A stretch of DNA of 64,000 nt. Source: Streptomyces olivochromogenes. Its GTDB lineage: Bacteria; Actinomycetota; Actinomycetes; Streptomycetales; Streptomycetaceae. The DNA is taken from the NCBI RefSeq assembly GCF_021538895.1, contig NZ_JADDRL010000006.1, forward strand, positions 62,001-126,000, given 5' to 3'. This document shows, in pieces, positions 1 through 64,000 of the stretch; the stretch's first letter is position 1; the number at the start of each line of letters is the position of its first letter. A model generated the notes under the pieces. That model was not told where the DNA came from and made no database searches. It was given only the letters and a program-made list of their open reading frames with translations. The translations under genes and the position numbers were made by a program.

Positions 1-590
1 AGCGTGAGGTCGGCACCGACGATCGGTGTGTACGCCGTACCGGGCGACGTCGAGCCGTCGAGGGCGCCCAGGATCACCGTCGCGGTCAGGCCGGGCGCGG
101 TGACCGTGGGCAGGTCGGGGTGGTGCTCGAAGTGCGGCTCGGTGTGGCGGTGCTCGTCCGGCAGCGCGACCCACAACTGCGCGCCGTGCAGGAAGCGGGC
201 GTGCGGCTTCGGGCTCTCCTCGGAGTGGCTGATCGCCCGGCCCGAGGTCATCAGCCCGAGCTCCTTGGGCCGGATGGCCTGCAGACTGCCGGTCGAGTCG
301 CGGTGCAGCACCTCGCCCTGGTGCAGCCAGCTCACCGTCTGCAGTCCCATGTGGGGATGCGGCGGGACCTGCATGCCGGGCTCGTCGGCGATGTCGTCGG
401 GGCCGTAGTGGTCGACGAAGCACCACGCGCCGATCATGCGGCGGCCCAGGTTGGGCAGCAGCCGCCGTACCTCGGTCGACTCGCCCAGCCGGACCTGGCG
501 AGGACTCAGCAGCTCCCGGACGGGCTCGGCGACGACGAACCCCCGGCCGCCGCACACACTGGGCACCGACTGACGGTCAAGATTGCTCAT
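1..590 (-). CDS. Pirin family protein (C-terminus outside window)
   Basis: The reading frame begins with ATG at 588-590 and runs off the left edge, so about 196 residues are visible. The residues HPHMGLQTV, GEVLHRDS and the later SHSEES are the conserved metal-binding cupin core of pirins (iron-binding, often quercetinase-like or redox cofactor proteins). No Shine-Dalgarno site precedes the ATG; instead a -10-like TAGGTT lies six bases upstream, suggesting a leaderless mRNA. It diverges from a LysR gene at 741, a common arrangement in which the regulator controls the pirin gene. The biochemical role is inferred only from the family. Confidence 0.9.
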   Translation of the reverse strand, partial: MSNLDRQSVPSVCGGRGFVVAEPVRELLSPRQVRLGESTEVRRLLPNLGRRMIGAWCFVDHYGPDDIADEPGMQVPPHPHMGLQTVSWLHQGEVLHRDSTGSLQAIRPKELGLMTSGRAISHSEESPKPHARFLHGAQLWVALPDEHRHTEPHFEHHPDLPTVTAPGLTATVILGALDGSTSPGTAYTPIVGADLT

Positions 591-667
591 GCCGCCAACC
601 TAGCCCCGCCACGGCGTCACCGGCAGGCCAACGCGGCTGCATGCTCGGCCGTTCGGCCAGCATGCGG

Positions 668-742
668 CTCGAAGACGCGAGACTCGAAGACGTGACGCTC
701 GAAGAGCCGTGCGGCCCGGTCGGTGTGGATACTCGTTCGAGT
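668..742. promoter_or_regulatory. CTCGAAGA iterons between pirin and LysR genes
   Basis: Three copies of CTCGAAGA start at 668, 683 and 698, exactly 15 bp apart. A related inverted repeat, ACTCG-TT-CGAGT, lies at 731-742 across the LysR start codon. The spacing and position between divergent genes suit a LysR binding region, but the binding protein is inferred. Confidence 0.45.
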
Positions 743-1646
743 GGAAAGCTCATCCCTCGACCTGAATCTGCTGCGCACCTTCCTGGCCGTGTACCGGTCG
801 GGCTCCTTCACGGGTGCCGGGCAGCTGCTGGGGCTGTCGCAGCCCACGGTGACCACCCAGATGCGGACGCTGGAACGGCAGGTGGGGCGGGAGCTGTTCG
901 AGCGGCTGCCCCGGGGCGTCGCGCCGACGGCCGTGGCCGAGGAGCTGGCGGCCCGCGTCGCCGCGCCGCTCGACCAACTCGCCACCGTGGCCGGTCCGCA
1001 CCCGGCGCCGGGCGGCCGGGCCGAACCGGTCCACCTCGCCGGCCCCGCCGAAGTGCTGTGCGCCCGCGTACTGCCCGCCCTGGCCCCCCTGGTCGCCGAG
1101 GGCGTACGGCTGCGCGTGGCGACGGGGCTGACGGATCCGCTGCTCGACGAACTGCGCGCCGGACGCCACGACCTGGTGATCGCCACCCGGCGCCCACACG
1201 GCCGCACCCTGAGCGCGGCGCCGCTCGCCGACGAGGAGTTCGTCCTGGTCGCCGCACCGGTGTGGGCCGAGCGGCTGAAGGAGCCGCTGGCCGTCGAGGG
1301 GCCCGCCGCGCTGCACCGCGTACCGCTCATCACCTACGCGGAGGACCTGCCGATCGCCCGGCGCTACTGGCGCCACGTCTTCGGCCGCCGACTCTCCTGC
1401 CCCGCCGCGCTGACCGTACCGGACCTGCGCGGAGTCCTGGCCGCGGTGGTCGCGGGCGCCGGTTTCACCGTGCTGCCCCGCTACCTCTGCCACGACCAGC
1501 TGGCCGCCGGCACCCTCGTACCGCTCCACGACCCCGACGACCCACCGATCAACACAGCCTTCCTGGTCCAACGCCCCGGCACCCCCGACAACCCCGACGT
1601 GCCCCGAGTCCGTGACCATCTGCTGCGGGCGGCACGTTCTTGGTAG
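741..1646 (+). CDS. LysR family transcriptional regulator
   Basis: This is a transcription factor of about 301 residues. The N-terminal winged helix (residues about 5-65) contains DLNLLRTFLAV, the recognition segment QPTVTTQMRTLE and the typical RLPRG end. A periplasmic-binding-like effector domain follows. GTG at 741 is preferred over GTG at 723 because it gives the usual short lead into the DNA-binding domain and has a -10-like GATACT seven bases upstream, suggesting a leaderless message. It diverges from the pirin gene, its probable target. The inducer cannot be read from sequence. Confidence 0.85.
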   Translation: MESSSLDLNLLRTFLAVYRSGSFTGAGQLLGLSQPTVTTQMRTLERQVGRELFERLPRGVAPTAVAEELAARVAAPLDQLATVAGPHPAPGGRAEPVHLAGPAEVLCARVLPALAPLVAEGVRLRVATGLTDPLLDELRAGRHDLVIATRRPHGRTLSAAPLADEEFVLVAAPVWAERLKEPLAVEGPAALHRVPLITYAEDLPIARRYWRHVFGRRLSCPAALTVPDLRGVLAAVVAGAGFTVLPRYLCHDQLAAGTLVPLHDPDDPPINTAFLVQRPGTPDNPDVPRVRDHLLRAARSW

Positions 1647-1713
1647 CGGTGGCGGGGCCGTCGCTGGGTGGCGTGGACCGGGCGGGCCGTACCCGCTCGA
1701 CACAGGCCGACCG

Positions 1714-2322
1714 TCACAGGCCCCCTCCTCGCGTCACGGGATGGGACATCTGGTAGGCCAGCCTGCGGCCGGCGTCCTCGCCGATGTCCGTGAGGACCTC
1801 GTCCAGTCGAAGGAAGGCCTCCCAGACCGGGCGTCCGCCGGCGCCCGCGAGGCGGGCCACGACGAGGTCCTCCAGCGCCGGGACGCGCTTGTTCTTCCAG
1901 ATTTTGTCGGCCAGGCTGACCAGCAGGTCGTCGACGCCGGCTTCCGGCGCGTCCCACGAGGCGTGCGTGCCGGCGAACCGGGCGAGGCGGGCCGGCACCC
2001 CGTGCGCCAACAGGAGCGCGCGCCCCGCCTCCTCGTGCTCCGCGCCGGGCCCGGAGAGCTCGGCGGGGTGCAGGGCCTTGCCGATGTCGTGCGTGGCGGC
2101 ACCGAAGAGCACCGCGTCCCGGTCGACCTCCAGCGCCGGGCACTCCCGGGCGAGCCGGTCGAGGAGTTGCGCCGCGACCTCGTGCACCGCCCGGAGGTGC
2201 GCCACCAGCCGGGGCGGGGCATTCAGCGTGTGCAGCAGCTCGGCGGCCTCGGGGGGAAGCGGTCTCAGGGGCGGGTCCCCCGTCTCGTCCACGGCGAGGG
2301 AGATCACGTCTGCTGGGGTCAC
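1714..2322 (-). CDS. HD-domain phosphohydrolase
   Basis: This is a 202-residue soluble protein with the HD-superfamily metal site: an early His (LVAHLRAVHEVA), the doublet in AATHDIGKAL near residue 78, and a later His-Asp region (GTHASWDAPE ... SLADKIWK). Such proteins hydrolyse nucleotide or other phosphate esters using divalent metals. It is a compact single-domain protein without signal peptide or membrane segments. It stands alone, convergent with the LysR gene and downstream of the GH47 gene on the same strand. Substrate unknown. Confidence 0.8.
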   Translation of the reverse strand: MTPADVISLAVDETGDPPLRPLPPEAAELLHTLNAPPRLVAHLRAVHEVAAQLLDRLARECPALEVDRDAVLFGAATHDIGKALHPAELSGPGAEHEEAGRALLLAHGVPARLARFAGTHASWDAPEAGVDDLLVSLADKIWKNKRVPALEDLVVARLAGAGGRPVWEAFLRLDEVLTDIGEDAGRRLAYQMSHPVTRGGGL

Positions 2323-2367
2323 CGGGCCACAGTAGTCACCGGCGCGCGCTCCCGGAACGCCTCCGCG

Positions 2368-4245
2368 TCACACCCTCTCCCACCGCCACTGCTGCGAGGC
2401 CGCGCCGCTCACCGGCCGCTGCACCACCGCGGCCCCGTTGCCGGTCCCGTCGACGTCGGCCGCCTTGCCGCTGTTGCGGTCGACGAGGCGCTGATAACCG
2501 TCGGCCACCGGCTGCACCGTCCACTGCTGGGTGGCGGTGCCGTTGTGGGCCCACTGGTTCAGGGCGGTGCCGTCCGCCGTGGAGGAACGCGGCACCTCCA
2601 GCACCTTGCCGCTGTGCAGGCTGGTCAGCTTGGTGTAGCCGCCCGAAGTCGTGGCGATCCAGCGCTGGTTGGCCCCAGAGTGCGCCGTCCACACGATCAC
2701 CGCGCCGCCGTCCGAGGTCGAGGACCCGCTCACGTCCATCGCGCGCCCGGTGGCCCGGTTGAGCAGCCGGAAGGTCCCGTTCGGGGCGGGCGCGGCGACC
2801 CGGACGGCGCCGCGCAGCACATTGCCCTCGGTGGTGAGGTAGTTGGTGGTGTAGTCGAAGCGCGGCGCACCCGCCCACAGCAGGTAGAAGTACTTCATGT
2901 TCTCCGAGTACCAGTAGCCGGGGGTCAGATCGCCCTTGGTCGTCGGGTTCGTCCGCAGGTCCGACACGACCGTGTAGCCGCCCGCGACCTTGCAGTGCGA
3001 CTTCTGCGCCGTCCACAGCCACTTGGCGCGGTCGCGGTAGACCTCCTTGCCGGTCAGCAGCCACAGGAACAGCGCCGAGTCCACGTACTCGGGCCTGAGT
3101 TGGTAGGCGTTGCTGGTCGCGGCGAGCGTCGTGTAGTCGATGGCCTCCGGCGGCAGCCGGTACTGCGTCAGCGCGGCCGTCCACGAGGAGTGGTACGACT
3201 CGCCCTCGGCCACGTTCCCGCCCTGGGCGAGCAACCCGGCGTAGAAGGCGGTGAGTTCGGACTGTCCCCGGCCCACCAGCGCCCCGCTGTTCATGTCGAC
3301 CGCCCGGAACCACAGCCGCCCGCCGTAGGTCTCCCCGAGCCGTTGCAGGACCGCCGCGGTCAGCGTCCGGTACCAGCCGCGGATCTCGGTGTCCCCGAAG
3401 AACTGGTAGGCGTCCCACAGGTACTCGAAGTACGAGTCCACGGGCGGGTCCACCCGGGCGGTCGGGTCGGTCCAGGCGCCGGTCTCCACGTTGAGCGTCG
3501 TACCGACCAGGTCGAGCGCGGAGCGCCGGTCGTACGGGGCCTTCAGCGCCCGCTTCGCCGCGTTGAAGTACTTCTGGTCACCGGTGAGTTGGGACAGCCA
3601 TCCGAGCTCGGTGATGTTGCTGCCGATCTCGGCGAGCGGCACCTGGTTGCCGCTGACCGCGCCGGTGCGCAGGTTGACGTACCGGTACGGCGCCCCGGTC
3701 GGCGACGAGGTGAACGCGGGCAGCAGCCGGTCGGCCAGGTCGCGGGCCTTGGTGAGCAGGACGGTGTTGCCGGTGCAGTGGTAGCCGGAGAGGAGGCCGC
3801 CGACCAGCCGGATGATCGTCTCGAAGACGTGCACGCTCGCGTCGCGGTCGAAGTCCAGGTTCCCGGCGATCCAGGAGACGGCCGCGTCCAGCTCGCCGTC
3901 CAGCTCCATCAGGTACAGCGTGTCCAGCGACTCCACGATCGTCAGGCCCAGCGGCACCCCGCTGATGAAGAACTCCGAGCCGGTGCCGCTCACCGGCCGC
4001 AGCTCGTCCCGGCCCCAGGCCTGCCGCCGGTAGGCGGTCCAGGCGGTGAGGAACTCCTGGCGTACGTCGTCCGCGAGCGCCGGGTCGGCCGGTCCGGGCG
4101 CGGCGGCGGACGCCGGTGCCGCGCCCGGGCCGCCGAGCGCGGCGAGCGCGGCCGTGGCTCCCGCCGCCGTGCGCAGCAGGGCGCGCCGGGTGAGCCGGGC
4201 GCCCGGGGGGTCGGCCGGGAAGCTGCTGGTTGGGGTGGCTGCCAT
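2368..4245 (-). CDS. Secreted GH47 alpha-mannosidase with ricin-type lectin domain
   Basis: This 625-residue exported protein starts with a twin-arginine signal (TRRALLRTAAG, then an Ala-rich stretch ending near residue 50). Residues about 60-490 match glycoside hydrolase family 47 (alpha-1,2-mannosidase-type (alpha/alpha)7 barrel), seen in GVPLGLTIVESLDTLYLM, VFETIIRLVGGLLSGY and AEIGSNITELGWLS. Residues about 495-625 are a ricin-B/CBM13 lectin with repeated QQW-like motifs (GANQRW, TQQW, SQQWRW). The ATG is preceded by GGAGG. A 12-bp palindrome upstream suggests LacI-type sugar control. Likely substrates are mannose-rich glycans or mannans outside the cell; this is family-based inference. 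Confidence 0.88.
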   Translation of the reverse strand: MAATPTSSFPADPPGARLTRRALLRTAAGATAALAALGGPGAAPASAAAPGPADPALADDVRQEFLTAWTAYRRQAWGRDELRPVSGTGSEFFISGVPLGLTIVESLDTLYLMELDGELDAAVSWIAGNLDFDRDASVHVFETIIRLVGGLLSGYHCTGNTVLLTKARDLADRLLPAFTSSPTGAPYRYVNLRTGAVSGNQVPLAEIGSNITELGWLSQLTGDQKYFNAAKRALKAPYDRRSALDLVGTTLNVETGAWTDPTARVDPPVDSYFEYLWDAYQFFGDTEIRGWYRTLTAAVLQRLGETYGGRLWFRAVDMNSGALVGRGQSELTAFYAGLLAQGGNVAEGESYHSSWTAALTQYRLPPEAIDYTTLAATSNAYQLRPEYVDSALFLWLLTGKEVYRDRAKWLWTAQKSHCKVAGGYTVVSDLRTNPTTKGDLTPGYWYSENMKYFYLLWAGAPRFDYTTNYLTTEGNVLRGAVRVAAPAPNGTFRLLNRATGRAMDVSGSSTSDGGAVIVWTAHSGANQRWIATTSGGYTKLTSLHSGKVLEVPRSSTADGTALNQWAHNGTATQQWTVQPVADGYQRLVDRNSGKAADVDGTGNGAAVVQRPVSGAASQQWRWERV

Positions 4246-4268
4246 GAGAGGCCTCCGTCCGGAGTGTT

Positions 4269-4280
4269 GACAACGTTGTC
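4269..4280. promoter_or_regulatory. LacI-type operator upstream of GH47 gene
   Basis: GACAACGTTGTC is a perfect 12-bp palindrome 24 bp upstream of the GH47 start codon. Palindromes with a central CG are typical of LacI-family repressors of sugar-hydrolase genes. No LacI gene lies beside it; the only one in the window is at 24452, whose own suspected sites differ. The rest of the 296-bp interval up to the cupin gene shows no further gene. Confidence 0.6.
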
Positions 4281-4541
4281 TGGGCTTATTTCATGGCTCA
4301 GGGGGCGTTGCGTGCGGGAGGTGCGGCGGAAACGGCCTCGCGTGGCGGGGAGTTGCGGGGCGGGCGGGCGGCGCGCAGGTAGCCGAGTCTGAGGTGATGG
4401 GCGTGAGCATGTCAATCAGGCTGCGCGACTTCGCTGCCCGGACGCCCGGCACGAAGCGCCCTTCCGCCGAATGGCGCCGCCGAGTTGACGGGCAGACGAT
4501 GGAGTCGGCCGTGGCGCACGGCCGGAAGGGAGGACATCGGC

Positions 4542-4907
4542 ATGTTGGAAGTGAAGACGGTCGAGAAGCCGGACGAACGGCGTGACTTCCCCCGTGGCCA
4601 CCTCGAAGCCGTGCACCTGACCGGGCTCGACTTCGCCGTGAGCACGTTCGAACCGGGCTGGCGCTGGTCCCAGTCCGTGGCGCCGATCGCGGGCACCGAG
4701 AGCTGCCAGGTGCCGCACAGCGCCTATGTCGTGCAGGGCCGGTTGCACATCCGCATGGACGACGGCGGCGAGTGCGAGGTCGGCCCCGGCGACGTGTTCG
4801 TGTGCCCGCCCGGGCACGACGCCTGGGTCGTGGGGGACGAGCAGGTCGTGATGTACGACTTCGCGGGACCCACGGCACAGCGGTACGCGAAGGCTCCGGA
4901 AATCTGA
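4542..4907 (+). CDS. Cupin domain protein
   Basis: This is a 121-residue single-domain cupin. The beta-barrel motifs are PHSAYVVQGRLHIRMDDG (first cupin motif) and GPGDVFVCPPGHDAWVVG (second). ATG at 4542 is chosen over an ATG 19 codons upstream because AGGGAGG at 4527-4533 sits at the right distance. No catalytic assignment is possible; small cupins of this type bind a metal or small ligand. Convergent with the quinone oxidoreductase gene, separated by a strong hairpin. Confidence 0.75.
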   Translation: MLEVKTVEKPDERRDFPRGHLEAVHLTGLDFAVSTFEPGWRWSQSVAPIAGTESCQVPHSAYVVQGRLHIRMDDGGECEVGPGDVFVCPPGHDAWVVGDEQVVMYDFAGPTAQRYAKAPEI

Positions 4908-4923
4908 CCCGGACACCTCTGAC

Positions 4924-4967
4924 GCCCCGCGGTGCGCCGGGTCCCTCGGCGAACGCCACCGCGGGGC
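4924..4967. terminator. Bidirectional hairpin between convergent genes
   Basis: GCCCCGCGGTG at 4924-4934 and its exact complement CACCGCGGGGC at 4957-4967 form an 11-bp stem with a 22-nt loop. It sits between two convergent stop codons, as expected for a shared terminator. There is no U tract, which is usual in GC-rich actinomycetes. Confidence 0.6.
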
Positions 4968-4991
4968 ACCCGTACGACGGGCCGCCTCCGG

Positions 4992-5963
4992 TCAGACCGT
5001 GACGACGATCTTCCCGCGGGTGCGCTGCTCCTCCAGGTACCGGATGGCCTCGACCGCCTCGCCCAGCGGGTACGTCCGGTCGATCACCGGAGCGAGCTTC
5101 CCGGAGTCGGCGAGTTCCCGCAGCGCCACCAGGGCCTCCTTGCTCGGAGCCGGTCCGACGAGCGGCAGCACGCGTCCGCGCACGAGCGGGGAGAGCACCA
5201 CGCCCCGGAGGAGCAGGCCGACGGCGCCGAGCAGCCGGCCGGGGCTGCCGCCGCTGGCGAGGATGATGGTGCCGCCCGGCCGCAGGACGCGCCGGAGCGC
5301 GAAGATCCCGTGGTTGGCGATGAGGTCGAGGACGACGTCGTAGCGCTGCCCGCCGCGCGTGAAGTCCTCCCGGGCGTAGTCGATCACGTGGTCCGCGCCG
5401 AGCGAGCGCACCAGGTCGGCGTTGCGCGCACTGCACACGCCGGTCACCTCCGCGCCGAGCGCAGTGGCGATCTGCACCGCGAACGTGCCGACCCCGCCCG
5501 AGGCACCGTTGACCAGCACATGCTGCCCCGGCCGCAGGCCCGCCACGTCCCGCAGCCCGCGCAGGGCGGTGTTGCCGGCCAGCGGCAGCGCCGCCGCCTG
5601 CTCGAAGGTCAGGCCGGCCGGCTTGCGTTCCACCGCCGCGTCCGGGACGCACGCGTACTCCGCGAGGGTTCCGTCCACCTCGCCGAACACCTCGTCACCG
5701 GGCCGGAGACCGGCCACGTTCCGGCCGACGGCCGTCACCTCACCCGCGAAGTCCCGGCCGCGGACGGTGGCCCGGGGTGCCCGCAGTCCCAGCGCCAGCC
5801 GGGCCACGTACGGGTCGCCGCGCATGAGGTGCCAGTCGTAGGCGTTCAGCGCGGCGGCCCGTACCCGCACCAGCACCTCGTCGTCGCCGGGCACCGGCCG
5901 GTCCACGTCCCTGAGTCGCAACACGTCCGGTGCGCCGTACCGGTCCTGGACCACTGCCTTCAT
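4992..5963 (-). CDS. NAD(P)-dependent alcohol dehydrogenase / quinone oxidoreductase
   Basis: This is a 323-residue medium-chain dehydrogenase/reductase. The GroES-like N-terminal domain contains AALNAYDWHLMRGD and GRDFAGEVTAVG. The Rossmann domain has the nucleotide motif NGASGGVGTFAVQIA near residue 155 and ends with the typical LEEQRTRGKIVVTV. The catalytic-zinc cysteines of classical alcohol dehydrogenases are absent, which fits zinc-independent quinone oxidoreductases. GAGGGGGAG precedes the ATG. It lies 111 bp downstream of the desulfhydrase-like gene on the same strand. Confidence 0.85.
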   Translation of the reverse strand: MKAVVQDRYGAPDVLRLRDVDRPVPGDDEVLVRVRAAALNAYDWHLMRGDPYVARLALGLRAPRATVRGRDFAGEVTAVGRNVAGLRPGDEVFGEVDGTLAEYACVPDAAVERKPAGLTFEQAAALPLAGNTALRGLRDVAGLRPGQHVLVNGASGGVGTFAVQIATALGAEVTGVCSARNADLVRSLGADHVIDYAREDFTRGGQRYDVVLDLIANHGIFALRRVLRPGGTIILASGGSPGRLLGAVGLLLRGVVLSPLVRGRVLPLVGPAPSKEALVALRELADSGKLAPVIDRTYPLGEAVEAIRYLEEQRTRGKIVVTV

Positions 5964-6074
5964 GGGCTCCCCCTCGCTCTGTCGGCAGCGTAGGGCGAGC
6001 CGTGGCGGCCGGGCATCCGGGGGATGCCGTAGTCCCGGAGGATGACGGGCGGGCGGCCCCGGGGACCGGCGCCG

Positions 6075-7049
6075 TCACAAGTCGTAGGGGACGGCGCCCT
6101 CTTCGGCGTAGGCGACGGCCTCCGCGTGCCCGAACAGGCCGGGCAGCCCGCCGGTGTGCACGAACACCGTCCGCTCGCCGGGCCGGACGTCACCGTCCCG
6201 CACGGCGGCGGCCAGTCCGGCCAGCGCCCGCCCGGTGTAGACGGGGTCCAGGACGAGGCCCTCGGTGCGGGCGGCGAGGCGGAGCGCCTCGGCCGCCGGT
6301 CCGGTGAGCCTCGCGTACCCGTCGCCCACCTGGTCGCGCCGCACCCGCAGCCGGTCCGGGGCGACGCTCTCCTCGGTGAGCGGGGCCGCGAACTCCGCCG
6401 CGGCGGCCGCCGGATCGGGCAGGGCTCCCACATCGACCCCGAGCACCGAGTCCGCGCCCAGGGCTGCGACGAGTCCCGCCATCGTCCCGCCGGACCCGAG
6501 GGCGACGACCGCCGTCCGCAGGTCCGGCACCTGGCGGCGCAGCTCCTCGCCGCACCGCACGTAGCCCCGCGCGCCCAGCACACTGGAGCCGCCGAACGGG
6601 ACGAGCGCGGGCCGGGCGCCCTTCTCGCGCAGCCGCTCGCAGACGGCGGCCGCCGCCGCGTCCAGGCCCGCCCGGTCCACCTCGCCGGCCCAGACCGGCC
6701 GCGCCCCGAACAGGCCGTCAAGGGCCAGGTTCCCGGACCGCGACGCGCCCGGCGACCCGCGCAGGACGAGGACCACGTCCAGGCCGAGCCGGGCGCCGGC
6801 GGCGGCCGTCAGCCGGGCGTGGTTGCTCTGTGCCGCTCCGGTGGTCACCAGCGTGTCGGCGCCCTCGGCGAGCGCCGCGCCCACGGTCCACTCCAGCTTG
6901 CGGATCTTGTTGCCGCCACCGCCGAGCCCCGTGAGGTCGTCACGCTTGACCCACAGGTCGTCCGGGCCGAGCCCGAGCGCGGCGGCCAGCCGGGGCGCCG
7001 GTTCCACGGGAGTGGGGAAGGTGCCGAGTTCCACGGGCGGATGGGTCAT
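6075..7049 (-). CDS. D-cysteine desulfhydrase / ACC deaminase family PLP enzyme
   Basis: This 324-residue protein belongs to fold-type II pyridoxal-phosphate enzymes. GGGGNKIRKLEW near residue 45 holds the Schiff-base lysine, TTGAAQSNHARLTAAA is the conserved Asn/His region, and ALGSGGTMAGL is the glycine-rich phosphate loop. Family members release sulfide and ammonia from D-cysteine or open 1-aminocyclopropane-1-carboxylate; the sequence alone does not decide between them. The frame is open far upstream, but this ATG is chosen because the conserved start of the family (a TFPTPVE-like opening) follows it directly. Confidence 0.85.
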   Translation of the reverse strand: MTHPPVELGTFPTPVEPAPRLAAALGLGPDDLWVKRDDLTGLGGGGNKIRKLEWTVGAALAEGADTLVTTGAAQSNHARLTAAAGARLGLDVVLVLRGSPGASRSGNLALDGLFGARPVWAGEVDRAGLDAAAAAVCERLREKGARPALVPFGGSSVLGARGYVRCGEELRRQVPDLRTAVVALGSGGTMAGLVAALGADSVLGVDVGALPDPAAAAAEFAAPLTEESVAPDRLRVRRDQVGDGYARLTGPAAEALRLAARTEGLVLDPVYTGRALAGLAAAVRDGDVRPGERTVFVHTGGLPGLFGHAEAVAYAEEGAVPYDL

Positions 7050-7123
7050 GTCGTCCGTCCTTCTTGTCTGCGGTGGATGCGGCGGCTGTGCGGCAAGTCG
7101 ACCACACATCGGCGCCGCCCGCC

Positions 7124-8488
7124 TCACACCGGCAGCAGCCGTCCGACCAGCCCGCTGAGCTGCCGGGCCGTGCGGCACTCGTGCATCTCGACCAACTCCG
7201 CGTAGGCGGGCGCGGCGGAGTCTCCGGTGCCCCACTGGGAGCGCTGCTCGGGGTTCAACCAGTAGACCCGCCGGGCCCGTTCGGCGATGCGGCGGACGGC
7301 GGGCAGGTTCGGGTCGCTCTGGTTCGTCCGGGCGTCCCCGAGGACGAACACGGTCGTGCGCGGGCCGACCGCGTCGCCGTACCGCTCGGCGAACTCGCCC
7401 AGCGCGACGCCGTAGTCGCTGCTGCCGTGCCAGCCGGTGAGCGTCGCCTCCGCCCCGATGCGGGCGCTGAGCCCCTCCGGGTCGGCCGTGCCGTGGTCGA
7501 GGAGCGCGGTCACCTCGTCGATCCGGTTGACGAAGGCGAACACCCGCACCTTGCTGAACTGGTCGTGCAGCGCCTGCACCAGCAGCATCGTGAAGTCGGA
7601 GAAGCCGGACACCGAGCCCGACACGTCGCACAGCAGCACCAGTTCGGGGCGGACCGGCCGGCGCCGACGCAGCACCGGCCGCATCGGCACGCCGCCCGTG
7701 GACAGCGAGCCGCGCAGGGTGCGGCGCAGGTCGATCGTGCCGCGCGCGGCCCGCCGGCGCCGGGCGGCGAGCCGGGTGGCCAGCTTCCGGGCCAGCGGCT
7801 GCGCCGCCCGGCGCAGCTCGGCCAGCTGGTCCCGGCCCGCGAACAGGAAGTCGACCCGGTCGGCGGTCGGCCGCACCGCGCGCCGGGCGAGCATGTCCCG
7901 GTCGCGCCGCTCGGCGACCCGCCGCCGCGCCTCCGACCCCACCATCGCGCGGAACGCCTCGATACGGCGCCGGATCTCGTCGTCGAGCAGCCGGTCGGCG
8001 AACTCCGGGCCGCCGCCCCCGTTCCGCTCCCGGACGCCCGTGCGCACCCGGGCCAGCAGTGTCTGCGGGCGGAGCCGGTCGAGGGTCTGGTACGCCGACC
8101 AGCCGTCCGAGTCCGGCGAACTCCCGTATCCGCCCAGCCCGTCGACGGCCTCGGCCGCCAGCCGCGCCATCAGGGCCCGGTCGTCGGCCGCCAGCGCCTC
8201 GGCGAGCCGGTCGCGCAGTTCCTCGCGGTCCGCCGCCCCGGTGCCGGGCGCGCCGATGCCGCGCGGGAAGTACAGGTCGAAGACGGGATCGAACACCGTC
8301 CGGTGGCCCGTCCCGTGCAACAGCGTCGCCGCCAGGCCCTCGCGCAGCAGCTCCCGGTCGGCGAGCCCGAGCGCCTCGACGGCGCGGGCGGCGTCGACGG
8401 TCTCGCCGGTGCCGACCCGGACACCGTGCGCGCGCAGCGCCCCGACAAGGCCCGTCAGGCGCTCGGGGACGCCGGCGGGCGTGGTCAC
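7124..8488 (-). CDS. VWA domain protein, CoxE-like partner of MoxR ATPase
   Basis: This is a 454-residue cytosolic protein. The C-terminal half is a von Willebrand A domain with the metal-ion-dependent adhesion motif LLCDVSGSVSGFS (DxSxS) near residue 280 and a later GDART segment. The N-terminal half is helical and very Arg-rich. The GTG start overlaps the TGA of the upstream MoxR gene in a GTGA junction, so the pair is translationally coupled. MoxR/CoxE-type pairs act as chaperones in metalloenzyme maturation. No client such as CO dehydrogenase is nearby, so the target is unknown. Confidence 0.87.
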   Translation of the reverse strand: MTTPAGVPERLTGLVGALRAHGVRVGTGETVDAARAVEALGLADRELLREGLAATLLHGTGHRTVFDPVFDLYFPRGIGAPGTGAADREELRDRLAEALAADDRALMARLAAEAVDGLGGYGSSPDSDGWSAYQTLDRLRPQTLLARVRTGVRERNGGGGPEFADRLLDDEIRRRIEAFRAMVGSEARRRVAERRDRDMLARRAVRPTADRVDFLFAGRDQLAELRRAAQPLARKLATRLAARRRRAARGTIDLRRTLRGSLSTGGVPMRPVLRRRRPVRPELVLLCDVSGSVSGFSDFTMLLVQALHDQFSKVRVFAFVNRIDEVTALLDHGTADPEGLSARIGAEATLTGWHGSSDYGVALGEFAERYGDAVGPRTTVFVLGDARTNQSDPNLPAVRRIAERARRVYWLNPEQRSQWGTGDSAAPAYAELVEMHECRTARQLSGLVGRLLPV

Positions 8489-9342
8489 AGGGCGTCCAGG
8501 TCGAGCTTGGCGGCCGCCTTCTGGATGTCGTCCTGATGCTTGAGGATCACGCCCAGGCTGTCCCGTACGACGGTCTCGTCGAGGGTGTCGGCGCCCAGCG
8601 CGAGGAGCGTGCGCGCCCAGTCGATGGTCTCGGCGACGGACGGCACCTTCCGCAGGTCCATCGCGCGCAGCGCGCCGATCACGCGCACCACGGACTCGGT
8701 CAGCGCCTCGCTCAGGCCCGGCACCTTCAGCCGTACGATCCGCCGCTCCAGCTCCTCCTCCGGGAAGCCGATGTGCAGGAACAGGCAGCGGCGGCGCAGC
8801 GCCTCGGACAGCTCGCGGCTGGCGTTGGAGGTGAGCACGACGAAGGGGCGGCGGGTCGCGGTGACGGTGCCCAGCTCGGGGACGGTGACCTGGAAGTCGC
8901 TGAGCACCTCCAGGAGCAGCCCCTCGACCTCGACGTCGGCCTTGTCGGTCTCGTCGATGAGCAGGACCTTGGGGTCGTCGCCGCGGATGGCGGTCAGCAG
9001 CGGGCGCGGGAGCAGGAACTCCTCGCTGAAGATGTCGGTGCGGGCCTCGTCCCAGCTTTCGTCGCGGCCCGCGCTGATGCGCAGCAGCTGCTTGGCGTGG
9101 TTCCACTCGTACAGCGCGCGGGACTCGTCCACGCCCTCGTAGCACTGGAGCCGGACCAGCCGGGCGTCCGCGACCTGGGCGACGGCCTTGGCGAGCTCCG
9201 TCTTGCCGACCCCGGCGGGGCCCTCCACCAGCAACGGCTTGCCCAGCCGGTCGGCCAGGAAGACGGTCGTGGCGACGGCGGGGGAGGCGAGGTAGCCGGT
9301 CTCGGCGAGGCGCGCGGAGACGTCGTCGACGGAAGAGAACAA
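8485..9342 (-). CDS. MoxR family AAA+ ATPase
   Basis: This is a 285-residue AAA+ ATPase. Walker A is GPAGVGKTELAKA near residue 39, Walker B is KVLLIDETDKAD near residue 120, and sensor 1 follows in VVLTSNASRELSEALRRR with arginine-finger residues. MoxR ATPases work as hexameric chaperones that remodel or load cofactors into partner proteins through VWA adaptors. The adjacent coupled VWA gene is that adaptor. AAGCGCTT at 9387-9394 lies in its upstream region. Confidence 0.92.
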   Translation of the reverse strand: MFSSVDDVSARLAETGYLASPAVATTVFLADRLGKPLLVEGPAGVGKTELAKAVAQVADARLVRLQCYEGVDESRALYEWNHAKQLLRISAGRDESWDEARTDIFSEEFLLPRPLLTAIRGDDPKVLLIDETDKADVEVEGLLLEVLSDFQVTVPELGTVTATRRPFVVLTSNASRELSEALRRRCLFLHIGFPEEELERRIVRLKVPGLSEALTESVVRVIGALRAMDLRKVPSVAETIDWARTLLALGADTLDETVVRDSLGVILKHQDDIQKAAAKLDLDAL

Positions 9343-9386
9343 CGGGGCCTCCGGCGGGGTCGGGGAACGGGTGCCTGCTCCTATCT

Positions 9387-9453
9387 AAGCGCTTGTTCAC
9401 CTCCGCTGTCACGGGGGTTGTGCGGCCGGGGCCCCGGTGGTATACCGATCGGT
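9387..9453. promoter_or_regulatory. Two palindromes between MoxR and TetR genes
   Basis: AAGCGCTT (9387-9394) and ACCGATCGGT (9444-9453, within TATACCGATCGGTTT) are perfect palindromes in the divergent intergenic region. The second is 34 bp before the TetR start and has the look of a TetR operator, so autoregulation is plausible. A -10-like TAACCT ends six bases before the TetR ATG. Confidence 0.45.
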
Positions 9454-9487
9454 TTCCCAATCTCGTACGGCGCGGTAACCTCGCCGT

Positions 9488-10060
9488 ATGACCACCACGG
9501 AAAAGGCGTCCCCCCGGGACCGGCTGCTCGACGCGGCCGGTGAGCTCTTCTACACGGAGGGCGTCTCCATCGGGGTCGAGGCCCTGTGCCGGGCGGCAGG
9601 GGTCTCCAAGCGGTCGATGTACCAGCTCTTCGACAGCAAGGAAGCGGTACTGGCGGCGAGCCTGGAGCGGCGCGTCCCGTGGTACGAGTCCCAGTTCTCG
9701 CTCCCCGACCCGCAGGCCGCGACGCCCCGCGAGCGGATCATGAACGTCTTCGAGGTGCTGGAGAAGGCCTCCGTGGAGCCCGGCTACCACGGCTGCCCGT
9801 ATCTGGCCGTCCTGGTCGAGCTCAAGGACCCGGAGCACCCGGCGCGTGAGGTCGCCCACATGGTCAAGCGGCGCCTGGAGGCACTTTTCCGTGCCGAGGC
9901 CGAACAGGGCGGCGCACACGACCCGGCCCTGCTCGCCCGCCAGCTCGTGCTGGTCTTCGACGGCGCCAGCGCCCGGGCCGGCTCGGGAGTGGAACGCCTG
10001 GACGACGGCCTGGCGACGAAGACGGCGGCGGCGCTGCTGGACGCGGCGGGAGTCGGCTGA
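9488..10060 (+). CDS. TetR family transcriptional regulator
   Basis: This is a 190-residue repressor. The N-terminal helix-turn-helix domain (residues about 8-55) includes RLLDAAGELFYTEGVSIG, the recognition helix VSKRSMYQLFDSKEAV and the following linker. The C-terminal ligand domain is of the small-molecule-binding kind, with PGYHGCPYLAVLVELKDP in its middle. No ribosome site precedes the ATG; TAACCT lies six bases upstream, suggesting leaderless translation. It diverges from the MoxR/VWA pair. A 12-bp palindrome (GCCGGATCCGGC, 10065-10076) follows the stop codon. Confidence 0.88.
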   Translation: MTTTEKASPRDRLLDAAGELFYTEGVSIGVEALCRAAGVSKRSMYQLFDSKEAVLAASLERRVPWYESQFSLPDPQAATPRERIMNVFEVLEKASVEPGYHGCPYLAVLVELKDPEHPAREVAHMVKRRLEALFRAEAEQGGAHDPALLARQLVLVFDGASARAGSGVERLDDGLATKTAAALLDAAGVG

Positions 10061-10184
10061 GACGGCCGGATCCGGCTGAGAAGGATCTTCGGAATCCGTG
10101 CCGTGACGGTGCGGTGACGTCGGTGACCGTACTGGTGCCGTGGGCGTCTTTCCCGGCCCGGGGCCGTGCCGGTAGTGGTTGTCC

Positions 10185-11141
10185 ATGACGAACAACGGGG
10201 GACGCCACCGGCCGTGGTGGCGGAGATTACGTGACGCGGTGCTCGGTGCCCGCACCGACGCGAAGGCCGACGGCCTGGCCAACCTGGTGGACCCGGGCCG
10301 CGAGGCCGCCTACGAGCGGTTCATCGCCGCGTATCCGGCGCAGCACCTGTACCTCCAGCTGATCCACGGCGAGGCCCAGCGGGCGTTCGAGCACGAGACC
10401 CGGCAGTCGCTGCGGATCACCGTCGGCTGCGTCCTGGGCAATGTGCTGCACGACCCGCGACTGGCCGCGGGGGAGTGCGACAGGCATCTGAAGGACTACC
10501 TCACCAAGGAGGTCGCGGGCCTGCGCGCCCGGATCGAGGAGGACCGCGCGCTCGCCGTGAGCCGCGGCCTCAACATCGGACTCGGCCTGGGCGCGCTCAT
10601 CAGCGTGGTGCTGCTGACCACGCCGCTGGCGGTGGGCGCCGCCGGACTCCTCGACCTCCTGCGGGTGGACATCGGATGCAGCGACCGCTGGAGCCTGATG
10701 GGCGCCTTCGTGTGCGCGGGAGTGGGGGCCTTCGGCGCGGTGCTCAGCGTGCTGGTGCGACTGCGCCGGCAGGGGGAGACCCTGGCCCGGCGCAGGACCA
10801 ACGGCGACCGGGGCGCCGTGGCCCCGGGACAACTGGCGCGCGGAATGCGCCACGAGGGCGTGTACCGGGTCTTCGTCGGCTGGATCCTGGCCCTCGCGGT
10901 GTACTTCCTGCTCAACTCGGGCATCGTGCAGGTCATCGAGACGCCCACCACGACCACCGGCATCTGCACGGCCCGCCAGGACGGCGCGGGCACCGCGTTC
11001 TGGGGCTTCTGGTGTGCCGTCGGGTTCCTGGCCGGCTTCAACGAGCGCTGGGCGTTCGGCCTGCTGGACCGCTCCCGCCCCGACCGCCGGGAACCGCAGC
11101 CGCATCAGCCGCCGCCCGCCACCGAGCCCGGCGGCTCCTGA
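10185..11141 (+). CDS. Conserved membrane protein of unknown function, with a TTA codon
   Basis: I do not recognise a named family. The 318-residue protein has a soluble N-terminal half (residues about 20-125) and at least four hydrophobic segments: ISVVLLTTPLAVGAAGLLDL, a segment near SLMGAFVCAGVGAFGAVLS, WILALAVYFLLNSGI, and FWGFWCAVGFLAGF near the C-terminus. The end is Pro/Glu/Arg-rich. Codon 15 (10227-10229) is TTA, a rare leucine codon in Streptomyces that makes translation depend on the bldA tRNA. A -10-like TAGTGG lies six bases before the ATG. Its 3' end overlaps lutC by 37 bp in opposite orientation. Confidence 0.75.
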   Translation: MTNNGGRHRPWWRRLRDAVLGARTDAKADGLANLVDPGREAAYERFIAAYPAQHLYLQLIHGEAQRAFEHETRQSLRITVGCVLGNVLHDPRLAAGECDRHLKDYLTKEVAGLRARIEEDRALAVSRGLNIGLGLGALISVVLLTTPLAVGAAGLLDLLRVDIGCSDRWSLMGAFVCAGVGAFGAVLSVLVRLRRQGETLARRRTNGDRGAVAPGQLARGMRHEGVYRVFVGWILALAVYFLLNSGIVQVIETPTTTTGICTARQDGAGTAFWGFWCAVGFLAGFNERWAFGLLDRSRPDRREPQPHQPPPATEPGGS

Positions 11142-11788
11142 CCGGGCCCGCCGACCAGGACGACCTCCAGCGTGCGCGGCCCGTGCACGCCCTCCACCCG
11201 GTCCAGCTCGATGTCGCTGGTCGCCGACGGACCGGAGATCCAGGTCAGCGGGCGCGTCGGGTCGAGGCGCCCGAGGGCCTGGGGGACCGAGGAGACGACC
11301 TGTTCGGGCACGCGGACCACGCAGATGTGGTGGTCCGGGACCAGGCTGATCCGCCGGCGGCCCTGGTCGGGGCCGCCGTCCAGCACGAGGGTGCCGGTCT
11401 CGGCGATCGCCACCGCGCACGCCGTGACCACGCTGTCCACCCCGTCGAGCTCGCGCGCGCCGCTCTCCGCCAGGTCGGCGACCCGGGTGACCTGCGTGTC
11501 CGCCAGCCACCCCTCGTCCAGCCCGGGCGGCACGAGCACCGAGGCCGACGTCCGCGCCGCCAGCAACCCGGCGATGACGGCGGGCAGTTCACCGGCCGAG
11601 CAGCGGTGCACCCGCGCCCGGTAGTCCGCCAGGTTCTCCGCCAGCAGATCGACCGCCTCCGCGACGGTGCGCTGCCCGTGCTCGCGCAGATAGTCCCGGG
11701 AGACCGCCTGTTCGTACGGCGTGTCGCCCGCCGGTACGGCCGCGAGCGCGCGCTGCACCCGGCCCAGGATCCGTTCCCTGCCGCTCAC
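11105..11788 (-). CDS. lutC: LutC, LUD-domain subunit of lactate oxidation complex
   Basis: This 227-residue LUD-domain protein is the third subunit of the LutABC complex that oxidises L-lactate to pyruvate. Recognisable segments are the N-terminal GRERILGRVQRAL, AIAETGTLVLDGG, and SLVPDHHICVV followed by WISGPSATSDIELDRVEGVHG, the typical C-terminal LUD signature. Its GTG start shares four bases (GTGA) with the lutB stop, so it is coupled to lutB. It is last in the lutABC operon. Confidence 0.92.
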   Translation of the reverse strand: MSGRERILGRVQRALAAVPAGDTPYEQAVSRDYLREHGQRTVAEAVDLLAENLADYRARVHRCSAGELPAVIAGLLAARTSASVLVPPGLDEGWLADTQVTRVADLAESGARELDGVDSVVTACAVAIAETGTLVLDGGPDQGRRRISLVPDHHICVVRVPEQVVSSVPQALGRLDPTRPLTWISGPSATSDIELDRVEGVHGPRTLEVVLVGGPGQEPPGSVAGGG

Positions 11789-13263
11789 TCGGCCTCCTTC
11801 TTGCCGCCCTGGGTGCGCTGCCACCAGTCGCGGAACGGCTCCGCGGGCACCGTGGGCAGCTCGCGGGTGCCGGTCCAGGCCCGGCCGGGGCCCGGCAGGG
11901 TACGGGGATGCAGGCGCCGGGTGCGGGAGGCGAGCCGCTGGCCGGCGCGCAGGGCTCCCGGCCGGCTGAACGCCCAGCGTGCCGCGCGCAGGGCGGCACG
12001 CTCGGCGGCGTGCCCCTTCGCCGGGCGCAGCACCACCTTGTTGCCCTCCCGGACCACCGGCCCGCCCTCCACGACCCGCTCGCGCAGATGCACCAGCACC
12101 TCCGGGATGTCGATGGCCACCGGGCACACCTCGTAGCAGGCCCCGCAGAGCGAGGAGGCGTACGGCAGCGAGGCGTCGATCTCGCTCTGCGTGCCCCGCA
12201 GTTGGGGGCTGAGGATGGCGCCGATCGGACCGGGGTAGACCGAGCCGTACGCGTGCCCGCCCGCCCGCTCGTACACCGGGCACACGTTGAGGCAGGCCGA
12301 GCAGCGGATGCAGCGCAGCGCCTGACGGCCGACCTCGTCGGCGAGGGTGTCGGTGCGGCCGTTGTCCAGCAGGACCAGGTGGAAGGTGCGGGGCCCGTCC
12401 GTGTGCGTGGTGCCGGTCCACATCGACGTGTACGGGTTCATGCGCTCGGCGGTCGAGGAGCGCGGCAGGGTCTGGAGGAAGACCTCCAGGTCCCGCCAGG
12501 TCGGCACCACCTTCTCGATGCCGACGACCGAGATCAGCGTCTCGGGCAGGGTCAGGCACATGCGCCCGTTTCCCTCGGACTCGACGACCACGAGCGTGCC
12601 GGTCTCGGCGACCATGAAGTTGGCGCCCGAGACGCCGACCTTGGCGCGCAGGAACTTCTCCCGCAGGTGCAGCCGGGCGGCCTCGGCGAGTTCGGCGGGG
12701 GTGTCGGTCAGACCCTCCGGGGCCGGGCGGCCCCACGCACCCATCTCGGCGCGGAAGATGTCCCGGATCTCGCCCCGGTTGCGGTGGATCGCCGGGACGA
12801 GGATGTGCGAGGGCCGGTCCTTGCCCAACTGCACGATCAGTTCGGCGAGATCGGTCTCGTAGGCGTGGATGCCCTCGGCGAGGAGGGCCTCGTTGAGCCC
12901 GATCTCCTGGGTGGCCATCGACTTGACCTTGACGACCTCCGTCTCGCCGGTCGCCCTGATCAGCCCGGCGACGATCCGGTTGGCCTCCTCGGCGTCGGCG
13001 GCCCAGTGGACGGTGCCGCCCGCCGCGGTGACCGACTGCTCCAACCGCACCAGGTACTCGTCGAGATGACGGAGCGTATGGTCCTTGATCTGCTTGCCGG
13101 CCTCCCGCAGGGCCGCCCAGTCGGACACCTCCGCGACGGCCTTGGCCCGCTTGGCGCGGATGGTGTGGGTCGCGTGGCGCAGATTGGCGCGCAGCGTCCC
13201 GTCCCGCACGGCGTCGTGCGCGGCCTTCGGGAAGGCCGGCATCCCTACGAACGTCCCGCTCAT
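11785..13263 (-). CDS. lutB: LutB, iron-sulfur subunit of lactate oxidation complex
   Basis: This is a 492-residue protein with an N-terminal LUD domain (VVKVKSMATQEIGLNEAL, VAETGTLVVVESEGNGR) and a C-terminal ferredoxin-like domain holding two 4Fe-4S motifs, CIRCSACLNVCPVYE near residue 320 and SSLCGACYEVCPVAIDIPE near residue 370. It transfers electrons during lactate oxidation in the LutABC complex. Start and stop overlap its neighbours by four bases each (ATGA with lutA, GTGA with lutC), so the three genes form one tightly coupled operon. Confidence 0.95.
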   Translation of the reverse strand: MSGTFVGMPAFPKAAHDAVRDGTLRANLRHATHTIRAKRAKAVAEVSDWAALREAGKQIKDHTLRHLDEYLVRLEQSVTAAGGTVHWAADAEEANRIVAGLIRATGETEVVKVKSMATQEIGLNEALLAEGIHAYETDLAELIVQLGKDRPSHILVPAIHRNRGEIRDIFRAEMGAWGRPAPEGLTDTPAELAEAARLHLREKFLRAKVGVSGANFMVAETGTLVVVESEGNGRMCLTLPETLISVVGIEKVVPTWRDLEVFLQTLPRSSTAERMNPYTSMWTGTTHTDGPRTFHLVLLDNGRTDTLADEVGRQALRCIRCSACLNVCPVYERAGGHAYGSVYPGPIGAILSPQLRGTQSEIDASLPYASSLCGACYEVCPVAIDIPEVLVHLRERVVEGGPVVREGNKVVLRPAKGHAAERAALRAARWAFSRPGALRAGQRLASRTRRLHPRTLPGPGRAWTGTRELPTVPAEPFRDWWQRTQGGKKEAE

Positions 13264-14015
13264 GCGGCCGGCTCCTCCTTCGTGCTCGCCAGGATCTCCG
13301 CGATGTGCACCGGCCGCATGCCGGTCCGCAGCCGGGCCATGGTGCCGCCGATGTGCATCAGACAGGAGTTGTCGGCGGCGCACAGCACCTGAGCCCCCGT
13401 CGACTCGGCGGCCCGCACCTTGTCCGCGCCCATCGCCGCCGAGACGTCGGAGTTCTTCACCGCGAACGTCCCGCCGAAGCCGCAGCACTCCTCGGCGCCC
13501 GGCAGCTCCACCAGTTCCAGCCCCTCGACCGCCCGGAGCAGCCGGTGCGGACGGTCGCCCAGGCGCAGACCGCGCAGCCCGTGGCAGGTCGGGTGGTAGG
13601 TCACCCGGTGCGGGTAGTAGGCCCCGACGTCTGTCACGCCCAGCACGTCCACCAGGAACTCCGTCAGTTCGTACGTCTTCGGCACCACGGGCGCCAGGGT
13701 CCGGGCCAGTCCTTCCCCGCGCCCCTCGGCCCGGGCCCGTTCGCCCAGCCGCGGATACAGCTCCCGCACCATCGCCCCGCACGATCCGGACGGGGTCACG
13801 ATCGCCTCGTACTCCCCGAAGACATCGGAGAAATGCCGGGCCAGTGGCTCGGTCTGGTGCCGGTACCCGGTGTTGTAGTGCGCCTGCCCGCAGCAGGTCT
13901 GGGCCATCGGGAAGTCGACCTCGACGCCCAGTCTGGTCAGCAGTTTCACCACCGCGCGGCCGGTGTCCGGATAGAGCGTGTCGTTGACGCAGGTCAGGAA
14001 CAGAGCGACACGCAT
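13260..14015 (-). CDS. lutA: LutA, CCG-domain subunit of lactate oxidation complex
   Basis: This is a 251-residue protein with two cysteine-rich CCG domains: MAQTCCGQAHYNTG near residue 37 and GAEECCGFGGTFAVK near residue 180, with further Cys in TPSGSCGAMV and YHPTCHGLRGL. These bind the unusual iron-sulfur clusters of heterodisulfide-reductase-like enzymes. It is the first gene of lutABC. Only 72 bp separate it from the end of rhaB on the same strand, so transcription from the rhamnose arm could run into lut, or lut may have its own promoter in the gap. Confidence 0.95.
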   Translation of the reverse strand: MRVALFLTCVNDTLYPDTGRAVVKLLTRLGVEVDFPMAQTCCGQAHYNTGYRHQTEPLARHFSDVFGEYEAIVTPSGSCGAMVRELYPRLGERARAEGRGEGLARTLAPVVPKTYELTEFLVDVLGVTDVGAYYPHRVTYHPTCHGLRGLRLGDRPHRLLRAVEGLELVELPGAEECCGFGGTFAVKNSDVSAAMGADKVRAAESTGAQVLCAADNSCLMHIGGTMARLRTGMRPVHIAEILASTKEEPAA

Positions 14016-14034
14016 CGCGGCTCCCTGGGGTCGA

Positions 14035-14045
14035 TCATCGGATGA
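14035..14045. promoter_or_regulatory. Candidate operator upstream of lutABC
   Basis: TCATCGGATGA is a perfect 11-bp inverted repeat (TCATC-G-GATGA) 20 bp before the lutA start codon, in the short gap after rhaB. GntR-family lactate regulators (LldR/LutR type) use short palindromes in this position; no such regulator gene is in the window. A -10-like TAGGCT lies a few bases upstream of it on the lut strand. Confidence 0.4.
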
Positions 14046-14087
14046 GTGCAGCCTAATGGGCGGGGACGGGCGCGGGGAGACCCCGGC

Positions 14088-15536
14088 TCATCGCGCGGCG
14101 AGTCGGGCTTCTGCCTCCTGCCAGCGCGCGGTCGTGCCGAGCGGTTCGTACCGGGTGAGCGGCTGGGTGCGCGCGACCAGTCGGCGCAGGTCGGTGTGAT
14201 CGCCGGCCAGACCGTGGGCGCGCGCCTGGACCAGGACGTTGCCGAGGGCGGCGGCCTCCGCCGGGCCCGCCACCACCGGCAGCCCGCAGGCGTCGGCGGT
14301 GAGTTGGCACAGCAGCGCGTTGCGGGTGCCACCGCCGACCACGTGCACGACGTCCACCGGATGGGCGGCCAGCCGCTGGGCGTCCTCGACCGCCCGGCGA
14401 TGGGCCAGGGCGAGGGAGTCGAGGATGCAGCGGGTGACCTCGGCCGGGGTGCGCGGAACGGGCTGCCCCGTCGCCCGGCAGGCGTCGGCGATCCGCTCCG
14501 GCATCCGGCCGGGCGCCAGGAACGCCGGGTCGCCCGCGTCCACGACCGACCGCAGCGCCGCGGCCCCGGCCGCCTCGCGCAGCAGCCCGTCGAGATCCGG
14601 CTCACCCCAGGCCCGTACGCACTCCTGCAGCAGCCACAGGCCCATGATGTTGCGGAGATACCGGACCGTGCCGTCCAGCCCCAGCTCGTTGGTGAAGTTG
14701 GCGACGCGGCTCGCCTCGGTGAGTACGGGCGCGTCCAGCTCAAGGCCCGCCAGGGACCAGGTGCCGGTGCAGATGTAGGCGAACCGTTCGCCGACGGCCG
14801 GGACCGCGGCCACGGCCGACGCGGTGTCGTGCGAGCCGACCGCCGTCACCGGCACGGGCCCGGCGAGCCCCGTCTCCTCCAGCACCTCGGCCCGCAGCAC
14901 ACCGGCCGGGTCGCCCGGCTGCCGCAGCGGCGCGAAGAGGCTCAGGTCGACGCCCAGGCGGGCGGCGACGTCGTACGACCACTCGCGCGTGCGGGGATCG
15001 ATGAGCTGGGTGGTGGAGGCGTTGGTGAGTTCCGTGCCCTGCTCGCCGGTCAGCCAGTAGGCGATCAGGTCGGGGACGAGCAACAGGCGCTCGGCATGCG
15101 CGAGTTGCCGGGTGTCGCGGGCCGCCGTCAGCTGGTACAGGGTGTTGATGGGTGCGTACTGCAGTCCGGTCGCCGCGTACAGCTCGGCGGCGGGCACGGT
15201 CGCCCACACCTTCTCCGCGGCGCCCTCGGTGCGGGCGTCCCGGTAGTGCACGGGGTTGCCGAGCAGGGCTCCGTCGGCGTCGAGCAGCCCGTAGTCCACG
15301 CCCCACCCGTCGATGCCGACGGAGTCCACCTGTCCGGCCGCCCTCAGCCCTTCGAGCACCCCGGCGTAGAGCGCGAGGACGTCCCAGCGCAGCCCCTCCG
15401 GCACCCGGACGGGCCGGTTGGGAAAACGATGGGCTTCGGCCAGCTCCAGGCGGTCGGCGCCGACCCGGCCGACCATCACCCGCCCGCTGGAGGCACCGAG
15501 GTCGACCGCGGCGTACGACGTCACGGCGCCGATCAT
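14088..15536 (-). CDS. rhaB: L-rhamnulokinase
   Basis: This is a 482-residue FGGY-type sugar kinase that phosphorylates L-rhamnulose to L-rhamnulose-1-phosphate. The N-terminal phosphate loop is AAVDLGASSGRVMVG, followed by SVGIDGWGVDYGLLD. The second lobe has TAVGSHDTASAVAAVP, YICTGTWSLAGLE and the adenosine motif VVHVVGGGTRNALLCQL. The ATG overlaps the stop codon of the upstream aldolase/dehydrogenase gene (ATGA); a GTG a few codons in is an alternative start. It is the third gene of the leftward rhamnose arm. Confidence 0.95.
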   Translation of the reverse strand: MIGAVTSYAAVDLGASSGRVMVGRVGADRLELAEAHRFPNRPVRVPEGLRWDVLALYAGVLEGLRAAGQVDSVGIDGWGVDYGLLDADGALLGNPVHYRDARTEGAAEKVWATVPAAELYAATGLQYAPINTLYQLTAARDTRQLAHAERLLLVPDLIAYWLTGEQGTELTNASTTQLIDPRTREWSYDVAARLGVDLSLFAPLRQPGDPAGVLRAEVLEETGLAGPVPVTAVGSHDTASAVAAVPAVGERFAYICTGTWSLAGLELDAPVLTEASRVANFTNELGLDGTVRYLRNIMGLWLLQECVRAWGEPDLDGLLREAAGAAALRSVVDAGDPAFLAPGRMPERIADACRATGQPVPRTPAEVTRCILDSLALAHRRAVEDAQRLAAHPVDVVHVVGGGTRNALLCQLTADACGLPVVAGPAEAAALGNVLVQARAHGLAGDHTDLRRLVARTQPLTRYEPLGTTARWQEAEARLAAR

Positions 15537-17572
15537 CGCAGGAACGCGGCCGCCACGCCCGCGTCGACCGGGATGTGCAGGCCCGTGGTGTGCGTCAGCT
15601 CCCCGCCCGTGAGCGCGAACACCGCGTTCGCCACGTGCTCGGGCAGCACCTCGCGCTTGAGGATCGTGCGCTGCGCGTAGAACTCGCCCAGCTTCTCCTC
15701 CCCGACCCCGTAGACGGCCGCCCGCTGGGCGCCCCAGCCGCCCGCGAAGATCCCGGAGCCGCGCACCACCCCGTCCGGGTTGACGCCGTTGACCCGGATG
15801 CCGTGCCCGCCCAACTCGGCCGCCAGCAGCCGCACCTGATGGGCCTGGTCGGCCTTGGTCGCGGAGTACGCGATGTTGTTCGGGCCGGCGAAGACGGCGT
15901 TCTTCGAGGCGATGTACACGATGTCGCCGCCCAGCCCCTGCGCGATCATCACCCGGGCCGCCTCGCGCGACACGAGGAAGGAACCGCGGGCCATGATGCC
16001 GTGCTGCAGGTCCCAGTCCCGGGCGGTGGTCTCCAACAGGGGCTTGGAGATGGAGATGCCGGCGTTGTTGACCACGAGGTCGACCCCGCCGAAGGCGAGC
16101 ACGGCCGCCTCGAAGGCCGCGGCGATCCGTGCCTCGTCCGTCACGTCCACGGTCACGGCGACCGCCCGGTCCGGCCCACCGAGCGCGTCGGCGACCTGCC
16201 CGGCCCGTTCGGCGTCGACGTCCGCGACGACCACGCACGCGCCCTCGGCCGCCAACCGGTGCGCGATGGCCTTCCCGATCCCGCTGCCCGCGCCCGTCAC
16301 CAGCGCCACCCGCGTGGCGAGCGGCCTGGGCGCGGGCATCCGCCGCAGCTTGGCCTCCTCCAGCGCCCAGTACTCGATGCGGAACTTCTCCGACTCCTCG
16401 ATCGGCGCGTACGACGACACCGCCTGTGCGCCGCGCATCACGTTGATCGCGTTGACGTAGAACTCGCCCGCCACCCGGGCCGTCTGCTTGTCCTTGCCGA
16501 AGCTGAACATGCCCACGCCCGGCACCAGCACGATCGCCGGGTCGGCGCCGCGCATCGCGGGGGAGTCGGGCCGGGCGTGCCGCGCGTAGTAGGCGGCGTA
16601 CTCCTCCCGGTACGCGGCGTGCAGTTCCTTGAGGCGGTCGACCGCGTCCGCCACGGGCACGGTCGCCGGCAGGTCGAGCACCAGCGGCCGTACCTTCGTC
16701 CGCAGGAAGTGGTCGGGGCACGAGGTGCCCAGCGCGGCGAGCCGCGGATGCCCGTCGCGGGCGAGGAAGTCGAGGACGACGTCGGAGTCGGTGAAGTGAC
16801 CGACCCGCGGCCGGTCCTGGGAGGCGAGGGCGCGGACGTACGGCGCGAGGGCGGCGGCCCGCGCCCGCCGCTCGGCCTCGGGCAGCGCCTCGTACCCCTC
16901 GACGACGGACCCGAAGGGCTGCGCCTTCCCGCGCTCGGCGAGGAACGCCTCGGCGGTCCGGATGATGTGCAGCGAGTTCCGCTCGCACTCCTTAGCCGTG
17001 TCCCCCCACGCGGTGATGCCGTGCCCGCCGAGGATCACCCCGATCGCCCCCGGGTTCGCCCTTTTGACGGCCGCGACGTCCAGCCCGAGCTGGAACCCGG
17101 GCCGCCGCCACGGCACCCACACCACCCGGTCGCCGAAGCACTCGGCGGTCAGCTTCTCCCCGTCGGCGGCGCAGGCCAGCGCGATCCCGGAGTCGGGGTG
17201 CAGATGGTCCACGTGCGCGGCGTCCACGAGCCCGTGCATCGCGGTGTCGATGGAGGGGGCCGCCCCGCCCCTGCCGTGCAGGCAGTAGTCGAACGCGGTG
17301 ACCATCTCGTCCTCGCGCTCCACGCCCGGGTAGACGTCGACGAGCGCCCGCAGCCGGTCGAGCCGCAGCACGGCCAGCCCGTCCTCGGAGAGCGTGCCGA
17401 GGTCACCGCCGGACCCCTTGACCCACATGAGCTCCACGCCGCCCCCGGTCACGGGGTCGGTGCCGGTGCCCTTGGCGGAGGCGTTGCCCCCGGCGTAGTT
17501 CGTGTTGCGCGGATCGGCGCCGAGCCGATGGGACCGGGCGAGGAGCGCGGCGGCTTCGGGGTGCTGTGCCAT
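15533..17572 (-). CDS. Bifunctional rhamnulose-1-phosphate aldolase / lactaldehyde dehydrogenase
   Basis: This is a 679-residue two-domain enzyme (often named RhaD, RhaE or RhaEW). Residues about 1-400 are a class II aldolase: NYAGGNASAKG, HVDHLHPDSGIALA with metal-binding His, and LGGHGITAWGD. It splits rhamnulose-1-phosphate into DHAP and L-lactaldehyde. Residues about 420-679 are a short-chain dehydrogenase with NAD motif VTGAGSGIGKAIA, NNAG and catalytic YSATK, expected to oxidise L-lactaldehyde to L-lactate. ATG at 17572 is chosen because the aldolase domain begins right after it, although the frame is open further upstream. Confidence 0.93.
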   Translation of the reverse strand: MAQHPEAAALLARSHRLGADPRNTNYAGGNASAKGTGTDPVTGGGVELMWVKGSGGDLGTLSEDGLAVLRLDRLRALVDVYPGVEREDEMVTAFDYCLHGRGGAAPSIDTAMHGLVDAAHVDHLHPDSGIALACAADGEKLTAECFGDRVVWVPWRRPGFQLGLDVAAVKRANPGAIGVILGGHGITAWGDTAKECERNSLHIIRTAEAFLAERGKAQPFGSVVEGYEALPEAERRARAAALAPYVRALASQDRPRVGHFTDSDVVLDFLARDGHPRLAALGTSCPDHFLRTKVRPLVLDLPATVPVADAVDRLKELHAAYREEYAAYYARHARPDSPAMRGADPAIVLVPGVGMFSFGKDKQTARVAGEFYVNAINVMRGAQAVSSYAPIEESEKFRIEYWALEEAKLRRMPAPRPLATRVALVTGAGSGIGKAIAHRLAAEGACVVVADVDAERAGQVADALGGPDRAVAVTVDVTDEARIAAAFEAAVLAFGGVDLVVNNAGISISKPLLETTARDWDLQHGIMARGSFLVSREAARVMIAQGLGGDIVYIASKNAVFAGPNNIAYSATKADQAHQVRLLAAELGGHGIRVNGVNPDGVVRGSGIFAGGWGAQRAAVYGVGEEKLGEFYAQRTILKREVLPEHVANAVFALTGGELTHTTGLHIPVDAGVAAAFLR

Positions 17573-17608
17573 GAACTTCCCGTCCTTTGCGGAAGACAGC
17601 GGTGAAGT

Positions 17609-17693
17609 GCCCCGAGGGGCGCGGGGCTGTATCCATGCGCGGCTCCGCCGCGATGGGGGTCCCCCTGTTCGAGCGAAGCCGAGAACTTGGGGG
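17609..17693. repeat. Intergenic element with three stem-loops, Streptomyces-type
   Basis: The 175-bp gap between rhaI and the aldolase gene contains three potential hairpins: GCCCC/GGGGC (17609-17627), CGCGGC-TCC-GCCGCG (17638-17652) and CCCCC..GTTC/GAAC..GGGGG (17661-17693). The last, with the GAGCGAAGCCGAGAAC core, resembles an element I know as widely dispersed between Streptomyces genes. It may be a terminator-like or RNA-processing element; here it lies within what would otherwise be one operon. Confidence 0.6.
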
Positions 17694-17747
17694 AGCGATC
17701 GACCGCACACGACCCGCGGCCCGCGACGATCGGATCCCGGCGGACGC

Positions 17748-18926
17748 TCACGCTCCCCAGCCGGCCTGCCGACCACCGACCCGCTCGGCGACCACCTTCT
17801 CGGCCCACCCCGACCGGGCGTACGCGGCCACGGGGTCGGGATCCAGCCCCGATTCCCGCCGCACCTCGGCCAGCAGCGGCCGCACATCCGTGTTGTAGGC
17901 GTCCATCAGTACCGCGTTGGCCCCGAGCACGTCCCCCGACCGCTGCGTCTCGGCCAACGCCGCCCCATCGACCAGCAGGGCCTTGGCGGTGGCCTCCTGA
18001 ACGTTCATCACGGACCGGATGATCGCCGGGATCTTGGCCTCGATGTTGTGACACTGGTCGAGCATGAACGCCACCTCGGAGGTGAACCCGCCGCCACGCA
18101 CGACCTCGTACATGATCCGGAACAGCTGGAACGGGTCGGCCGCCCCCGCCATCAGGTCGTCGTCGGCGTAGAACCGCGAGTTGAAGTCGAACCCCCCGAG
18201 CTTCTCCTCCCGCAGCAGCGTCGCCACGATGAACTCGATGTTCGTCCCCGGCGCGTGGTGCCCCGTGTCCACCACGACGCGCGCCTTCGGGCCCAGCTTC
18301 AGGCAGTGCGCGTAGGCCGTGCCCCAGTCCGGGACGTCCGTCGTGTAGAAGGCCGGCTCGAAGAACTTGTACTCGAGAAGCATCCGCTGACCGTCACCGA
18401 GCCGCTCGTACACCTCGGCGAGCCCCTCGGCCAGCCGGTCCTGCCGGGACCGTACGTCGTCCTGCCCGGGGTAGTTCGTGCCGTCCGCGAACCACAGCTT
18501 CAGATCGCGCGAACCGGTCGCGTCCATGATGTCGACGCACTCCAGCAGGTGAGCGACGGCCTTGCGGCGCACCGCCGCGTCCGGATGGCAGATGCTGCCG
18601 AGCCGGTAGTCGTCGTCCTGGAACGTGTTGGAGTTGATCGTGCCGAGCCCCACCCCCCGCTCCTCGGCGTACGCGGCGAGCGCCGCGTAGTCGTCCACCG
18701 TGTCCCAGGGGATGTGCAGCGCCACGGTCGGCGCGACGCCGGTGAACTCCTGCACCTTGGCCGCGTCCGCCACCTTCTCCCGTGGTGTGCGGGGCACACC
18801 GGGCTGGGCGAACACCTTGAAGCGCGTCCCCGAGTTCCCGTACGCCCACGACGGCGTCTCGATCCGCTGGGTCTTCAGCGCGGCCTTCACCGCGGCGAGG
18901 TCGGTCACTTCGGGCTCCTGTGACAT
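17748..18926 (-). CDS. rhaI: L-rhamnose isomerase
   Basis: This is a 392-residue TIM-barrel isomerase that converts L-rhamnose to L-rhamnulose. It is of the rhaI (Pseudomonas stutzeri-like) type rather than the enterobacterial RhaA type. Metal-ligand regions visible include LLEYKFFEPAFY, VVVDTGHHAPGTNIE and GGFDFNSRFYADDDL. It is first in the leftward arm; a TTGACA-N17-TAGCTT promoter with an operator downstream lies ahead of it. The 175-bp gap to the aldolase gene holds the stem-loop element, so downstream expression may be lower. Confidence 0.95.
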   Translation of the reverse strand: MSQEPEVTDLAAVKAALKTQRIETPSWAYGNSGTRFKVFAQPGVPRTPREKVADAAKVQEFTGVAPTVALHIPWDTVDDYAALAAYAEERGVGLGTINSNTFQDDDYRLGSICHPDAAVRRKAVAHLLECVDIMDATGSRDLKLWFADGTNYPGQDDVRSRQDRLAEGLAEVYERLGDGQRMLLEYKFFEPAFYTTDVPDWGTAYAHCLKLGPKARVVVDTGHHAPGTNIEFIVATLLREEKLGGFDFNSRFYADDDLMAGAADPFQLFRIMYEVVRGGGFTSEVAFMLDQCHNIEAKIPAIIRSVMNVQEATAKALLVDGAALAETQRSGDVLGANAVLMDAYNTDVRPLLAEVRRESGLDPDPVAAYARSGWAEKVVAERVGGRQAGWGA

Positions 18927-18958
18927 CGGGTCGGAAAGGCTTCCCTACGACTACCGTG

Positions 18959-19006
18959 TGAAACGATTCAGAACGGGAAGCTATGAGCCCTCTTCGGACG
19001 TGTCAA
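18959..19006 (-). promoter_or_regulatory. rhaI promoter and LacI-type operator
   Basis: On the minus strand, TTGACA (19001-19006) and TAGCTT (18978-18983) are separated by exactly 17 bp, a good housekeeping-sigma promoter. Just downstream, over the expected start region, is TGAATCGTTTCA (18959-18970; TGAAACGATTCA on the + strand), an inverted repeat typical of LacI-family sites. The regulator encoded at 24452 is the likely binder. Confidence 0.65.
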
Positions 19007-19054
19007 GACCCCCGTCCCGACCCGCTCTCCTCGACTCGGGTGCGACCTTCCGTT

Positions 19055-19070
19055 CTCGAAGATTTTCGAG
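19055..19070. promoter_or_regulatory. Central palindrome in divergent rha control region
   Basis: CTCGAA-GATT-TTCGAG is an inverted repeat with 6-bp arms midway between the two divergent rha promoters, upstream of both -35 hexamers. That position suits an activator or a second regulator, distinct from the two TGAAAC-type operators. Confidence 0.45.
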
Positions 19071-19079
19071 CGGGACCCA

Positions 19080-19135
19080 TTGACGCGACCTGTCCGGGGT
19101 GCCTACCGTCCCGGCCATCCAGTTGAAACCTTTCA
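19080..19135 (+). promoter_or_regulatory. Promoter and operator of the rha transport operon
   Basis: TTGACG (19080-19085) and TACCGT (19104-19109), 18 bp apart, form a plausible promoter. TGAAACCTTTCA (19124-19135) follows about 15 bp downstream and matches the rhaI operator in the pattern TGAAAC-NN-TTCA. Both arms thus have the same layout: promoter, then operator just downstream. Confidence 0.6.
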
Positions 19136-19180
19136 CGGCGCCGTGAGGACCGATCCGCCGGCGTCGTCGAGGAGCCCTCC

Positions 19181-20698
19181 ATGACCCACCCGTCCGACAC
19201 GGGACCGGCCCCGGTGCTGGCGCTGCGGGACGTCGCCAAGTCCTTCGGCGCCGTACGCGCCCTGCGCGGCGTCCGTCTGGAGCTGTTCCCCGGCGAGGTG
19301 CACGCCCTCGCCGGGGAGAACGGCGCGGGCAAGTCGACGCTGATCAAGACCCTCGCCGGAGTCCACCGGCCGGACGCCGGCCAACTGCTGCTCGACGGCG
19401 AGCCGGTCGCCTTCCACGGTCCCGGCGACGCCCGCGACGCCGGAATCGCCGTCATCTACCAGGAGCCCACGCTCTTTCCCGACCTGTCGATCGCCGAGAA
19501 CATCTTCATGGGGCGCCGGCCTCGACGGACCTTCGGCCGCATCGACCACAGGGCCACCCGCGCGGCCACGGCCGACCTGATGCGGCGGCTCGGCGTCGCC
19601 CTCGATCCCGACCGGCCCGCGCGCGGCCTGTCCATCGCCGACCAGCAGATCGTCGAGATCGCCAAGGCGCTCTCCTTCGACGCGCGCGTCCTGATCATGG
19701 ACGAGCCGACCGCCGCCCTGACCGGCAGCGAGGTGGCCCGCCTCTTCGGTGTCGTACGGACCCTGCGCGACCAGGGCGCGGCGGTGCTGTTCATCTCGCA
19801 CCGCCTGGAGGAGCTCTTCGAGATCTGCGGGCGGGTCACCACCCTGCGCGACGGGGCCTGGATCGCCACCGAACCGCTGGACGGCATGACCGAGGACGAC
19901 CTCGTGCGCCGCATGGTCGGCCGCGACCTCGACGAGCTCTACCCCAAACAGGACGTGACACCCGGTGAAGTCGCCCTGAGCGTGCGGCGGCTGACCCGCG
20001 AGGGCGTCTTCACCGACGTCTCCTTCGAGGTGCGGCGCGGCGAGATCGTCGGCCTCGCCGGGCTGGTGGGCGCGGGCCGCACCGAGGTGGCACGCGCCGT
20101 CTTCGGCATCGACCGGTGGGACGCCGGCGAGGTCGAGGTCGAGGGCCGCGCGCTGACCAACGGGGCGCCCTCCGTCGCCATGGCCGCCGGGCTGGCCCTC
20201 GTGCCCGAGGACCGCCGCGCCCAGGGCCTGGTGATGAACATGTCCATCGAGCGCAACATCGGCCTGACCGGACTCCGTACGACCGTGAGGGCCGGGTTCG
20301 TGGACCGCGGCGCCGAGCGCAGCCGGTCCCTCGACTGGGCCGTACGGCTCCGGGTGAAGTACGCGCGGATCGCCGACGCCGTCTCCACCCTCTCCGGCGG
20401 GAACCAGCAGAAGGTCGTCCTCGCCAAGTGGCTGGCCACCGGCCCGAAGGTGCTGATCGTCGACGAGCCCACCCGGGGCATCGACGTCGGGACCAAGGCC
20501 GAGGTCCACCGGCTGCTGTCCGAACTGGCGGCCGACAGGGTGGCCGTCCTGATGATCTCCTCCGACCTGCCCGAGATCCTCGGCATGGCCGACCGCGTGC
20601 TCGTGATGCACGAGGGCCGGCTCAGCGCCGAGATCCCCCGCTCCGAAGCCACCGAGGAAACCGTGATGGCCGCAGCCACGGGGAGGGCCGCCGCATGA
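19181..20698 (+). CDS. rhaT: L-rhamnose ABC importer, ATP-binding protein
   Basis: This is a 505-residue sugar ABC ATPase made of two fused nucleotide-binding domains. The first has Walker [15 protein letters not shown] near residue 45 and Walker [12 protein letters not shown]. The second has the degenerate Walker [15 protein letters not shown], signature [15 protein letters not shown] and Walker [13 protein letters not shown], as in the RbsA/AraG class. It powers uptake through the two following permeases. The next gene's ATG overlaps its stop (ATGA). The rhamnose specificity comes from context. Confidence 0.93.
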
Positions 20699-21783
20699 CG
20701 GTGACGACCCCGAGCCGGACCCCCCTCGTCGACGCACCGAAGTCCAGCGGCACCCGGCTGGTCGACCGCGTGTTCCGGATGCGTGAACTCGCCATCCTGG
20801 TCGTCTTCCTGGTGATGATCGCCGTCACCCAGGCCGGCAACAGCGAGTTCCTGTCCGAGCAGGGCATCAAGGACCTGCTGCTCAACGCGACCATCCTGGT
20901 GCTGGTCGCCACCGGCCAGTCCCTGGTCGTGATCACCCGCAACGTCGACCTGTCGGTCGGCTCGACGCTCGGCATCAGCGCCTTCGCCGCGGGGACCTGT
21001 CTGCAGGGCGGCGGCAACGCGGTCGTGGCGCTCGCCCTGGCGGTCCTGCTCGGCGTCGGCTTCGGGCTGCTCAACGGGCTGCTGGTCAGTCTCGGCCAGG
21101 TGCCCGCCCTCGTCGTCACGCTCGGCACCCTCTACATCGTCCGGGGCGTCGACTCGATCTGGGTCGGTTCCCGGCAGATCACGGCGGCCGATCTCCCGGG
21201 CGGATTCGTCGACTTCGGCTCCGGCGGGATCCTCGCGGTGCCGTGGCTCGCCCTGATCGCCCTCGCCGTCCTGGTGGTGACGGCGTACTACCTCAAGCAC
21301 TACGCCGGCGGACGCGAGTTGTACGCGCTCGGCTCCAACCCGGAGGCCGCCCGGCTCGCCGGGATCCCGGTCCGCCGGCGGATCCTGTTCGCGTACACGT
21401 TCTGCGGCGGCCTCGCCGGTCTCGCGGGCGCCCTGTACCTGGCCCGGTTCGGCAACGTGGACTCCGGCACCGGCAGCGGCTACGAACTCACCGTCGTCAG
21501 CGCGGTGGTGGTCGGCGGCGTCGTCTTCACCGGCGGGTCCGGCAGCGTCTACGGCGCCGCCCTCGGCGCCCTGCTGCTGACGTCGGTCAACAGCGTGCTG
21601 CCCGCCCTCGGCGTCAGTTCCGTGTGGGTGCTCGCCATCAACGGGGTGCTGCTCCTGCTCGCCATCGCGGTCGACCGGATCGTCGCGCTCAGGGTGGCGA
21701 CCGCCCTGAAGAAGAAGTCGGCCACCGTACGGCCGGCCACCGCCGCAGCGGCCTCCGTCGAGTCCGCGCCGAAGAAGCCCTGA
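20695..21783 (+). CDS. rhaP: L-rhamnose ABC importer, permease 1
   Basis: This is a 362-residue inner-membrane permease of the ribose/rhamnose class with about nine to ten hydrophobic segments, starting with [16 protein letters not shown]. The EAA-like loop that contacts the ATPase is in [16 protein letters not shown] near residue 220. It is coupled to the ATPase gene by an ATGA overlap. Its stop codon is the first TGA of a tandem decamer repeat. A homologous second permease follows, so the channel is probably a heterodimer. Confidence 0.9.
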
Positions 21784-21820
21784 GAAGCCCTGAGAAGCCC
21801 TGAGAAGCCCTGAGAAGGGG
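21781..21820 (+). repeat. Tandem decamer repeat carrying stop codons
   Basis: TGAGAAGCCC occurs three times exactly (21781-21810) and a fourth time as TGAGAAGGGG (21811-21820). The first TGA ends the permease 1 gene. Because the period is 10, the repeated TGA falls in all three frames. The last copy supplies the AAGGGGGA ribosome site of the next gene (ATG at 21831). Confidence 0.85.
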
Positions 21821-21830
21821 GACACCCGCC

Positions 21831-22805
21831 ATGTCCGAGTCCCTGAGCCGTGCCGTCCGCTGGGACACGGTGGTCGGCGCGCTCCTGATCGTCCTGTTCC
21901 TGCTGTCCTTCTCCTTCGTCGACGGCTTCGGCAACGCCCTCAACCTGTCGTTCCTGATCGGCAACACCCTGCCCATCGCGCTGATCGCCCTGCCGATGAC
22001 CCTGCTCGTCGTCGCCGGTGAGATCGACCTGTCGGTGGCCTCCACGGCCGGCCTGTCCGGCGCGGTGATGGGCCGGCTGTGGAACGAGGGCATGGCCATC
22101 GAGACGATCATCCCGCTGTGCCTGCTGCTCGGCGTGGTGTGCGGGCTGGTCAACGGTCTGCTGGTCACCCGGCTCGGGCTGCCGTCCCTCGCCGTCACCA
22201 TCGGCACCCTCGCCGCCTACCGGGGCATCGCCCAGATCGTCCTCGGTTCGAACGCGGTCACCGACTTCCCCGCCCAGTACCTGGACTTCGCCGCCGGACG
22301 CCTCGGCGACACCTTCCTCCCGCAGGCATTCCTGCCCTTCCTCGTGCTGCTCGCGATCGCCGTCGTCGCCCTGCACGCCACCCCGTTCGGGCGCTCGCTG
22401 TTCGCCATCGGCGCCAACGAGGAGACCGCGCGCTTCGCCGGGATCCGCGTCAAACGGCACAAGCTGATCCTGTTCACGGTGACCGGCCTGCTGGCCTCCC
22501 TCACCGGCGTCTTCTGGGCCCTGCACTACGCCAGCGCCCGCTACGACAACGCCACCGGCCTCGAACTCTCCGTCGTCGCGGCCGTGTTGCTCGGCGGCAT
22601 CGACTTCGACGGCGGCAGGGGCACGCTGGGCGGCGCCGTCGCCGGGGTGTTCCTGCTCGGCGCGGCGCAGAACGTGATGAGCCTGTCGAACGTCTCCGCG
22701 CAGTCGCAGATCGTCGTCACCGGCGTGCTGCTCGTCGTCTCCGTGCTCGGCCCCAGGGTCGCGCGGCAGATCGCCGTGGCGAGGGCGGCACGCACCGCCG
22801 GCTAG
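21831..22805 (+). CDS. rhaQ: L-rhamnose ABC importer, permease 2
   Basis: This is a 324-residue permease homologous to the preceding gene, with about nine hydrophobic segments (for example TLPIALIALPMTLLVVAGEI and VLLAIAVVALH). The ATPase-contact loop is AIGANEETARFAGIRV near residue 200. The ribosome site AAGGGGGA at 21815-21822 derives from the last copy of the decamer repeat. It completes the two-permease transport channel. Confidence 0.9.
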   Translation: MSESLSRAVRWDTVVGALLIVLFLLSFSFVDGFGNALNLSFLIGNTLPIALIALPMTLLVVAGEIDLSVASTAGLSGAVMGRLWNEGMAIETIIPLCLLLGVVCGLVNGLLVTRLGLPSLAVTIGTLAAYRGIAQIVLGSNAVTDFPAQYLDFAAGRLGDTFLPQAFLPFLVLLAIAVVALHATPFGRSLFAIGANEETARFAGIRVKRHKLILFTVTGLLASLTGVFWALHYASARYDNATGLELSVVAAVLLGGIDFDGGRGTLGGAVAGVFLLGAAQNVMSLSNVSAQSQIVVTGVLLVVSVLGPRVARQIAVARAARTAG

Positions 22806-22888
22806 GCCGTACGACAGCCCCGCGCCCCCAAGGGCGCGTCCACTCACCTCCCTTCACCGCCCTTCACCTCCCCGCAAAGGATCCGAAG

Positions 22889-23968
22889 ATGCGCACGTCA
22901 TCCCTCCGCCATACCTGCGCGGCCCTCGCCGCCGTCACCTCCCTCGCGCTCGCCGCCACCGCCTGCGGCGGCACCACCAAGAACGACGTCAAGGACGACG
23001 GCGCCGCCGCCTCCTCCGCCGGCAAGGCGAACCCGGACGCGGCCCTCAAGAAGGGCCTGACCGTCGGTTTCCTGCCCAAGCAGGTCAACAACCCGTACTT
23101 CACCTCCGCCGACAAGGGCGGCGAGCAGGCCCTGACCGAACTGGGCTCGAAGTACAAGGAGGTGGGCCCGTCCAGCGCCACCGACACCGCCGGCCAGGTG
23201 AGTTACGTCAACACCCTCACCCAGCAGCAGGTCGACGCGATGGCCGTGTCCGCGCAGGACCCCGGCGCCCTGTGCACCGCGCTCAAGCAGGCCATGAAGA
23301 ACGGCATCAAGGTCGTCACCTACGACTCCGACACCACCGCCGACTGCCGCAACGCCTTCGTCTCGCAGGCGAGCGCCGAGGACCTGGGCCGTACCGAGGT
23401 GCGGCTGCTGGCCGAACAGATCGGCTACAAGGGCGAGATCGCGATCCTGTCCGCCGCGCAGACGGCGACCAACCAGAACACCTGGATCGGCTTCATGAAA
23501 GAGGAGCTGAAGGACCCGAAGTACAAGGACGTCAAGCTGGTCAAGGTCGCGTACGGCAACGACGACGCCCAGCAGTCCTTCCAACAGACCCAGGGCCTGC
23601 TCCAGGAGTACCCGAACCTGAAGGGGATCATCTCCCCGACCACCGTCGGCATCAAGGCGGCCGCCCAGTACCTGTCCGGCTCCAAGTACAAGGGCAAGGT
23701 CCGGCTGACGGGCCTCGGCACCCCCAACGACATGCGCAAGTACGTCAAGAACGGCACCGTCGACGCCTTCGAGCTGTGGGACCCGGCCAAGCTCGGCGAC
23801 CTGGCCGCCCGCGCCGCCGTCGCCCTGGTCTCCGGGCGGATCACCGGCAAGGAGGGCGAGACGTTCACGGCCGGCTCCACCACGTACACCCTCGGCAAGG
23901 ACGGCGTGATCAACCTCGGCAAGCCGACCGTTTTCGACGCCGAGAACATCGACCGGTACGACTTCTGA
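22889..23968 (+). CDS. rhaS: L-rhamnose ABC importer, substrate-binding lipoprotein
   Basis: This is a 359-residue binding lipoprotein of the PBP1 sugar class. The signal peptide ends in a lipobox (LAATAC) near residue 23, so the mature protein is lipid-anchored outside the membrane. Binding-fold segments include VGFLPKQVNNPYFTS, AMAVSAQDPGALC and the Asp-containing TYDSDTT. An 83-bp gap precedes it, containing no clear promoter. A compact hairpin follows its stop codon, which may protect this most abundant transcript segment. Confidence 0.92.
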   Translation: MRTSSLRHTCAALAAVTSLALAATACGGTTKNDVKDDGAAASSAGKANPDAALKKGLTVGFLPKQVNNPYFTSADKGGEQALTELGSKYKEVGPSSATDTAGQVSYVNTLTQQQVDAMAVSAQDPGALCTALKQAMKNGIKVVTYDSDTTADCRNAFVSQASAEDLGRTEVRLLAEQIGYKGEIAILSAAQTATNQNTWIGFMKEELKDPKYKDVKLVKVAYGNDDAQQSFQQTQGLLQEYPNLKGIISPTTVGIKAAAQYLSGSKYKGKVRLTGLGTPNDMRKYVKNGTVDAFELWDPAKLGDLAARAAVALVSGRITGKEGETFTAGSTTYTLGKDGVINLGKPTVFDAENIDRYDF

Positions 23969-23970
23969 CC

Positions 23971-23985
23971 GGCGGGCTTCCCGCC
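23971..23985 (+). other. Hairpin between binding-protein and mutarotase genes
   Basis: GGCGGG-CTT-CCCGCC gives a 6-bp GC stem with a 3-nt loop starting three bases after the binding-protein stop codon. In sugar-uptake operons such stems often raise the level of the binding-protein mRNA relative to downstream genes; here that role is inferred. Confidence 0.5.
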
Positions 23986-24000
23986 CCCGGAGGGCTGTTG

Positions 24001-24321
24001 ATGCGACGCGTGTGCTTCCTGCTGAAGGTCCGGGCGGACCGCCTCGACGAGTACCGCGAGCGGCACGCCGCCGTCTGGCCGGAGCTGTGCGCGGAGCTCT
24101 CCGCCACCGGCTGGCACAACTACTCGCTCTTCCTGCGCGAGGACGGCCTGCTCGTCGGCTACCTGGAGACCGAGGACTTCGCGGCCGCCCTGTCCGGCAT
24201 GGAGGCCACCGACGTCAACGCCCGGTGGCAGGCGGAGATGGCGCCGTTCTTCGAGTCGCCGGACGGCGACCGGCCCGACCGGGCCATGAAACCGCTCACC
24301 GAGGTGTTCCACCTCGCCTGA
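24001..24321 (+). CDS. rhaM: L-rhamnose mutarotase
   Basis: This is a 106-residue protein of the RhaM/RhaU family that interconverts alpha and beta anomers of L-rhamnose, supplying the isomerase with its preferred form. Family residues are clear: N-terminal VCFLLKVRADRLDEYRERH with the catalytic His, VWPELCAELSATGWHNYSLF, and the C-terminal PLTEVFHL. It is the last metabolic gene of the rightward arm, 32 bp after the binding protein. Confidence 0.95.
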   Translation: MRRVCFLLKVRADRLDEYRERHAAVWPELCAELSATGWHNYSLFLREDGLLVGYLETEDFAAALSGMEATDVNARWQAEMAPFFESPDGDRPDRAMKPLTEVFHLA

Positions 24322-24364
24322 CCGGTGCGACCCCGTAGGCACCGCGTGTCGTGGACTTCGCGCC

Positions 24365-24394
24365 GGTCGATCGACCCGTCTGTTGTGCGACGGG
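24365..24394. promoter_or_regulatory. Palindrome and hairpin upstream of LacI regulator
   Basis: GGTCGATCGACC (24365-24376) is a perfect 12-bp palindrome. CCCGTC (24375-24380) pairs with GACGGG (24389-24394) across an 8-nt loop. Together they may end transcription after the mutarotase or control the regulator. The TGAAAC-type operator is not present here. Confidence 0.4.
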
Positions 24395-24451
24395 ATGGCG
24401 GTAATGTGAAGGCGGTCCCGCCGCCCTCGTTCAGCTGGAGGTCTCTGCCCG

Positions 24452-25477
24452 ATGGCCCAGTCGGTGGGTATCAAGGACGTCGCCCGTGCCGCCGGAGTCT
24501 CGGTGGGCACCGTGTCGAACGTCATCAACCGTCCGGACTCGGTGGCCTCCGAGACCCGCGCCCGCGTGCAGTCCGCCATCGACCGGCTCGGCTACGTCCG
24601 CAGCGAGTCGGCCCGGCAGCTGCGGGCGGGCCGCAGCCGGATCATGGGCCTGCTCGTCCTCGACATGGGCAACCCCTTCTTCGTCGACGTGGCGCGCGGC
24701 GCCGAGCGGGCCGCCCGGGAGGCCGGGCTCGGCGTGATGGTCTGCAACAGCGCGCAGAGCGCCGGTGAGGAGGCGGAGTACCTGTCGCTCTTCGCCGAGC
24801 AGCGGGTGCGCGGCGTGCTGGTCACCCCGGCCGACGCCACCGGACGCAACATCGAGGCGTTCCGCCGGCACGGCATCCCCTTCGTACTGGTCGACCGCGT
24901 CGCCGAGGGCGCCAGCGAGTGCTCGGTCTCCGTCGACGACGTCGCGGGCGGCGCCCTGGCCGTGCGGCACCTGGTGGACGCCGGGCACCGCTCCCTCGCC
25001 TATGTGAGCGGTCCGCCCGGCTTCAACCAGGTCCGGGACCGCCGCACCGGCGCGCTGAACGCCCTCGCCGAGGCCGGACTCGGCCCGGACGCCCTGCGCG
25101 AGCTGCCCACCGAACGTCTCGACGTGGCCGCGGGTCGGGACGCCGGCGCCCGCCTGCTCGGTCTCGCCGACCGGCCCACCGCCGTCTTCTGCGCCAACGA
25201 CCTGCTCGCCCTTGGCCTGCTCCAGGCGATGTACGCGGCCGGCGTGAACGTCCCCGAGGACCTCGCCATCGTCGGCTACGACGACATCGAGTTCGCGGCC
25301 GCCGCCGCCGTTCCGCTCACCTCCGTACGGCAGCCCGCCGTCACGATGGGCGCCCTCGCCGCCGAGCTGCTGCTGGAGGAGACCGAGGCGCAGAACGGAT
25401 CGGGGACGCACGAGCACCGGCGGGTGGTGCTCCAGCCGGAGTTGGTGGTCCGCCGCTCCAGCCTCGCCGCGCGTTGA
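24452..25477 (+). CDS. LacI family regulator, probable rhamnose repressor
   Basis: This is a 341-residue LacI-type repressor. The N-terminal headpiece is VGIKDVARAAGVSVGTVSNV followed by the hinge helix region QLRAGRSRIMGLLV. The rest is a sugar-binding PBP1-like domain ending in a typical VRQPAVTMGALAAELLLEE. It is encoded right after the rhamnose transport operon, and the pattern TGAAAC-NN-TTCA at both divergent rha promoters fits its family. That it responds to rhamnose or rhamnulose is inference. Confidence 0.9.
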   Translation: MAQSVGIKDVARAAGVSVGTVSNVINRPDSVASETRARVQSAIDRLGYVRSESARQLRAGRSRIMGLLVLDMGNPFFVDVARGAERAAREAGLGVMVCNSAQSAGEEAEYLSLFAEQRVRGVLVTPADATGRNIEAFRRHGIPFVLVDRVAEGASECSVSVDDVAGGALAVRHLVDAGHRSLAYVSGPPGFNQVRDRRTGALNALAEAGLGPDALRELPTERLDVAAGRDAGARLLGLADRPTAVFCANDLLALGLLQAMYAAGVNVPEDLAIVGYDDIEFAAAAAVPLTSVRQPAVTMGALAAELLLEETEAQNGSGTHEHRRVVLQPELVVRRSSLAAR

Positions 25478-25694
25478 CACTCCGCCCGCGCCACTCGCCG
25501 GTTCCGCCGTGCGCCTCTTCCGCCGTGCGCCCCTCCAGCCGTCTCTCCCGGCGCGCGCCGATGCGCGCCCCGCGCCCGCCCGGCGGGCCTGCGCTGATCC
25601 GGTATTCAGTAAGAATCCATGATCCCGGGTCTCGGACCGCGGACGGACATGTGCTGAACTGGGACGCGACCATCCGTCCGTCCCGGGAGAATCG

Positions 25695-26996
25695 TTGAGC
25701 CTCAGCTACCGCCAGCCCGGCGTCGTCCTCACCGACCGCCACTTCACCGTGCCCCTGGACCACGCCGACCCCGGCGGCGAGACGATCGAGCTGTACGCCC
25801 GCGAGGTCGTCGCCGGTGACAAGGCGCACCAGGACCTGCCGTGGCTGGTGTACCTGCAGGGCGGCCCCGGCTACGGGGCGAACCGTTTCATCGGCAGGCA
25901 GGCCTGGCTCGACCGCGCCCTGCGGGAGTACCGCGTCCTGCTCCTCGACCAGCGCGGCACCGGCCACTCCACGCCCGCCAACCGGCAGACCCTCGCGCTG
26001 CGCGGCGGCCCCGCCGAGCAGGCCGACTACCTCACGCACTTCCGCGCCGACTCGATCGTCCGCGACTGCGAGCTGATCCGCGCCCGGCTGACCGACGGCG
26101 CCCCCTGGACCGTTCTCGGCCAGAGCTTCGGCGGCTACTGCACGGTGACCTATCTGTCCCTGGCCCCGGAGGGCCTGAGCACCGCCCTGATCACCGGCGG
26201 CCTGCCCTCCCTGGACGCCCACGCCGAGGACATCTACCGCGCCGCCTACCCGCGCATCGAACGCAAGGTCGCCGCGCACTACCTGCGCTACCCGCAGGAC
26301 GTCGAGCGCGCCCGCCGCGTCGCCGACCACCTCCTGACCCACGACGTGGTCCTGCCGAACGGCTACCGCCTCACCGTCGAGGCCTTCCAGTCCCTCGGCC
26401 TCATGCTGGGCTACGGCGACGGCAGCCACCGCCTGCACTACCTCCTGGAGGACGCGTTCGTCCGCACCTCGGCGGGCACGGAGCTGTCCGACGCCTTCCA
26501 GGAGGAGGTCCAGGGCCTGCTCTCGCACGCCTCGCGCCCGCTGTTCGCCCTCGTCCACGAGTCGATCTACGGCCAGGACGCCCGCCCCACCGCCTGGGCG
26601 GCCGACCGGGTCCGCGCCGAGTTCCCGCAGTTCGACGCGGCTAAGGCCGTCGCGGGCGACGCGCCGGTGCTGTTCACCGGCGAGACCATCCACCCCTGGA
26701 TGTTCGACTGCGACCCCGCGCTGCGGCCCCTGCGGGAGACCGCCGACCTGCTCGCCGCCCGCACCGACTGGCGGCCCCTGTACGACCCGGCCCGCCTCGC
26801 CGCCAACGAGGTCCCGGTGGCCGCGGCCGTCTACCACGACGACATGTACGTCGACACCGCCCACTCGCTGCGGACCGCGCACGCGATCCGGGGCCTGCGC
26901 ACCTGGGTCACCGACGAGTTCGAGCACGACGGCCTGCGGGCCGGCGCGCCCCGTGTCCTGGACCGTCTGCTGGCGCTCACCCGCGACGAGGTGTGA
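25695..26996 (+). CDS. Proline iminopeptidase-like alpha/beta hydrolase
   Basis: This 433-residue serine peptidase of the S33 family removes N-terminal proline from peptides. The oxyanion-hole motif is LQGGPGYG near residue 54, the nucleophile elbow is GQSFGGYC near residue 143, and late His residues lie in the final 60 residues. The start is TTG with GGGAGA just upstream, and the protein begins in good agreement with a hydrolase fold. The 217-bp region before it holds a duplicated 14-mer (TTCCGCCGTGCGCC) and GGACGGA/TCCGTCC arms but no clear promoter. Confidence 0.88.
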   Translation: MSLSYRQPGVVLTDRHFTVPLDHADPGGETIELYAREVVAGDKAHQDLPWLVYLQGGPGYGANRFIGRQAWLDRALREYRVLLLDQRGTGHSTPANRQTLALRGGPAEQADYLTHFRADSIVRDCELIRARLTDGAPWTVLGQSFGGYCTVTYLSLAPEGLSTALITGGLPSLDAHAEDIYRAAYPRIERKVAAHYLRYPQDVERARRVADHLLTHDVVLPNGYRLTVEAFQSLGLMLGYGDGSHRLHYLLEDAFVRTSAGTELSDAFQEEVQGLLSHASRPLFALVHESIYGQDARPTAWAADRVRAEFPQFDAAKAVAGDAPVLFTGETIHPWMFDCDPALRPLRETADLLAARTDWRPLYDPARLAANEVPVAAAVYHDDMYVDTAHSLRTAHAIRGLRTWVTDEFEHDGLRAGAPRVLDRLLALTRDEV

Positions 26997-27124
26997 CAGC
27001 GCCGAGATGACGCGGTGATGACGCGGGGACGACGCGGGGGAGGGCTCGGGGACGGCGTGGTGACGACGTACCGAGGATGGCGGAAAAGGGATCGCGGCGG
27101 GTCGTGGCGGCATAGTCTGCGCCC

Positions 27125-27868
27125 ATGAGCGAGCCGGAGATCAGCGAGCTTCAGCCCATGCCCACCGACTGGCAGCGGGCGCTCGCCGTGGTGGCGCACC
27201 CGGACGACCTCGAATACGGGTGCTCCGCCGCGATCGCCGCCTGGACCGACGCCGGCCGCGAGGTCGGCTACGTCCTGGCGACCCGTGGTGAGGCGGGCAT
27301 AGACACCCTGGAGCCCGCGAAGTGCGGCCCGGTGCGCGAGCGGGAGCAGCGGGCGAGCGCGGCCGTCGTCGGCGTCTCGAAGGTGGAGTTCCTCGACCAC
27401 CCCGACGGAGTCGTCGAGTACGGCACCGCGCTGCGCCGGGACATCGCCGCCGCGATCCGCCGCCACCGCCCGGAACTGGTCATCACCCTGAACCACCGGG
27501 ACACCTGGGGCGGGGTCGCCTGGAACACCCCCGACCACGTCGCCGTCGGCCGCGCCACCCTCGACGCGGCGGCGGACGCCGGGAACCGCTGGATCTTCCC
27601 CGAACTCACCGAGCAGGGGCTGGAACCCTTCAGCGGCGTCCGCTGGGTGGCGGTCGCCGGCTCCGATACCCCGACCCACGCGGTCGACGCGACGCCCGGT
27701 CTGGAGCGCGCGGTGCGCTCCCTCCTCGAACACCGCACCTACATCGAGGCGCTGACCGACGAGGATCCCGAGGCGTACGTCCGCCGCTTCCTGGTCACGC
27801 ACGCCACGACCGCCGGTGAACGCTTCGGCGGGACGCCCGCGGTGACCTTCGAACTCTTCGGCAGGTAA
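27125..27868 (+). CDS. PIG-L family deacetylase
   Basis: This is a 247-residue LmbE/PIG-L zinc deacetylase. The metal motif AHPDDLEYG lies near residue 26, with a second histidine region in TPDHVAVGRATLDAA. The family includes MshB- and Mca-like enzymes acting on mycothiol or GlcNAc-type substrates; the actual substrate is not evident. No ribosome site precedes the ATG, but TAGTCT lies six bases upstream, suggesting a leaderless transcript. It is followed after five bases by an ECF sigma factor gene, so the two are probably co-transcribed. Confidence 0.88.
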   Translation: MSEPEISELQPMPTDWQRALAVVAHPDDLEYGCSAAIAAWTDAGREVGYVLATRGEAGIDTLEPAKCGPVREREQRASAAVVGVSKVEFLDHPDGVVEYGTALRRDIAAAIRRHRPELVITLNHRDTWGGVAWNTPDHVAVGRATLDAAADAGNRWIFPELTEQGLEPFSGVRWVAVAGSDTPTHAVDATPGLERAVRSLLEHRTYIEALTDEDPEAYVRRFLVTHATTAGERFGGTPAVTFELFGR

Positions 27869-27873
27869 CACCC

Positions 27874-28767
27874 ATGACCAACCCGGACATCCTCGCGGAC
27901 CGTTTCGAGGAGCACCGCGGACATCTGCGCGCGGTGGCCTACCGCATGCTCGGCTCCCTCGCCGAGGCGGACGACGCCGTGCAGGAGGCCTGGCTGAAGC
28001 TGAGCCGTACCGACGCGGACGAGATCCAGAACCTCGGCGGCTGGCTGACCACCGCGGTGGGGCGGGTCTGCCTCGACATGCTGCGCTCGCGCACCGCGCG
28101 CCGCGAGGAGCCGATGGACGACACGTTCGTCCCGGACCCGGTGGTCCGGCCCCTGTCGCGGATCGACCCCGAACAGGAGGTCCTCGAAGCCGACTCGGTC
28201 GGTCTGGCCCTGCTCGTGGTGCTGGAGACGCTGGAGCCCGCGGAGCGGCTGGCGTTCGTCCTGCACGACCTGTTCGCCGTGCCCTTCGACGACATCGCCC
28301 CGATCGTGGAACGCACCTCGGCCGCCACCCGGCAGCTGGCCAGCCGCGCCCGCCGCCGGGTGCAGGGGGCCACCCCGTCCGCCGACCGCGACCTGGGCCG
28401 CCAGCGCGAGGTGGTCGACGCCTTCCTGGCCGCCTCCCGTGGCGGCGACTTCGAGGCACTGGTCGCCCTGCTCCACCCGGACGTCGTGCTGCGCGCCGAC
28501 GCGGGCGCCCTGGTGCGCGGGGCGGCCGCGTCCAAGCTCGTGCACGGGGCCAAGGCGGTGGCCGAACAGGCCGCCATGTTCGCGCAGTTCGCGGGTTCCG
28601 CGCGGCTCGTCCTGGTCAACGACTCGATCGGCCTGATCACCGCCCCCGACGACCGGCCCCTGTCGGTCACCGCCGTCACGGTCGCCGACGGAAGGATCAC
28701 CGGGATGTACATCCTGGCCGACCCCGAGCGCCTGGCCCGCCTCGAACTACCCGCCCTGGAGCACTGA
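27874..28767 (+). CDS. ECF sigma factor with SnoaL-like C-terminal domain (SigJ/ECF41-like)
   Basis: This is a 297-residue sigma factor. Region 2 is in FEEHRGHLRAVAYRMLGSL and AVQEAWLKL; region 4 is in ETLEPAERLAFVLHDLFAV and DIAPIVERTSAATRQLASR. Residues about 180-297 form a SnoaL-like extension characteristic of the ECF41/SigJ group, which replaces a separate anti-sigma factor. The usual linker motif WLPEP appears as FVPDP and the usual DGGG motif as DAGA. It sits five bases after the PIG-L gene. Target promoters are unknown. Confidence 0.88.
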   Translation: MTNPDILADRFEEHRGHLRAVAYRMLGSLAEADDAVQEAWLKLSRTDADEIQNLGGWLTTAVGRVCLDMLRSRTARREEPMDDTFVPDPVVRPLSRIDPEQEVLEADSVGLALLVVLETLEPAERLAFVLHDLFAVPFDDIAPIVERTSAATRQLASRARRRVQGATPSADRDLGRQREVVDAFLAASRGGDFEALVALLHPDVVLRADAGALVRGAAASKLVHGAKAVAEQAAMFAQFAGSARLVLVNDSIGLITAPDDRPLSVTAVTVADGRITGMYILADPERLARLELPALEH

Positions 28768-28848
28768 CACCGGCCGCTCGTGGGTGGGGTCCCCGTTGAG
28801 GTCGCACGGGAAGTCGAGAGGGTTCCGCAGGTCAGTAGGCTGGACGGC

Positions 28849-29679
28849 ATGCCAGATCAGATAGCCGGCCGGCCGGAACTGCGGGGTGACTGCGCGAACT
28901 GCTTCGGGCTGTGCTGCGTCGCCCTGCCCTTCGCCGCCTCTGCCGACTTCGCGCTCGACAAGCCCGCCGGAAAGCCCTGCCCCAACCTCCAGGGCGACCA
29001 CCGCTGCGGCATCCACGCCGAGCTACGGCAGAAAGGGTTCACCGGCTGCACGGTCTACGACTGCTTCGGCGCCGGGCAGAAGGTCTCCCAGGTCATCTTC
29101 GAGGGGCGGGACTGGCGCACCGGCTCCGCGGAGCACGCGCGGCGCGTGTTCGAGGTGTTCCCGGTGGTACGACAGCTCCACGAACTGCTCTGGTACCTCA
29201 CCGAGTCGCTCGGCCTGCCCGCCGCCCGCCCGGTCCACGCAGACCTGCGCGCCGCGGCGGAGAAGACGGAACGGCTCACCCGGCAGACCCCGCAGGAACT
29301 GGCCGCGCTGGACGTGGCCGCCCACCGTCAGGAGGTCAACGTCCTTCTGCTGCGCACCAGCGAGCTGGCGCGGGCCGGGGTGCGGGGGAAGAGGAAGGAC
29401 CGCCGCGGCGCCGATCTCATGGGCGCCCGCCTCCGGGGTGCCGACCTGCGGGGTGTCAGCCTGCGCGGCGCCTATCTCATCGCGGCCGACCTGACCGGGG
29501 CGGATCTGCGCGGCGCGGATCTGATCGGCGCCGACCTGCGCGACGCCGACCTCACCGACGCGGACCTGACCGGCGCGTTCTTCCTGACCCAGCCGCAGCT
29601 CGCCGCGGCCCGGGGCAGCGACGGCACCCGGCTGCCGGACTCAGTCACCCGCCCCGTGCACTGGGCAGCGCGGCGCTGA
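28849..29679 (+). CDS. Cysteine-cluster protein fused to pentapeptide repeats
   Basis: This 276-residue fusion starts with a metal-binding cluster, CANCFGLCC (Cys 15, 18, 22, 23) plus later Cys in KPCPNL, RCGIH and YDCFG, resembling the YkgJ zinc/iron-sulfur family. A helical middle follows, then about 12 pentapeptide repeats (ADLMG, ADLRG, ADLTG and so on) forming a right-handed beta helix at residues about 205-265. ATG at 28849 is chosen over an upstream frame start because TAGGCT lies seven bases before it, consistent with leaderless translation. Function unknown. Its end overlaps the P450 gene by 39 bp. Confidence 0.8.
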   Translation: MPDQIAGRPELRGDCANCFGLCCVALPFAASADFALDKPAGKPCPNLQGDHRCGIHAELRQKGFTGCTVYDCFGAGQKVSQVIFEGRDWRTGSAEHARRVFEVFPVVRQLHELLWYLTESLGLPAARPVHADLRAAAEKTERLTRQTPQELAALDVAAHRQEVNVLLLRTSELARAGVRGKRKDRRGADLMGARLRGADLRGVSLRGAYLIAADLTGADLRGADLIGADLRDADLTDADLTGAFFLTQPQLAAARGSDGTRLPDSVTRPVHWAARR

Positions 29680-31200
29680 GGCGGGGGCGTCCGGCACGGT
29701 GACCGGAGCGCCGGAGTCGGCGGCTGCAGCCGGCGTCGGCGCGGTCCGCCGGTCCAGGTGCAGACGCAGCCCCTCCGGCATCAGCGTCAGCCGCTCGGTC
29801 ACCCGCAACCGGTAACCGGGATCGGCCCGCAGCTCGTAGCGCCGCAGCAGCAGACCCAGCACCAGCGTCGCCTCGTGCAGCGCGAACTGCCGGCCGATGC
29901 AGGCCCTGGCCCCCGTACCGAACGGCTTGAAGGTGTGCGGGGCGCGCCCTCGTACGGCCTTGGCGTCGAACCGGTCCGGATCGAACCGCTCGGCGTCCGC
30001 GCCCCACACCTCGGGGTCGCGGTGCAGCATCGGCGTCAGCACCAGCGTCCACGCGCCACGCCGCATCGGGTGTTCCCCGGCCAGCACCGTGTCCTGCCGT
30101 GCCTCGCGGGCGAAGGCGGGCGCGGTCGGCCACAGCCGCAGCGACTCGTCCAGCACCCGGCGCACATAGCGCAGTTTGGCGACCTGGTCGTAGTCCGGCT
30201 CCGGTGTGTCGCCCCAGACCCGGTCCACCTCCGCGCGGGCCCGCGCCGCCGTCTCCGGGTGCTGGGACAGATAGTGCAGCGCGAAGGACAGCGCGCCGGA
30301 GGTGGTCTCGTGTCCGGCGACCAGGAAGGTGATCACCTGGCGCCGGACGTTCTCCGGCGACAGCCGCTCCCCGGTCTCGGGATGGGCCGTCTCCAGCATC
30401 CGGTCGAGCAGGTCCCCCTCCCCGCCGCCAAAGTGGCGCCGGGCGCGCACGAGGTCGTCGACCGTGCGGTTGAGGTGGGCGATGTCGGCGTCGTTGCGCC
30501 GCGAGGCCCGGCGCAGCAGCAGCGGGGCCAGCGGCGCGGGCACGGTGTTGAGGCGCTGCGCGTAGGTGAGGGTGCCCACCATCGCGGTCACGAAGGGATG
30601 CAGCCGATCCCGCTCGAACGACCCGAAGTCGTGCCCGAACCCGGTACGGGCGATCGTCTCCAGGGTCAGCTTGGTCATGTCGCCCGGCACGTCCACGGCA
30701 CGCCCGGCCGCCAGCTGCCGGTCCCAGTGATCGGTCAGCCGCCCGGCCACGGCCAGCATCATCGGGTGGTAGCCGGCCATGGCGTCGCGGCTGAAGGCCG
30801 GGGCCAGGACGTCGTGCGCCAGCTGCCAGTTGGGCTCGTGGTTGTACGCCGTGAACAGCCCGTCCCCGGCGACCGGGCGGAGGTTGGCGATCCCGAGACC
30901 GACGTGCTTGGCGAACCGGGACTCGTCGGCCAGGTCGGCCGCGAGCCGGGCGCCCCACACGAACACGAACTCGTTCCCGAACGCCTTGCGCCGGAAGACG
31001 GGGCCGAGCATGCGGGCGAAGCGCAGCGAGTCCTGCACGGGCGTGCGCCGGTCGACGCCCAGCACGTCGCCGAGCAGGGGGATCCGGTGCGGCGGATGCG
31101 GGATGCGGTGCAGTTCGGGCCAGCCCCGCTCGGCGCTGCGGAAGCCCCTGGGCAGCTCGTCGCCGCCGGCCCCCGTGGTCTCCGTCGACGTCTCCGCCAT
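29641..31200 (-). CDS. CYP102-like cytochrome P450 (heme domain only)
   Basis: This 519-residue P450 most resembles the heme half of fatty-acid hydroxylase P450-BM3. The I-helix is FLVAGHETTSGALS, the K-helix ExxR is DESLRLWP, and the heme motif FGTGARACIGRQFALHEA surrounds the axial Cys. Unlike BM3 there is no fused reductase: the protein ends soon after the heme domain with a Pro/Ala-rich tail. It must therefore use separate redox partners, none of which lies nearby. The divergent TetR gene recalls the Bm3R1 repressor beside BM3. Fatty-acid oxidation is inferred. Confidence 0.9.
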   Translation of the reverse strand: MAETSTETTGAGGDELPRGFRSAERGWPELHRIPHPPHRIPLLGDVLGVDRRTPVQDSLRFARMLGPVFRRKAFGNEFVFVWGARLAADLADESRFAKHVGLGIANLRPVAGDGLFTAYNHEPNWQLAHDVLAPAFSRDAMAGYHPMMLAVAGRLTDHWDRQLAAGRAVDVPGDMTKLTLETIARTGFGHDFGSFERDRLHPFVTAMVGTLTYAQRLNTVPAPLAPLLLRRASRRNDADIAHLNRTVDDLVRARRHFGGGEGDLLDRMLETAHPETGERLSPENVRRQVITFLVAGHETTSGALSFALHYLSQHPETAARARAEVDRVWGDTPEPDYDQVAKLRYVRRVLDESLRLWPTAPAFAREARQDTVLAGEHPMRRGAWTLVLTPMLHRDPEVWGADAERFDPDRFDAKAVRGRAPHTFKPFGTGARACIGRQFALHEATLVLGLLLRRYELRADPGYRLRVTERLTLMPEGLRLHLDRRTAPTPAAAADSGAPVTVPDAPASAPRCPVHGAGD

Positions 31201-31230
31201 GACGCGATCTCCCTTGATGCACCGGCAGGT

Positions 31231-31302
31231 CTGAGCGTGTTGTACGTGGGTTCAATAACGCGCTCAGTCTGGTCCCGTTGTTGAACCGGCGTCAAGTAAA
31301 GT
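31231..31302. promoter_or_regulatory. Nested inverted repeats between P450 and TetR genes
   Basis: GGTTCAATAACG (31249-31260) and CGTTGTTGAACC (31276-31287) are near-perfect inverted arms (GGTTCAAYAACG). CTGAGCG (31231-31237) and CGCTCAG (31261-31267) form another inverted pair. A -10-like TAAAGT (31297-31302) ends six bases before the TetR ATG. The layout suits repression of both divergent genes by the TetR protein. Confidence 0.5.
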
Positions 31303-31308
31303 GCCGAC

Positions 31309-31914
31309 ATGGCCGCGAAACCGGGCGAGCGCACCCGCCGCAGACTCAGTACGCAGGAGCGCCGGGAGCAGCTTCTGTCGGTCGGGGCCAAGCTGTTCTC
31401 GGAGAGTCCGTACGACGACGTGTGGATCGAGCAGGTGGCCGAGATCGCCGGAGTCTCCCGAGGGCTGCTGTACCACTACTTCCCGACGAAACGGGACTTC
31501 TTCGCGGCGGTCGTCGAGCAGGAGAGCGAGCGGATGCTCCGGATGACGGCGGCCGTGCCCGGCGTACCGGTCCGCGAGCAGCTCGCCGCCGGCCTCGACA
31601 CCTATCTGGCGCACGTCCGCGCCCACGCCCACGGCTATCGCGCCTTCCACCGCGCCGACGCGGCGGGCGACCAGGTCGTGCGCCGCGTCTACCAGCGCGC
31701 CCTGGCCACCCAGGAGCAGCAGATCCTGGCCGCCCTGGCCGCGGACCCGGAGTTCGGCCCCGCGCTGGAGAGCCGCCCCGAGGTACGACTCGCGGTCCGG
31801 GGCTGGCTGGCCTTCACCACCGCCGTGTGCCTGGAGTGGCTGCGCGACTCGGACCTGACGCTGGAGCAGGTCCGGGATCTGTGCGCGCGGGCCCTGCTGG
31901 GAGTGATCTCCTGA
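31309..31914 (+). CDS. TetR family regulator, probable P450 repressor
   Basis: This is a 201-residue TetR regulator. The DNA-binding domain covers residues about 15-65, with REQLLSVGAKLFSES and recognition helix VSRGLLYHYFPTKRDFF. The C-terminal domain is a ligand pocket of unknown specificity. It diverges from the CYP102-like P450 with only 108 bp between start codons, and inverted repeats fill that gap. No ribosome site is visible; the message may be leaderless. Confidence 0.88.
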   Translation: MAAKPGERTRRRLSTQERREQLLSVGAKLFSESPYDDVWIEQVAEIAGVSRGLLYHYFPTKRDFFAAVVEQESERMLRMTAAVPGVPVREQLAAGLDTYLAHVRAHAHGYRAFHRADAAGDQVVRRVYQRALATQEQQILAALAADPEFGPALESRPEVRLAVRGWLAFTTAVCLEWLRDSDLTLEQVRDLCARALLGVIS

Positions 31915-31984
31915 GCGGCACGCTCACCCCGCCCCTGACGCGCGACCCGCCCCGTGGTTGGCGCGCACCCCGATCTTCGATAGG

Positions 31985-32003
31985 TTAGGTGAGGCTTACC
32001 TAA
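31985..32003 (+). promoter_or_regulatory. Iron box (DmdR1/IdeR-type operator)
   Basis: TTAGGTGAGGCTTACCTAA is a 19-bp interrupted palindrome with a single mismatch between arms, matching the actinobacterial iron-box pattern TTAGGTTAGGCTCACCTAA closely. Its last two bases are the first bases of the AAGGAGG ribosome site (32002-32008), so an iron-loaded DtxR-family repressor bound here would block the next gene. Confidence 0.85.
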
Positions 32004-32014
32004 GGAGGTTCGGG

Positions 32015-32740
32015 ATGGGTGACAGCCAGGACTGGGCTGCCGTGCCCGGGGTCGCGGAGCGCGCGCGGTCCGTGCTCGCCGCCGCGTGGTCGTGCACGGT
32101 GACCGCGGACGGCGGGCGGGAGGAGTTCGTCGGCGCGCACACCGTGACCGACGACGGCCGGGTGCTGCTGCGCGTGCCCGAGGACAGCGCGTTGCTCGCG
32201 GCGGCGATCTGCGCGCCACGCGGGGAGCCGTGCGCCGTGCTGGAGTTCGCCGACGTCGCGCCCGTTCCCGTGCGGCAGCGGATCCGCGCCCGGCTCTGGA
32301 TCGCCGGCTGGTTCGCCGTCGAGGACGGCCTGCTCGCCTTCCGGGCCACCCGTGTCGTGCTGCGTCAGCCCTCCGGCGCCGAGCTCGTCGACCGCGACGA
32401 GTTCACCGCCGCCGCATCCGACCCGCTGGCCCTGGCCGAGGCCGGGCTGCTGACCCACCTCGCCGACGCCCACCCGGACGCCGTCGAGCGCCTCACCCGC
32501 CTGGTCGACCCCGACAGCCTGCACGCGGTGACCCGCGTCCAGCCCCTGGCGGTGGACCGGCACGGACTGACGCTGCGCATCGAGCGCGCCCGTGCCCACG
32601 GCGACGTACGCCTGCCCTTCCACACGCCGGCCGACACCGTCGCGCAGCTCACCGAGCGCATGCACGTCCTGCTGACCCAGGCGAGCGCCGCCGGCTGCCC
32701 CCGGGCGCTACAGCGGCAGCGCGCAGACGGCGACCGGTGA
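32015..32740 (+). CDS. DUF2470 protein, HugZ-like, iron-regulated
   Basis: This is a 241-residue soluble protein. The N-terminal part resembles the split-barrel fold of pyridoxamine-oxidase-like proteins; residues about 150-240 match DUF2470 (LLTHLADAHPDAVERL, DRHGLTLRIERA, RLPFHTPADT). This arrangement occurs in HugZ-type heme-handling proteins. ATG at 32015 follows a perfect AAGGAGG, and the iron box overlaps that site, so expression should rise when iron is scarce. A role in heme iron use is inferred from fold plus regulation. The 3' end overlaps the lactonase gene by 33 bp. Confidence 0.85.
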   Translation: MGDSQDWAAVPGVAERARSVLAAAWSCTVTADGGREEFVGAHTVTDDGRVLLRVPEDSALLAAAICAPRGEPCAVLEFADVAPVPVRQRIRARLWIAGWFAVEDGLLAFRATRVVLRQPSGAELVDRDEFTAAASDPLALAEAGLLTHLADAHPDAVERLTRLVDPDSLHAVTRVQPLAVDRHGLTLRIERARAHGDVRLPFHTPADTVAQLTERMHVLLTQASAAGCPRALQRQRADGDR

Positions 32741-33931
32741 GGCGAACGGCTTGCCCGCGAGCCGCAGTTCACCGGTGCCGGCGTCCACCTGGAAGACGCT
32801 GACCGTGCCGGAACGCTGGTTCGCCGCGAACAGCAGCCGCCCGTCGGGCGAGAAGGCGATCTGCCGCGGGAAGTCCCCGGCCACCGGCACGGTGTCGAGC
32901 AGCCGCAGCCGGGCGCCGTCCGCCTCGACGGCGTAGCGCGTGAGGCTGTTGTGGCCGCGGTTGGCGAGATAGGCGTACGAGCCGTTCGCGGTCACCAGGA
33001 TCTGGGCCGGGTAACTGGTGCCCGAGCCGGTGCCCGTGGACTGCGGCTCGCCCACCGTCAGCCGGCCCGTCGACGGGGCGTAGGCGCAGACCGCGACCGT
33101 GTTGTCGACCTCGTTGGCCAGGTAGGCGTACCGGCCGCCCGGGTGGAAGGTGAGGTGCCGCGGTCCCGCCCCCGGCCGGGTCGCGGCCCGGGCGACCTCG
33201 GCGAGCGTGCCCTTCGCCGGGTCGAGGCGGTAGGTGTAGACGGTGTCGGTGCCCAGGTCGACGGCGAGGACGTGACCGGCGTCCGGGCCGGTGACGAACT
33301 GATGTGCGTGCGGGCCCTGTTGGCCCGGACCGGGCGGCGGACTGGAGTGCGTGACCAGGTCCGTGCGCTCCCCGAGGGCGCCCGCGGCGTCGATCGGGTG
33401 CACGGCCACGCTGCCGGACCCGTAGTTGGCGCTGAGCAGCCAGCGCCCGGTGGGATGGACCGACAGATGGCAGGGGCCGGCGCCGCCGGTGCTCCGGGTG
33501 CCGAGGATCCGCCGGTCGGCCAGGCGGACGGCGGTCACCCCGCCGTCCGCGCGCTCGTCCACCGCGTACAGCGTGCGGCCGTCCGGATGCACGGCGAGAT
33601 ACGACGGGTCGGCCACGCCCTTGAGCGTTCCCGCGCCGGTGATCCGGCCCGTCGCCGGGTCGTACGTGGCCAGGCCGATGCCGGTGCCACCGCCCTCGGC
33701 GGAGGTGTACGTGCCCAGGTAGAGAGGGCGGGGACGGGAGGCCCCGGTCGGGGCCTGGGTCTTCGCGGCCGCCTCGGGCCGGGGCTCGCGCCGACGCCCG
33801 GCCGGTGGTTCCGGTTCGCCGAGCGGCGCCGCCGGGGCCGGCACCGTCAGCAGGGCGACGGTTCCGGCCAGGGCTCCGACGAAGCGGCGCCTGCTCACAC
33901 CGCCGCGCCCCGCGTCCGTACCACTGTCCAT
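32708..33931 (-). CDS. Exported lactonase, seven-bladed propeller family
   Basis: This is a 407-residue protein with a twin-arginine signal (SRRRFVGALAGTVALL) and a Pro-rich linker, then a beta propeller of the 6-phosphogluconolactonase (YbhE/Pgl) family from about residue 70. Blade motifs include PLYLGTYTSAEGGGTGIG, PCHLSVHPTGRWLLSANYG, PRHLTFHPGGRYAYLANE and PRQIAFSPDGRLLFAANQ. An exported form probably acts on other lactones or serves as a binding propeller rather than in the pentose phosphate pathway. Confidence 0.85.
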   Translation of the reverse strand: MDSGTDAGRGGVSRRRFVGALAGTVALLTVPAPAAPLGEPEPPAGRRREPRPEAAAKTQAPTGASRPRPLYLGTYTSAEGGGTGIGLATYDPATGRITGAGTLKGVADPSYLAVHPDGRTLYAVDERADGGVTAVRLADRRILGTRSTGGAGPCHLSVHPTGRWLLSANYGSGSVAVHPIDAAGALGERTDLVTHSSPPPGPGQQGPHAHQFVTGPDAGHVLAVDLGTDTVYTYRLDPAKGTLAEVARAATRPGAGPRHLTFHPGGRYAYLANEVDNTVAVCAYAPSTGRLTVGEPQSTGTGSGTSYPAQILVTANGSYAYLANRGHNSLTRYAVEADGARLRLLDTVPVAGDFPRQIAFSPDGRLLFAANQRSGTVSVFQVDAGTGELRLAGKPFASPVAVCALPL

Positions 33932-34058
33932 GCCCGCACCTCAGGTCGTCGGCTGCCTCGGTTCGTGACAGCCACCATGACGTGGACCCACCGATGGAGG
34001 CAAGAACGGCAATGAGCGTTGCGCAGAGCGCAATCGGCGGGGCGCGGGCCGGCCGGGT

Positions 34059-35111
34059 CTACCAGTCACCGTCCTCGACCGGCTTGCCCGGGGCGTCCTT
34101 CAGCGGCTTCACCTGCCCGGGAGAGGGTTCCTGCCAGGGTTCCAGGTCGTCCCCGAGCCAGTCGCCGACCGGCTTGACCGCCCCGAGGGTGTCGGTGGGG
34201 GCCAGGTCCTCGGCGTCCTGGTCGTAGTAGTCGTACCAGGGCAGACCCGCCCGGGTGTACGCCGCCCGGTCCACCGGCGACGGCGGCGGCTCCTCGCCCG
34301 TGATGCGCCGCCACTCCGGAGGCGTCACCAGGTGCACGAACACCCGCCCGGCCGGCTCCTCGGCCCAGTCCTTCAGCCGCCGGTCGTCGCGGTAGACCTC
34401 CTGGCGCATCGAACCGCCGACGCCGAGCCCCATCGCCGCGGACATCGCCCGCCGCGCCGGGGCCGCGGGCATCGGGGCCGCTCCCGGAGCCATGGGCGCC
34501 GCCGCCGGGGCCATGGCCGGGAGCGCGGCCCCGAACCCCCCGGCCGACCGCGTCCGCTCCCGCTGGGCCTCCTGCTCCCGGCGCCAGGCGGCCAGCGGCT
34601 CGTCGCGCAGCGGGAACGACTGGAGCTGTACGCCGCCCCACACCTCCTCGCCCGTGACCTGCCCCTCCACCGTGGCGCCCAGCCCCAGCGGCACGGCCAC
34701 GAACTGGCGGACCGTGCCCTTGCCCGAGTTGATGCCGTCGAGCCAGGGCTGCCGGGGCAGTACGACGTAGTTCTGCGGCTTGTGGGACAGCCGGCCGGTC
34801 CAGCGCTTGCCGGAGACCGCGCACACCTTGCCCACCCCGACCTGTAGGGCGGCCGGTTCCGTGGTGCCCGCGAAGCTCAGCCACATCGCCTCGCGCAGAT
34901 ACACCGGCAGCAGCACGCCGCCGCGCGCCCGCCACTCGTCGGGGACGGTGTCCGGGTAGTCCGCCACCCGCCGGACCGGGAACTCGCCCAGACCCGGCGG
35001 CAGCGCGTGCGTGCCCGTCTCGGGCAGCCGCAGCGTGCGCACGAACCGCACCACCACCCCGCCCGGCAGTCGCAGCGTGTTCCCGTCGATCCGTACGGCC
35101 GTGTCGGTCAT
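34059..35111 (-). CDS. Conserved protein of unknown function
   Basis: I do not recognise this 350-residue protein. It has no signal peptide or membrane segment. Residues about 1-175 form a compact region rich in beta-strand patterns (GGVVVRFVRTLRLPETG, NYVVLPRQPWLDGINSGKG, VAVPLGLGATVEGQVTG). Residues about 185-235 are a low-complexity Ala/Pro/Met segment, and the C-terminal part (DDRRLKDWAEEP, WYDYYDQDAEDLAPTD) is acidic. It stands alone between the lactonase and the FUSC gene, on the same strand as both. Confidence 0.7.
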   Translation of the reverse strand: MTDTAVRIDGNTLRLPGGVVVRFVRTLRLPETGTHALPPGLGEFPVRRVADYPDTVPDEWRARGGVLLPVYLREAMWLSFAGTTEPAALQVGVGKVCAVSGKRWTGRLSHKPQNYVVLPRQPWLDGINSGKGTVRQFVAVPLGLGATVEGQVTGEEVWGGVQLQSFPLRDEPLAAWRREQEAQRERTRSAGGFGAALPAMAPAAAPMAPGAAPMPAAPARRAMSAAMGLGVGGSMRQEVYRDDRRLKDWAEEPAGRVFVHLVTPPEWRRITGEEPPPSPVDRAAYTRAGLPWYDYYDQDAEDLAPTDTLGAVKPVGDWLGDDLEPWQEPSPGQVKPLKDAPGKPVEDGDW

Positions 35112-35156
35112 CCGCCCGCTCCCTTCCGTCCCGGGGCCGTGCCTACCGGTCCCCCC

Positions 35157-36428
35157 TCACAGAGAACGCCCGTCGGTACCGGGGCGGTTCCGGCGCAGCC
35201 GTTCCGGTACGCCGAGACGCTCGCGCAGCCGGCTCAGGCGCGGCAGCTTGGCGCGCTGCTCGCCCGAGACCCGGTCCAGTTCCTCCAGCAGGCGACGCGA
35301 GCGGTGTTCGGTGTCGAGCTCGTCGAGGATCCGGTTCACCTCGGTGACGACGGCGCCGTACAGCTGCCAGTGCCGGGCGTCGCGCTCGACCTCGTCGCGC
35401 AGCACCAGCGCCAGCTTGTCGCGGGTGCCGGCGGCCGTGTGCAGCTCGGCGGTGAGCCGGGCCTCGGCGGACTCGGCGCTGAGGCTGAGGTCGGTGGTCA
35501 CCAGCACCGCGAAGCTGACCACGGCGTCGGCGATCTGGGACAGCAACTCCTCGACGACGGCGCCCGCCTCCGGCGGGAAGAGCGGGTCGGGGTCGCGGGC
35601 CTTGGCCAGGTCGGTGAAGGAGCGGGCCAGCACCCGCAGGACGACCGTGCAGATCTCCAGCGTGTCCAGCCCGGTCCGCAGCACCACCCGGTGCAGCAGG
35701 CCCTCCTTCACGCGCGGGTTGAGCCGCAGGCTGTCCTCGGCCTGCCGCAGGGCCGCGTCCACCTCGACGATGTCGTGGTCGAGCCGGCGCGCCTCGTGCA
35801 GCCGCGCCGCCGCCTGCTGCCACGGGATGCGGCCCGCGGCCTCCTCACCCATGCGCAGCATCAACTGCCGTACCCGGCGGGCCAGCCCCTCGATCGACTC
35901 ACCGGCCTCGTCCACCCACACCGGGGGAGGCAGCAGCACGTTGCAGGCCAGGCCGACCACCGCGCCGATCAGCGTCTCCACCACCCGGGCCCAGGCCGTG
36001 TTGCCGACCGTGGTGACCCCGAGCACCAGCATGGCGCTGATGGCCACCTCGGGTACGTACTCGTCGACGCGCACCAGGTGCCCCACGGCCAGCGAGGCCA
36101 CGATCAGCAGCGCGAGGCTCCACCAGGTCAGCCCCACCAGCAGGCTGAACGCGATGGCGACCAGGACCCCGGCCACCACCGAGTTCACCCGGCGGATGCC
36201 GTTGGTGAGCGTCGCGTACAGCGTGACCTGGACGACCAGCAGGGCGGTCAGGGGCGCGGTCAGCGGCGCGGGTTCCGGACTCAGGCGCAGCGCGAGGACG
36301 TAGGCGATCGTCGCCGCGGTGGCCGACCGCAGCGTCTGGACGACGATCGGGTCTCGATAGCGCTTCAGGAACCGCGCGGGCACCGTGGCCCACTTTCGTA
36401 CGTCTGGCATCCCTTGGCCTGTTCCCAT
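35157..36428 (-). CDS. FUSC / aromatic acid exporter family membrane protein
   Basis: This is a 423-residue membrane protein. The N-terminal half has about six hydrophobic segments (for example APLTALLVVQVTLYATLTNG and VAISAMLVLGVTTVGNTAWA), matching the ArAE/FUSC transporter fold. The C-terminal half is a long cytoplasmic helical domain rich in Arg and Glu. Related proteins export aromatic acids or are of unknown role. The usual family repeat of a second membrane half is missing, as is common in actinobacterial members. ATG at 36428 or 36410 could be the start. Confidence 0.82.
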   Translation of the reverse strand: MGTGQGMPDVRKWATVPARFLKRYRDPIVVQTLRSATAATIAYVLALRLSPEPAPLTAPLTALLVVQVTLYATLTNGIRRVNSVVAGVLVAIAFSLLVGLTWWSLALLIVASLAVGHLVRVDEYVPEVAISAMLVLGVTTVGNTAWARVVETLIGAVVGLACNVLLPPPVWVDEAGESIEGLARRVRQLMLRMGEEAAGRIPWQQAAARLHEARRLDHDIVEVDAALRQAEDSLRLNPRVKEGLLHRVVLRTGLDTLEICTVVLRVLARSFTDLAKARDPDPLFPPEAGAVVEELLSQIADAVVSFAVLVTTDLSLSAESAEARLTAELHTAAGTRDKLALVLRDEVERDARHWQLYGAVVTEVNRILDELDTEHRSRRLLEELDRVSGEQRAKLPRLSRLRERLGVPERLRRNRPGTDGRSL

Positions 36429-36508
36429 TCCTCGGACGGGTCGAACGTACCTTCATTGAGGACGGGCTGTGTCCGCAAGAGGGATGCCTTTCGGACACGC
36501 CGGTGCCG

Positions 36509-37003
36509 TCAGACGTACAGCTTGTCCAGGAACGCGGCCAGATTGCCCGCCGTCCGGGCTATCTGCTCCTCGGTCGTGAGGCTCTCCTCGAAGCGCATGC
36601 CGGACTGGGGCACCTTCCTGCCTCGTACATAGAGGGAGCAGGCCAGGTCGGTACACATGTACAGGCCGACCGAGTTGCCCTCGCGGCCGGCCGCGCCGGC
36701 CTTGCGGGCGGTCATCAGCGAGACGCCGCCGCCGGGGTGGGTCGTCAGGCACACCGAGCACATGCTGCGGTGCAGAAAGCCCCGCTGGGAGGACGGGAAG
36801 CGCAGCGACACACCGACCGGCCGGCCCTCCCGCTCGGTGACCAGATAGCTTCGGTCAGGAGCGCCGGGATCTCGCCAGCCGAGGAAGTCCAGGTCGTCCC
36901 ACGGGCGTTCGGCGAGGTCGCGGGGGACCGCCAGGCGCTTGGCCTCACCCTTGGAACAGTTGACGAACGAGTCGCGGACGGCCGGCTCGGTGAGTGGTCT
37001 CAT
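36509..37003 (-). CDS. FBP-domain protein (elongation factor G-binding, FusB-like)
   Basis: This is a 164-residue protein with a C-terminal treble-clef zinc site: CSVC near residue 82 and CTDLAC near residue 116, with the surrounding FLHRSMCSVCLTTHPGG and GLYMCTDLACSLYVRG matching the FBP domain. FusB-type proteins bind EF-G and help release it from stalled ribosomes; some give fusidic acid resistance. This member lacks the long N-terminal part of staphylococcal FusB. A TGGACA-N17-TAGCTA promoter lies upstream. Confidence 0.88.
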   Translation of the reverse strand: MRPLTEPAVRDSFVNCSKGEAKRLAVPRDLAERPWDDLDFLGWRDPGAPDRSYLVTEREGRPVGVSLRFPSSQRGFLHRSMCSVCLTTHPGGGVSLMTARKAGAAGREGNSVGLYMCTDLACSLYVRGRKVPQSGMRFEESLTTEEQIARTAGNLAAFLDKLYV

Positions 37004-37045
37004 GGGGTGTCACGTCTTTCCGGGAGTCGAAAAACCTAGGGGGGC

Positions 37046-37074
37046 TAGCTAATTGCCTACTGGCTTTTTGTCCA
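37046..37074 (-). promoter_or_regulatory. Candidate promoter of FBP gene
   Basis: On the minus strand TGGACA (37069-37074) and TAGCTA (37046-37051) are 17 bp apart in an unusually AT-rich patch. It points into the FBP gene 43 bp downstream. Confidence 0.5.
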
Positions 37075-37145
37075 GCGTAGAGAGCCTCAGGGAAGCGCTC
37101 CACCTGTTTTCCGGGTGCCCCGCGGGGCCGTGCGGGCCGCCGTCG

Positions 37146-37168
37146 CTTAGCTCATAACGTGAACTAAG
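37146..37168. promoter_or_regulatory. Candidate ROK regulator operator
   Basis: CTTAGCTCA (37146-37154) and TGAACTAAG (37160-37168) are inverted arms matching in 8 of 9 positions (CTTAGYTCA) around a 5-bp spacer. It lies 74 bp before the ROK start, between divergent genes, so autoregulation is plausible. Confidence 0.45.
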
Positions 37169-37241
37169 GGTTGGAGGAATGTCGCGCCAAGCCCGTCCGC
37201 GGAGGTATGTTGCAGGTCGGGCAGGGTTCGAAGGGAGCCAC

Positions 37242-38534
37242 ATGGCGGGGCGGAACGGGCGCACGGTACGCGACCTCAGGCGAGGAAACCGCACGGCCGT
37301 GCTGCAGAGGCTGTACTTCGACGGGCCGCTCAGCCGCTTCGAACTCGGCCCGGCGACCGGCCTGAGCTCCGGCTCGGTCAGCAACGTCGTCGCGGACCTG
37401 ATCGCCGACGGACTGGTCGAGGAGGCCGGCAGCGTCGACTCCGACGGCGGCCGCCCGCGCACGCTGCTGCGGGTCGCCCCGCACAGCGGGCACATGATCG
37501 GCGTCGATGTCGGCGAGACCCGGGTCCGCGTCGAGCTGTTCGACCTCACCCTCACCGAGCTGGCCCGCGCCGAACACCCCCTGACCCAGCAGGGGTACGA
37601 CGTCGAGGTCATCGTCGGCCACATCCGGGACGGTATCGCCGAGGTCCTCGCGGCCGCCGGGACCGACCCCGGGCGGCTGCTCGGCGTCGGGGTCGGCGTC
37701 CCCGGCATCGTCGAGCACGCCGAGGACCGGGGTGCCGTGGTGCACGGGCAGACGATCGGCTGGGACGCCGTGCCGCTGGAGGCCCTGCTCCGCTCCGGCT
37801 CCCAACTGCCCGACTCCGTCCCGTACTTCATCGACAACGGTGCCAAGACGCTGGGCCAGGCGGAGATGTGGTTCGGCGCGGGCCGCGGCGCCCGCAACGC
37901 GGTCGTGGTGCTCTTCGGCTCCGGCGTCGGCGCCTGTCTCGTCACCCCGGAGGTGGAGCACGGGCGCGCCGTCGAGTGGGGCCATCTGACGGTACGGGTC
38001 CGGGGGCGGCGCTGCCGCTGCGGCGCGCTCGGCTGTCTGGAGGCCTACGCGGGCGCGGAGTCCCTGCTCGCCCGCTGGGCCGAGGAGGGCGGGCGCCCGC
38101 CTCAGGGCACGGACGAGGAGACCGCGCTCACCGCGATGCTGGCCGCCGCCTACCCGGCCGGGGGCACCGCCGCCGACCCGGTCGCGCTGTCGGTCCTGGA
38201 GGAGACCGCCGAATACCTCGGCGCCGGCCTCTCCGACCTGATCAACCTCTTCCAGCCCGAGCGGATCCTGATCGGCGGCTGGGCCGGACTCCAGCTCGGC
38301 GCCCGCTTCCTGCCCGCCGTACGCCGCCACGCGACCTCGTACGCGCTGCGCCATCCCGCCGAGAAGGTCACCATCGACCTCGGCAGGCTCGGTCCCGACG
38401 CGGTCACCGTCGGCGCCGCGATCCTGCCCCTCGCGGACTTCTTCGCCCGCGGCGGCCGTCGCGCCGAGCCGACGGCCGAGGACCGGCTCCCGGCCTGGCG
38501 GACGGCGCTTGAGGAACGCGCGCCGTACCAGTAG
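37242..38534 (+). CDS. ROK family transcriptional regulator
   Basis: This is a 430-residue ROK repressor. The N-terminal winged helix (residues about 10-70) contains RGNRTAVLQRLYFDGPLSR and GLSSGSVSNVVADL. The sugar-kinase-like domain has IGVDVGETRVRVELFDL, LGVGVGVPGIVEHAE, and the ROK zinc signature RCRCGALGCLEAYAG near residue 262. ATG at 37242 follows AAGGGAG at 37231-37237 and is preferred over an upstream start 21 codons earlier. The ligand is presumably a sugar, but no sugar genes adjoin it. Confidence 0.9.
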   Translation: MAGRNGRTVRDLRRGNRTAVLQRLYFDGPLSRFELGPATGLSSGSVSNVVADLIADGLVEEAGSVDSDGGRPRTLLRVAPHSGHMIGVDVGETRVRVELFDLTLTELARAEHPLTQQGYDVEVIVGHIRDGIAEVLAAAGTDPGRLLGVGVGVPGIVEHAEDRGAVVHGQTIGWDAVPLEALLRSGSQLPDSVPYFIDNGAKTLGQAEMWFGAGRGARNAVVVLFGSGVGACLVTPEVEHGRAVEWGHLTVRVRGRRCRCGALGCLEAYAGAESLLARWAEEGGRPPQGTDEETALTAMLAAAYPAGGTAADPVALSVLEETAEYLGAGLSDLINLFQPERILIGGWAGLQLGARFLPAVRRHATSYALRHPAEKVTIDLGRLGPDAVTVGAAILPLADFFARGGRRAEPTAEDRLPAWRTALEERAPYQ

Positions 38535-38603
38535 GGAATGCCGTTTCGGTGTCCCCTTCCCGAGGTACTCGTCGCCCTCGAACCGACGCGAGGGGAGTAC
38601 ACC

Positions 38604-38837
38604 GTGGCCGATCAGCGCGGGCACGAGTCCGCCGAGGACGGTGGGCCCGTACCGCGGGACCTGCCGGACCAGCAGGCCGACGCCGGCGAGGACCCGTGGG
38701 AGGTCTCCCCGGACGCCGCGAGCGTCGGCGATGACGACGTCCCGGACACCGACGAGGCGGGGACGGGGCGGCGGGGCGCACCGCACTCGGGGGCGGTGCA
38801 CCCGGAGCATCCGGTGCCGGACGAACCCTCCGCCTGA
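38604..38837 (+). CDS. Small acidic protein of unknown function
   Basis: This 77-residue protein starts with GTG (AGGGGAG at 38591-38597). It is strongly acidic and disordered-looking, rich in Asp, Glu, Pro and Gly (AGEDPWEVSPDAASVGDDD), with no cysteine, membrane segment or known motif. I recall similar small acidic proteins in Streptomyces but no function. It follows the ROK gene after 69 bp. Confidence 0.6.
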   Translation: MADQRGHESAEDGGPVPRDLPDQQADAGEDPWEVSPDAASVGDDDVPDTDEAGTGRRGAPHSGAVHPEHPVPDEPSA

Positions 38838-38887
38838 CGCCCCGACCGCCCGACCGTCCGTGCCAGCCGGCCCGGCGACCCGTGTTC

Positions 38888-39919
38888 TCAGCCCACCCTG
38901 TGCCCGCGCAGGGTGACCGTCTCCGCTCCCGCCTCCTCGTGCGTTCCGCCCAGGAACTCCCGCAGCACGTCCGGCGCGAGGTGCTCCGGCCACCAGCCCA
39001 GTTCCGTGTGGGCGCGGGTGCAGTTCATCAGGGGCAGGCGCAGGACCGCGTCGAACAGGTGCGGTGAGGCGGGCAGCAGATGGAGTCCCCAGGCGGCCGC
39101 GATCGCCGAGCGCGCCGCCGTGCGCGGCAGCCGCACCGGGCGGCTGCCCAGCATCTCGCCCAGCAGCTCGGCGTCGACCGGCGGTTCGGCCGCCAGGTTG
39201 AAGGCCCCGCGCACCGGCGCGTGCAGGGCGAGGAAGTACGCCTTGGCCGCGTCGTCGGTGTGCAGCGCCTGGACCCGTAGACCGGGGATGTCCGGCAGGA
39301 AGGGCAGCAGCTCGGGGCGGGTCAGCGTGCCCGGCAGGAAGCGGCCGCCGAAGATACGGCGCTGTTCGCTCGCCGACTCCCGTTTGAAGAGGAAGGCCGG
39401 ACGCATGCGCACCACCCGCATCGCGGGGTGATCGCGCTCGAAGCTGTCGAGGGCCCGCTCCAGATAGGCCTTCTCCCGGCAGTACGCGGCGTCCGGCCAG
39501 CCGTGCGTCGGCCACGACTCGTCCACCGCGTGATCCTTCGGCCCCGGCGAGTATGCGCCGACCGACGACGCGTGCACCAGGAGGGGCACGCGCGCCCGCG
39601 CCGCCGCCTCGAACACCCGGATGCTGCCGAGGACGTTGGTCCGCCAGGTCGCCGCCGGATCGTGCGTCGGCTGGAACGCCCAGGCCAGATGCACCACGGC
39701 GGCCGCGCCCGTGAACTCCCGGGCCGGGTCGACCCCTTCCGAGGCCAGGTTGACCGAGGCCCACTCGGTCTTCGGCGGCGCCTCCTCGGGAACCCGGCGG
39801 GCCAGCCCCAGCACCGACCCGGTCCGCGGATCCTCGGAGAGCAGCCGCAGCAGGCTCGTCCCCACATGGCCGGTGGCACCCGTGACGACGACCCGGGCGC
39901 CTCCCATCGCGCTGCTCAC
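38888..39919 (-). CDS. NAD-dependent epimerase/dehydratase family protein
   Basis: This is a 343-residue extended short-chain dehydrogenase. The Rossmann motif VVVTGATGHVGTSLLRLL is at the N-terminus, the catalytic Ser is in VHASSVGAYSPGP and the Tyr/Lys pair in AAYCREKAYLE. The C-terminal half binds the substrate, whose identity is unclear. GTG at 39919 has AGAGGAG upstream; ATG at 39907 is an alternative. It follows the DUF2182 gene by 22 bp on the same strand, so they probably form an operon. Confidence 0.85.
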   Translation of the reverse strand: MSSAMGGARVVVTGATGHVGTSLLRLLSEDPRTGSVLGLARRVPEEAPPKTEWASVNLASEGVDPAREFTGAAAVVHLAWAFQPTHDPAATWRTNVLGSIRVFEAAARARVPLLVHASSVGAYSPGPKDHAVDESWPTHGWPDAAYCREKAYLERALDSFERDHPAMRVVRMRPAFLFKRESASEQRRIFGGRFLPGTLTRPELLPFLPDIPGLRVQALHTDDAAKAYFLALHAPVRGAFNLAAEPPVDAELLGEMLGSRPVRLPRTAARSAIAAAWGLHLLPASPHLFDAVLRLPLMNCTRAHTELGWWPEHLAPDVLREFLGGTHEEAGAETVTLRGHRVG

Positions 39920-39941
39920 CTCGCGCTCCTCTCGGCGGTGG

Positions 39942-40778
39942 TCACATGCCGGTCATGGCCGGCATCGGGCTCTGCAGTCCCGGCAGCAGCACCGGGTGGA
40001 ACGGCGCCAGCGCCGCGAGCACGAGGAACAGCACGCCCACGGCCCGGGCGAGCAGGGGACCCCACGGCGCCAGTTTCTCCAGGAAGATCACCACCGTCAG
40101 GCCGGCCATCGCGCCCAGGTTCATCACACCCAGCGGGATCAGGACCGCCATCAGACCGGCGCAGCAGCCCACGCAGTACGTCCCGTGGCGCACACCCACC
40201 CGCAGGTCGCGCACCGGCGGGCGCGAGCGTTCGCGGCGGATCAGGTGGCGCATCGGGGCACGGCAGTGCCGCAGGCAGAGGGTCTTGAGCGGGGCGAGCT
40301 GATAGAGGCCGGCGAGCAGATAGACGGCGGACGCGATCCAGCGGGCCGCGTCCGGACGGTAGTCCAGCAGGGAACCGGTGAGGGCCAGGCCGACGTAGGC
40401 GAGCAGCCCGAACACCGTCCAGGCCAGCAGATAGCCGCACACGAACACCAGGGTCCGCGCCGTTCGCGCCCAGTCGCCGCAGCAACGGCCGATCGCCCGC
40501 GCCCAGGTGAGGGCCACCGGCGTCGCCGACGGCAGCATCATGCCGGCCGTCATCGTCAGCCACAGCAGCAGAAACAGCGGCAGCGCCAGCCCCATGGTGC
40601 CCGGCCCGGTGCCCATGTCCTCGGCCTGTCCGACGGTCAGCACCCAGGCGATCACCGTGATCAGCGCGATCAGGGACCAGGCCGGCGCGAGCCCGCGCCG
40701 CGGGAGCAGACCCCCGGTCGGTCCGGGCGGCGCGGCCGACGACGGACGGATGAGGGATGCGAGCCAAGGATGGTGCAT
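39942..40778 (-). CDS. DUF2182 membrane protein
   Basis: This is a 278-residue integral membrane protein with about six to seven hydrophobic segments, including AWSLIALITVIAWVLTVG, LPLFLLLWLTMTAGMMLPSA and the Cys-containing GVRHGTYCVGCCAGLMAVLI. The TMTAGMMLPS and CVGCC patterns are characteristic of DUF2182, a predicted metal-binding membrane family. It ends with a Met-rich tail (MPAMTGM), suggesting copper or another soft metal. ATG at 40778 has GGAGG directly upstream and replaces a longer open frame. A role in metal handling is inferred. Confidence 0.8.
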   Translation of the reverse strand: MHHPWLASLIRPSSAAPPGPTGGLLPRRGLAPAWSLIALITVIAWVLTVGQAEDMGTGPGTMGLALPLFLLLWLTMTAGMMLPSATPVALTWARAIGRCCGDWARTARTLVFVCGYLLAWTVFGLLAYVGLALTGSLLDYRPDAARWIASAVYLLAGLYQLAPLKTLCLRHCRAPMRHLIRRERSRPPVRDLRVGVRHGTYCVGCCAGLMAVLIPLGVMNLGAMAGLTVVIFLEKLAPWGPLLARAVGVLFLVLAALAPFHPVLLPGLQSPMPAMTGM

Positions 40779-41002
40779 GGGCCCTCCAGGGGACAGTTCC
40801 AGCACACCACCGCCTCGCATGCGTCGCCACCGGGCCGTGACGATGGCACTCCGCCACCGGTGCCGTGCCTGGCAGGTACGTGCCATGACCCGGCAGGTAA
40901 TCGACGCCCGCCGCCGCCCCCGGAAGCATGGAGGACGTCAGGACGCAGCAGCACGAAGGACGTACCACTCGGCGTTCCCCAGCGGATTCAGGAGGATCCC
41001 CC

Positions 41003-41860
41003 ATGCCGTACTTCGACAGCCCGGCCGACGGCACGCGTCTGCACTACGTCGACTACGGCCCGGCCGACGGCCCCGTCGCCGTGTTCGTCAACAGCTCGTA
41101 CCTCGGCACCGAGATGTGGGAGTACCAGATGCCGCCGCTGGCGGGGGAGGGCTACCGCTGCGTCGGACTCGACCGGCGCGGGCACGGCCGCTCCGACGAC
41201 GTCTGGGGCGGCTACGACCTCGACACCCTCGCCGACGATCTGCACGGACTCCTCGACCACCTGGACCTGGGCGGCGTGACCCTGGTCGGGCACTCGGTGG
41301 GCTGCGCGGAGATCGTCCGGTGCCTGACCCGGCACGGCACGGCGCGCGTGGCCCGGGTCGCCCTTGTCGCCGGCGTCGCCCCCGGCCTCGCCCGCTGCGC
41401 CGACAACCCGGACGGCTGGGACCCGGCGGCCATGCGCGCCGCCAACGAGACCTGGCTGCGGGACCGGCCGGCGTCCTTCAACGACCCCGAGGCGATCCGG
41501 GAGTTCTTCGCGCTCCACCTGCCCGGCAACGAGGTGTCGCCCGCCTACGTCCACTACCTCAGCGGCCGCTGCCTGGTCGCCACCGCCCGCGCGACGAGCG
41601 CGCTCATGGACCTGGTCACCACCCTGGACGTCACCGCCGAGGTGCCCAAGCTCGATCTGCCGGTGCTGGTGCTGCACGGCACGCACGACACGTCGGCGCC
41701 GCTGGAGCTGACCGGCGCCCGCGTGGCCCGGCTCGCGCCCGACTGCACCCTGAAGGTGTACGAGAACGCGGGCCACGGCATGTTCGCCACCCACGGCGCC
41801 GAAATCACCGCCGACCTGCGGGACTTCCTGTCCGCCGGACAGTCGCCCGACCGGGGCTAG
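41003..41860 (+). CDS. Alpha/beta hydrolase
   Basis: This is a 285-residue hydrolase of the arylesterase/chloroperoxidase-like group. The nucleophile elbow is VGHSVGCAE near residue 95, the acid is in LVLHGTHDTSAP near residue 230 and the catalytic His in ENAGHGMFATH near residue 256. The oxyanion region is FVNSSYLGTEMW. ATG at 41003 is preceded by GGAGGA. Its stop overlaps that of the facing SDR gene by four bases (CTAG). Substrate unknown. Confidence 0.88.
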   Translation: MPYFDSPADGTRLHYVDYGPADGPVAVFVNSSYLGTEMWEYQMPPLAGEGYRCVGLDRRGHGRSDDVWGGYDLDTLADDLHGLLDHLDLGGVTLVGHSVGCAEIVRCLTRHGTARVARVALVAGVAPGLARCADNPDGWDPAAMRAANETWLRDRPASFNDPEAIREFFALHLPGNEVSPAYVHYLSGRCLVATARATSALMDLVTTLDVTAEVPKLDLPVLVLHGTHDTSAPLELTGARVARLAPDCTLKVYENAGHGMFATHGAEITADLRDFLSAGQSPDRG

Positions 41861-42822
41861 CCCCGGAACGCGTCCACGCCGGTCAGCTCCGCCGAGAGTT
41901 CCCAGAGCCGGGCCGCCTGCTCCGGGTCCGTCGCCCAGTCCTTCACGCCCGCCCGTGCCCCGTCCGCGGGGGCGGGCTCGGCGATGTCGCAGTCTTCCAG
42001 ATACACCCCGCCCTTACCCTCCAGTTGGGGTGAGGTGGCCGCCCACACCTGGGTGGCCGCGCCCTGCTCCGGGGTCTTGAAGGCCTCGGGGTCCACGAGG
42101 TCGCCGTTCTCGTCGATCCAGCCGGCCTCGACCATCTCCGCGCGGGACAGGTGCCGCTGCAGCGGGGTGAGGATGCCGCCCGGGTGCAGGGAGAAGGCGC
42201 GGACACCGGCGTCCCGGCCCAGCTTGTCGAGGTGCACGGCGAACAGCACGTTCGCCGTCTTCGCCTGCCCGTACGCCGGCCACTTGTCGTAGCCCTCGCG
42301 CCACTGGACGTCGTCCCACCGGATGCCCGAGTAGTGGTGGCCGCGCGAGGAGACGGAGACGACCCGGGCGCCGCCGGGCGCGATAGCCGGCCACAGGCGG
42401 TTGACCAGGGCGTAGTGCCCGAGGTGGTTCGTGGCGAACTGCGCCTCCCAGCCGGGCCCGACCCTGGTCTCCGGGCAGGCCATGATCCCCGCGTTGTTGA
42501 TCACGAAGTCGACGGTCCGGCCGGAGGCCAGGAAACGCTCGGCGAAGCCGCGCACGCTCTCCAGGTCGCCGAGGTCGAGCGCGTCCACCTCGACGCCGTC
42601 GAGGCCGGCCAGTGCCTCCCGGGCGGTCTCCGGGCGCCGCGCGGGGACGACCACCCGGGCGCCCGCGCGGACCAGCGCGCGGGTGGTCTCAAGACCGAGG
42701 CCCGAATAGCCACCGGTGACGATCGCGAGCCGCCCGGTCAGGTCGATGCCCCGCAGGACGTCGTCGGCGGTGCTCCGGGCGTCGAAGCCGGAACCGATCT
42801 TGTGCTGTGCCGTAGTGCTCAT
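41857..42822 (-). CDS. Short-chain dehydrogenase (retinol dehydrogenase-like)
   Basis: This is a 321-residue classical SDR. Cofactor motif IVTGGYSGLGLETTRAL, NNAGIMACPETR, catalytic Ser in VVSVSSRGHHYSG and YGQAKTANVLFA (YxxxK). The C-terminal extension (PEQGAATQVWAATSPQL) is typical of WW-oxidoreductase/retinol-dehydrogenase-like SDRs. The longer open frame upstream is rejected because a MerR-type promoter ends seven bases before this ATG. Confidence 0.9.
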   Translation of the reverse strand: MSTTAQHKIGSGFDARSTADDVLRGIDLTGRLAIVTGGYSGLGLETTRALVRAGARVVVPARRPETAREALAGLDGVEVDALDLGDLESVRGFAERFLASGRTVDFVINNAGIMACPETRVGPGWEAQFATNHLGHYALVNRLWPAIAPGGARVVSVSSRGHHYSGIRWDDVQWREGYDKWPAYGQAKTANVLFAVHLDKLGRDAGVRAFSLHPGGILTPLQRHLSRAEMVEAGWIDENGDLVDPEAFKTPEQGAATQVWAATSPQLEGKGGVYLEDCDIAEPAPADGARAGVKDWATDPEQAARLWELSAELTGVDAFRG

Positions 42823-42829
42823 GGCCGAG

Positions 42830-42860
42830 ACGCTACGAATTGGAGCGCGCTCGAAGTCAA
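42830..42860 (-). promoter_or_regulatory. MerR-type promoter of SDR gene
   Basis: On the minus strand TTGACT (42855-42860) and TAGCGT (42830-42835) are separated by 19 bp, and the spacer holds the 10-bp palindrome GAGCGCGCTC (42843-42852). A 19-bp spacer with an internal dyad is the hallmark of MerR-activated promoters. The -10 ends seven bases before the ATG. The rest of the 286-bp interval to the PHP gene shows no gene. Confidence 0.65.
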
Positions 42861-43108
42861 GCGGAACACCGGGGTGACGCGGATCACCGCCGCGATGGAC
42901 GCGCGACCGGAACAGCCGGAGGTGGTTGCCCGTTGAACGGATCGTGGGTGTGGACGGGACAGTGTCCCCGGGCCTCACCTTTCGCCCACAGGGACGATCG
43001 TTCGGCTGAAGCCCTGTGGAGCATTTCGCCGAGAGGCGACCGCCGTCCGCGCCCACCGCTCGGCAGCCCCGACCGTGATTCCCCCGTCGCGGTCGGGGCC
43101 TTCTGCTG

Positions 43109-44146
43109 TCACGCGCCCGCCACGCGCGACGGCGTACGGCCCTCCCGGGTCCAGGCCAGCAACTCCTCGACGGGCCACGTGGTCACCACGCGCTCGGCGG
43201 GCACCCCGCACTCCTCGGCGCGGGCGCAGCCGTGGATCTGCCAGTCCAGCTGTCCCGGCGCGTGCGCGTCGGTGTCGATCGAGAACAGCACGCCCGCGTC
43301 GACGGCCCGGCGCAGCAGCCGCCGGGGCGGGTCGAGCCGCTCCGGACGGCTGTTGATCTCCACGGCCGTGCCCGACTCGGCGCACGCCGCGAACACCGCG
43401 TCCGCGTCGAACTCCGACTCCGGCCGCCCGCGCCCGGTGACCAGCCGCCCGGTGCAGTGCCCGAGGATGTCGGCGTGCGGATCGCGTACGGCGGCCACCA
43501 TCCTGCGGGTCATCGAGCGGGCGTCCATCCGCAGCTTGGAGTGCACGGACACCACGACCACGTCGAGCCGCTCCAGCAGCTCCGGCTCCTGGTCCAGCGA
43601 GCCGTCGTCCAGGATGTCGCACTCGATGCCGGTGAGCAGCCGGAACGGCGCCCAGGTGGTGTTCAGCTCCGCCACCACGTCCAGCTGCTCGCGCAGCCGC
43701 TCGGGAGACAGGCCGCGGGCCACCGTCAGGCGGGGCGAATGGTCGGTCAGCGCCGCCCACGCGTGGCCGAGGCGCGCCGCGCTGCGGCCCATCTCCTCGA
43801 TCGGGCTGCCGCCGTCGGACCAGTCGGAGTGCAGATGGCAGTCCCCGCGCAGCAGCGCCCGCAGCCGCTCGCCGCCCTCGGCGAGCGGCGCCCCGGCCTC
43901 CTCCTCCAGGGTCCGCAGGTAGCCGGGTACCTCGCCGGCCAGGGCCTCGCGCACCACCTGGGCCGTCTTCGGGCCGATGCCCCGGAGCGACTGAAGGTTT
44001 CCGGCCGCCGCGCGCTCGGCGACCTGGTCCGCGGGCAGTGCCGCGAGCACCTGCGCGGCGGTGCGGAAGGCCCGTACGCGATAGGTCGGCGCCAGGGACC
44101 GCTCCAGCAGAAAGGCGATCCGGTCCAGTGCCTCGACGGGATCCAT
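43109..44146 (-). CDS. PHP domain phosphoesterase with helix-hairpin-helix region
   Basis: This is a 345-residue protein. The N-terminal 90 residues carry helix-hairpin-helix motifs (LQSLRGIGPKTAQVVREAL), as in PolX-type DNA polymerases. From residue about 100 a PHP metallo-domain follows: DCHLHSDWSDGG, ALTDHSPRL, GIECDIL, HSKL and a late DTDAHAPGQL. It resembles the C-terminal part of bacterial PolX without the polymerase fingers, so a DNA-repair nuclease or phosphatase role is possible. ATG at 44146 is preferred over one four codons earlier because GGAGGT sits six bases upstream. Confidence 0.85.
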   Translation of the reverse strand: MDPVEALDRIAFLLERSLAPTYRVRAFRTAAQVLAALPADQVAERAAAGNLQSLRGIGPKTAQVVREALAGEVPGYLRTLEEEAGAPLAEGGERLRALLRGDCHLHSDWSDGGSPIEEMGRSAARLGHAWAALTDHSPRLTVARGLSPERLREQLDVVAELNTTWAPFRLLTGIECDILDDGSLDQEPELLERLDVVVVSVHSKLRMDARSMTRRMVAAVRDPHADILGHCTGRLVTGRGRPESEFDADAVFAACAESGTAVEINSRPERLDPPRRLLRRAVDAGVLFSIDTDAHAPGQLDWQIHGCARAEECGVPAERVVTTWPVEELLAWTREGRTPSRVAGA

Positions 44147-44234
44147 CGCCACCTCCACCTGCAGTGTTCCCCGGCGCCGACCGATCGGCGACGCACGTCA
44201 CTCCATATGGCCATTTGCGTTCTACGCTCTATTC

Positions 44235-44480
44235 ATGACCGAAATAGCGAGCCCCCACATCTCCAATCCGCGGATCCTGGTGCACGGGGTGATGACGGGC
44301 AGGCCCGGGACCGCGCCCTTCCGCATCGTCGAGATCGACGGTGAGGTGGTCGGTGAGGCGAGGGCCGTCACCGACGTCCTGGAGACCGCCGCCGCCTTCG
44401 GCATCACCGTCCACGACCTGGACGATCCGGACGTGGTCCGCTGGGTCGGCGGCGACAAGTTCACCTGGGTGCCCCGCTAG
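44235..44480 (+). CDS. Small conserved protein of unknown function
   Basis: This 81-residue protein is predicted soluble, with alternating beta-strand and helix pattern (FRIVEIDGEVVGEA, DVLETAAAFGITVHDL, VVRWVGGDKFTWVP). I recognise no domain. A -10-like TACGCT lies six bases before the ATG and no ribosome site is visible, suggesting a leaderless mRNA. It diverges from the PHP gene and is convergent with the GH16 gene after 12 bp. Confidence 0.65.
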   Translation: MTEIASPHISNPRILVHGVMTGRPGTAPFRIVEIDGEVVGEARAVTDVLETAAAFGITVHDLDDPDVVRWVGGDKFTWVPR

Positions 44481-44492
44481 ACAGGGTCGGGT

Positions 44493-45722
44493 TCAGCCGA
44501 CCGTCCACTTCTGATTGGCGCCGCCCGTGCAGGTCCAGATCTGCAGCCGGGTGCCGTTGGCCGGATTGTTGCCGGTGACGTCCAGGCACTTGTCCGCCTG
44601 TGGGTTGACGATGTCGTGCGCCGCGGAGACGGCCCACTTCTGGTTGGGGCCGCCGGTGCAGTCCCACAGCTGGACCGTGGATCCGTTCGCCGTGCCGTTC
44701 CCGGTGACGTCCAGACACTTGCCGAGCGCCCGGATCGTGCCGTCCGAGCCGACCGTCCACTGCTGGGCGCCGGTGCCGTTGCAGTCGTAGAGCTGGACGG
44801 GGGTGCCGTTGGCGGAGTTCGCGCCGGCCACGTCCACGCACTTGCCGGCCAGCCCCTTGATGGCGACGCCGGCCGCCGAGTCGCCCGTCGTCACCGAGAC
44901 CGAGTCCACCACCAGTTGCTGCGGGAAGACGGTGGAGCCGTCCGGGTCGCCCGGCCAGTAGCCGCCCACGGCCAGGTTCAGGATCAGGAAGAACGGCTTG
45001 TTGAACACCCAGGTCCGGCCGCCCAGGTCGGCGGGGGTGCGCCGCTGGTAGACGGTGCCGTCCACGGACCAGGTGATCGAGTCGGGCGCCCAGTCGACGG
45101 CGAAGGTGTGGAAGGCGTCGGCGAAGGCCTGACCGTTCGGCAGGCTGTAGGCGGCGCCTATGCCGCCCGAGCCCGAGTAGCCCGGCCCGTGGATGGTGCC
45201 GTGCACGGTCGAGGGCTCGAAGCCGACGTTCTCCATGACGTCGATCTCGCCCGAGTCCGGCCAGTTGACCGGCGTGCCGAGCATCCAGAACGCCGGCCAC
45301 ATGCCCTGCCCGCGCGGGATCTTCATCCGCGCCTCGACATGCCCGTACTGCGCGGTGAACTTCCCGGAGGTGTTCAGCCGGGCCGAGGTGTACTGGCAGG
45401 TGCCGTACCAGCACTGGTAGCCCGCCGGGTTCTCGCGCCGGGCGGTGATCACCAGGTGGCCCTGGCCGTCCAGGGCCGCGTTCTTGTTGCCCGACGTGTA
45501 GTACTGCCGCTCGTGGTTGTTGACGTTGTCGCCCGTCTCGATCTGCCACTTGGCGGCGTCGGGTGCCGAGCCGGCGGGCCCGTCGAAGCTGTCGGAGAAG
45601 GTCACGGCGGCGGCGACGGCGGGGGAGGCGTCCGCCTGCGCGGACCCGATCGCGGCGGACGCGACGAGGGCGGCGGACAGGGCGGCGAACAGACATCTGC
45701 GGAGCAGGCGTGGGGAGGCCAC
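44493..45722 (-). CDS. Secreted GH16 beta-glucanase with ricin-type lectin domain
   Basis: This is a 409-residue secreted enzyme. The Sec signal (LLRRCLFAALSAALVASAAI) ends near residue 35. The GH16 catalytic domain covers residues about 40-275, with the active-site motif GEIDVMENVG near residue 160 supplying the two glutamates and central Asp of beta-1,3-glucanases. Residues about 285-409 form a CBM13 ricin-B lectin with three CVDV/CLDV and QQW/QKW repeats. GTG at 45722 follows GGAAGGAGAG. It would degrade laminarin-like or cell-wall beta-glucans. Confidence 0.92.
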   Translation of the reverse strand: MASPRLLRRCLFAALSAALVASAAIGSAQADASPAVAAAVTFSDSFDGPAGSAPDAAKWQIETGDNVNNHERQYYTSGNKNAALDGQGHLVITARRENPAGYQCWYGTCQYTSARLNTSGKFTAQYGHVEARMKIPRGQGMWPAFWMLGTPVNWPDSGEIDVMENVGFEPSTVHGTIHGPGYSGSGGIGAAYSLPNGQAFADAFHTFAVDWAPDSITWSVDGTVYQRRTPADLGGRTWVFNKPFFLILNLAVGGYWPGDPDGSTVFPQQLVVDSVSVTTGDSAAGVAIKGLAGKCVDVAGANSANGTPVQLYDCNGTGAQQWTVGSDGTIRALGKCLDVTGNGTANGSTVQLWDCTGGPNQKWAVSAAHDIVNPQADKCLDVTGNNPANGTRLQIWTCTGGANQKWTVG

Positions 45723-45760
45723 GGCTCTCCTTCCGTGGGGGGATGGTGTGTCGCCACTTG

Positions 45761-45790
45761 ATTTAAGAAGTGAGATAAGAGGGGCGTCAA
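45761..45790 (-). promoter_or_regulatory. Candidate promoter of GH16 gene
   Basis: On the minus strand TTGACG (45785-45790) and TTAAAT (45761-45766) are 18 bp apart, in an AT-rich patch 38 bp before the GTG start. No LacI-type palindrome is evident here. Confidence 0.5.
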
Positions 45791-45861
45791 GAGGTTGGTA
45801 CGGACCAGTGTTCGGCGCTGATATCCGGGCGGCGTCGGGGCGGGGTCCCGTCGGCGTCAGG

Positions 45862-46536
45862 TCACTTCTTCGGTGCGCGCGCGTGCACCGCCCGCCCGAG
45901 CCGCCGGCCCAGGAGCAGGTAACCGACCAGCGCCCCCGTGGTGTTGAGGATGACGTCGTCCACGTCGAAGGCGCGCCCGGTGACCAGCGCACCCTGCGCC
46001 AGCTCCACCAGCAGCATCACGGACGCGGTGAGCAGCAGCACCCGTACGATCCCCCGGGCCCGCGGCGCGAGCACCGGCACCAGCACCCCGAACGGCACCC
46101 CCAGCAGCAGGTTCCCGCCGATCTGCTTGACGGCGTCGCGCAGGGCGGGCTGGTTCAGATACGCCTCCACCGACCGCCCGGGATGCAGATTGCTGTGCGC
46201 GAGCGCCGCCGACGCCGGCGACGGCTGCAAGGTGAGCCGCGCCAGCACGACGGCGAACGCCACCATGAACGCGAAGGCGCAGAGCATCGCCAGCAGGCGG
46301 AGGGGGAGGGCGAGCGTGTGGTGTTCGGCGCGTGCCGCGGGTGCGCGCCGATTCTTCGCGGCGCGCCCGCTCTTGCCGGCACGCCCGGGCTTGGTGGCGC
46401 GCCCGGTCTTGCCGGCGCGTTCGGACTTGGTGGTGCGCCCGGCCTTGCCGGTGCGATCGGCGGCCTTGTCGGCACGCCCGCTCTTACCGGCGCGTTCGCC
46501 CCAGATGGTGCGCAGGCGCATAGCCGTACGGGCCAT
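45862..46536 (-). CDS. VanZ family membrane protein with basic repeat tail
   Basis: This is a 224-residue protein. Residues about 75-224 form a VanZ-like membrane domain with four hydrophobic segments and the conserved NLLLGVPFGVLVPVLAP, VELAQGALVTGRAFDVDDV and NTTGALVGYLLLG; VanZ proteins are linked to low-level teicoplanin resistance or unknown roles. The N-terminal region is unusual: residues 15-63 contain four 12-13-residue repeats of the form RAGKxGRxxKxx, strongly Lys/Arg-rich, presumably cytoplasmic. The ATG is preceded by GGAGG. Confidence 0.82.
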   Translation of the reverse strand: MARTAMRLRTIWGERAGKSGRADKAADRTGKAGRTTKSERAGKTGRATKPGRAGKSGRAAKNRRAPAARAEHHTLALPLRLLAMLCAFAFMVAFAVVLARLTLQPSPASAALAHSNLHPGRSVEAYLNQPALRDAVKQIGGNLLLGVPFGVLVPVLAPRARGIVRVLLLTASVMLLVELAQGALVTGRAFDVDDVILNTTGALVGYLLLGRRLGRAVHARAPKK

Positions 46537-46748
46537 GTGGTCCTCCAGTCTTCAACTTCCCTGCGTGACAAGCCGGTTACCCCGGATGGGGCGGGGAACA
46601 CCGCCCTCCGCGCCGCGTCCGAGGCGCGCCGCCGGTTTCCGTTCGCGCTCCCGGGGCACCCCGCGCTGAGGCCCGCGCGCCGCCGCTCCCCGAGGCCCGG
46701 GCGGTGCTTGGATGCCAGAAACGGTGATCACGGCCGAGGAGGTGGCGC

Positions 46749-46931
46749 ATGGACCGGCGTACGGCGCTCGTCGCCACGGGCGAACTCCTGGCCTGGTGGA
46801 CCGGCCTCGCCCTGCTGTGGCTGGTGCTCATCAGCACGGTCGACCCCCTGGAGTGCGCGGTCGGCGCGGGCGTCGCCGCCGTGGGCGCCCTCGCGGCCCG
46901 GGCCGCGCGCCGGGCGGTGACCTGGCGGTGA
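46749..46931 (+). CDS. Short MrpE-like antiporter subunit
   Basis: This is a 60-residue protein with two hydrophobic segments (LLAWWTGLALLWLVLIS and CAVGAGVAAVGALAAR). It resembles the membrane end of the Mrp/Mnh antiporter subunit E, whose full length is about 160 residues, so it may be a reduced form. It is first in the antiporter operon, has GAGGAGG upstream, and its TGA overlaps the GTG start of the next gene. Confidence 0.6.
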   Translation: MDRRTALVATGELLAWWTGLALLWLVLISTVDPLECAVGAGVAAVGALAARAARRAVTWR

Positions 46932-47380
46932 ACGACTGGAACCTCGCGGCGACGCTGCTGCTGGCCGTGGGCGCCGGGGCCGCCGTGTGGGGCGTGTCCA
47001 CGGGCCCGCTGCGGCGCCGCGTGGTGGCCCAGAACCTGTCCACCTCCGCCGTCTGCCCGAGCCTTCTGCTCCTCGCCCAGGGGTACGACCGCCCGTCCTA
47101 CGTCGACCTGGCTCTGCTCCTCGCGCTCCTCGGCCCGGTCGGCACGCTCGTCTTCGCCCGGCTGCTCAGCGACGAACTGACGGACGATCCGCCCCGCGCC
47201 CGGGGACTGACCTGGGCGGCCGCGGGACTCGGCGCGGTGACCGTGGTGGTGCTGTGCGCGGCCGTCGGACCGAGCCGCGCGATGGTCAAGCTGCTGGTCA
47301 TCGGCGCGCTGCTGATCGGCGGCAACGTGGTCGCCTCACGGGCGCTGTCCGGCGGGTTCCGGGGGGTGCGCGGTGGCTGA
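46928..47380 (+). CDS. MrpF subunit with extra C-terminal membrane region
   Basis: This is a 150-residue protein. The first 85 residues match MrpF of the monovalent cation/proton antiporter (three hydrophobic segments; PLRRRVVAQNLSTSA and YVDLALLLALLGPVGTLVFARLL). Residues 95-150 add two hydrophobic stretches (GAVTVVVLCAAVGP, MVKLLVIGALLIGGNVV) that recall the end of MrpG, so this may be a fused F-G subunit. Coupled to both neighbours by overlaps. Confidence 0.65.
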   Translation: MNDWNLAATLLLAVGAGAAVWGVSTGPLRRRVVAQNLSTSAVCPSLLLLAQGYDRPSYVDLALLLALLGPVGTLVFARLLSDELTDDPPRARGLTWAAAGLGAVTVVVLCAAVGPSRAMVKLLVIGALLIGGNVVASRALSGGFRGVRGG

Positions 47381-47633
47381 CGCGGTGATCGTCGTCTCCC
47401 TGCTGCTGGTGGCCGTCACCGCGACCGCGGCCGTGGCCAACCGCGACCCCGCCCGCCAGGCCCTGGTCCTCTCCGTCCTCGGCCTGGTGCTCGCCGTCCT
47501 GTTCACCGTCCTCCAGGCCCCCGACGTCGGCCTCTCGCAGCTGGCCGTCGGCTCGGCCCTCACCCCGCTGCTGATCATGCTGTCGGTGCGCAGGGTGAAA
47601 CGGCGCGGGCAGCCGAAGGACGGCGGGCGGTGA
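47373..47633 (+). CDS. DUF4040 subunit (MbhD/MrpA C-terminal-like)
   Basis: This is an 86-residue membrane protein with three hydrophobic segments. The pattern ANRDPARQALVLSVLGLVLA then LQAPDVGLSQLAVGSALTPLL is typical of DUF4040, equal to a part of MrpA/MbhD. It is encoded separately here, as in Mbh-type complexes. Starts and ends overlap the adjacent genes. Confidence 0.78.
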   Translation: MADAVIVVSLLLVAVTATAAVANRDPARQALVLSVLGLVLAVLFTVLQAPDVGLSQLAVGSALTPLLIMLSVRRVKRRGQPKDGGR

Positions 47634-48433
47634 GCCGGCGCACCCGGCTGTGGCTCGTGGCCGTCTCCGGCACGGGCCTGGCCGCCCTCCTGGTCGCGGC
47701 CTGCCTGGAACTCCCGCCCTTCGGCGGCTCCTCGCACCCGTACGGCGAGCGCGCCGTCCGCGCCGCGCTGGCCCGGCACACCGCCAACACCATCGCCTCC
47801 GTCAACTTCGACCAGCGGGCCTACGACACGCTCGGCGAGATGTCCATCCTGTTCGCCGCCGTACTCGGCTGCGTGGTGCTGCTGCGGCAGGCCCGCGACG
47901 AGCACCGGGCCCGGCCCGAACCCGCCGAGGTGGACCTGCCGGTCCGCCGCTACGCCCTGATCGTGCTGCCGGTCGCCGTGGTCGGCGGCCTCTACGTCAT
48001 CGCCCACGGTCAGCTCAGCCCCGGCGGCGGCTTCCAGGGCGGCGTCGTCGCGGCGACCGCCCTGCACCTGCTCTACCTCGGCGCCGACTACCGCGCACTG
48101 GAACGCGTCCGCCCGGTCGGCCTGTTCGAGGTCGCCGACTCCCTCGCCGTCTCCGCCTACCTGGTCCTGGGCCTCGCGGGCGTCCTCGCCGGCACCGCGT
48201 TCCTCGCCAACACACTGCTGCCGTACGGCACGTTCAACACGCTGTCCTCCGGCGGCAACGTCCCCCTGCTGAACGCGGCCATCGGCATGGAGGTCGCCTG
48301 CGCGGTCGTCGTGCTGCTCGCCCGCTTCCTGGACCAGGCCGTCGAGATCGAGCAGGGCAACGGCAAGGACGACAAGGACGACAAGGACGACAAGGAAAGC
48401 GAGAAGGAGAACGGGAAGGAGAACGGGGCGTGA
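47630..48433 (+). CDS. MrpB/MnhB subunit with MbhE-like N-terminal part
   Basis: This is a 267-residue membrane protein. The N-terminal 90 residues include the MbhE-like IASVNFDQRAYDTLGEM; the following MnhB domain has the hallmark HGQLSPGGGFQGGVVAATAL and several membrane segments. The C-terminus is a hydrophilic tail of Lys, Asp, Glu and Asn (DDKDDKDDKESEKEN) encoded by a 9-bp tandem repeat around 48363-48400. Part of the antiporter complex in the cell membrane. Confidence 0.82.
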   Translation: MSRRTRLWLVAVSGTGLAALLVAACLELPPFGGSSHPYGERAVRAALARHTANTIASVNFDQRAYDTLGEMSILFAAVLGCVVLLRQARDEHRARPEPAEVDLPVRRYALIVLPVAVVGGLYVIAHGQLSPGGGFQGGVVAATALHLLYLGADYRALERVRPVGLFEVADSLAVSAYLVLGLAGVLAGTAFLANTLLPYGTFNTLSSGGNVPLLNAAIGMEVACAVVVLLARFLDQAVEIEQGNGKDDKDDKDDKESEKENGKENGA

Positions 48434-48440
48434 GGACACC

Positions 48441-48800
48441 ATGACCGCCGTGCCGCACGTGCTGCCGTACCTGGTCGCCGTCTGGGTCTTCCTGGTCGGC
48501 TGCTACGGCCTCGCCACCAGCCGCAACCTGATCCACGCCGTCGGCTGCCTGGCCGTGTGCCAGTCCGCCACCTACGTCCTGCTGCTCGCCGTCGGCTACC
48601 GCGACGGCGCCACGGCGCCCGTCTTCTCGGACATCGAGCCGGGTTCACGCCCCCTCGTCGACCCCGTCGTGCAGGCACTCGCCCTCACCGACGTCGTGGT
48701 CGGAGCCACCGTCACCGCGCTGCTGCTCGCGCTCGTCCTACAGGTCTCCAAGCGGCACGGCACGGTCGACCCCGACGAACTCTCGGAGCTGCGCGGCTGA
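48441..48800 (+). CDS. MrpC/NuoK-like antiporter subunit
   Basis: This is a 119-residue protein with three membrane segments, homologous to NuoK and Mrp[33 protein letters not shown] and [21 protein letters not shown]. It forms part of the ion channel module. Its stop shares one base with the ATG of the next gene (TGATG). Confidence 0.85.
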
Positions 48801-50572
48801 TGCACCACCTCCTGCCGCTGCTCGTCGCCCTCCCGCTGCTCGGCGCCGCCCTGCTCGTCGCCGGCGGCCGCCGACTGCCCCGCCGCGCCGCCGAGACGAT
48901 CGGCTGCACGGTCTCGGGCGCCACCGCCGCCCTCGCGATCACGCTGCTGCTCAATTCCTCCCCGCCGCTGGTCGAGTGGGCCGGCGGCTGGGTGCCCGTG
49001 AACGGCGAGAGCGTCGGGATCATGCTGATCGGGGACGGCCCCGCGCTCGGCATGGCCGCACTCGCCTCCCTGCTGACCTCGGCGGCACTGGCGTACTCCT
49101 GGCGCTACTTCGACGAACCGCCGCGTCGGCACGCGGGCTCCTTTCCCGCCCTGATGCTGGTCTTCCAGGCGGGCATGTGCGGATTCGCCATCGCCGGCGA
49201 CCTGTTCAACGCGTTCGTCTTCTTCGAGCTGATGAGTGTCGTCGCCTACGCGCTGACCGGCTACCGGATCGACGAGGCGAAGGCCGTGCAGGGCGCGCTG
49301 ACCTTCGCGATCGTCACCTCGCTGGGCGCCTACGCCCTGCTGATGGGCATCGCCCTGCTGTACGCCCGCACCGGCGAACTCGCGATGGCGCAGATCGGGC
49401 GAGGTCTCGACCGTACGGCCGTGCACGGCGGACCCGACGCGCTCGTCCTCGCGAGCTTCGTCCTCGTCCTGACCGGGCTGCTGGTCAAGGCAGCCGCCGT
49501 ACCGTTCCACTTCTGGCTGCCGGACGCGCACGCCGTCGCGCCCACGCCGGTGTGCATGGTGCTGTCCGGCGTCATGGTCGAACTCGGCACGTACGGCGTC
49601 TGGCGGGTGTACGGCACCGTCTTCGCCGGACCCGGCGGCATCCCGCCCGCCGACCTGCGGCGGGTCCTCGTCGTGCTCGGGGTGCTGACCGCGGTCGTCG
49701 GCGCGGTGATGTGCTGGTACCAGCGGCACATCAAGCGGCTGCTCGCCTACTCGACGGTCGCCCACACCGGCCTTTTCCTCATCGGCATCGGCGTCCTCAC
49801 CCCCGAGGCCGACGACGGGATCGCCCTCTATCTCATCGCCCACGCCGGAGTGAAGGCCGCGCTGTTCGCCTGCGCGGGCATCCTCCTCGACCGGTACGGG
49901 AGCGTCGACGAACTCGCGCTGTTCGGGAAGGCGCGGCAACTGCGCACCGTCGCCGCGCTGTGGGGCGTCGGCGCCCTGGGCCTGGCCGGGCTGCCTCCGT
50001 TCGGGACGGCGCTGGGCAAGGCCGTCACCGAGGAGGCGGTGGGCGGCGCCCTCGCCCTCGTCTACGTCGCCGCGTCCGCCGTCACCGGGGGAGCGGTGCT
50101 GCGGGTCGGCGCGCGGGTGTTCCTTGGGCTCGGGCCCCGGCCGAAGTCCGACGGGGAGTACGAGACCACCGGCGCCGGCGAGCGGCCGGAGACCCGGCGA
50201 CGACTGTCCCGGGTGCCCGACACCATGACCGCCGTGCCGGCGCTGCTGCTCGCGGGAGCGCTGGCCGTCGGCACGGTCCCCGGCTTCGGCGGCCTCGTCG
50301 CGGACGCGGTCAACGAGGCCGGTTCCGGGGGAGTTGTCGTCACCTCCGTCCACTGGACCGTGCCCGGCGTCCTGCTCGGCCTCGCCTCGGCCCTCCTCGC
50401 GGTGGGGCTCACGGCCGTGGCGGTCACCCGCCCGGCGCTGCTCGCCGCCCCCGACCGGGCGCTGCCGCTGCGGCGCCTGCAGTCGGGACACATCGGCGAC
50501 TACGTGGCATGGCTGCTGGTCGGCACGACACTGCTCGGGGTCCTGGCCCTGCCCGGGGTGCTGGGAGCCTGA
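48800..50572 (+). CDS. MrpD/NuoN-like proton-translocating subunit
   Basis: This is a 590-residue membrane protein with about 14 hydrophobic segments. Residues about 110-400 match the proton-channel domain (Proton_antipo_M): [20 protein letters not shown] with a conserved Glu, [20 protein letters not shown] with the key Lys and His, and [19 protein letters not shown]. It is the only NuoL/N-type subunit in this operon; no full MrpA is present. Its TGA abuts the stop of the facing DUF4230 gene in the palindrome TGATCA. Confidence 0.9.
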
Positions 50573-51235
50573 TCAGGCCCCGTACGTCACCTGCACCTCC
50601 GTGAAGCCGAGGGAGCGCAGCAGGCCCTCCAGCATGTTCGTGGTGTTCGTCTCGGCCCGCGCGGTCAGTCCGCTGTCCTTGGCCGCCTCGCCGATGTGGC
50701 GTACCGCAAGCTGTTGGACGGCGTGTTCGCTGTTGGGGTTGTCCGAGAAGAGGTCACCGAGCCGGTCGATCAGGCCGCGCTGCTTGGAGACGGTGTAGGA
50801 GTGGTCGGCGTCCAGCGCGGGCCTGCCGAGCCGGGCGTGCGGCAGCCGGAGCGCGGCCGACGTGCGGTCGCCGCCCACCGTCACGTCCCGCTCGCCGAGC
50901 CGGCCGAGGTCGACGTAGGCGTCCACGGAGCCCGCCCCGACGTACAGGGTGCGCGTGCCGCGGATCGCGTCGGGCAGGTACTTGGCGTCCTTCTCCAGGT
51001 CCACGACGACCTGGAAGGCGCCGGTGGCGGCGTCGTAACGGCTGATGTCCTTGATCGACTTGAGGAGTGCGGGTCCCGACCGGTCGTGCGTCTCGGTGCC
51101 GAACAGGTCCTTCAGACCCGGGAGTACGGCCAGCCGGATCCCGGCGAAGAACACCGCGAGCACTAGGACGACAGCGGTCACCAGCTTCGCCCACAGGGGC
51201 ATCCGGGCGGGCAGCGCCTTGATGGAAGTCGACAT
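50573..51235 (-). CDS. DUF4230 domain protein
   Basis: This is a 220-residue protein with an N-terminal membrane anchor (LWAKLVTAVVLVLAVFFAGI, residues about 12-32) and a soluble domain matching DUF4230: ALLKSIKDISRYDAATGAFQ, VGAGSVDAYVDLG and the C-terminal TTNMLEGLLRSLGFTEVQV. The family occurs in many bacteria with no assigned activity. ATG at 51235 has AAGGAGG upstream and replaces a longer frame. It faces the antiporter operon tail to tail. Confidence 0.82.
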   Translation of the reverse strand: MSTSIKALPARMPLWAKLVTAVVLVLAVFFAGIRLAVLPGLKDLFGTETHDRSGPALLKSIKDISRYDAATGAFQVVVDLEKDAKYLPDAIRGTRTLYVGAGSVDAYVDLGRLGERDVTVGGDRTSAALRLPHARLGRPALDADHSYTVSKQRGLIDRLGDLFSDNPNSEHAVQQLAVRHIGEAAKDSGLTARAETNTTNMLEGLLRSLGFTEVQVTYGA

Positions 51236-51316
51236 GTCGATGGCCCTCCTTCCTCCTGTCCGGATGCCCGCCAAACTCCCCGTCAGGCCAATGAGTTGCC
51301 CGATCGGGGCGGCGAT

Positions 51317-52492
51317 TTAGGCGAACGGCCCGTTCTCGGCGAAGGCGTGCGCGGCGAAGCGTTCGCCGATGCGGTGGTGGGTGACGGCGTCCGGGTGGAG
51401 CCGGTCGGGCAGCGGGAGTTCGGCGGCGTCGGCCGGGCCGTAGAGGTCGCGGCCGTCCAGGTGGTGCAGGTGCGGGTCCTCGGCCGCGCGCTGCGCCACG
51501 ATCCGGGCCAGTTCGTCCCGGATCACACCCAGGGTGAGCTTTCCGCTCGCGCGCTCCGCCGGATCGCCCGCGGCCACGAACCGCAGCCGTCCGTCGGCGA
51601 GCGCGGAGAGGTCCGGGGCGCTGGGCCCGGGGGTGTCCTCGTGGATCGGGCACAGGATGGGGGAGACGACCAGCAGCGGCGCGCTCGGATGGCCCTCGCG
51701 GAGGGTGTCGAGGAAACCGTGGACGGCGGGTGTGAAGGCGCGCAGGCGCATGAGGTCGGTGTTGACCAGGTTGATGCCGAGCTTGACGCTGATCAGGTCC
51801 GCGGGAGTGTCCCGCATCGCGCGGGCGGTGAACGGGTCGAGCAGGGCGCTGCCGCCCAGACCCAGGTTGACCAGGTCCACCCCGCCGAGCGAGGCGGCGA
51901 GCGCGGGCCAGGTGCCGGTGGGGCTCGCGGCGTCGGAGCCGTGACTGATCGAACTGCCGTGGTGCAGCCACACCTTGCGGCCCCGGTCCGGTACGGGCTC
52001 GACGGGGGCGTCGGTGCGCAGCGCGACGAGTTCGGTGGTCTCGTCGTGCGGCAGCCAGATCTCCACGTCCTTGACCCGGTCGGGCAGGCCGGTGAAGCGG
52101 AGGGTGCCGGCCGGGCCGGGCCGGTGCTCGGCGGTCCCGGTGGTCATGTCGATGGTCAGCGTGTCGCCGCCGCTCACCCCGGCCCGCCCGGCCGCGCGGC
52201 CGTCGACGAGCAGGTCGTACACGCCGTCCGGGCGCGGCGGGGCACCCACGTAGACCCGTTTGGTGGGCACGGTGTCCAGTTCCACGGCGGTCGCCCCGGT
52301 ACGGAAGACCAGCCGGACGCCGGACGGCTGGGCCTCCGCGAGGGCGAGCTGCGGATCGGCGCACTGGGCGCGGGCCCGGGCGGGCAGCCGGTGCGGCAGG
52401 ACGCCCCGCGCGGTGCGCTCCAGGTCGAGGGCGCCGCGCAGGAGGTCCGCGGTGATGGGCGTGGTGATCCAGTCGTGCCGGGTGGTGTGCAT
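51317..52492 (-). CDS. SGNH/GDSL family hydrolase
   Basis: This is a 391-residue protein. The N-terminal 180 residues form a beta-rich accessory domain; the SGNH esterase domain follows with the blocks WLHHGSSISHGSD (Ser), NLGLGGSALLDP (Gly), KLGINLVN (Asn) and DRLHPDAVTHHRIG (Asp-His). It probably removes acyl groups from a sugar or polysaccharide. No signal peptide is seen. It lies 91 bp downstream of a TetR gene on the same strand, with a 24-bp tandem repeat in between. Confidence 0.85.
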   Translation of the reverse strand: MHTTRHDWITTPITADLLRGALDLERTARGVLPHRLPARARAQCADPQLALAEAQPSGVRLVFRTGATAVELDTVPTKRVYVGAPPRPDGVYDLLVDGRAAGRAGVSGGDTLTIDMTTGTAEHRPGPAGTLRFTGLPDRVKDVEIWLPHDETTELVALRTDAPVEPVPDRGRKVWLHHGSSISHGSDAASPTGTWPALAASLGGVDLVNLGLGGSALLDPFTARAMRDTPADLISVKLGINLVNTDLMRLRAFTPAVHGFLDTLREGHPSAPLLVVSPILCPIHEDTPGPSAPDLSALADGRLRFVAAGDPAERASGKLTLGVIRDELARIVAQRAAEDPHLHHLDGRDLYGPADAAELPLPDRLHPDAVTHHRIGERFAAHAFAENGPFA

Positions 52493-52500
52493 GACCTCAT

Positions 52501-52572
52501 GCCTGTGGGTCGGGGTGTGCGCGGGCCTGTGACGTGGAGTGTGCGCAGGCCTGTGAGGTGGGGTGTGCCGGA
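52501..52572. repeat. Three tandem 24-bp repeats
   Basis: Copies beginning GCCTGTG start at 52501, 52525 and 52549, with variations inside each. They fill the gap between the TetR stop and the SGNH hydrolase start and could act as a variable spacer. Confidence 0.75.
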
Positions 52573-52583
52573 CGGTTGCGGGG

Positions 52584-53153
52584 TCAGGGCGCGGGCCAGT
52601 TGCGCAGCAGCGCGTCGAGGGCGTCCACGATCCGGGTCCAGGTCTCCTCGGTGTCGGGGGCGCTGTGGCTGAACCCGCCCCCCAGCTCCAGGCTCACGTA
52701 GCCGTGGAAGACGCTGCCCAGCAGCCGGACCGCATGGGTCTGGTCCGGTTCCGTCAGGTCGTAGCCCCGCAGGATCGCCCGGGTCATCTGCGCGTGCCGG
52801 ACACCGGCGCTCGCGGCGGCCGTCTGCGGGTCGAGCCGCAGCTGGGCCGCCGCATAGCGGCCGGGATGCTCCCGGGCGTAGTCGCGGTAAACGTTCGCGA
52901 AGGCGGCCAGGGCGTCCTTGCCGGCCCGGCCCGCGAGGGCGTGGGCGGCCCGGTCGGCCAGTTCCTCCAGGGCGAGCAGGGCGATCCCGGTCTTGAGGTC
53001 CTGGGAGTTCTTCAGGTGCGAGTACAGGCTCGCGACCTTGACGTCGAACCGCCGGGCCAGCGCCGAGACGGTCACCTGCTCGAAGCCGACCTCGTCGGCC
53101 AGCTCGGCCCCCGCCCGGACCAGGCGTTCGGTGGTCAGTCCCGCGCGTGCCAT
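52584..53153 (-). CDS. TetR family transcriptional regulator
   Basis: This is a 189-residue regulator with helix-turn-helix region residues about 8-55 (RLVRAGAELADEVGFEQVTV, FDVKVASLYSHLKNSQDLK) and a C-terminal domain of the WHG type (LLGSVFHGYVSLELGGGFSH). ATG at 53153 is chosen because GAAGGG sits seven bases upstream; two other ATGs lie just before. Palindromes in its promoter suggest autoregulation. The SGNH hydrolase downstream is its likely partner. Confidence 0.87.
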   Translation of the reverse strand: MARAGLTTERLVRAGAELADEVGFEQVTVSALARRFDVKVASLYSHLKNSQDLKTGIALLALEELADRAAHALAGRAGKDALAAFANVYRDYAREHPGRYAAAQLRLDPQTAAASAGVRHAQMTRAILRGYDLTEPDQTHAVRLLGSVFHGYVSLELGGGFSHSAPDTEETWTRIVDALDALLRNWPAP

Positions 53154-53171
53154 AACCATCCCTTCTTTCGA

Positions 53172-53209
53172 CATAAACGATTATGCAACTACCTAAAGCT
53201 TTTAGGCAA
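53172..53209 (-). promoter_or_regulatory. TetR gene promoter with two palindromes
   Basis: On the minus strand TTGCCT (53204-53209) and CATAAT (53180-53185) are 18 bp apart. CCTAAA-GCT-TTTAGG (53192-53206) fills the spacer, and CATAA-ACGA-TTATG (53172-53185) covers the -10. Both look like operator sites, and the AT content is high for this genome. They also lie upstream of the divergent PRPP synthetase gene. Confidence 0.55.
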
Positions 53210-53273
53210 GCCCTCCGAAGCTGGCCTGCGTAGCATGAGCCGCGGACTTTGATGATCATGCGAGGAGCGGATC

Positions 53274-54236
53274 GTGCGAGACATCGCCGTCTTCAGTGGC
53301 AGTGCCCATCCCGAGCTGGCCCAGGAGGTCTGCGCGCACCTCGGCGTACCCCTCAGCCCCACCCGGGTCAGCCGGTTCGCCAACGACTGTCTGGAGGTGC
53401 AGCTTCAGGCCAATTGCCGCGAGCGCGACGTCTTCCTGGTCCAGCCGCTGGTCAGACCGGTGCAGGAGCACCTGGTGGAGCTGCTGATGATGTGCGACGC
53501 GGCGCGCGGCGCCTCCGCTGGCCGTATCACGGTCGTCATGCCGCACTACTCCTACGCCCGCTCCGACAAGAAGGACGCGCCGCGCATCTCGCTGGGCGGC
53601 CGGCTCGTCGCGGACCTGCTGGTGGCGGCCGGCGCGAGCCGGGTCCTCGCCATGACCCTGCACGCCCCGCAGGTGCACGGCTTCTTCTCGGTGCCGGTGG
53701 ACCATCTGCACGCGCTGCGCGAACTCGCCGCGCACTTCCAGAGGTACGACCTCTCACGCACCACCGTCGTCTCCCCTGACCTCGGCAACGCCAAGGAGGC
53801 AGCCGCCTTCGCCCGGCTCATCGGCGCGCAGGTCGCCGCCGGCGCCAAGCAGCGGTTCGCGGACGACCGGGTGAGCATCAACTCGGTGATCGGCGAGGTG
53901 ACCGGGCGGGACGTGATCGTGCTGGACGACGAGATCGCCAAGGGCAGCACGGTGCTGGAACTCCTGGAGCGCCTGCGCGAGTTGGGGCCGCGCTCGATCC
54001 GGGTGGCCTGTACGCACGGGCTCTTCTCGGCGGGTGCGCTCAAGCGGCTGAGCGAGCAGCCCGACGTGCTGGAGATCGTCTGCACCAACACCGTGCCGGT
54101 GCCCGTGGAGGACCACAGGGAGTACAAGGCCAAACTGCGCATCCTGTCCATCGCCCCGGCGCTCGCCGAGGCCGTCCGCCGGATTCACAACGGTGAGTCC
54201 GTCAGCGCCCTGTTCGACGCGCCCCGCAGCGAATAG
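53274..54236 (+). CDS. Ribose-phosphate pyrophosphokinase (second, divergent type)
   Basis: This is a 320-residue PRPP synthetase that would convert ribose-5-phosphate and ATP to PRPP. The N-terminal block IAVFSGSAHPELAQEV, ATP loop YSYARSDKKD and TLHAPQVHGFF are recognisable. The PRPP-binding loop reads VLDDEIAKGSTV instead of the housekeeping DDMIDTGGT, and the flexible KRR loop is changed to KQR. It is therefore a paralogue or a specialised form. GTG at 53274 has GAGGAG upstream. A tuf3-like gene follows by 64 bp, so the two are probably co-expressed. Confidence 0.85.
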   Translation: MRDIAVFSGSAHPELAQEVCAHLGVPLSPTRVSRFANDCLEVQLQANCRERDVFLVQPLVRPVQEHLVELLMMCDAARGASAGRITVVMPHYSYARSDKKDAPRISLGGRLVADLLVAAGASRVLAMTLHAPQVHGFFSVPVDHLHALRELAAHFQRYDLSRTTVVSPDLGNAKEAAAFARLIGAQVAAGAKQRFADDRVSINSVIGEVTGRDVIVLDDEIAKGSTVLELLERLRELGPRSIRVACTHGLFSAGALKRLSEQPDVLEIVCTNTVPVPVEDHREYKAKLRILSIAPALAEAVRRIHNGESVSALFDAPRSE

Positions 54237-54300
54237 ACATGAAGAACGGGCAACAGTGGAGCCGCGCTTGACATCACCCACCTGACCAGGAGGGCTCGCA

Positions 54301-55494
<1,194 letters not shown>

Positions 55495-55558
55495 CCGTCA
55501 CGGCGAACAGCCGTCGCGGCGGCCGGCGTTGCAGCCAATACCGTCACAACCAACACCG

Positions 55559-55939
55559 TCACAGCGATCCGGACGCGGTCTCGGGCTGGCCCAGGGCCGC
55601 GTCCAGCGTCGGTCGCGCGGGCAGCAGCCGCGTGAGGCCGGTGACCCGGAAGACGCGCAGGGTCAGCGGGTGGGTGCACACCAGGTGCAACTGCCCGCCG
55701 CGCTCCAGCACCCGGCTGCGAGCCCGGTACAGCAGGCGCAGCCCCGAGCAGTCGAAGAACTCGACGTGCCGCAGATCGATCACGACGCGGGCGCCGGGCC
55801 GGCCGGTCGCGCGGTCCAGGTGCGGAGTGATCTCCGTGGCCGCCGCGATGTCGATCTCGCCGTGGAACTCCAGCACCGTGTGTCCGCGGTCCTGATGGAT
55901 GCGCAGGTGCCGGGTGAGCGGTGCGGGCTCCTGTCGCAC
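55559..55939 (-). CDS. STAS domain protein (anti-sigma factor antagonist-like)
   Basis: This is a 126-residue single-domain STAS protein. VLEFHGEIDIAAATEIT is the N-terminal strand/helix, and VEFFDCSGLRLLYRARS carries the serine that anti-sigma kinases phosphorylate in SpoIIAA/RsbV relatives. GTG at 55939 has GGGAGGTGA upstream; a GTG at 55957 is an alternative. No kinase partner is next to it. It is convergent with tuf3. Confidence 0.85.
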   Translation of the reverse strand: MRQEPAPLTRHLRIHQDRGHTVLEFHGEIDIAAATEITPHLDRATGRPGARVVIDLRHVEFFDCSGLRLLYRARSRVLERGGQLHLVCTHPLTLRVFRVTGLTRLLPARPTLDAALGQPETASGSL

Positions 55940-56136
55940 GACGGCGTCACCTCCCACCCGCTCCCGGAAATCCGTCCCCGCCCGTCAAGTTACCCTCGAT
56001 GGAGGGAATTTGAGCATGTTCGATTGACATATGTCTTCGAGTTTGGCGCGTGTCCGCCGGTGAACGTTCCGGGTGCCCGCCGCGTCGAAGGAGCGGAACA
56101 CACAGGGGGCAACGGCCGAGGAACGGGGGCGGGGAC

Positions 56137-56994
56137 ATGCGCAGAGGCCTGGTGACGGTGACGGTGCTGGCGGCCGTGACGCTGGTGGCGTGCGACGACG
56201 GGAGCGGAGCGGACCTGGTGGTCGACGGCACGCCGCCGGACACGCCGTACCGCGGCTCGTTGCACATCGCCACCAAGTCCATGGACGAGTTCGGTCCGCG
56301 GGCCCTGCGCAGCCAGTCCGGGGCCGCGGGCCGCGCGTTGGAGTGCGACGGCGAGATCTACGCCGGCGACGGGCCCGACGGGTGGAGCCGGGGGGACGGC
56401 GGGGCGACCCCCGAGGAGGGCCTGAAGATGTTCTTCGACATGTTCCAGCCCGAGTTCCCCCGTGAGGGCTACCGCGTGGAGCACCGGGAAGCGGACCGCG
56501 TGCTGTACTCCTACGACGTCGGTCGCCGCACCAAGGTGGCCGTCGTGGTCGCCAAGGACCAGAAGGGCCGCCCCGGTTGGGGGCCGGAGACCAACGCCTC
56601 CTGCGATCCCGCGGAACTCCCTGCGAGCTTCACGGACTCGCTGGAGACGGAGATCTGGACGGACAAGGACGGCGGGCGGGTGCCGATCACGCGGATCACC
56701 AGCTACGCCGGCGCCGAGCACTGCGACTGGCAGCGGGCGCACTTCCTGGACCTGGGCAGCGGCGACGAGCGCAGGAGCTACGTCCGTGACCCCCACGGGG
56801 TGTTCGACGCCGAGGCCGTGCTGACCGCCCCCTACGACGGCGACGTCCGCATGCCCGCCGACGCGCACGACACCGGATACCGCTACCACGACCGGCGGTT
56901 GTGGCTGACGGACGACCGCTCCACGGCGTACGTCCGCACACCCCACGGCGTGGAGGCCTGGCCCCGCGCCAAGGACACCCTCGGCTGCAAGTGA
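56137..56994 (+). CDS. Lipoprotein of unknown function
   Basis: This is a 285-residue exported lipoprotein: signal residues 1-18 end in lipobox LVAC (Cys 19). The mature part is hydrophilic with Cys residues in LECDGEIY, NASCDPAEL, AEHCDWQRAHFL and the final LGC, which could form disulfides. The block CDWQRAHFLDLG followed by YVRDPHGVF is a pattern I have seen in Streptomyces lipoproteins without known function. ATG at 56137 is chosen since the signal peptide begins there. Confidence 0.75.
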   Translation: MRRGLVTVTVLAAVTLVACDDGSGADLVVDGTPPDTPYRGSLHIATKSMDEFGPRALRSQSGAAGRALECDGEIYAGDGPDGWSRGDGGATPEEGLKMFFDMFQPEFPREGYRVEHREADRVLYSYDVGRRTKVAVVVAKDQKGRPGWGPETNASCDPAELPASFTDSLETEIWTDKDGGRVPITRITSYAGAEHCDWQRAHFLDLGSGDERRSYVRDPHGVFDAEAVLTAPYDGDVRMPADAHDTGYRYHDRRLWLTDDRSTAYVRTPHGVEAWPRAKDTLGCK

Positions 56995-57025
56995 CCCGGC
57001 CCCGGCGCCCGCCGGGGCGTACCCC

Positions 57026-57589
57026 TCACCGGCTCCGGTGCAGCGCGACCAGCAACTGCCAGACCTGGTGGGCCACTTCGTCCGAGGTGGCGTCCAGGAG
57101 CCCGTGCAGCCAGTCGGCCAGCACCCCGGCGAACGTGGCGGCCACCGCCGAGGCGACCAGCGGGGCGTCCGCCGCGCCCGCCAGCTCCCGCTCGGCCAGG
57201 CTGCGGGCCCGCAGGTCCCGGTGGAGCACCCGGCCGAGCGGACCGCCGCCGCCCGGCGTCAGCAGCGTCCGGTACAGGGCCGCGTGCGGGGCGAGGCCCG
57301 CGAAGAACTCCAGCAGCGCGGGCGGGGCGTGCACCGGGTCGGGCCGCCCGCGCCAGGCGTGCAGCGCGTCCACCGCCTCCCGCACCACGTCCGCGCAGGT
57401 GTCCACGGCCAGCGCCTGAAGGCCGTCGTAGTGCACGTAGAACGTGGCGCGGCCGACCCCGGCCCGGCGGGCCAGCGCGGCGACGCCCACCTCCTCCAGC
57501 GGCCGTTCGGCGCACTCCTCGAGCAGGGCGGCCCGCAGCCGTGCCCGGGTGCGGGCGGCGCGCGGGTCCTCGGGCACGTCCCCGGTCAC
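57026..57589 (-). CDS. TetR family regulator, coupled to DUF1304 gene
   Basis: This is a 187-residue TetR regulator with DNA-binding domain at residues about 10-60 (TRARLRAALLEECAERP, GVGRATFYVHYDGLQAL) and a helical C-terminal domain. The GTG start overlaps the stop of the DUF1304 gene (GTGA), so both are co-translated from one mRNA. Two strong palindromes over that operon's promoter are its likely autoregulatory sites. Confidence 0.87.
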   Translation of the reverse strand: MTGDVPEDPRAARTRARLRAALLEECAERPLEEVGVAALARRAGVGRATFYVHYDGLQALAVDTCADVVREAVDALHAWRGRPDPVHAPPALLEFFAGLAPHAALYRTLLTPGGGGPLGRVLHRDLRARSLAERELAGAADAPLVASAVAATFAGVLADWLHGLLDATSDEVAHQVWQLLVALHRSR

Positions 57590-57948
57590 CGGGCGGCGAG
57601 GACGGCGGCCAGGGCGAGCGCGCCGGGCAGTGCCTGTACGACCAGGATGCGACGGTTGGCGGTGGCCGCGCCGTACACGCCCGCGACCACGACGCACGAG
57701 GTGAAGAAGACCCGCGCGCCGAACCCGGTCGGATCCGCGGCGATCAGGCCCCACACCAGGCCCGCCGCCAGAAAACCGTTGTAGAGCCCCTGGTTGGCGG
57801 CCAGCGGCGCGGTCGCCCGCGCCATCTCGGGATCGAAACCGTGCAGGGAGCGGCCCGGCTTCTTCTGCCACAGGAACATCTCCAGCACCAGGATGTACGC
57901 GTGCAGCGCGGCCACCAGGCCGACCAGTACGTTCGCCACGATTTCCAT
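57586..57948 (-). CDS. DUF1304 membrane protein
   Basis: This is a 120-residue membrane protein with four hydrophobic segments: VLVGLVAALHAYILVLEMF, a second around GLYNGFLAAGLVWGLIA, VFFTSCVVVAGVYGAAT and a C-terminal one. The motif ANQGLYNGFLA is typical of DUF1304, a family with no established function. It heads a two-gene operon with its TetR regulator, a frequent arrangement for efflux or stress membrane proteins. Confidence 0.88.
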   Translation of the reverse strand: MEIVANVLVGLVAALHAYILVLEMFLWQKKPGRSLHGFDPEMARATAPLAANQGLYNGFLAAGLVWGLIAADPTGFGARVFFTSCVVVAGVYGAATANRRILVVQALPGALALAAVLAAR

Positions 57949-57970
57949 GATCGGTGGACCCCTCCATGAC

Positions 57971-58014
57971 TTGGACAGGTGTCCAATATAGCTGGACAGC
58001 TGTCCAGGAAGTCA
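57971..58014 (-). promoter_or_regulatory. Promoter and double operator of DUF1304-tetR operon
   Basis: CTGGACAGCTGTCCAG (57992-58007) is a perfect 16-bp palindrome and TTGGACAGGTGTCCAA (57971-57986) differs only at the two centre bases; their centres are 21 bp apart, two helical turns. On the minus strand -35-like TGACTT (58009-58014) and -10 TATATT (57985-57990) are 18 bp apart, so one operator fills the spacer and the other overlaps the start region. Confidence 0.75.
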
Positions 58015-59256
58015 CCCGGCGGGGTCCTCCCGGTGACGGAAGCCCCCGCGCAGCTCCCGGGCGCGCAGGGCGAGCTGCATCTCGAACCGGGCCGCCGGAT
58101 CGTGCAGCAGGTCGCCGAACAACTCGTCGAGCTGCCGCATCCGGTAGCGGACCGTCTGCGGGTGCACCGCGAGGCGCGCGGCGACCTCGGCGACACCCCG
58201 CCCGGACTGGAGCCAGCCCAGCAGGGTCTCGGCCAGCCGCTCGCGCTGCGGCGGACGCACCTGCTCCAGCGGGCGCAGCCGGCGCTCGGCGATGGCGTCC
58301 ACCAGCGCGTCGTCCCGGGACAGCAGCAGCGTGGACAGGTGGTCCTGGCAGCGCACGATCCCGCTGTCCGCCCCGGTGTCGGCGAGGACCCCACGCCGTA
58401 CCAGCTCCAACGCCTCGGTCGCCCAGCGCAGCGACCGCGCGCCCTCGTGCAGCGCGACCGTGGGACCCATCGCGGCGCGCAGCCCGTGCAGCGCCCCGGC
58501 CACCGCCCGGGCCCGGCCCGGCCCCTCCGGGTCGGGCACCACCAGCACCGCGGGCTGCAGGTCGAACCGGGTCAGGAACTCCGGCGGCACGATCGGCTCC
58601 ACCTCGGTCGGCGGCCGGTGCTCGACCGCCACCACCGCGAGCGCCCGCGGCGGCGTCCAGCGCGCGGCGTGCGCCAGTTCGGCGATCGCCTCGGCCGAGG
58701 CCGGCGGATCGGCGGTGAGCAGGTCGACCAGCCGGGCCCGCCGCTGCCGCAGCTCTCCCGCCGCGTGCAGCCGGGCCTCGGTGTAGCCCGCCGTCGTCGC
58801 GGCCGCCATCTCGTCGAGGTGCAGGAACAGCGCCTCGCCGAACGCGCCCAGCACATGACGGGGCAGTACGCCTTCGTCGACCAGCGCGTTCACCCGGCGC
58901 CAGGTGACCCGGGCGCCCAGCCGGAGCGCCCACTGGAACGAGTCGAGGCTGCGCCCCTCCTCCGCCTCCCCGCGGCCGATGCGCTGGTACGTGGCCTTCA
59001 CCGGCGCCCAGTCGGTGTCCGGCTCGGCCATCCGCTCCAGCAGCCCGCGCAGCGCGTGGTCGACTCCCCGGTGCACCCCCTGCATGTACGTGTCGTCCAT
59101 CGGGCGGGCGTACTCGGGGATCTCCGTCCTGATCGCCCGGACGACCTCCTCGGTGATATCGGCGAAATAGGGGCGCAGTCGGTCGTGCAGACCGGACGGC
59201 AACGCCTTGAACGGGCCGCTCGTGTCGACTTGTCCCCCCGTTGTTCTCTTCGGCAC
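58012..59256 (-). CDS. PucR family transcriptional regulator
   Basis: This is a 414-residue regulator. Residues about 10-180 form a helical RsbRD/PucR-type sensing region, a central GGDEF-like fold follows (residues about 200-320), and the C-terminal PucR helix-turn-helix is SGRGVAEVAARLAVHPQTVR. GTG at 59256 is chosen because the conserved PKRTTGG opening follows it; an ATG 13 codons upstream is possible. The signal sensed is unknown. It is divergent from the conservon. Confidence 0.82.
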   Translation of the reverse strand: MPKRTTGGQVDTSGPFKALPSGLHDRLRPYFADITEEVVRAIRTEIPEYARPMDDTYMQGVHRGVDHALRGLLERMAEPDTDWAPVKATYQRIGRGEAEEGRSLDSFQWALRLGARVTWRRVNALVDEGVLPRHVLGAFGEALFLHLDEMAAATTAGYTEARLHAAGELRQRRARLVDLLTADPPASAEAIAELAHAARWTPPRALAVVAVEHRPPTEVEPIVPPEFLTRFDLQPAVLVVPDPEGPGRARAVAGALHGLRAAMGPTVALHEGARSLRWATEALELVRRGVLADTGADSGIVRCQDHLSTLLLSRDDALVDAIAERRLRPLEQVRPPQRERLAETLLGWLQSGRGVAEVAARLAVHPQTVRYRMRQLDELFGDLLHDPAARFEMQLALRARELRGGFRHREDPAG

Positions 59257-59585
59257 GGCGGTGACGATACCCGCGGGTAACCAGCGCGGGCTCATCGGTT
59301 CCGGACAGTTGCCCGCGTGCGGATTGTCACCCGGGGACAAAGGGCGAGACGACAAGTCCCCTGGTCCGTAAGGGGTTTTGTCGATCCGGAGGGCCTGCCG
59401 GAGAGTGACGGAACCCTCACGTCCGCGAACCCGTGCGGTTGATCCTTTGGGGTTCAAACCCGATAAGCTCCAGTCCGGCGCTGCGAGTTGACGTGACCGC
59501 GATGGGTCGACCCGTAGTGCGTACTCATGAGTGCGGCCTTTGCACATCCCCCCGTTTTCGATCGTGTTGCTTTCGAAGGATGCAG
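59257..59585. promoter_or_regulatory. Intergenic control region of conservon and PucR gene
   Basis: No gene is visible in this 329-bp interval. A candidate conservon promoter is TTGATC (59439-59444) with GATAAG (59462-59467), 17 bp apart, the spacer containing GGGTT-CA-AACCC. Several GTCCCC/GGGGAC runs occur between 59229 and 59365 and could bind a regulator. GAAGGA at 59575-59580 is the ribosome site of cvnA. Confidence 0.45.
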
Positions 59586-61406
59586 ATGGAACTCGCCACT
59601 CCGCCCCCGGCGGCGCGGGCCCCTGTCGCCTGGTACAGCTGGTGGCTGATGCCACTGGCCTTAGGAGGTGGAACGGTTGCCGCCACGTTCATGAGCTCGG
59701 AGCGAATAACCGCCGCCGTGGCCGGTGCTGCCGCCACGGCCGCCGGCTCCGTGTGCGTGCGGCTGCTGATTCGCGCACAGAAACAACTGCGCGGCGCGGA
59801 AGGCAGCTTCCGTACCTCGCAGGCCGAGCACTCGCAGCAGTGGCAGCAGCATGTCGCGGGTCTGGAGCGGAAGTTCGCCGTCGAGCGCGCCGCACTGGAG
59901 ACCCAGCTCGGCGAGCAGGCCTCCGCCCACGAGGCCCAGCTCGGCGAGCGGACGGCGCTCTACGAGGCGCAACTCGCCGACACCTCCCGGGCGTACGAGG
60001 AGCGGCTGGCCGACCAGGCCGCGTCCTACGAGGCGCAGCTCATCGACCGGGCCGAGGTCTGGCAGGACCAGGTCGCCCACCAGCGGACCGCCGTCTCCCG
60101 GCTCGCCGGCGAGCAACTGCCCGACGCGCTGCGGCGACTGCGTGCCGGTGAGGGCATCGACGACCTGCTGCCGGCGACCGAGCGGAGCGCGCAGGTCGAC
60201 AAGGAACTCCAGGCGGATCTCCGCCGGATCCTGCGGACCTCCCTGATCGGTGTCGAGGAGGAGTTCAACCGCTCGACCTCCGCCGAACAGGCCGTGATCA
60301 GCCTCGGCAACCGTATCCACGTGCTGACCAGCAAGCTGCGCGGCCGCCTGCACGAGATGCAGGGCGAGCACGGCCGGCTGCCCGCCGTGGCCCGGGGCCT
60401 GATGGAGCTGGACCAGGAGCTCGGCCCCGCCGACTCCCTCGCCGCGAGCGTCGGCGTGCTCGGCGGCTCAGACCGGCCGGGACGGCAGTGGCAGGAGCCG
60501 CAGCGGCTGCTCAGCGTGGTGCGCGGCGGTATCGGCCGGATCAAGGACTTCCACCGGGTCGAGGTCCGTCATCTGCCCGAACTCGGCGTCGACGGCGGCC
60601 TGGTGGACCACCTCACGCTGATCTTCTCCCACCTCCTGGACAATGCGGCCCGCTACTCGCCGCCCACCGAGCCGGTGCTCGTCTCCGGCAAGGAGGTGCC
60701 GAACGGCGTCGGCATCGAGATCCAGGACTCGGGCAAGGGCCTGAGCGAGGAGAAGAAGCGCGAGGCCGAGCACTCCCTCGCGGGCACCGCGGCCGGACCC
60801 GGTCTCGGTGGCATCTCCGAGGACGCCAACATCGGCCTGCGCGTCGTCGGTATCCTCGCCCGCCGCTACGGCATCCGCGTCACCTTCGCGGACTCGCCGT
60901 GGCTCGGCACCTCGGTGGTCGTGGTGGTCCCGCACAAGTACTTCAGCCCCCTGCCGACGGCCGCCCCGGCCACCACCCCCGCCGCCGGAACCCCGGTCAC
61001 CGGGACCCCCGCCGTCTCCGCCCCCGAGACGGCGACGGTCCAGGGCCCCTTCACCACGGAGGCGTCGGCGGCCGGCATCGCGGACACGGTGGACACCACG
61101 GAGACCACGCCGGGCGGACTGCCCCGGCGCAGGAGCAGGCGCCGCGAGACGGAGCCGGCCGAGCAGCCCGCCCGGACCGAGTCCGCCACCGTCGCCCCTG
61201 TTCCACCGGACGAGTCCTTCGCCGGCCTGGCCGCCTTCGCGACCGCGGGCCGCGATGCCACCGGGTCCGGCCCGTCCGCCGTCGACGGGGAGGCCGCCGG
61301 GGCCGGGCCGAGGCCCGCCGACACGGAGTTCGGCGAGCTCCGGAGGCAGGCGCCCGGCCGCGAGTCCACCGAGCACCGCACTGAAGAGAGTGACAAGTCC
61401 ATATGA
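59586..61406 (+). CDS. cvnA: CvnA, sensor-kinase-like conservon protein with TTA codon
   Basis: This is a 606-residue membrane protein. Two hydrophobic segments (residues about 14-35 and 42-60) are followed by a coiled coil with 10-11-residue periodicity (AQLGER, AQLADT, ERLADQ, AQLIDR). The ATPase domain (residues about 335-460) has the N box HLLDNAARYSPP, IEIQDSGKGLS and NIGLRVVGILARRYG. A Thr/Ala/Pro-rich tail follows. Such kinase-like proteins anchor conservon complexes at the membrane. Codon 26 (59661-59663) is TTA, so translation should need the bldA tRNA. ATG at 59586 fits GAAGGA spacing; ATG at 59580 does not. Confidence 0.9.
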   Translation: MELATPPPAARAPVAWYSWWLMPLALGGGTVAATFMSSERITAAVAGAAATAAGSVCVRLLIRAQKQLRGAEGSFRTSQAEHSQQWQQHVAGLERKFAVERAALETQLGEQASAHEAQLGERTALYEAQLADTSRAYEERLADQAASYEAQLIDRAEVWQDQVAHQRTAVSRLAGEQLPDALRRLRAGEGIDDLLPATERSAQVDKELQADLRRILRTSLIGVEEEFNRSTSAEQAVISLGNRIHVLTSKLRGRLHEMQGEHGRLPAVARGLMELDQELGPADSLAASVGVLGGSDRPGRQWQEPQRLLSVVRGGIGRIKDFHRVEVRHLPELGVDGGLVDHLTLIFSHLLDNAARYSPPTEPVLVSGKEVPNGVGIEIQDSGKGLSEEKKREAEHSLAGTAAGPGLGGISEDANIGLRVVGILARRYGIRVTFADSPWLGTSVVVVVPHKYFSPLPTAAPATTPAAGTPVTGTPAVSAPETATVQGPFTTEASAAGIADTVDTTETTPGGLPRRRSRRRETEPAEQPARTESATVAPVPPDESFAGLAAFATAGRDATGSGPSAVDGEAAGAGPRPADTEFGELRRQAPGRESTEHRTEESDKSI

Positions 61407-61813
61407 CGCAGCAGGGAACCGACGTGAGCTGGGCGCTCCGCGATCTGGTGGAGAGCATCCCCGAGATCCGCTTCGCCCTCGTGGCCTCCAGCGACGGCAA
61501 GGCCATCACCTCATTCGGCGCCGAGGACCCCGATGACGTGGACCGCTTCGCGGCCGTGGTGGCCGGACTGCAGGCGCTGGCCCAGCCGGTGGCCGAGCAG
61601 TTCCCCAAGTACGCGGGCCAGCTGCGGCTCGCGATGATCGAGGTCGACGGAGGTCATCTGTTCGTCGTGCGTGCCGGTGTCGAGACGTATCTGGGCGTCC
61701 TCGCCCGCGAGGGTCTCGACCAGGGCCTGCTCGGACACCAGATGAGGGACCTGGCTCGTCGGATGGGTGAGCTCCTCGGCACCACTCCGCGCCTGGAGGA
61801 GCACTCTGGATGA
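61403..61813 (+). CDS. cvnB: CvnB, roadblock/LC7 domain protein
   Basis: This is a 136-residue protein with a roadblock/LC7 fold (DLVESIPEIRFALVASSDGK, AGQLRLAMIEVDGGHLFVV). It starts four bases before the cvnA stop. In conservons it binds the cvnD GTPase as a regulator, much like MglB with MglA. The short length is standard for the family. Confidence 0.92.
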   Translation: MTQQGTDVSWALRDLVESIPEIRFALVASSDGKAITSFGAEDPDDVDRFAAVVAGLQALAQPVAEQFPKYAGQLRLAMIEVDGGHLFVVRAGVETYLGVLAREGLDQGLLGHQMRDLARRMGELLGTTPRLEEHSG

Positions 61814-62181
61814 GTGCTCCCCGCCGGCCCACGGACCCGTCCGGTCTCGAGCGCTACTACGTCCTCACGGGAGGGCGCAGCGGACCGGGCGGGGCGGCGT
61901 CGAGCCTCGACGTGGCGACCCTCATCGTCTCCCTCACCGCTCCCCATCCGGGTATGCAGCACGAGCACGAGGACATTCTCCGGCGCTGCCGTGATCCGTT
62001 GTCGGTGGCCGAGCTCGGCGCCCACCTCGGATTGCCCTTCAACATTCTCGCGGTGCTGTTGGCGGATCTGCTGGAGGCAGGCCGTATTGAAGCCCGTGAC
62101 CCCATTCCGGCGCACCACGCCGGACGCGGGCCCGACCTCGCGCTCCTTCAGGAGGTACTCAGTGGACTTGAAAGGCTTTGA
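61810..62181 (+). CDS. cvnC: CvnC, DUF742 protein
   Basis: This is a 123-residue DUF742 protein with a winged-helix-like core: ERYYVLTGGRSGP, CRDPLSVAELGAHLGLPFNI and AVLLADLLEAGRIEA. It overlaps cvnB by four bases (ATGA) and cvnD by 20. Conservon C proteins have no known activity but bind partners in the complex. Confidence 0.9.
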   Translation: MSAPRRPTDPSGLERYYVLTGGRSGPGGAASSLDVATLIVSLTAPHPGMQHEHEDILRRCRDPLSVAELGAHLGLPFNILAVLLADLLEAGRIEARDPIPAHHAGRGPDLALLQEVLSGLERL

Positions 62182-62767
62182 CCGTCCCGGCCGGCCCGCC
62201 GCCGGGGGCACTCGCTCGGTCAAGGTGATGATCGCCGGCGGGTTCGGTACCGGGAAGACCACCCTGGTCCGCTCCGTCAGCGACATCAAGCCGCTCACCA
62301 CCGAGGAGACCCTCACCCAGGCCAGCGTCGGCGACGATCACCTGATCGGGGTCGCGGACAAGACCGAGACCACCGTCAGCCTGGACTTCGGCAAGATCAG
62401 CCTCAACGACAGCCTGATGCTGTACCTGTTCGGCACCCCGGGCCAGGAGCGGTTCTGGTTCCTGTGGAACGGCCTGTTCAAGGGCGCGCTCGGCGCGATC
62501 GTCCTGGTCGACACCCGCCGCCTGGCCTCCAGCTTCCGGGCGATCGAGGAGATGGAGCGGCAGGACGTGCCGTTCGTCATCGCGCTGAACATCTTCCCGG
62601 ACTCCAAGCAGCACCCGATCGAGGAGATCAGGGACGCCCTGGACATCTCGCCGGACATCCCCGTCGTGGCGTGCGACGCCCGCGACCGGGCCTCCAGCCG
62701 TGACGTACTGATCGCCCTGATACGTCATTTGAAGGAACGGTCCGCCATCGCACTGGAGCCCCGATGA
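62162..62767 (+). CDS. cvnD: CvnD, small Ras-like GTPase
   Basis: This is a 201-residue GTPase of the conservon type. The P-loop is IAGGFGTGKTTLVRS near residue 24, and switch II is YLFGTPGQERFWFLW. The guanine-specifying NKxD is replaced by NIFPD, as often seen in this family. GTG at 62162 is the start; the longer frame opening within cvnC is rejected. It cycles with cvnB and cvnA in a membrane signalling complex. Confidence 0.92.
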   Translation: MDLKGFDRPGRPAAGGTRSVKVMIAGGFGTGKTTLVRSVSDIKPLTTEETLTQASVGDDHLIGVADKTETTVSLDFGKISLNDSLMLYLFGTPGQERFWFLWNGLFKGALGAIVLVDTRRLASSFRAIEEMERQDVPFVIALNIFPDSKQHPIEEIRDALDISPDIPVVACDARDRASSRDVLIALIRHLKERSAIALEPR

Positions 62768-64000
62768 ACGACCAGAACCTCGACAGTCCCGACGCCCCCC
62801 GCGGCTGCCCGGTCGCGCACGGTTCGGCCGAACTGGCCCGGCTGTACGGGCCCGAGGCGGCGACCGACCCGTTCGGCATCTACGAGCGGTTGCGCAAGGA
62901 GCACGGCGCCGTCGCGCCGGTGCTGCTGGAGGGCGACATCCGCGCCTGGCTGGTGCTGGGCTACCGGGAGAGCCGGCGGGTGCTCGACAATCCCCGCCAG
63001 TTCGCCCGGGACGGGCGGACCTGGCGGGACTGGCGGGAAGGACGGGTCGCGGAGACCTCCGCGCTGATCCCGATGCTCGGCTGGCGTCCCGACTGCGTGT
63101 CCCAGGACGGCGAGCCGCACCGCAGGCTGCGCGGTGCCGTCAACGATGTGCTGCAGGCTGCCGTCGGCCGCGGTATCCGGCGCCACGTCACGCACTTCGC
63201 CAACAAGATGATCGACGGGTTCGCGGACAGCGGCCGCGCCGATCTGGTGGCGGACTACGCCGACTATCTGCCGATGCTCGTGATGTCCCGCATTCTGGGG
63301 CTCGGCGAGGCGGAGGGGCGCCGGCTGGTCGAGTCGTGCGCCCAGGTGCTCAAGGGCGGCGAGGACGCCGTGATGCACGACGGCAGGATCAGGGAGATCT
63401 TCGGTGAACTCGCCGAGCGCAGGCGGTCCGAACCCGGCTCCGACCTCGCCACCGGCCTGCTGGAGCATCACGCGGGTCTCGACCACGACGAGGTCGTCCA
63501 CCACCTGCGCGTGGTGCTGATCGCCGCGCACGTCACGACCAACCTGCTGGCCCGGGTGCTGCAACTGGTCCTGACCGACGCCTCCCGGCTCTCCGGGCTG
63601 ATCAGCGGTCAGCTGAACATCTCGGCGGTGGTGGAGGAGGTCATGTGGAACTCTCCGCCGCTGGCCGTCCTGCCGGGGCGCTTCGCCGCCAGCGACGTCG
63701 AACTGGGCGGGCACCGCATCGAGGAGGGCGACCTGCTCGTGCTCGGTCTCGCCCCGGGCAACCTCGACCCCGAGGTCCGGCCCGACCCGGGTGTCTCGGT
63801 GCAGGGCAACCAGGCGCACCTGGCGTTCGGCGCGGGCCCGCACGAGTGCCCCGGGCAGAGCATCGGTCAGTCCATGATCGAGGTTGCGGTGGACGTCCTG
63901 CTGCACCGGCTGCCGGGCCTGCGGCTGGCCGTGCCGGCGGATGAGCTCACCACGACCGCCTCCACCTGGGATTCCCGGCTGGACGGGCTGCCGGTCGAGT
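62764..64000 (+). CDS. CvnE, CYP157-like cytochrome P450 lacking EXXR (3' end cut by window)
   Basis: About 412 residues are visible, nearly the full length of a bacterial P450. The heme-binding block FGAGPHECPGQ is intact, with the axial Cys at residue 362. The I-helix reads AAHVTT (254-259) instead of AGxxT. In the K-helix the normally invariant ExxR is EEVMW (291-295): Glu remains but Arg is replaced by Met. The CYP157 family of Streptomyces conservons is known for losing this Arg. It is coupled to cvnD by an ATGA overlap. A partner CYP154-type P450, if present, would lie beyond the right edge. Confidence 0.9.
   Translation, partial: MNDQNLDSPDAPRGCPVAHGSAELARLYGPEAATDPFGIYERLRKEHGAVAPVLLEGDIRAWLVLGYRESRRVLDNPRQFARDGRTWRDWREGRVAETSALIPMLGWRPDCVSQDGEPHRRLRGAVNDVLQAAVGRGIRRHVTHFANKMIDGFADSGRADLVADYADYLPMLVMSRILGLGEAEGRRLVESCAQVLKGGEDAVMHDGRIREIFGELAERRRSEPGSDLATGLLEHHAGLDHDEVVHHLRVVLIAAHVTTNLLARVLQLVLTDASRLSGLISGQLNISAVVEEVMWNSPPLAVLPGRFAASDVELGGHRIEEGDLLVLGLAPGNLDPEVRPDPGVSVQGNQAHLAFGAGPHECPGQSIGQSMIEVAVDVLLHRLPGLRLAVPADELTTTASTWDSRLDGLPVE

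Follow-up and report, generated by a model that had tools for sequence, protein, structure and literature searches.

The end of the window, i.e. the whole 64,000-nucleotide stretch of Streptomyces olivochromogenes DNA analysed here, encodes a conservon, an actinobacterial G-protein system, in which the cvnA-B-C-D genes are followed by a cytochrome P450 gene, cvnE. All five genes are on the plus strand and their proteins have Pfam matches: the sensor-kinase-like cvnA (59586–61406; HATPase_c, PF02518, E 5.6e-9; two hydrophobic N-terminal stretches by eye), cvnB (61403–61813; Roadblock/LC7, PF03259, E 7.2e-16), cvnC (61810–62181; DUF742, PF05331, E 5.3e-30), cvnD with a GTG start (62162–62767; small Ras-like GTPase, PF03029, E 2.2e-28; a weak TIGR00231 match is below cut-off) and the CYP157-type P450 gene cvnE (62764–64000; PF00067 at residues 287–382, E 5.2e-8). 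The 415-residue cvnE product ends 11 nt past the window edge (L005:8012). The families from PF02518 to PF03029 stand in the expected order, in agreement with the first-pass annotation of this region as a conservon.

Orthologous loci were compared with the window. Seventy-five loci were fetched and six were dropped (L013, in which cvnA is cut by a contig end; L032 and L046, which contain runs of N; and the incomplete L051, L061 and L065), and the counts below refer to the 70 complete operons formed by the window and the remaining 69 loci. In the window, the coordinates confirm the overlaps of 4–20 bp that had been noted between successive genes: 4 bp for cvnA/cvnB, 4 bp for cvnB/cvnC, 20 bp for cvnC/cvnD and 4 bp for cvnD/cvnE. 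The junctions from cvnB to the P450 gene are nearly constant in the 69 other loci, with 4 bp between cvnB and cvnC and 20 bp between cvnC and cvnD in all of them and 4 bp between cvnD and cvnE in 68 (1 bp in one), while the cvnA/cvnB junction is a 4 bp overlap in 18 and a gap of 2–5 nt in 51. The phosphoacceptor histidine has been demonstrated for CvnA8 as H183. At the CvnA column equated with it, by spacing only, the 70 operons have Ser (62) or Gly (8) and no His; at the LDH column Gln is present in all 70, and a His is found one turn earlier in 68. Among the other CvnA proteins of the same genome, the first His is absent in 5 of 11 and the second in 1 of 11.

The ATG of cvnA at 59586 is preceded by the block AAGGATGCAG, a ribosome-site block that is kept in the orthologues. 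A codon-usage gene caller chose the next in-frame Met instead (Met36, 59691), and from that start the TTA codon described below would never be translated. The first-pass annotation counted two in-frame TTA codons in the window; the caller listed none, as its choice of Met36 leaves out the one in cvnA. None of the 26 members of one deep clade has Met36, and residues 2–35 are under evident constraint: 21 of the 34 are at least 90% conserved, 15 of these with more than one codon, i.e. with synonymous change. On the combined evidence of this clade, the conserved residues 2–35 and the conserved AAGGATGCAG-ATG, the Met36 start is barely credible and was rejected. The TTA codon is thus in frame and downstream of the start at 59586, as is required of a bldA-dependent gene.

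Codon 26 of cvnA (Leu26; 59661–59663, plus strand) is TTA, the codon for the bldA tRNA, and is the sole in-frame TTA across the five genes when the P450 gene is taken at full length. The same codon is TTA in 29 of the 70 operons. When 295 genomes of the genus were scanned with a degenerate cvnA motif, TTA was found at this site in 29 of 48 matching genomes, a count that includes the window's own genome among the 29 and, among the 48, two that look unrelated by eye. Both this codon and the K-helix Trp of the P450 described below recur in other genomes, which rules out a sequencing error in either, the possibility raised in the first-pass annotation. Some TTA is present in 54 of the 70 operons, and in 52 it is in cvnA or cvnC, i.e. 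upstream of cvnD; no TTA occurs in the remaining 16. At the codon aligned with cvnC residue 46, which is not TTA in the window, 18 operons have TTA; Leu is not conserved there, but of the 21 operons that have it, these 18 encode it by TTA. The mutual exclusion of the cvnA-26 and cvnC-46 codons is largely clade-inherited and not significant in independent pairs. For the conserved Leu columns, sharing across the deepest (midpoint) split was 0.365 for TTA, a value that depends mainly on one column, compared with 0.113 (TTG) and 0.007 (CTA); that of CTT, 0.581, is above TTA, which we think has another cause. The codon comparison supports a retention of TTA among relatives far above chance expectation. 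A tRNA-Leu(UAA) gene (anticodon taa) was found in the genome by similarity.

Upstream of cvnA, a promoter-like bipartite element, TTGATC-N15-CCGATAAG, is located at 59439–59467 (plus strand). Its relaxed form with fixed spacing, TTGAT-N16-CCGATA, is present in 67 of the 70 upstream regions, and TTGATC-N14-16-CCGATAAG occurs only once in the whole genome. A second block conserved across the 70 regions, GCGAGTTGACGTG (59483–59495, plus strand), is a possible operator; the bases at 59483–59492 are each kept in 63–70 of 70 and those at 59493–59494 are weaker. With the housekeeping consensus as we take it to be, a promoter formed by TTGATC, a 19-nt spacer and TAAGCT is equally possible. A WhiG reading would pair TGAT with CCCGATAA at 15 nt, presumably the spacing of WhiG promoters. 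CCCGATAA is one base off the WhiG -10, and the -35 fails. Under the published rule for this flagellar-type promoter (-35 TAAA, -10 GCCGATAA, at most two mismatches; PMC8325347), TGAT and CCCGATAA have three mismatches in total, over the limit, and a WhiG promoter was rejected. The flanking gene upstream of the operon, used as a query, gave 47 matches, mostly to its first part alone, which runs antisense through the cvnA promoter region.

The CYP154 partner that had been anticipated to the right of the operon is not adjacent to it; the next gene is convergent and encodes a 566-residue protein with no Pfam or NCBIfam match and a predicted model of mean pLDDT 34.8. Within flanks of about 7 kb or less per locus, a second P450 gene (28–31% identity) was found in 11 of the 75 loci; its start lies approximately 2.4 kb beyond the operon in one of them and 4–6.5 kb beyond it in the other ten, and the window's genome has another P450 gene ~8.5 kb further on. 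A conserved neighbourhood was rejected; four of the flanking genes tested are present in 10–15 of 75 loci (the 566-residue gene in 10 and, with names given by eye, the amidohydrolase-like gene in 14, the transporter-like gene in 13 and the TetR-like gene in 15).

The P450 has the K-helix sequence E291-E292-V-M-W295 (63634–63648, plus strand) in place of EXXR, and its heme-ligand residue, Cys362 in HECPGQ (63847–63849, plus strand), is intact. EEVMW and the Cys are both present in 70 of 70 operons, and no operon has Arg at the Trp column, so that the loss of EXXR pointed out in the first-pass annotation stands and does not reflect a motif aligned elsewhere in homologues. The I-helix block AAHVTT (63523–63540, plus strand) also lacks the usual acid, present in the aligned block AGHETT of CYP154C1: Asp or Glu is found in this block in 0 of 70 operons, while Thr259 is retained in all 70. 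Among further conservon P450s, the K-helix Arg is replaced by Trp or His in 21 of 25. The fold of the predicted AlphaFold model, which is weak at the heme loop (pLDDT <50 for residues 341–361), matches P450 structures, and CYP154C macrolide and steroid enzymes are among its near neighbours. The protein is 46% identical to the EQSLW P450 of the same genome (L006), whose own assignment to CYP157C is presumptive; the identity threshold for CYP157 is 40% to a named protein of the family. The loss of EXXR, the kept heme Cys and the position in a conservon with a 4-bp overlap to cvnD support the proposed CYP157 type.

In gene order, protein families and the position of cvnE after cvnD, the operon resembles conservons 9–12 of Streptomyces coelicolor (e.g. 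cvn9/rar), whose CvnA proteins have no extracellular sensor domain according to the available part of PMC8510531, a feature judged by eye here. In the same excerpts, P450 genes are named for conservons 9–12 only and not for conservon 13. CYP157 members are described in the accessible text of PMC3599690 as conservon P450s with Trp for the EXXR Arg and a kept heme Cys. Compared by the motifs given in that text, EVMW of the present K-helix corresponds to EVLW in CYP157A and to EQSLW or EQILW in CYP157C; the heme block is nearer to that of CYP157C. The I-helix is mostly (A/T)AHTTT in the orthologues, without an acid like GHQPT in CYP157A Svu023 and unlike AFETT in CYP157C Svu024. Unlike the cvnA of the window, no cvnA of a P450 conservon is described as carrying a TTA in the portions of the literature examined. 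Recurrent TTA codons are recorded for other conservon genes in the available excerpts: in cvnC13 (SCO7465) for 9 of 12 orthologues (PMC4255298, Table 2) and at nt 40–42 of a DUF742 gene (PMC10327506), i.e. at codon 14 rather than at codon 26 of cvnA or 46 of cvnC. In a lanthipeptide cluster, which is not a G-protein system, TTA dependence is likewise kept at the cluster level while the carrier gene varies.

From these features we infer a single message, bldA gating with polarity, non-catalytic sensing by the P450 and its coupling to CvnA. The five genes of the P450-bearing conservon are probably translationally coupled, and with a UUA near the cvnA start the whole message, the GTPase and P450 genes further down included, would depend on the bldA tRNA for its translation, so that the complex would accumulate mainly when this tRNA is abundant, typically in late growth or development. 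A coupled downstream gene whose expression is reduced by a UUA codon in a bldA mutant provides a precedent (PMC2000904, available portion). Judged from sequence, the bldA tRNA could plausibly gate the complex as a whole. Where the TTA is in cvnC (18 operons), cvnA and cvnB would escape gating, and gating would be dispensable in some species because 16 of 70 operons have no TTA. The P450 most likely serves either as a scaffold or as a heme-based sensor of a ligand or gas; in this role it would touch the CvnA ATPase domain and set the state of CvnD. The excerpts of PMC13343842 state that CvnE proteins accompany CvnA proteins without sensor domains, and that CvnE11 was modelled touching the HATPase domains of CvnA11. 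They also report that the accessory protein CvnF8, whose gene lies next to that of a CvnA without sensor domain, activates CvnA8 in biochemical tests; a CvnE was modelled in a similar role, but CvnF8 is a GAF protein whereas the protein here is a P450. The chances of the complete proposal, a bldA-gated G-protein complex with the P450 as a heme-based sensor or scaffold, appear about even to us.

That the TTA is neutral, an ancestral inheritance or chance without regulatory meaning, is rather improbable. The 16 operons without it and a genus-wide survey in which, in its available text, most TTA codons are poorly conserved (PMC10327506) would fit neutrality, but on one side of the deepest split 15 of 26 operons have TTA at cvnA-26 and on the other 14 of 44, while none is found among the Leu codons of cvnB or cvnD, and where cvnA-26 is not TTA, other sites (cvnA 41, 56 or 60, cvnC 46 or the P450 N-terminus) carry one in several lineages. 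A further reading is that the relocation is compensatory, with another UUA fixed after one is lost because selection demands one UUA upstream of cvnD. We regard this idea as suggestive only and somewhat short of an even chance. It agrees with the location of TTA in cvnA or cvnC in 52 of the 54 TTA-bearing operons and with the mapped gains, 5.8 on branches ending without cvnA-26 TTA versus 1.3 on those with it (P450 codon 6 excluded; similar tree lengths of 3.38 and 3.19, respectively), but the one-sided chance of ~0.07 by our arithmetic is not significant and falls short of statistical proof. Moreover, gains at P450 codon 6 run the opposite way (0.95 versus 3.6; 13 of 14 such codons coexist with cvnA-26 TTA), the cvnC form reflects about two gains, and independent pairs show nothing.

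As for the P450, a working monooxygenase despite the loss of EXXR, with the operon regulating or regulated by the metabolite that the P450 modifies, is an unlikely but serious alternative. Absence of EXXR alone does not prove absence of catalysis, the heme Cys and Thr259 are conserved, the model has the CYP154C enzymes as near neighbours, and a conservon is present in indole-prenyltransferase clusters, with a P450 in some conservons (PMC3617294, in the part available). However, the P450s of all 70 operons lack both the Arg of the K-helix and the acid of the I-helix, and no second P450 gene adjoins the operon. The suggestion in the first-pass annotation that the P450 senses rather than catalyses gains support from the loss of the acid, and sensing still has the standing of a conjecture. 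A broader generalisation, which we consider rather unlikely in full, is that conservon P450s form a heme-sensor class in which Trp or His has repeatedly replaced the Arg of EXXR, in the present group with loss of the oxygen-activating acid as well, and which serves as input for sensor-less CvnA proteins; in the present group the whole relay would be bldA-gated by a UUA in cvnA or cvnC, kept upstream of the GTPase gene.

The loss of EXXR is a known CYP157 trait, a TTA in the cvnC of another conservon has been published, and a proposal from 2026 already has the P450 provide the sensory input. As far as the literature was searched, the variable place of the TTA within this operon group, the additional loss of the I-helix acid in all operons, the Trp or His that replaces the K-helix Arg in most of the other conservon P450s examined (21 of 25) and the fixed-spacing promoter-like element in 67 of 70 regions are new. 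If a UUA is kept operon-wide while its place varies, genome comparison would have a clean signature of translational gating, by which other bldA-controlled operons missed by single-site surveys could be found. Few inputs of conservons have been identified; should cvnE encode a non-catalytic heme sensor, a gas, a redox state or a small hydrophobic ligand could be the signal, and the question would become testable with a single purified protein.

The conservon operon at the right end of the window belongs to a 10.25-Mb genome and consists of five plus-strand genes: cvnA (59586–61406; PF02518), cvnB (61403–61813; PF03259), cvnC (61810–62181; PF05331), cvnD (62162–62767; PF03029) and the P450 gene cvnE (from 62764, ending 11 nt beyond the window; PF00067). 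Successive genes overlap by 4, 4, 20 and 4 bp, codon 26 of cvnA is TTA, and the P450 carries EEVMW in its K-helix together with an intact HECPG heme block, all as described in the first-pass annotation. The CYP154 partner for which a rightward search had been proposed was not found adjoining the operon. Instead, the next gene (minus strand, positions 8099–9799 of L005, a fetched locus running beyond the right window edge) is convergent and encodes a 566-amino-acid protein for which neither Pfam nor NCBIfam gave a hit. This protein contains DDMTD and NDLERD motifs, which we take to recall those of isoprenoid synthases, and its gene is near the operon in 10 of the 75 loci sampled below.

A scan of a named genome collection yielded 75 loci with a close P450, all titled Streptomyces except one [Kitasatospora] papulosa; these lean to close kin because they were picked by exact peptides of the window P450. 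All five genes were complete in 69 loci (six were dropped), giving 70 operons with the window. The codon at cvnA-26 is TTA in 29 of them, CTG in 27, TTG in 11, ATA in 2 and ATG in 1. TTA is also present at the codon that aligns with residue 46 of cvnC (18/70) and at P450 codon 6 (14/70), and more rarely at cvnA codons 41, 56 and 60 (5 operons), cvnC codon 120 (1) and the P450 N-terminus (1); none occurs in cvnB or cvnD among the 70 operons. At least one TTA is found in 54 of the 70, and in 52 of those 54 it lies in cvnA or cvnC. Although Leu is not conserved at cvnC-46, it is encoded by TTA in 18 of the 21 operons that have it. A degenerate cvnA motif matched in 48 of 295 genomes drawn from the genus, 29 of which, the window's own included, have TTA. 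The genome carries a tRNA-Leu gene with the anticodon taa. Across its 12 other DUF742 loci, where some genes are cut by contig ends or unmatched, no TTA was found inside the matched conservon-domain stretches; the few in their frames stand before the matched domains, individual starts being approximate.

The TTA would be untranslated if cvnA started at Met36, the start preferred by a codon-usage caller. This start was rejected on conservation. One deep clade lacks Met36 in all 26 of its members, and residues 2–35 show synonymous changes while the amino acids are kept: 21 of these 34 residues reach 90% conservation or more, and 15 of the 21 are encoded by more than one codon. Ahead of 59586, AAGGATGCAG-ATG is also conserved.

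The TTAs at cvnA-26 and cvnC-46 occur together in none of the 70 operons (Fisher p = 1.1e-5, in a test that ignores kinship). The cvnC-46 form is restricted to two clades of the tree, and with independent pairs the exclusion was not significant. With P450 codon 6 set aside, gains of TTA at other sites were mapped at 5.8 on branches ending without the cvnA-26 TTA versus 1.3 on those ending with it, the two classes having similar tree lengths (3.38 and 3.19, respectively), while gains at P450 codon 6 showed the opposite trend (0.95 versus 3.6). Since we estimate the one-sided chance for the gains excluding P450 codon 6 at ~0.07, compensatory relocation of the TTA is suggestive only. The model used for this mapping (root probability 0.19, 3.4 gains and 7.9 losses) favours neither an ancestral TTA with many losses nor several parallel gains. 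Given presence, sharing across the deepest (midpoint) split was 0.365 for TTA, 0.113 for TTG, 0.007 for CTA and 0.581 for CTT, and retention of the TTA looks to be under selection from these alignments. We attribute the high CTT value to three columns at the cvnC end, where cvnC enters cvnD. CTT Leu codons are unusually fixed there (~62140–62181; columns 143, 150 and 153 in 64, 64 and 70 of 70 operons), and the overlap with the start region of cvnD may be what constrains them.

Upstream of cvnA, a conserved bipartite promoter-like element with fixed spacing is located at 59439–59467. Its relaxed form, TTGAT-N16-CCGATA, occurs with a single spacing in 67 of 70 upstream regions, the exact hexamer CCGATA being absent in 10 of 70, and TTGATC-N14-16-CCGATAAG is found once in the whole genome. 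The element resembles the WhiG -10 (GCCGATAA), but its -35 does not fit; with three mismatches in total to the published rule (PMC8325347), it is therefore not called a WhiG promoter. A second conserved block, GCGAGTTGAC (59483–59492), lies just downstream and is a possible regulator site.

In a comparison with 11 other CvnAs of the genome, CvnA of the window group has no His at two helix positions, in a region encoded at 60312–60419 (residues ~243–278). The first helix position is Ser or Gly, with His in 0 of 70 (His in 6 of 11 other CvnAs), and the second is Gln in 70 of 70 (LDH in 10 of 11). By distance from the published domain limits V168–L228, the first position may correspond to H183 of CvnA8. 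A His one turn ahead of it is kept in 68 of 70, and the ATP-binding motifs appear intact by eye.

In the P450, the K-helix Trp and the heme Cys are each present in 70 of 70 operons. The I-helix block reads (A/T)AHTTT in 50 of the 70, and in the four-member clade that contains the window it is shorter by one residue, AAHVTT; no Asp or Glu was found in this block in any of the 70, and CYP154C1 aligns there with AGHETT. Loss of EXXR is a known CYP157 trait: PMC3599690 gives EVLW for CYP157A and EQSLW or EQILW for CYP157C, with I-helices GHQPT, without acid, in CYP157A Svu023 and AFETT in CYP157C Svu024. The heme block is closer to that of CYP157C than to that of CYP157A, and identity to the genome's other conservon P450 (EQSLW) is 46%. 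The AlphaFold model has a mean pLDDT of 74.9, with low confidence at the heme loop, and CYP154C enzymes are among its best fifteen PDB matches (TM 0.73–0.77).

In a third conservon of the genome (locus L105), cvnD is followed by two P450s, the first with EVLH and the second with ETLR. Relatives of the first (L105:6858–8093) occur in 44 of 61 genomes searched. In the 25 loci inspected (L115–L139, including the query gene itself and two short matches), a cvnD-like match lies upstream on the same strand within ~0.5 kb in all 25, the I-helix acid is present in 24, and the K-helix position is occupied by Trp in 13 loci, by His in 8 and by Arg in 4. P450s beside cvnD therefore commonly lack the EXXR Arg, beyond the window group.

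Literature searches, covering main texts of mostly open papers, showed no report of the cvnA-26 site or its differing place, nor of Trp or His in the K-helix as something that conservon P450s share in general. Earlier papers describe a TTA in cvnC13, present in 9 of 12 orthologues, as well as clusters that carry TTA "in one or another gene" (PMC4255298), and a DUF742 gene with a conserved TTA at nt 40–42; the main-text list of 11 conserved sites in the latter source names no cvnA and no kinase (PMC10327506). P450 genes come after conservons 9–12 (PMC8510531), the accessory proteins CvnE and CvnF have been proposed as CvnA inputs or modulators (PMC13343842), and a UUA codon can exert polarity on a coupled gene (PMC2000904). 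The pattern is real and evolutionarily supported, in a known kind of system; it is reasonable to infer that the operon is gated by bldA and that its P450 serves in sensing.
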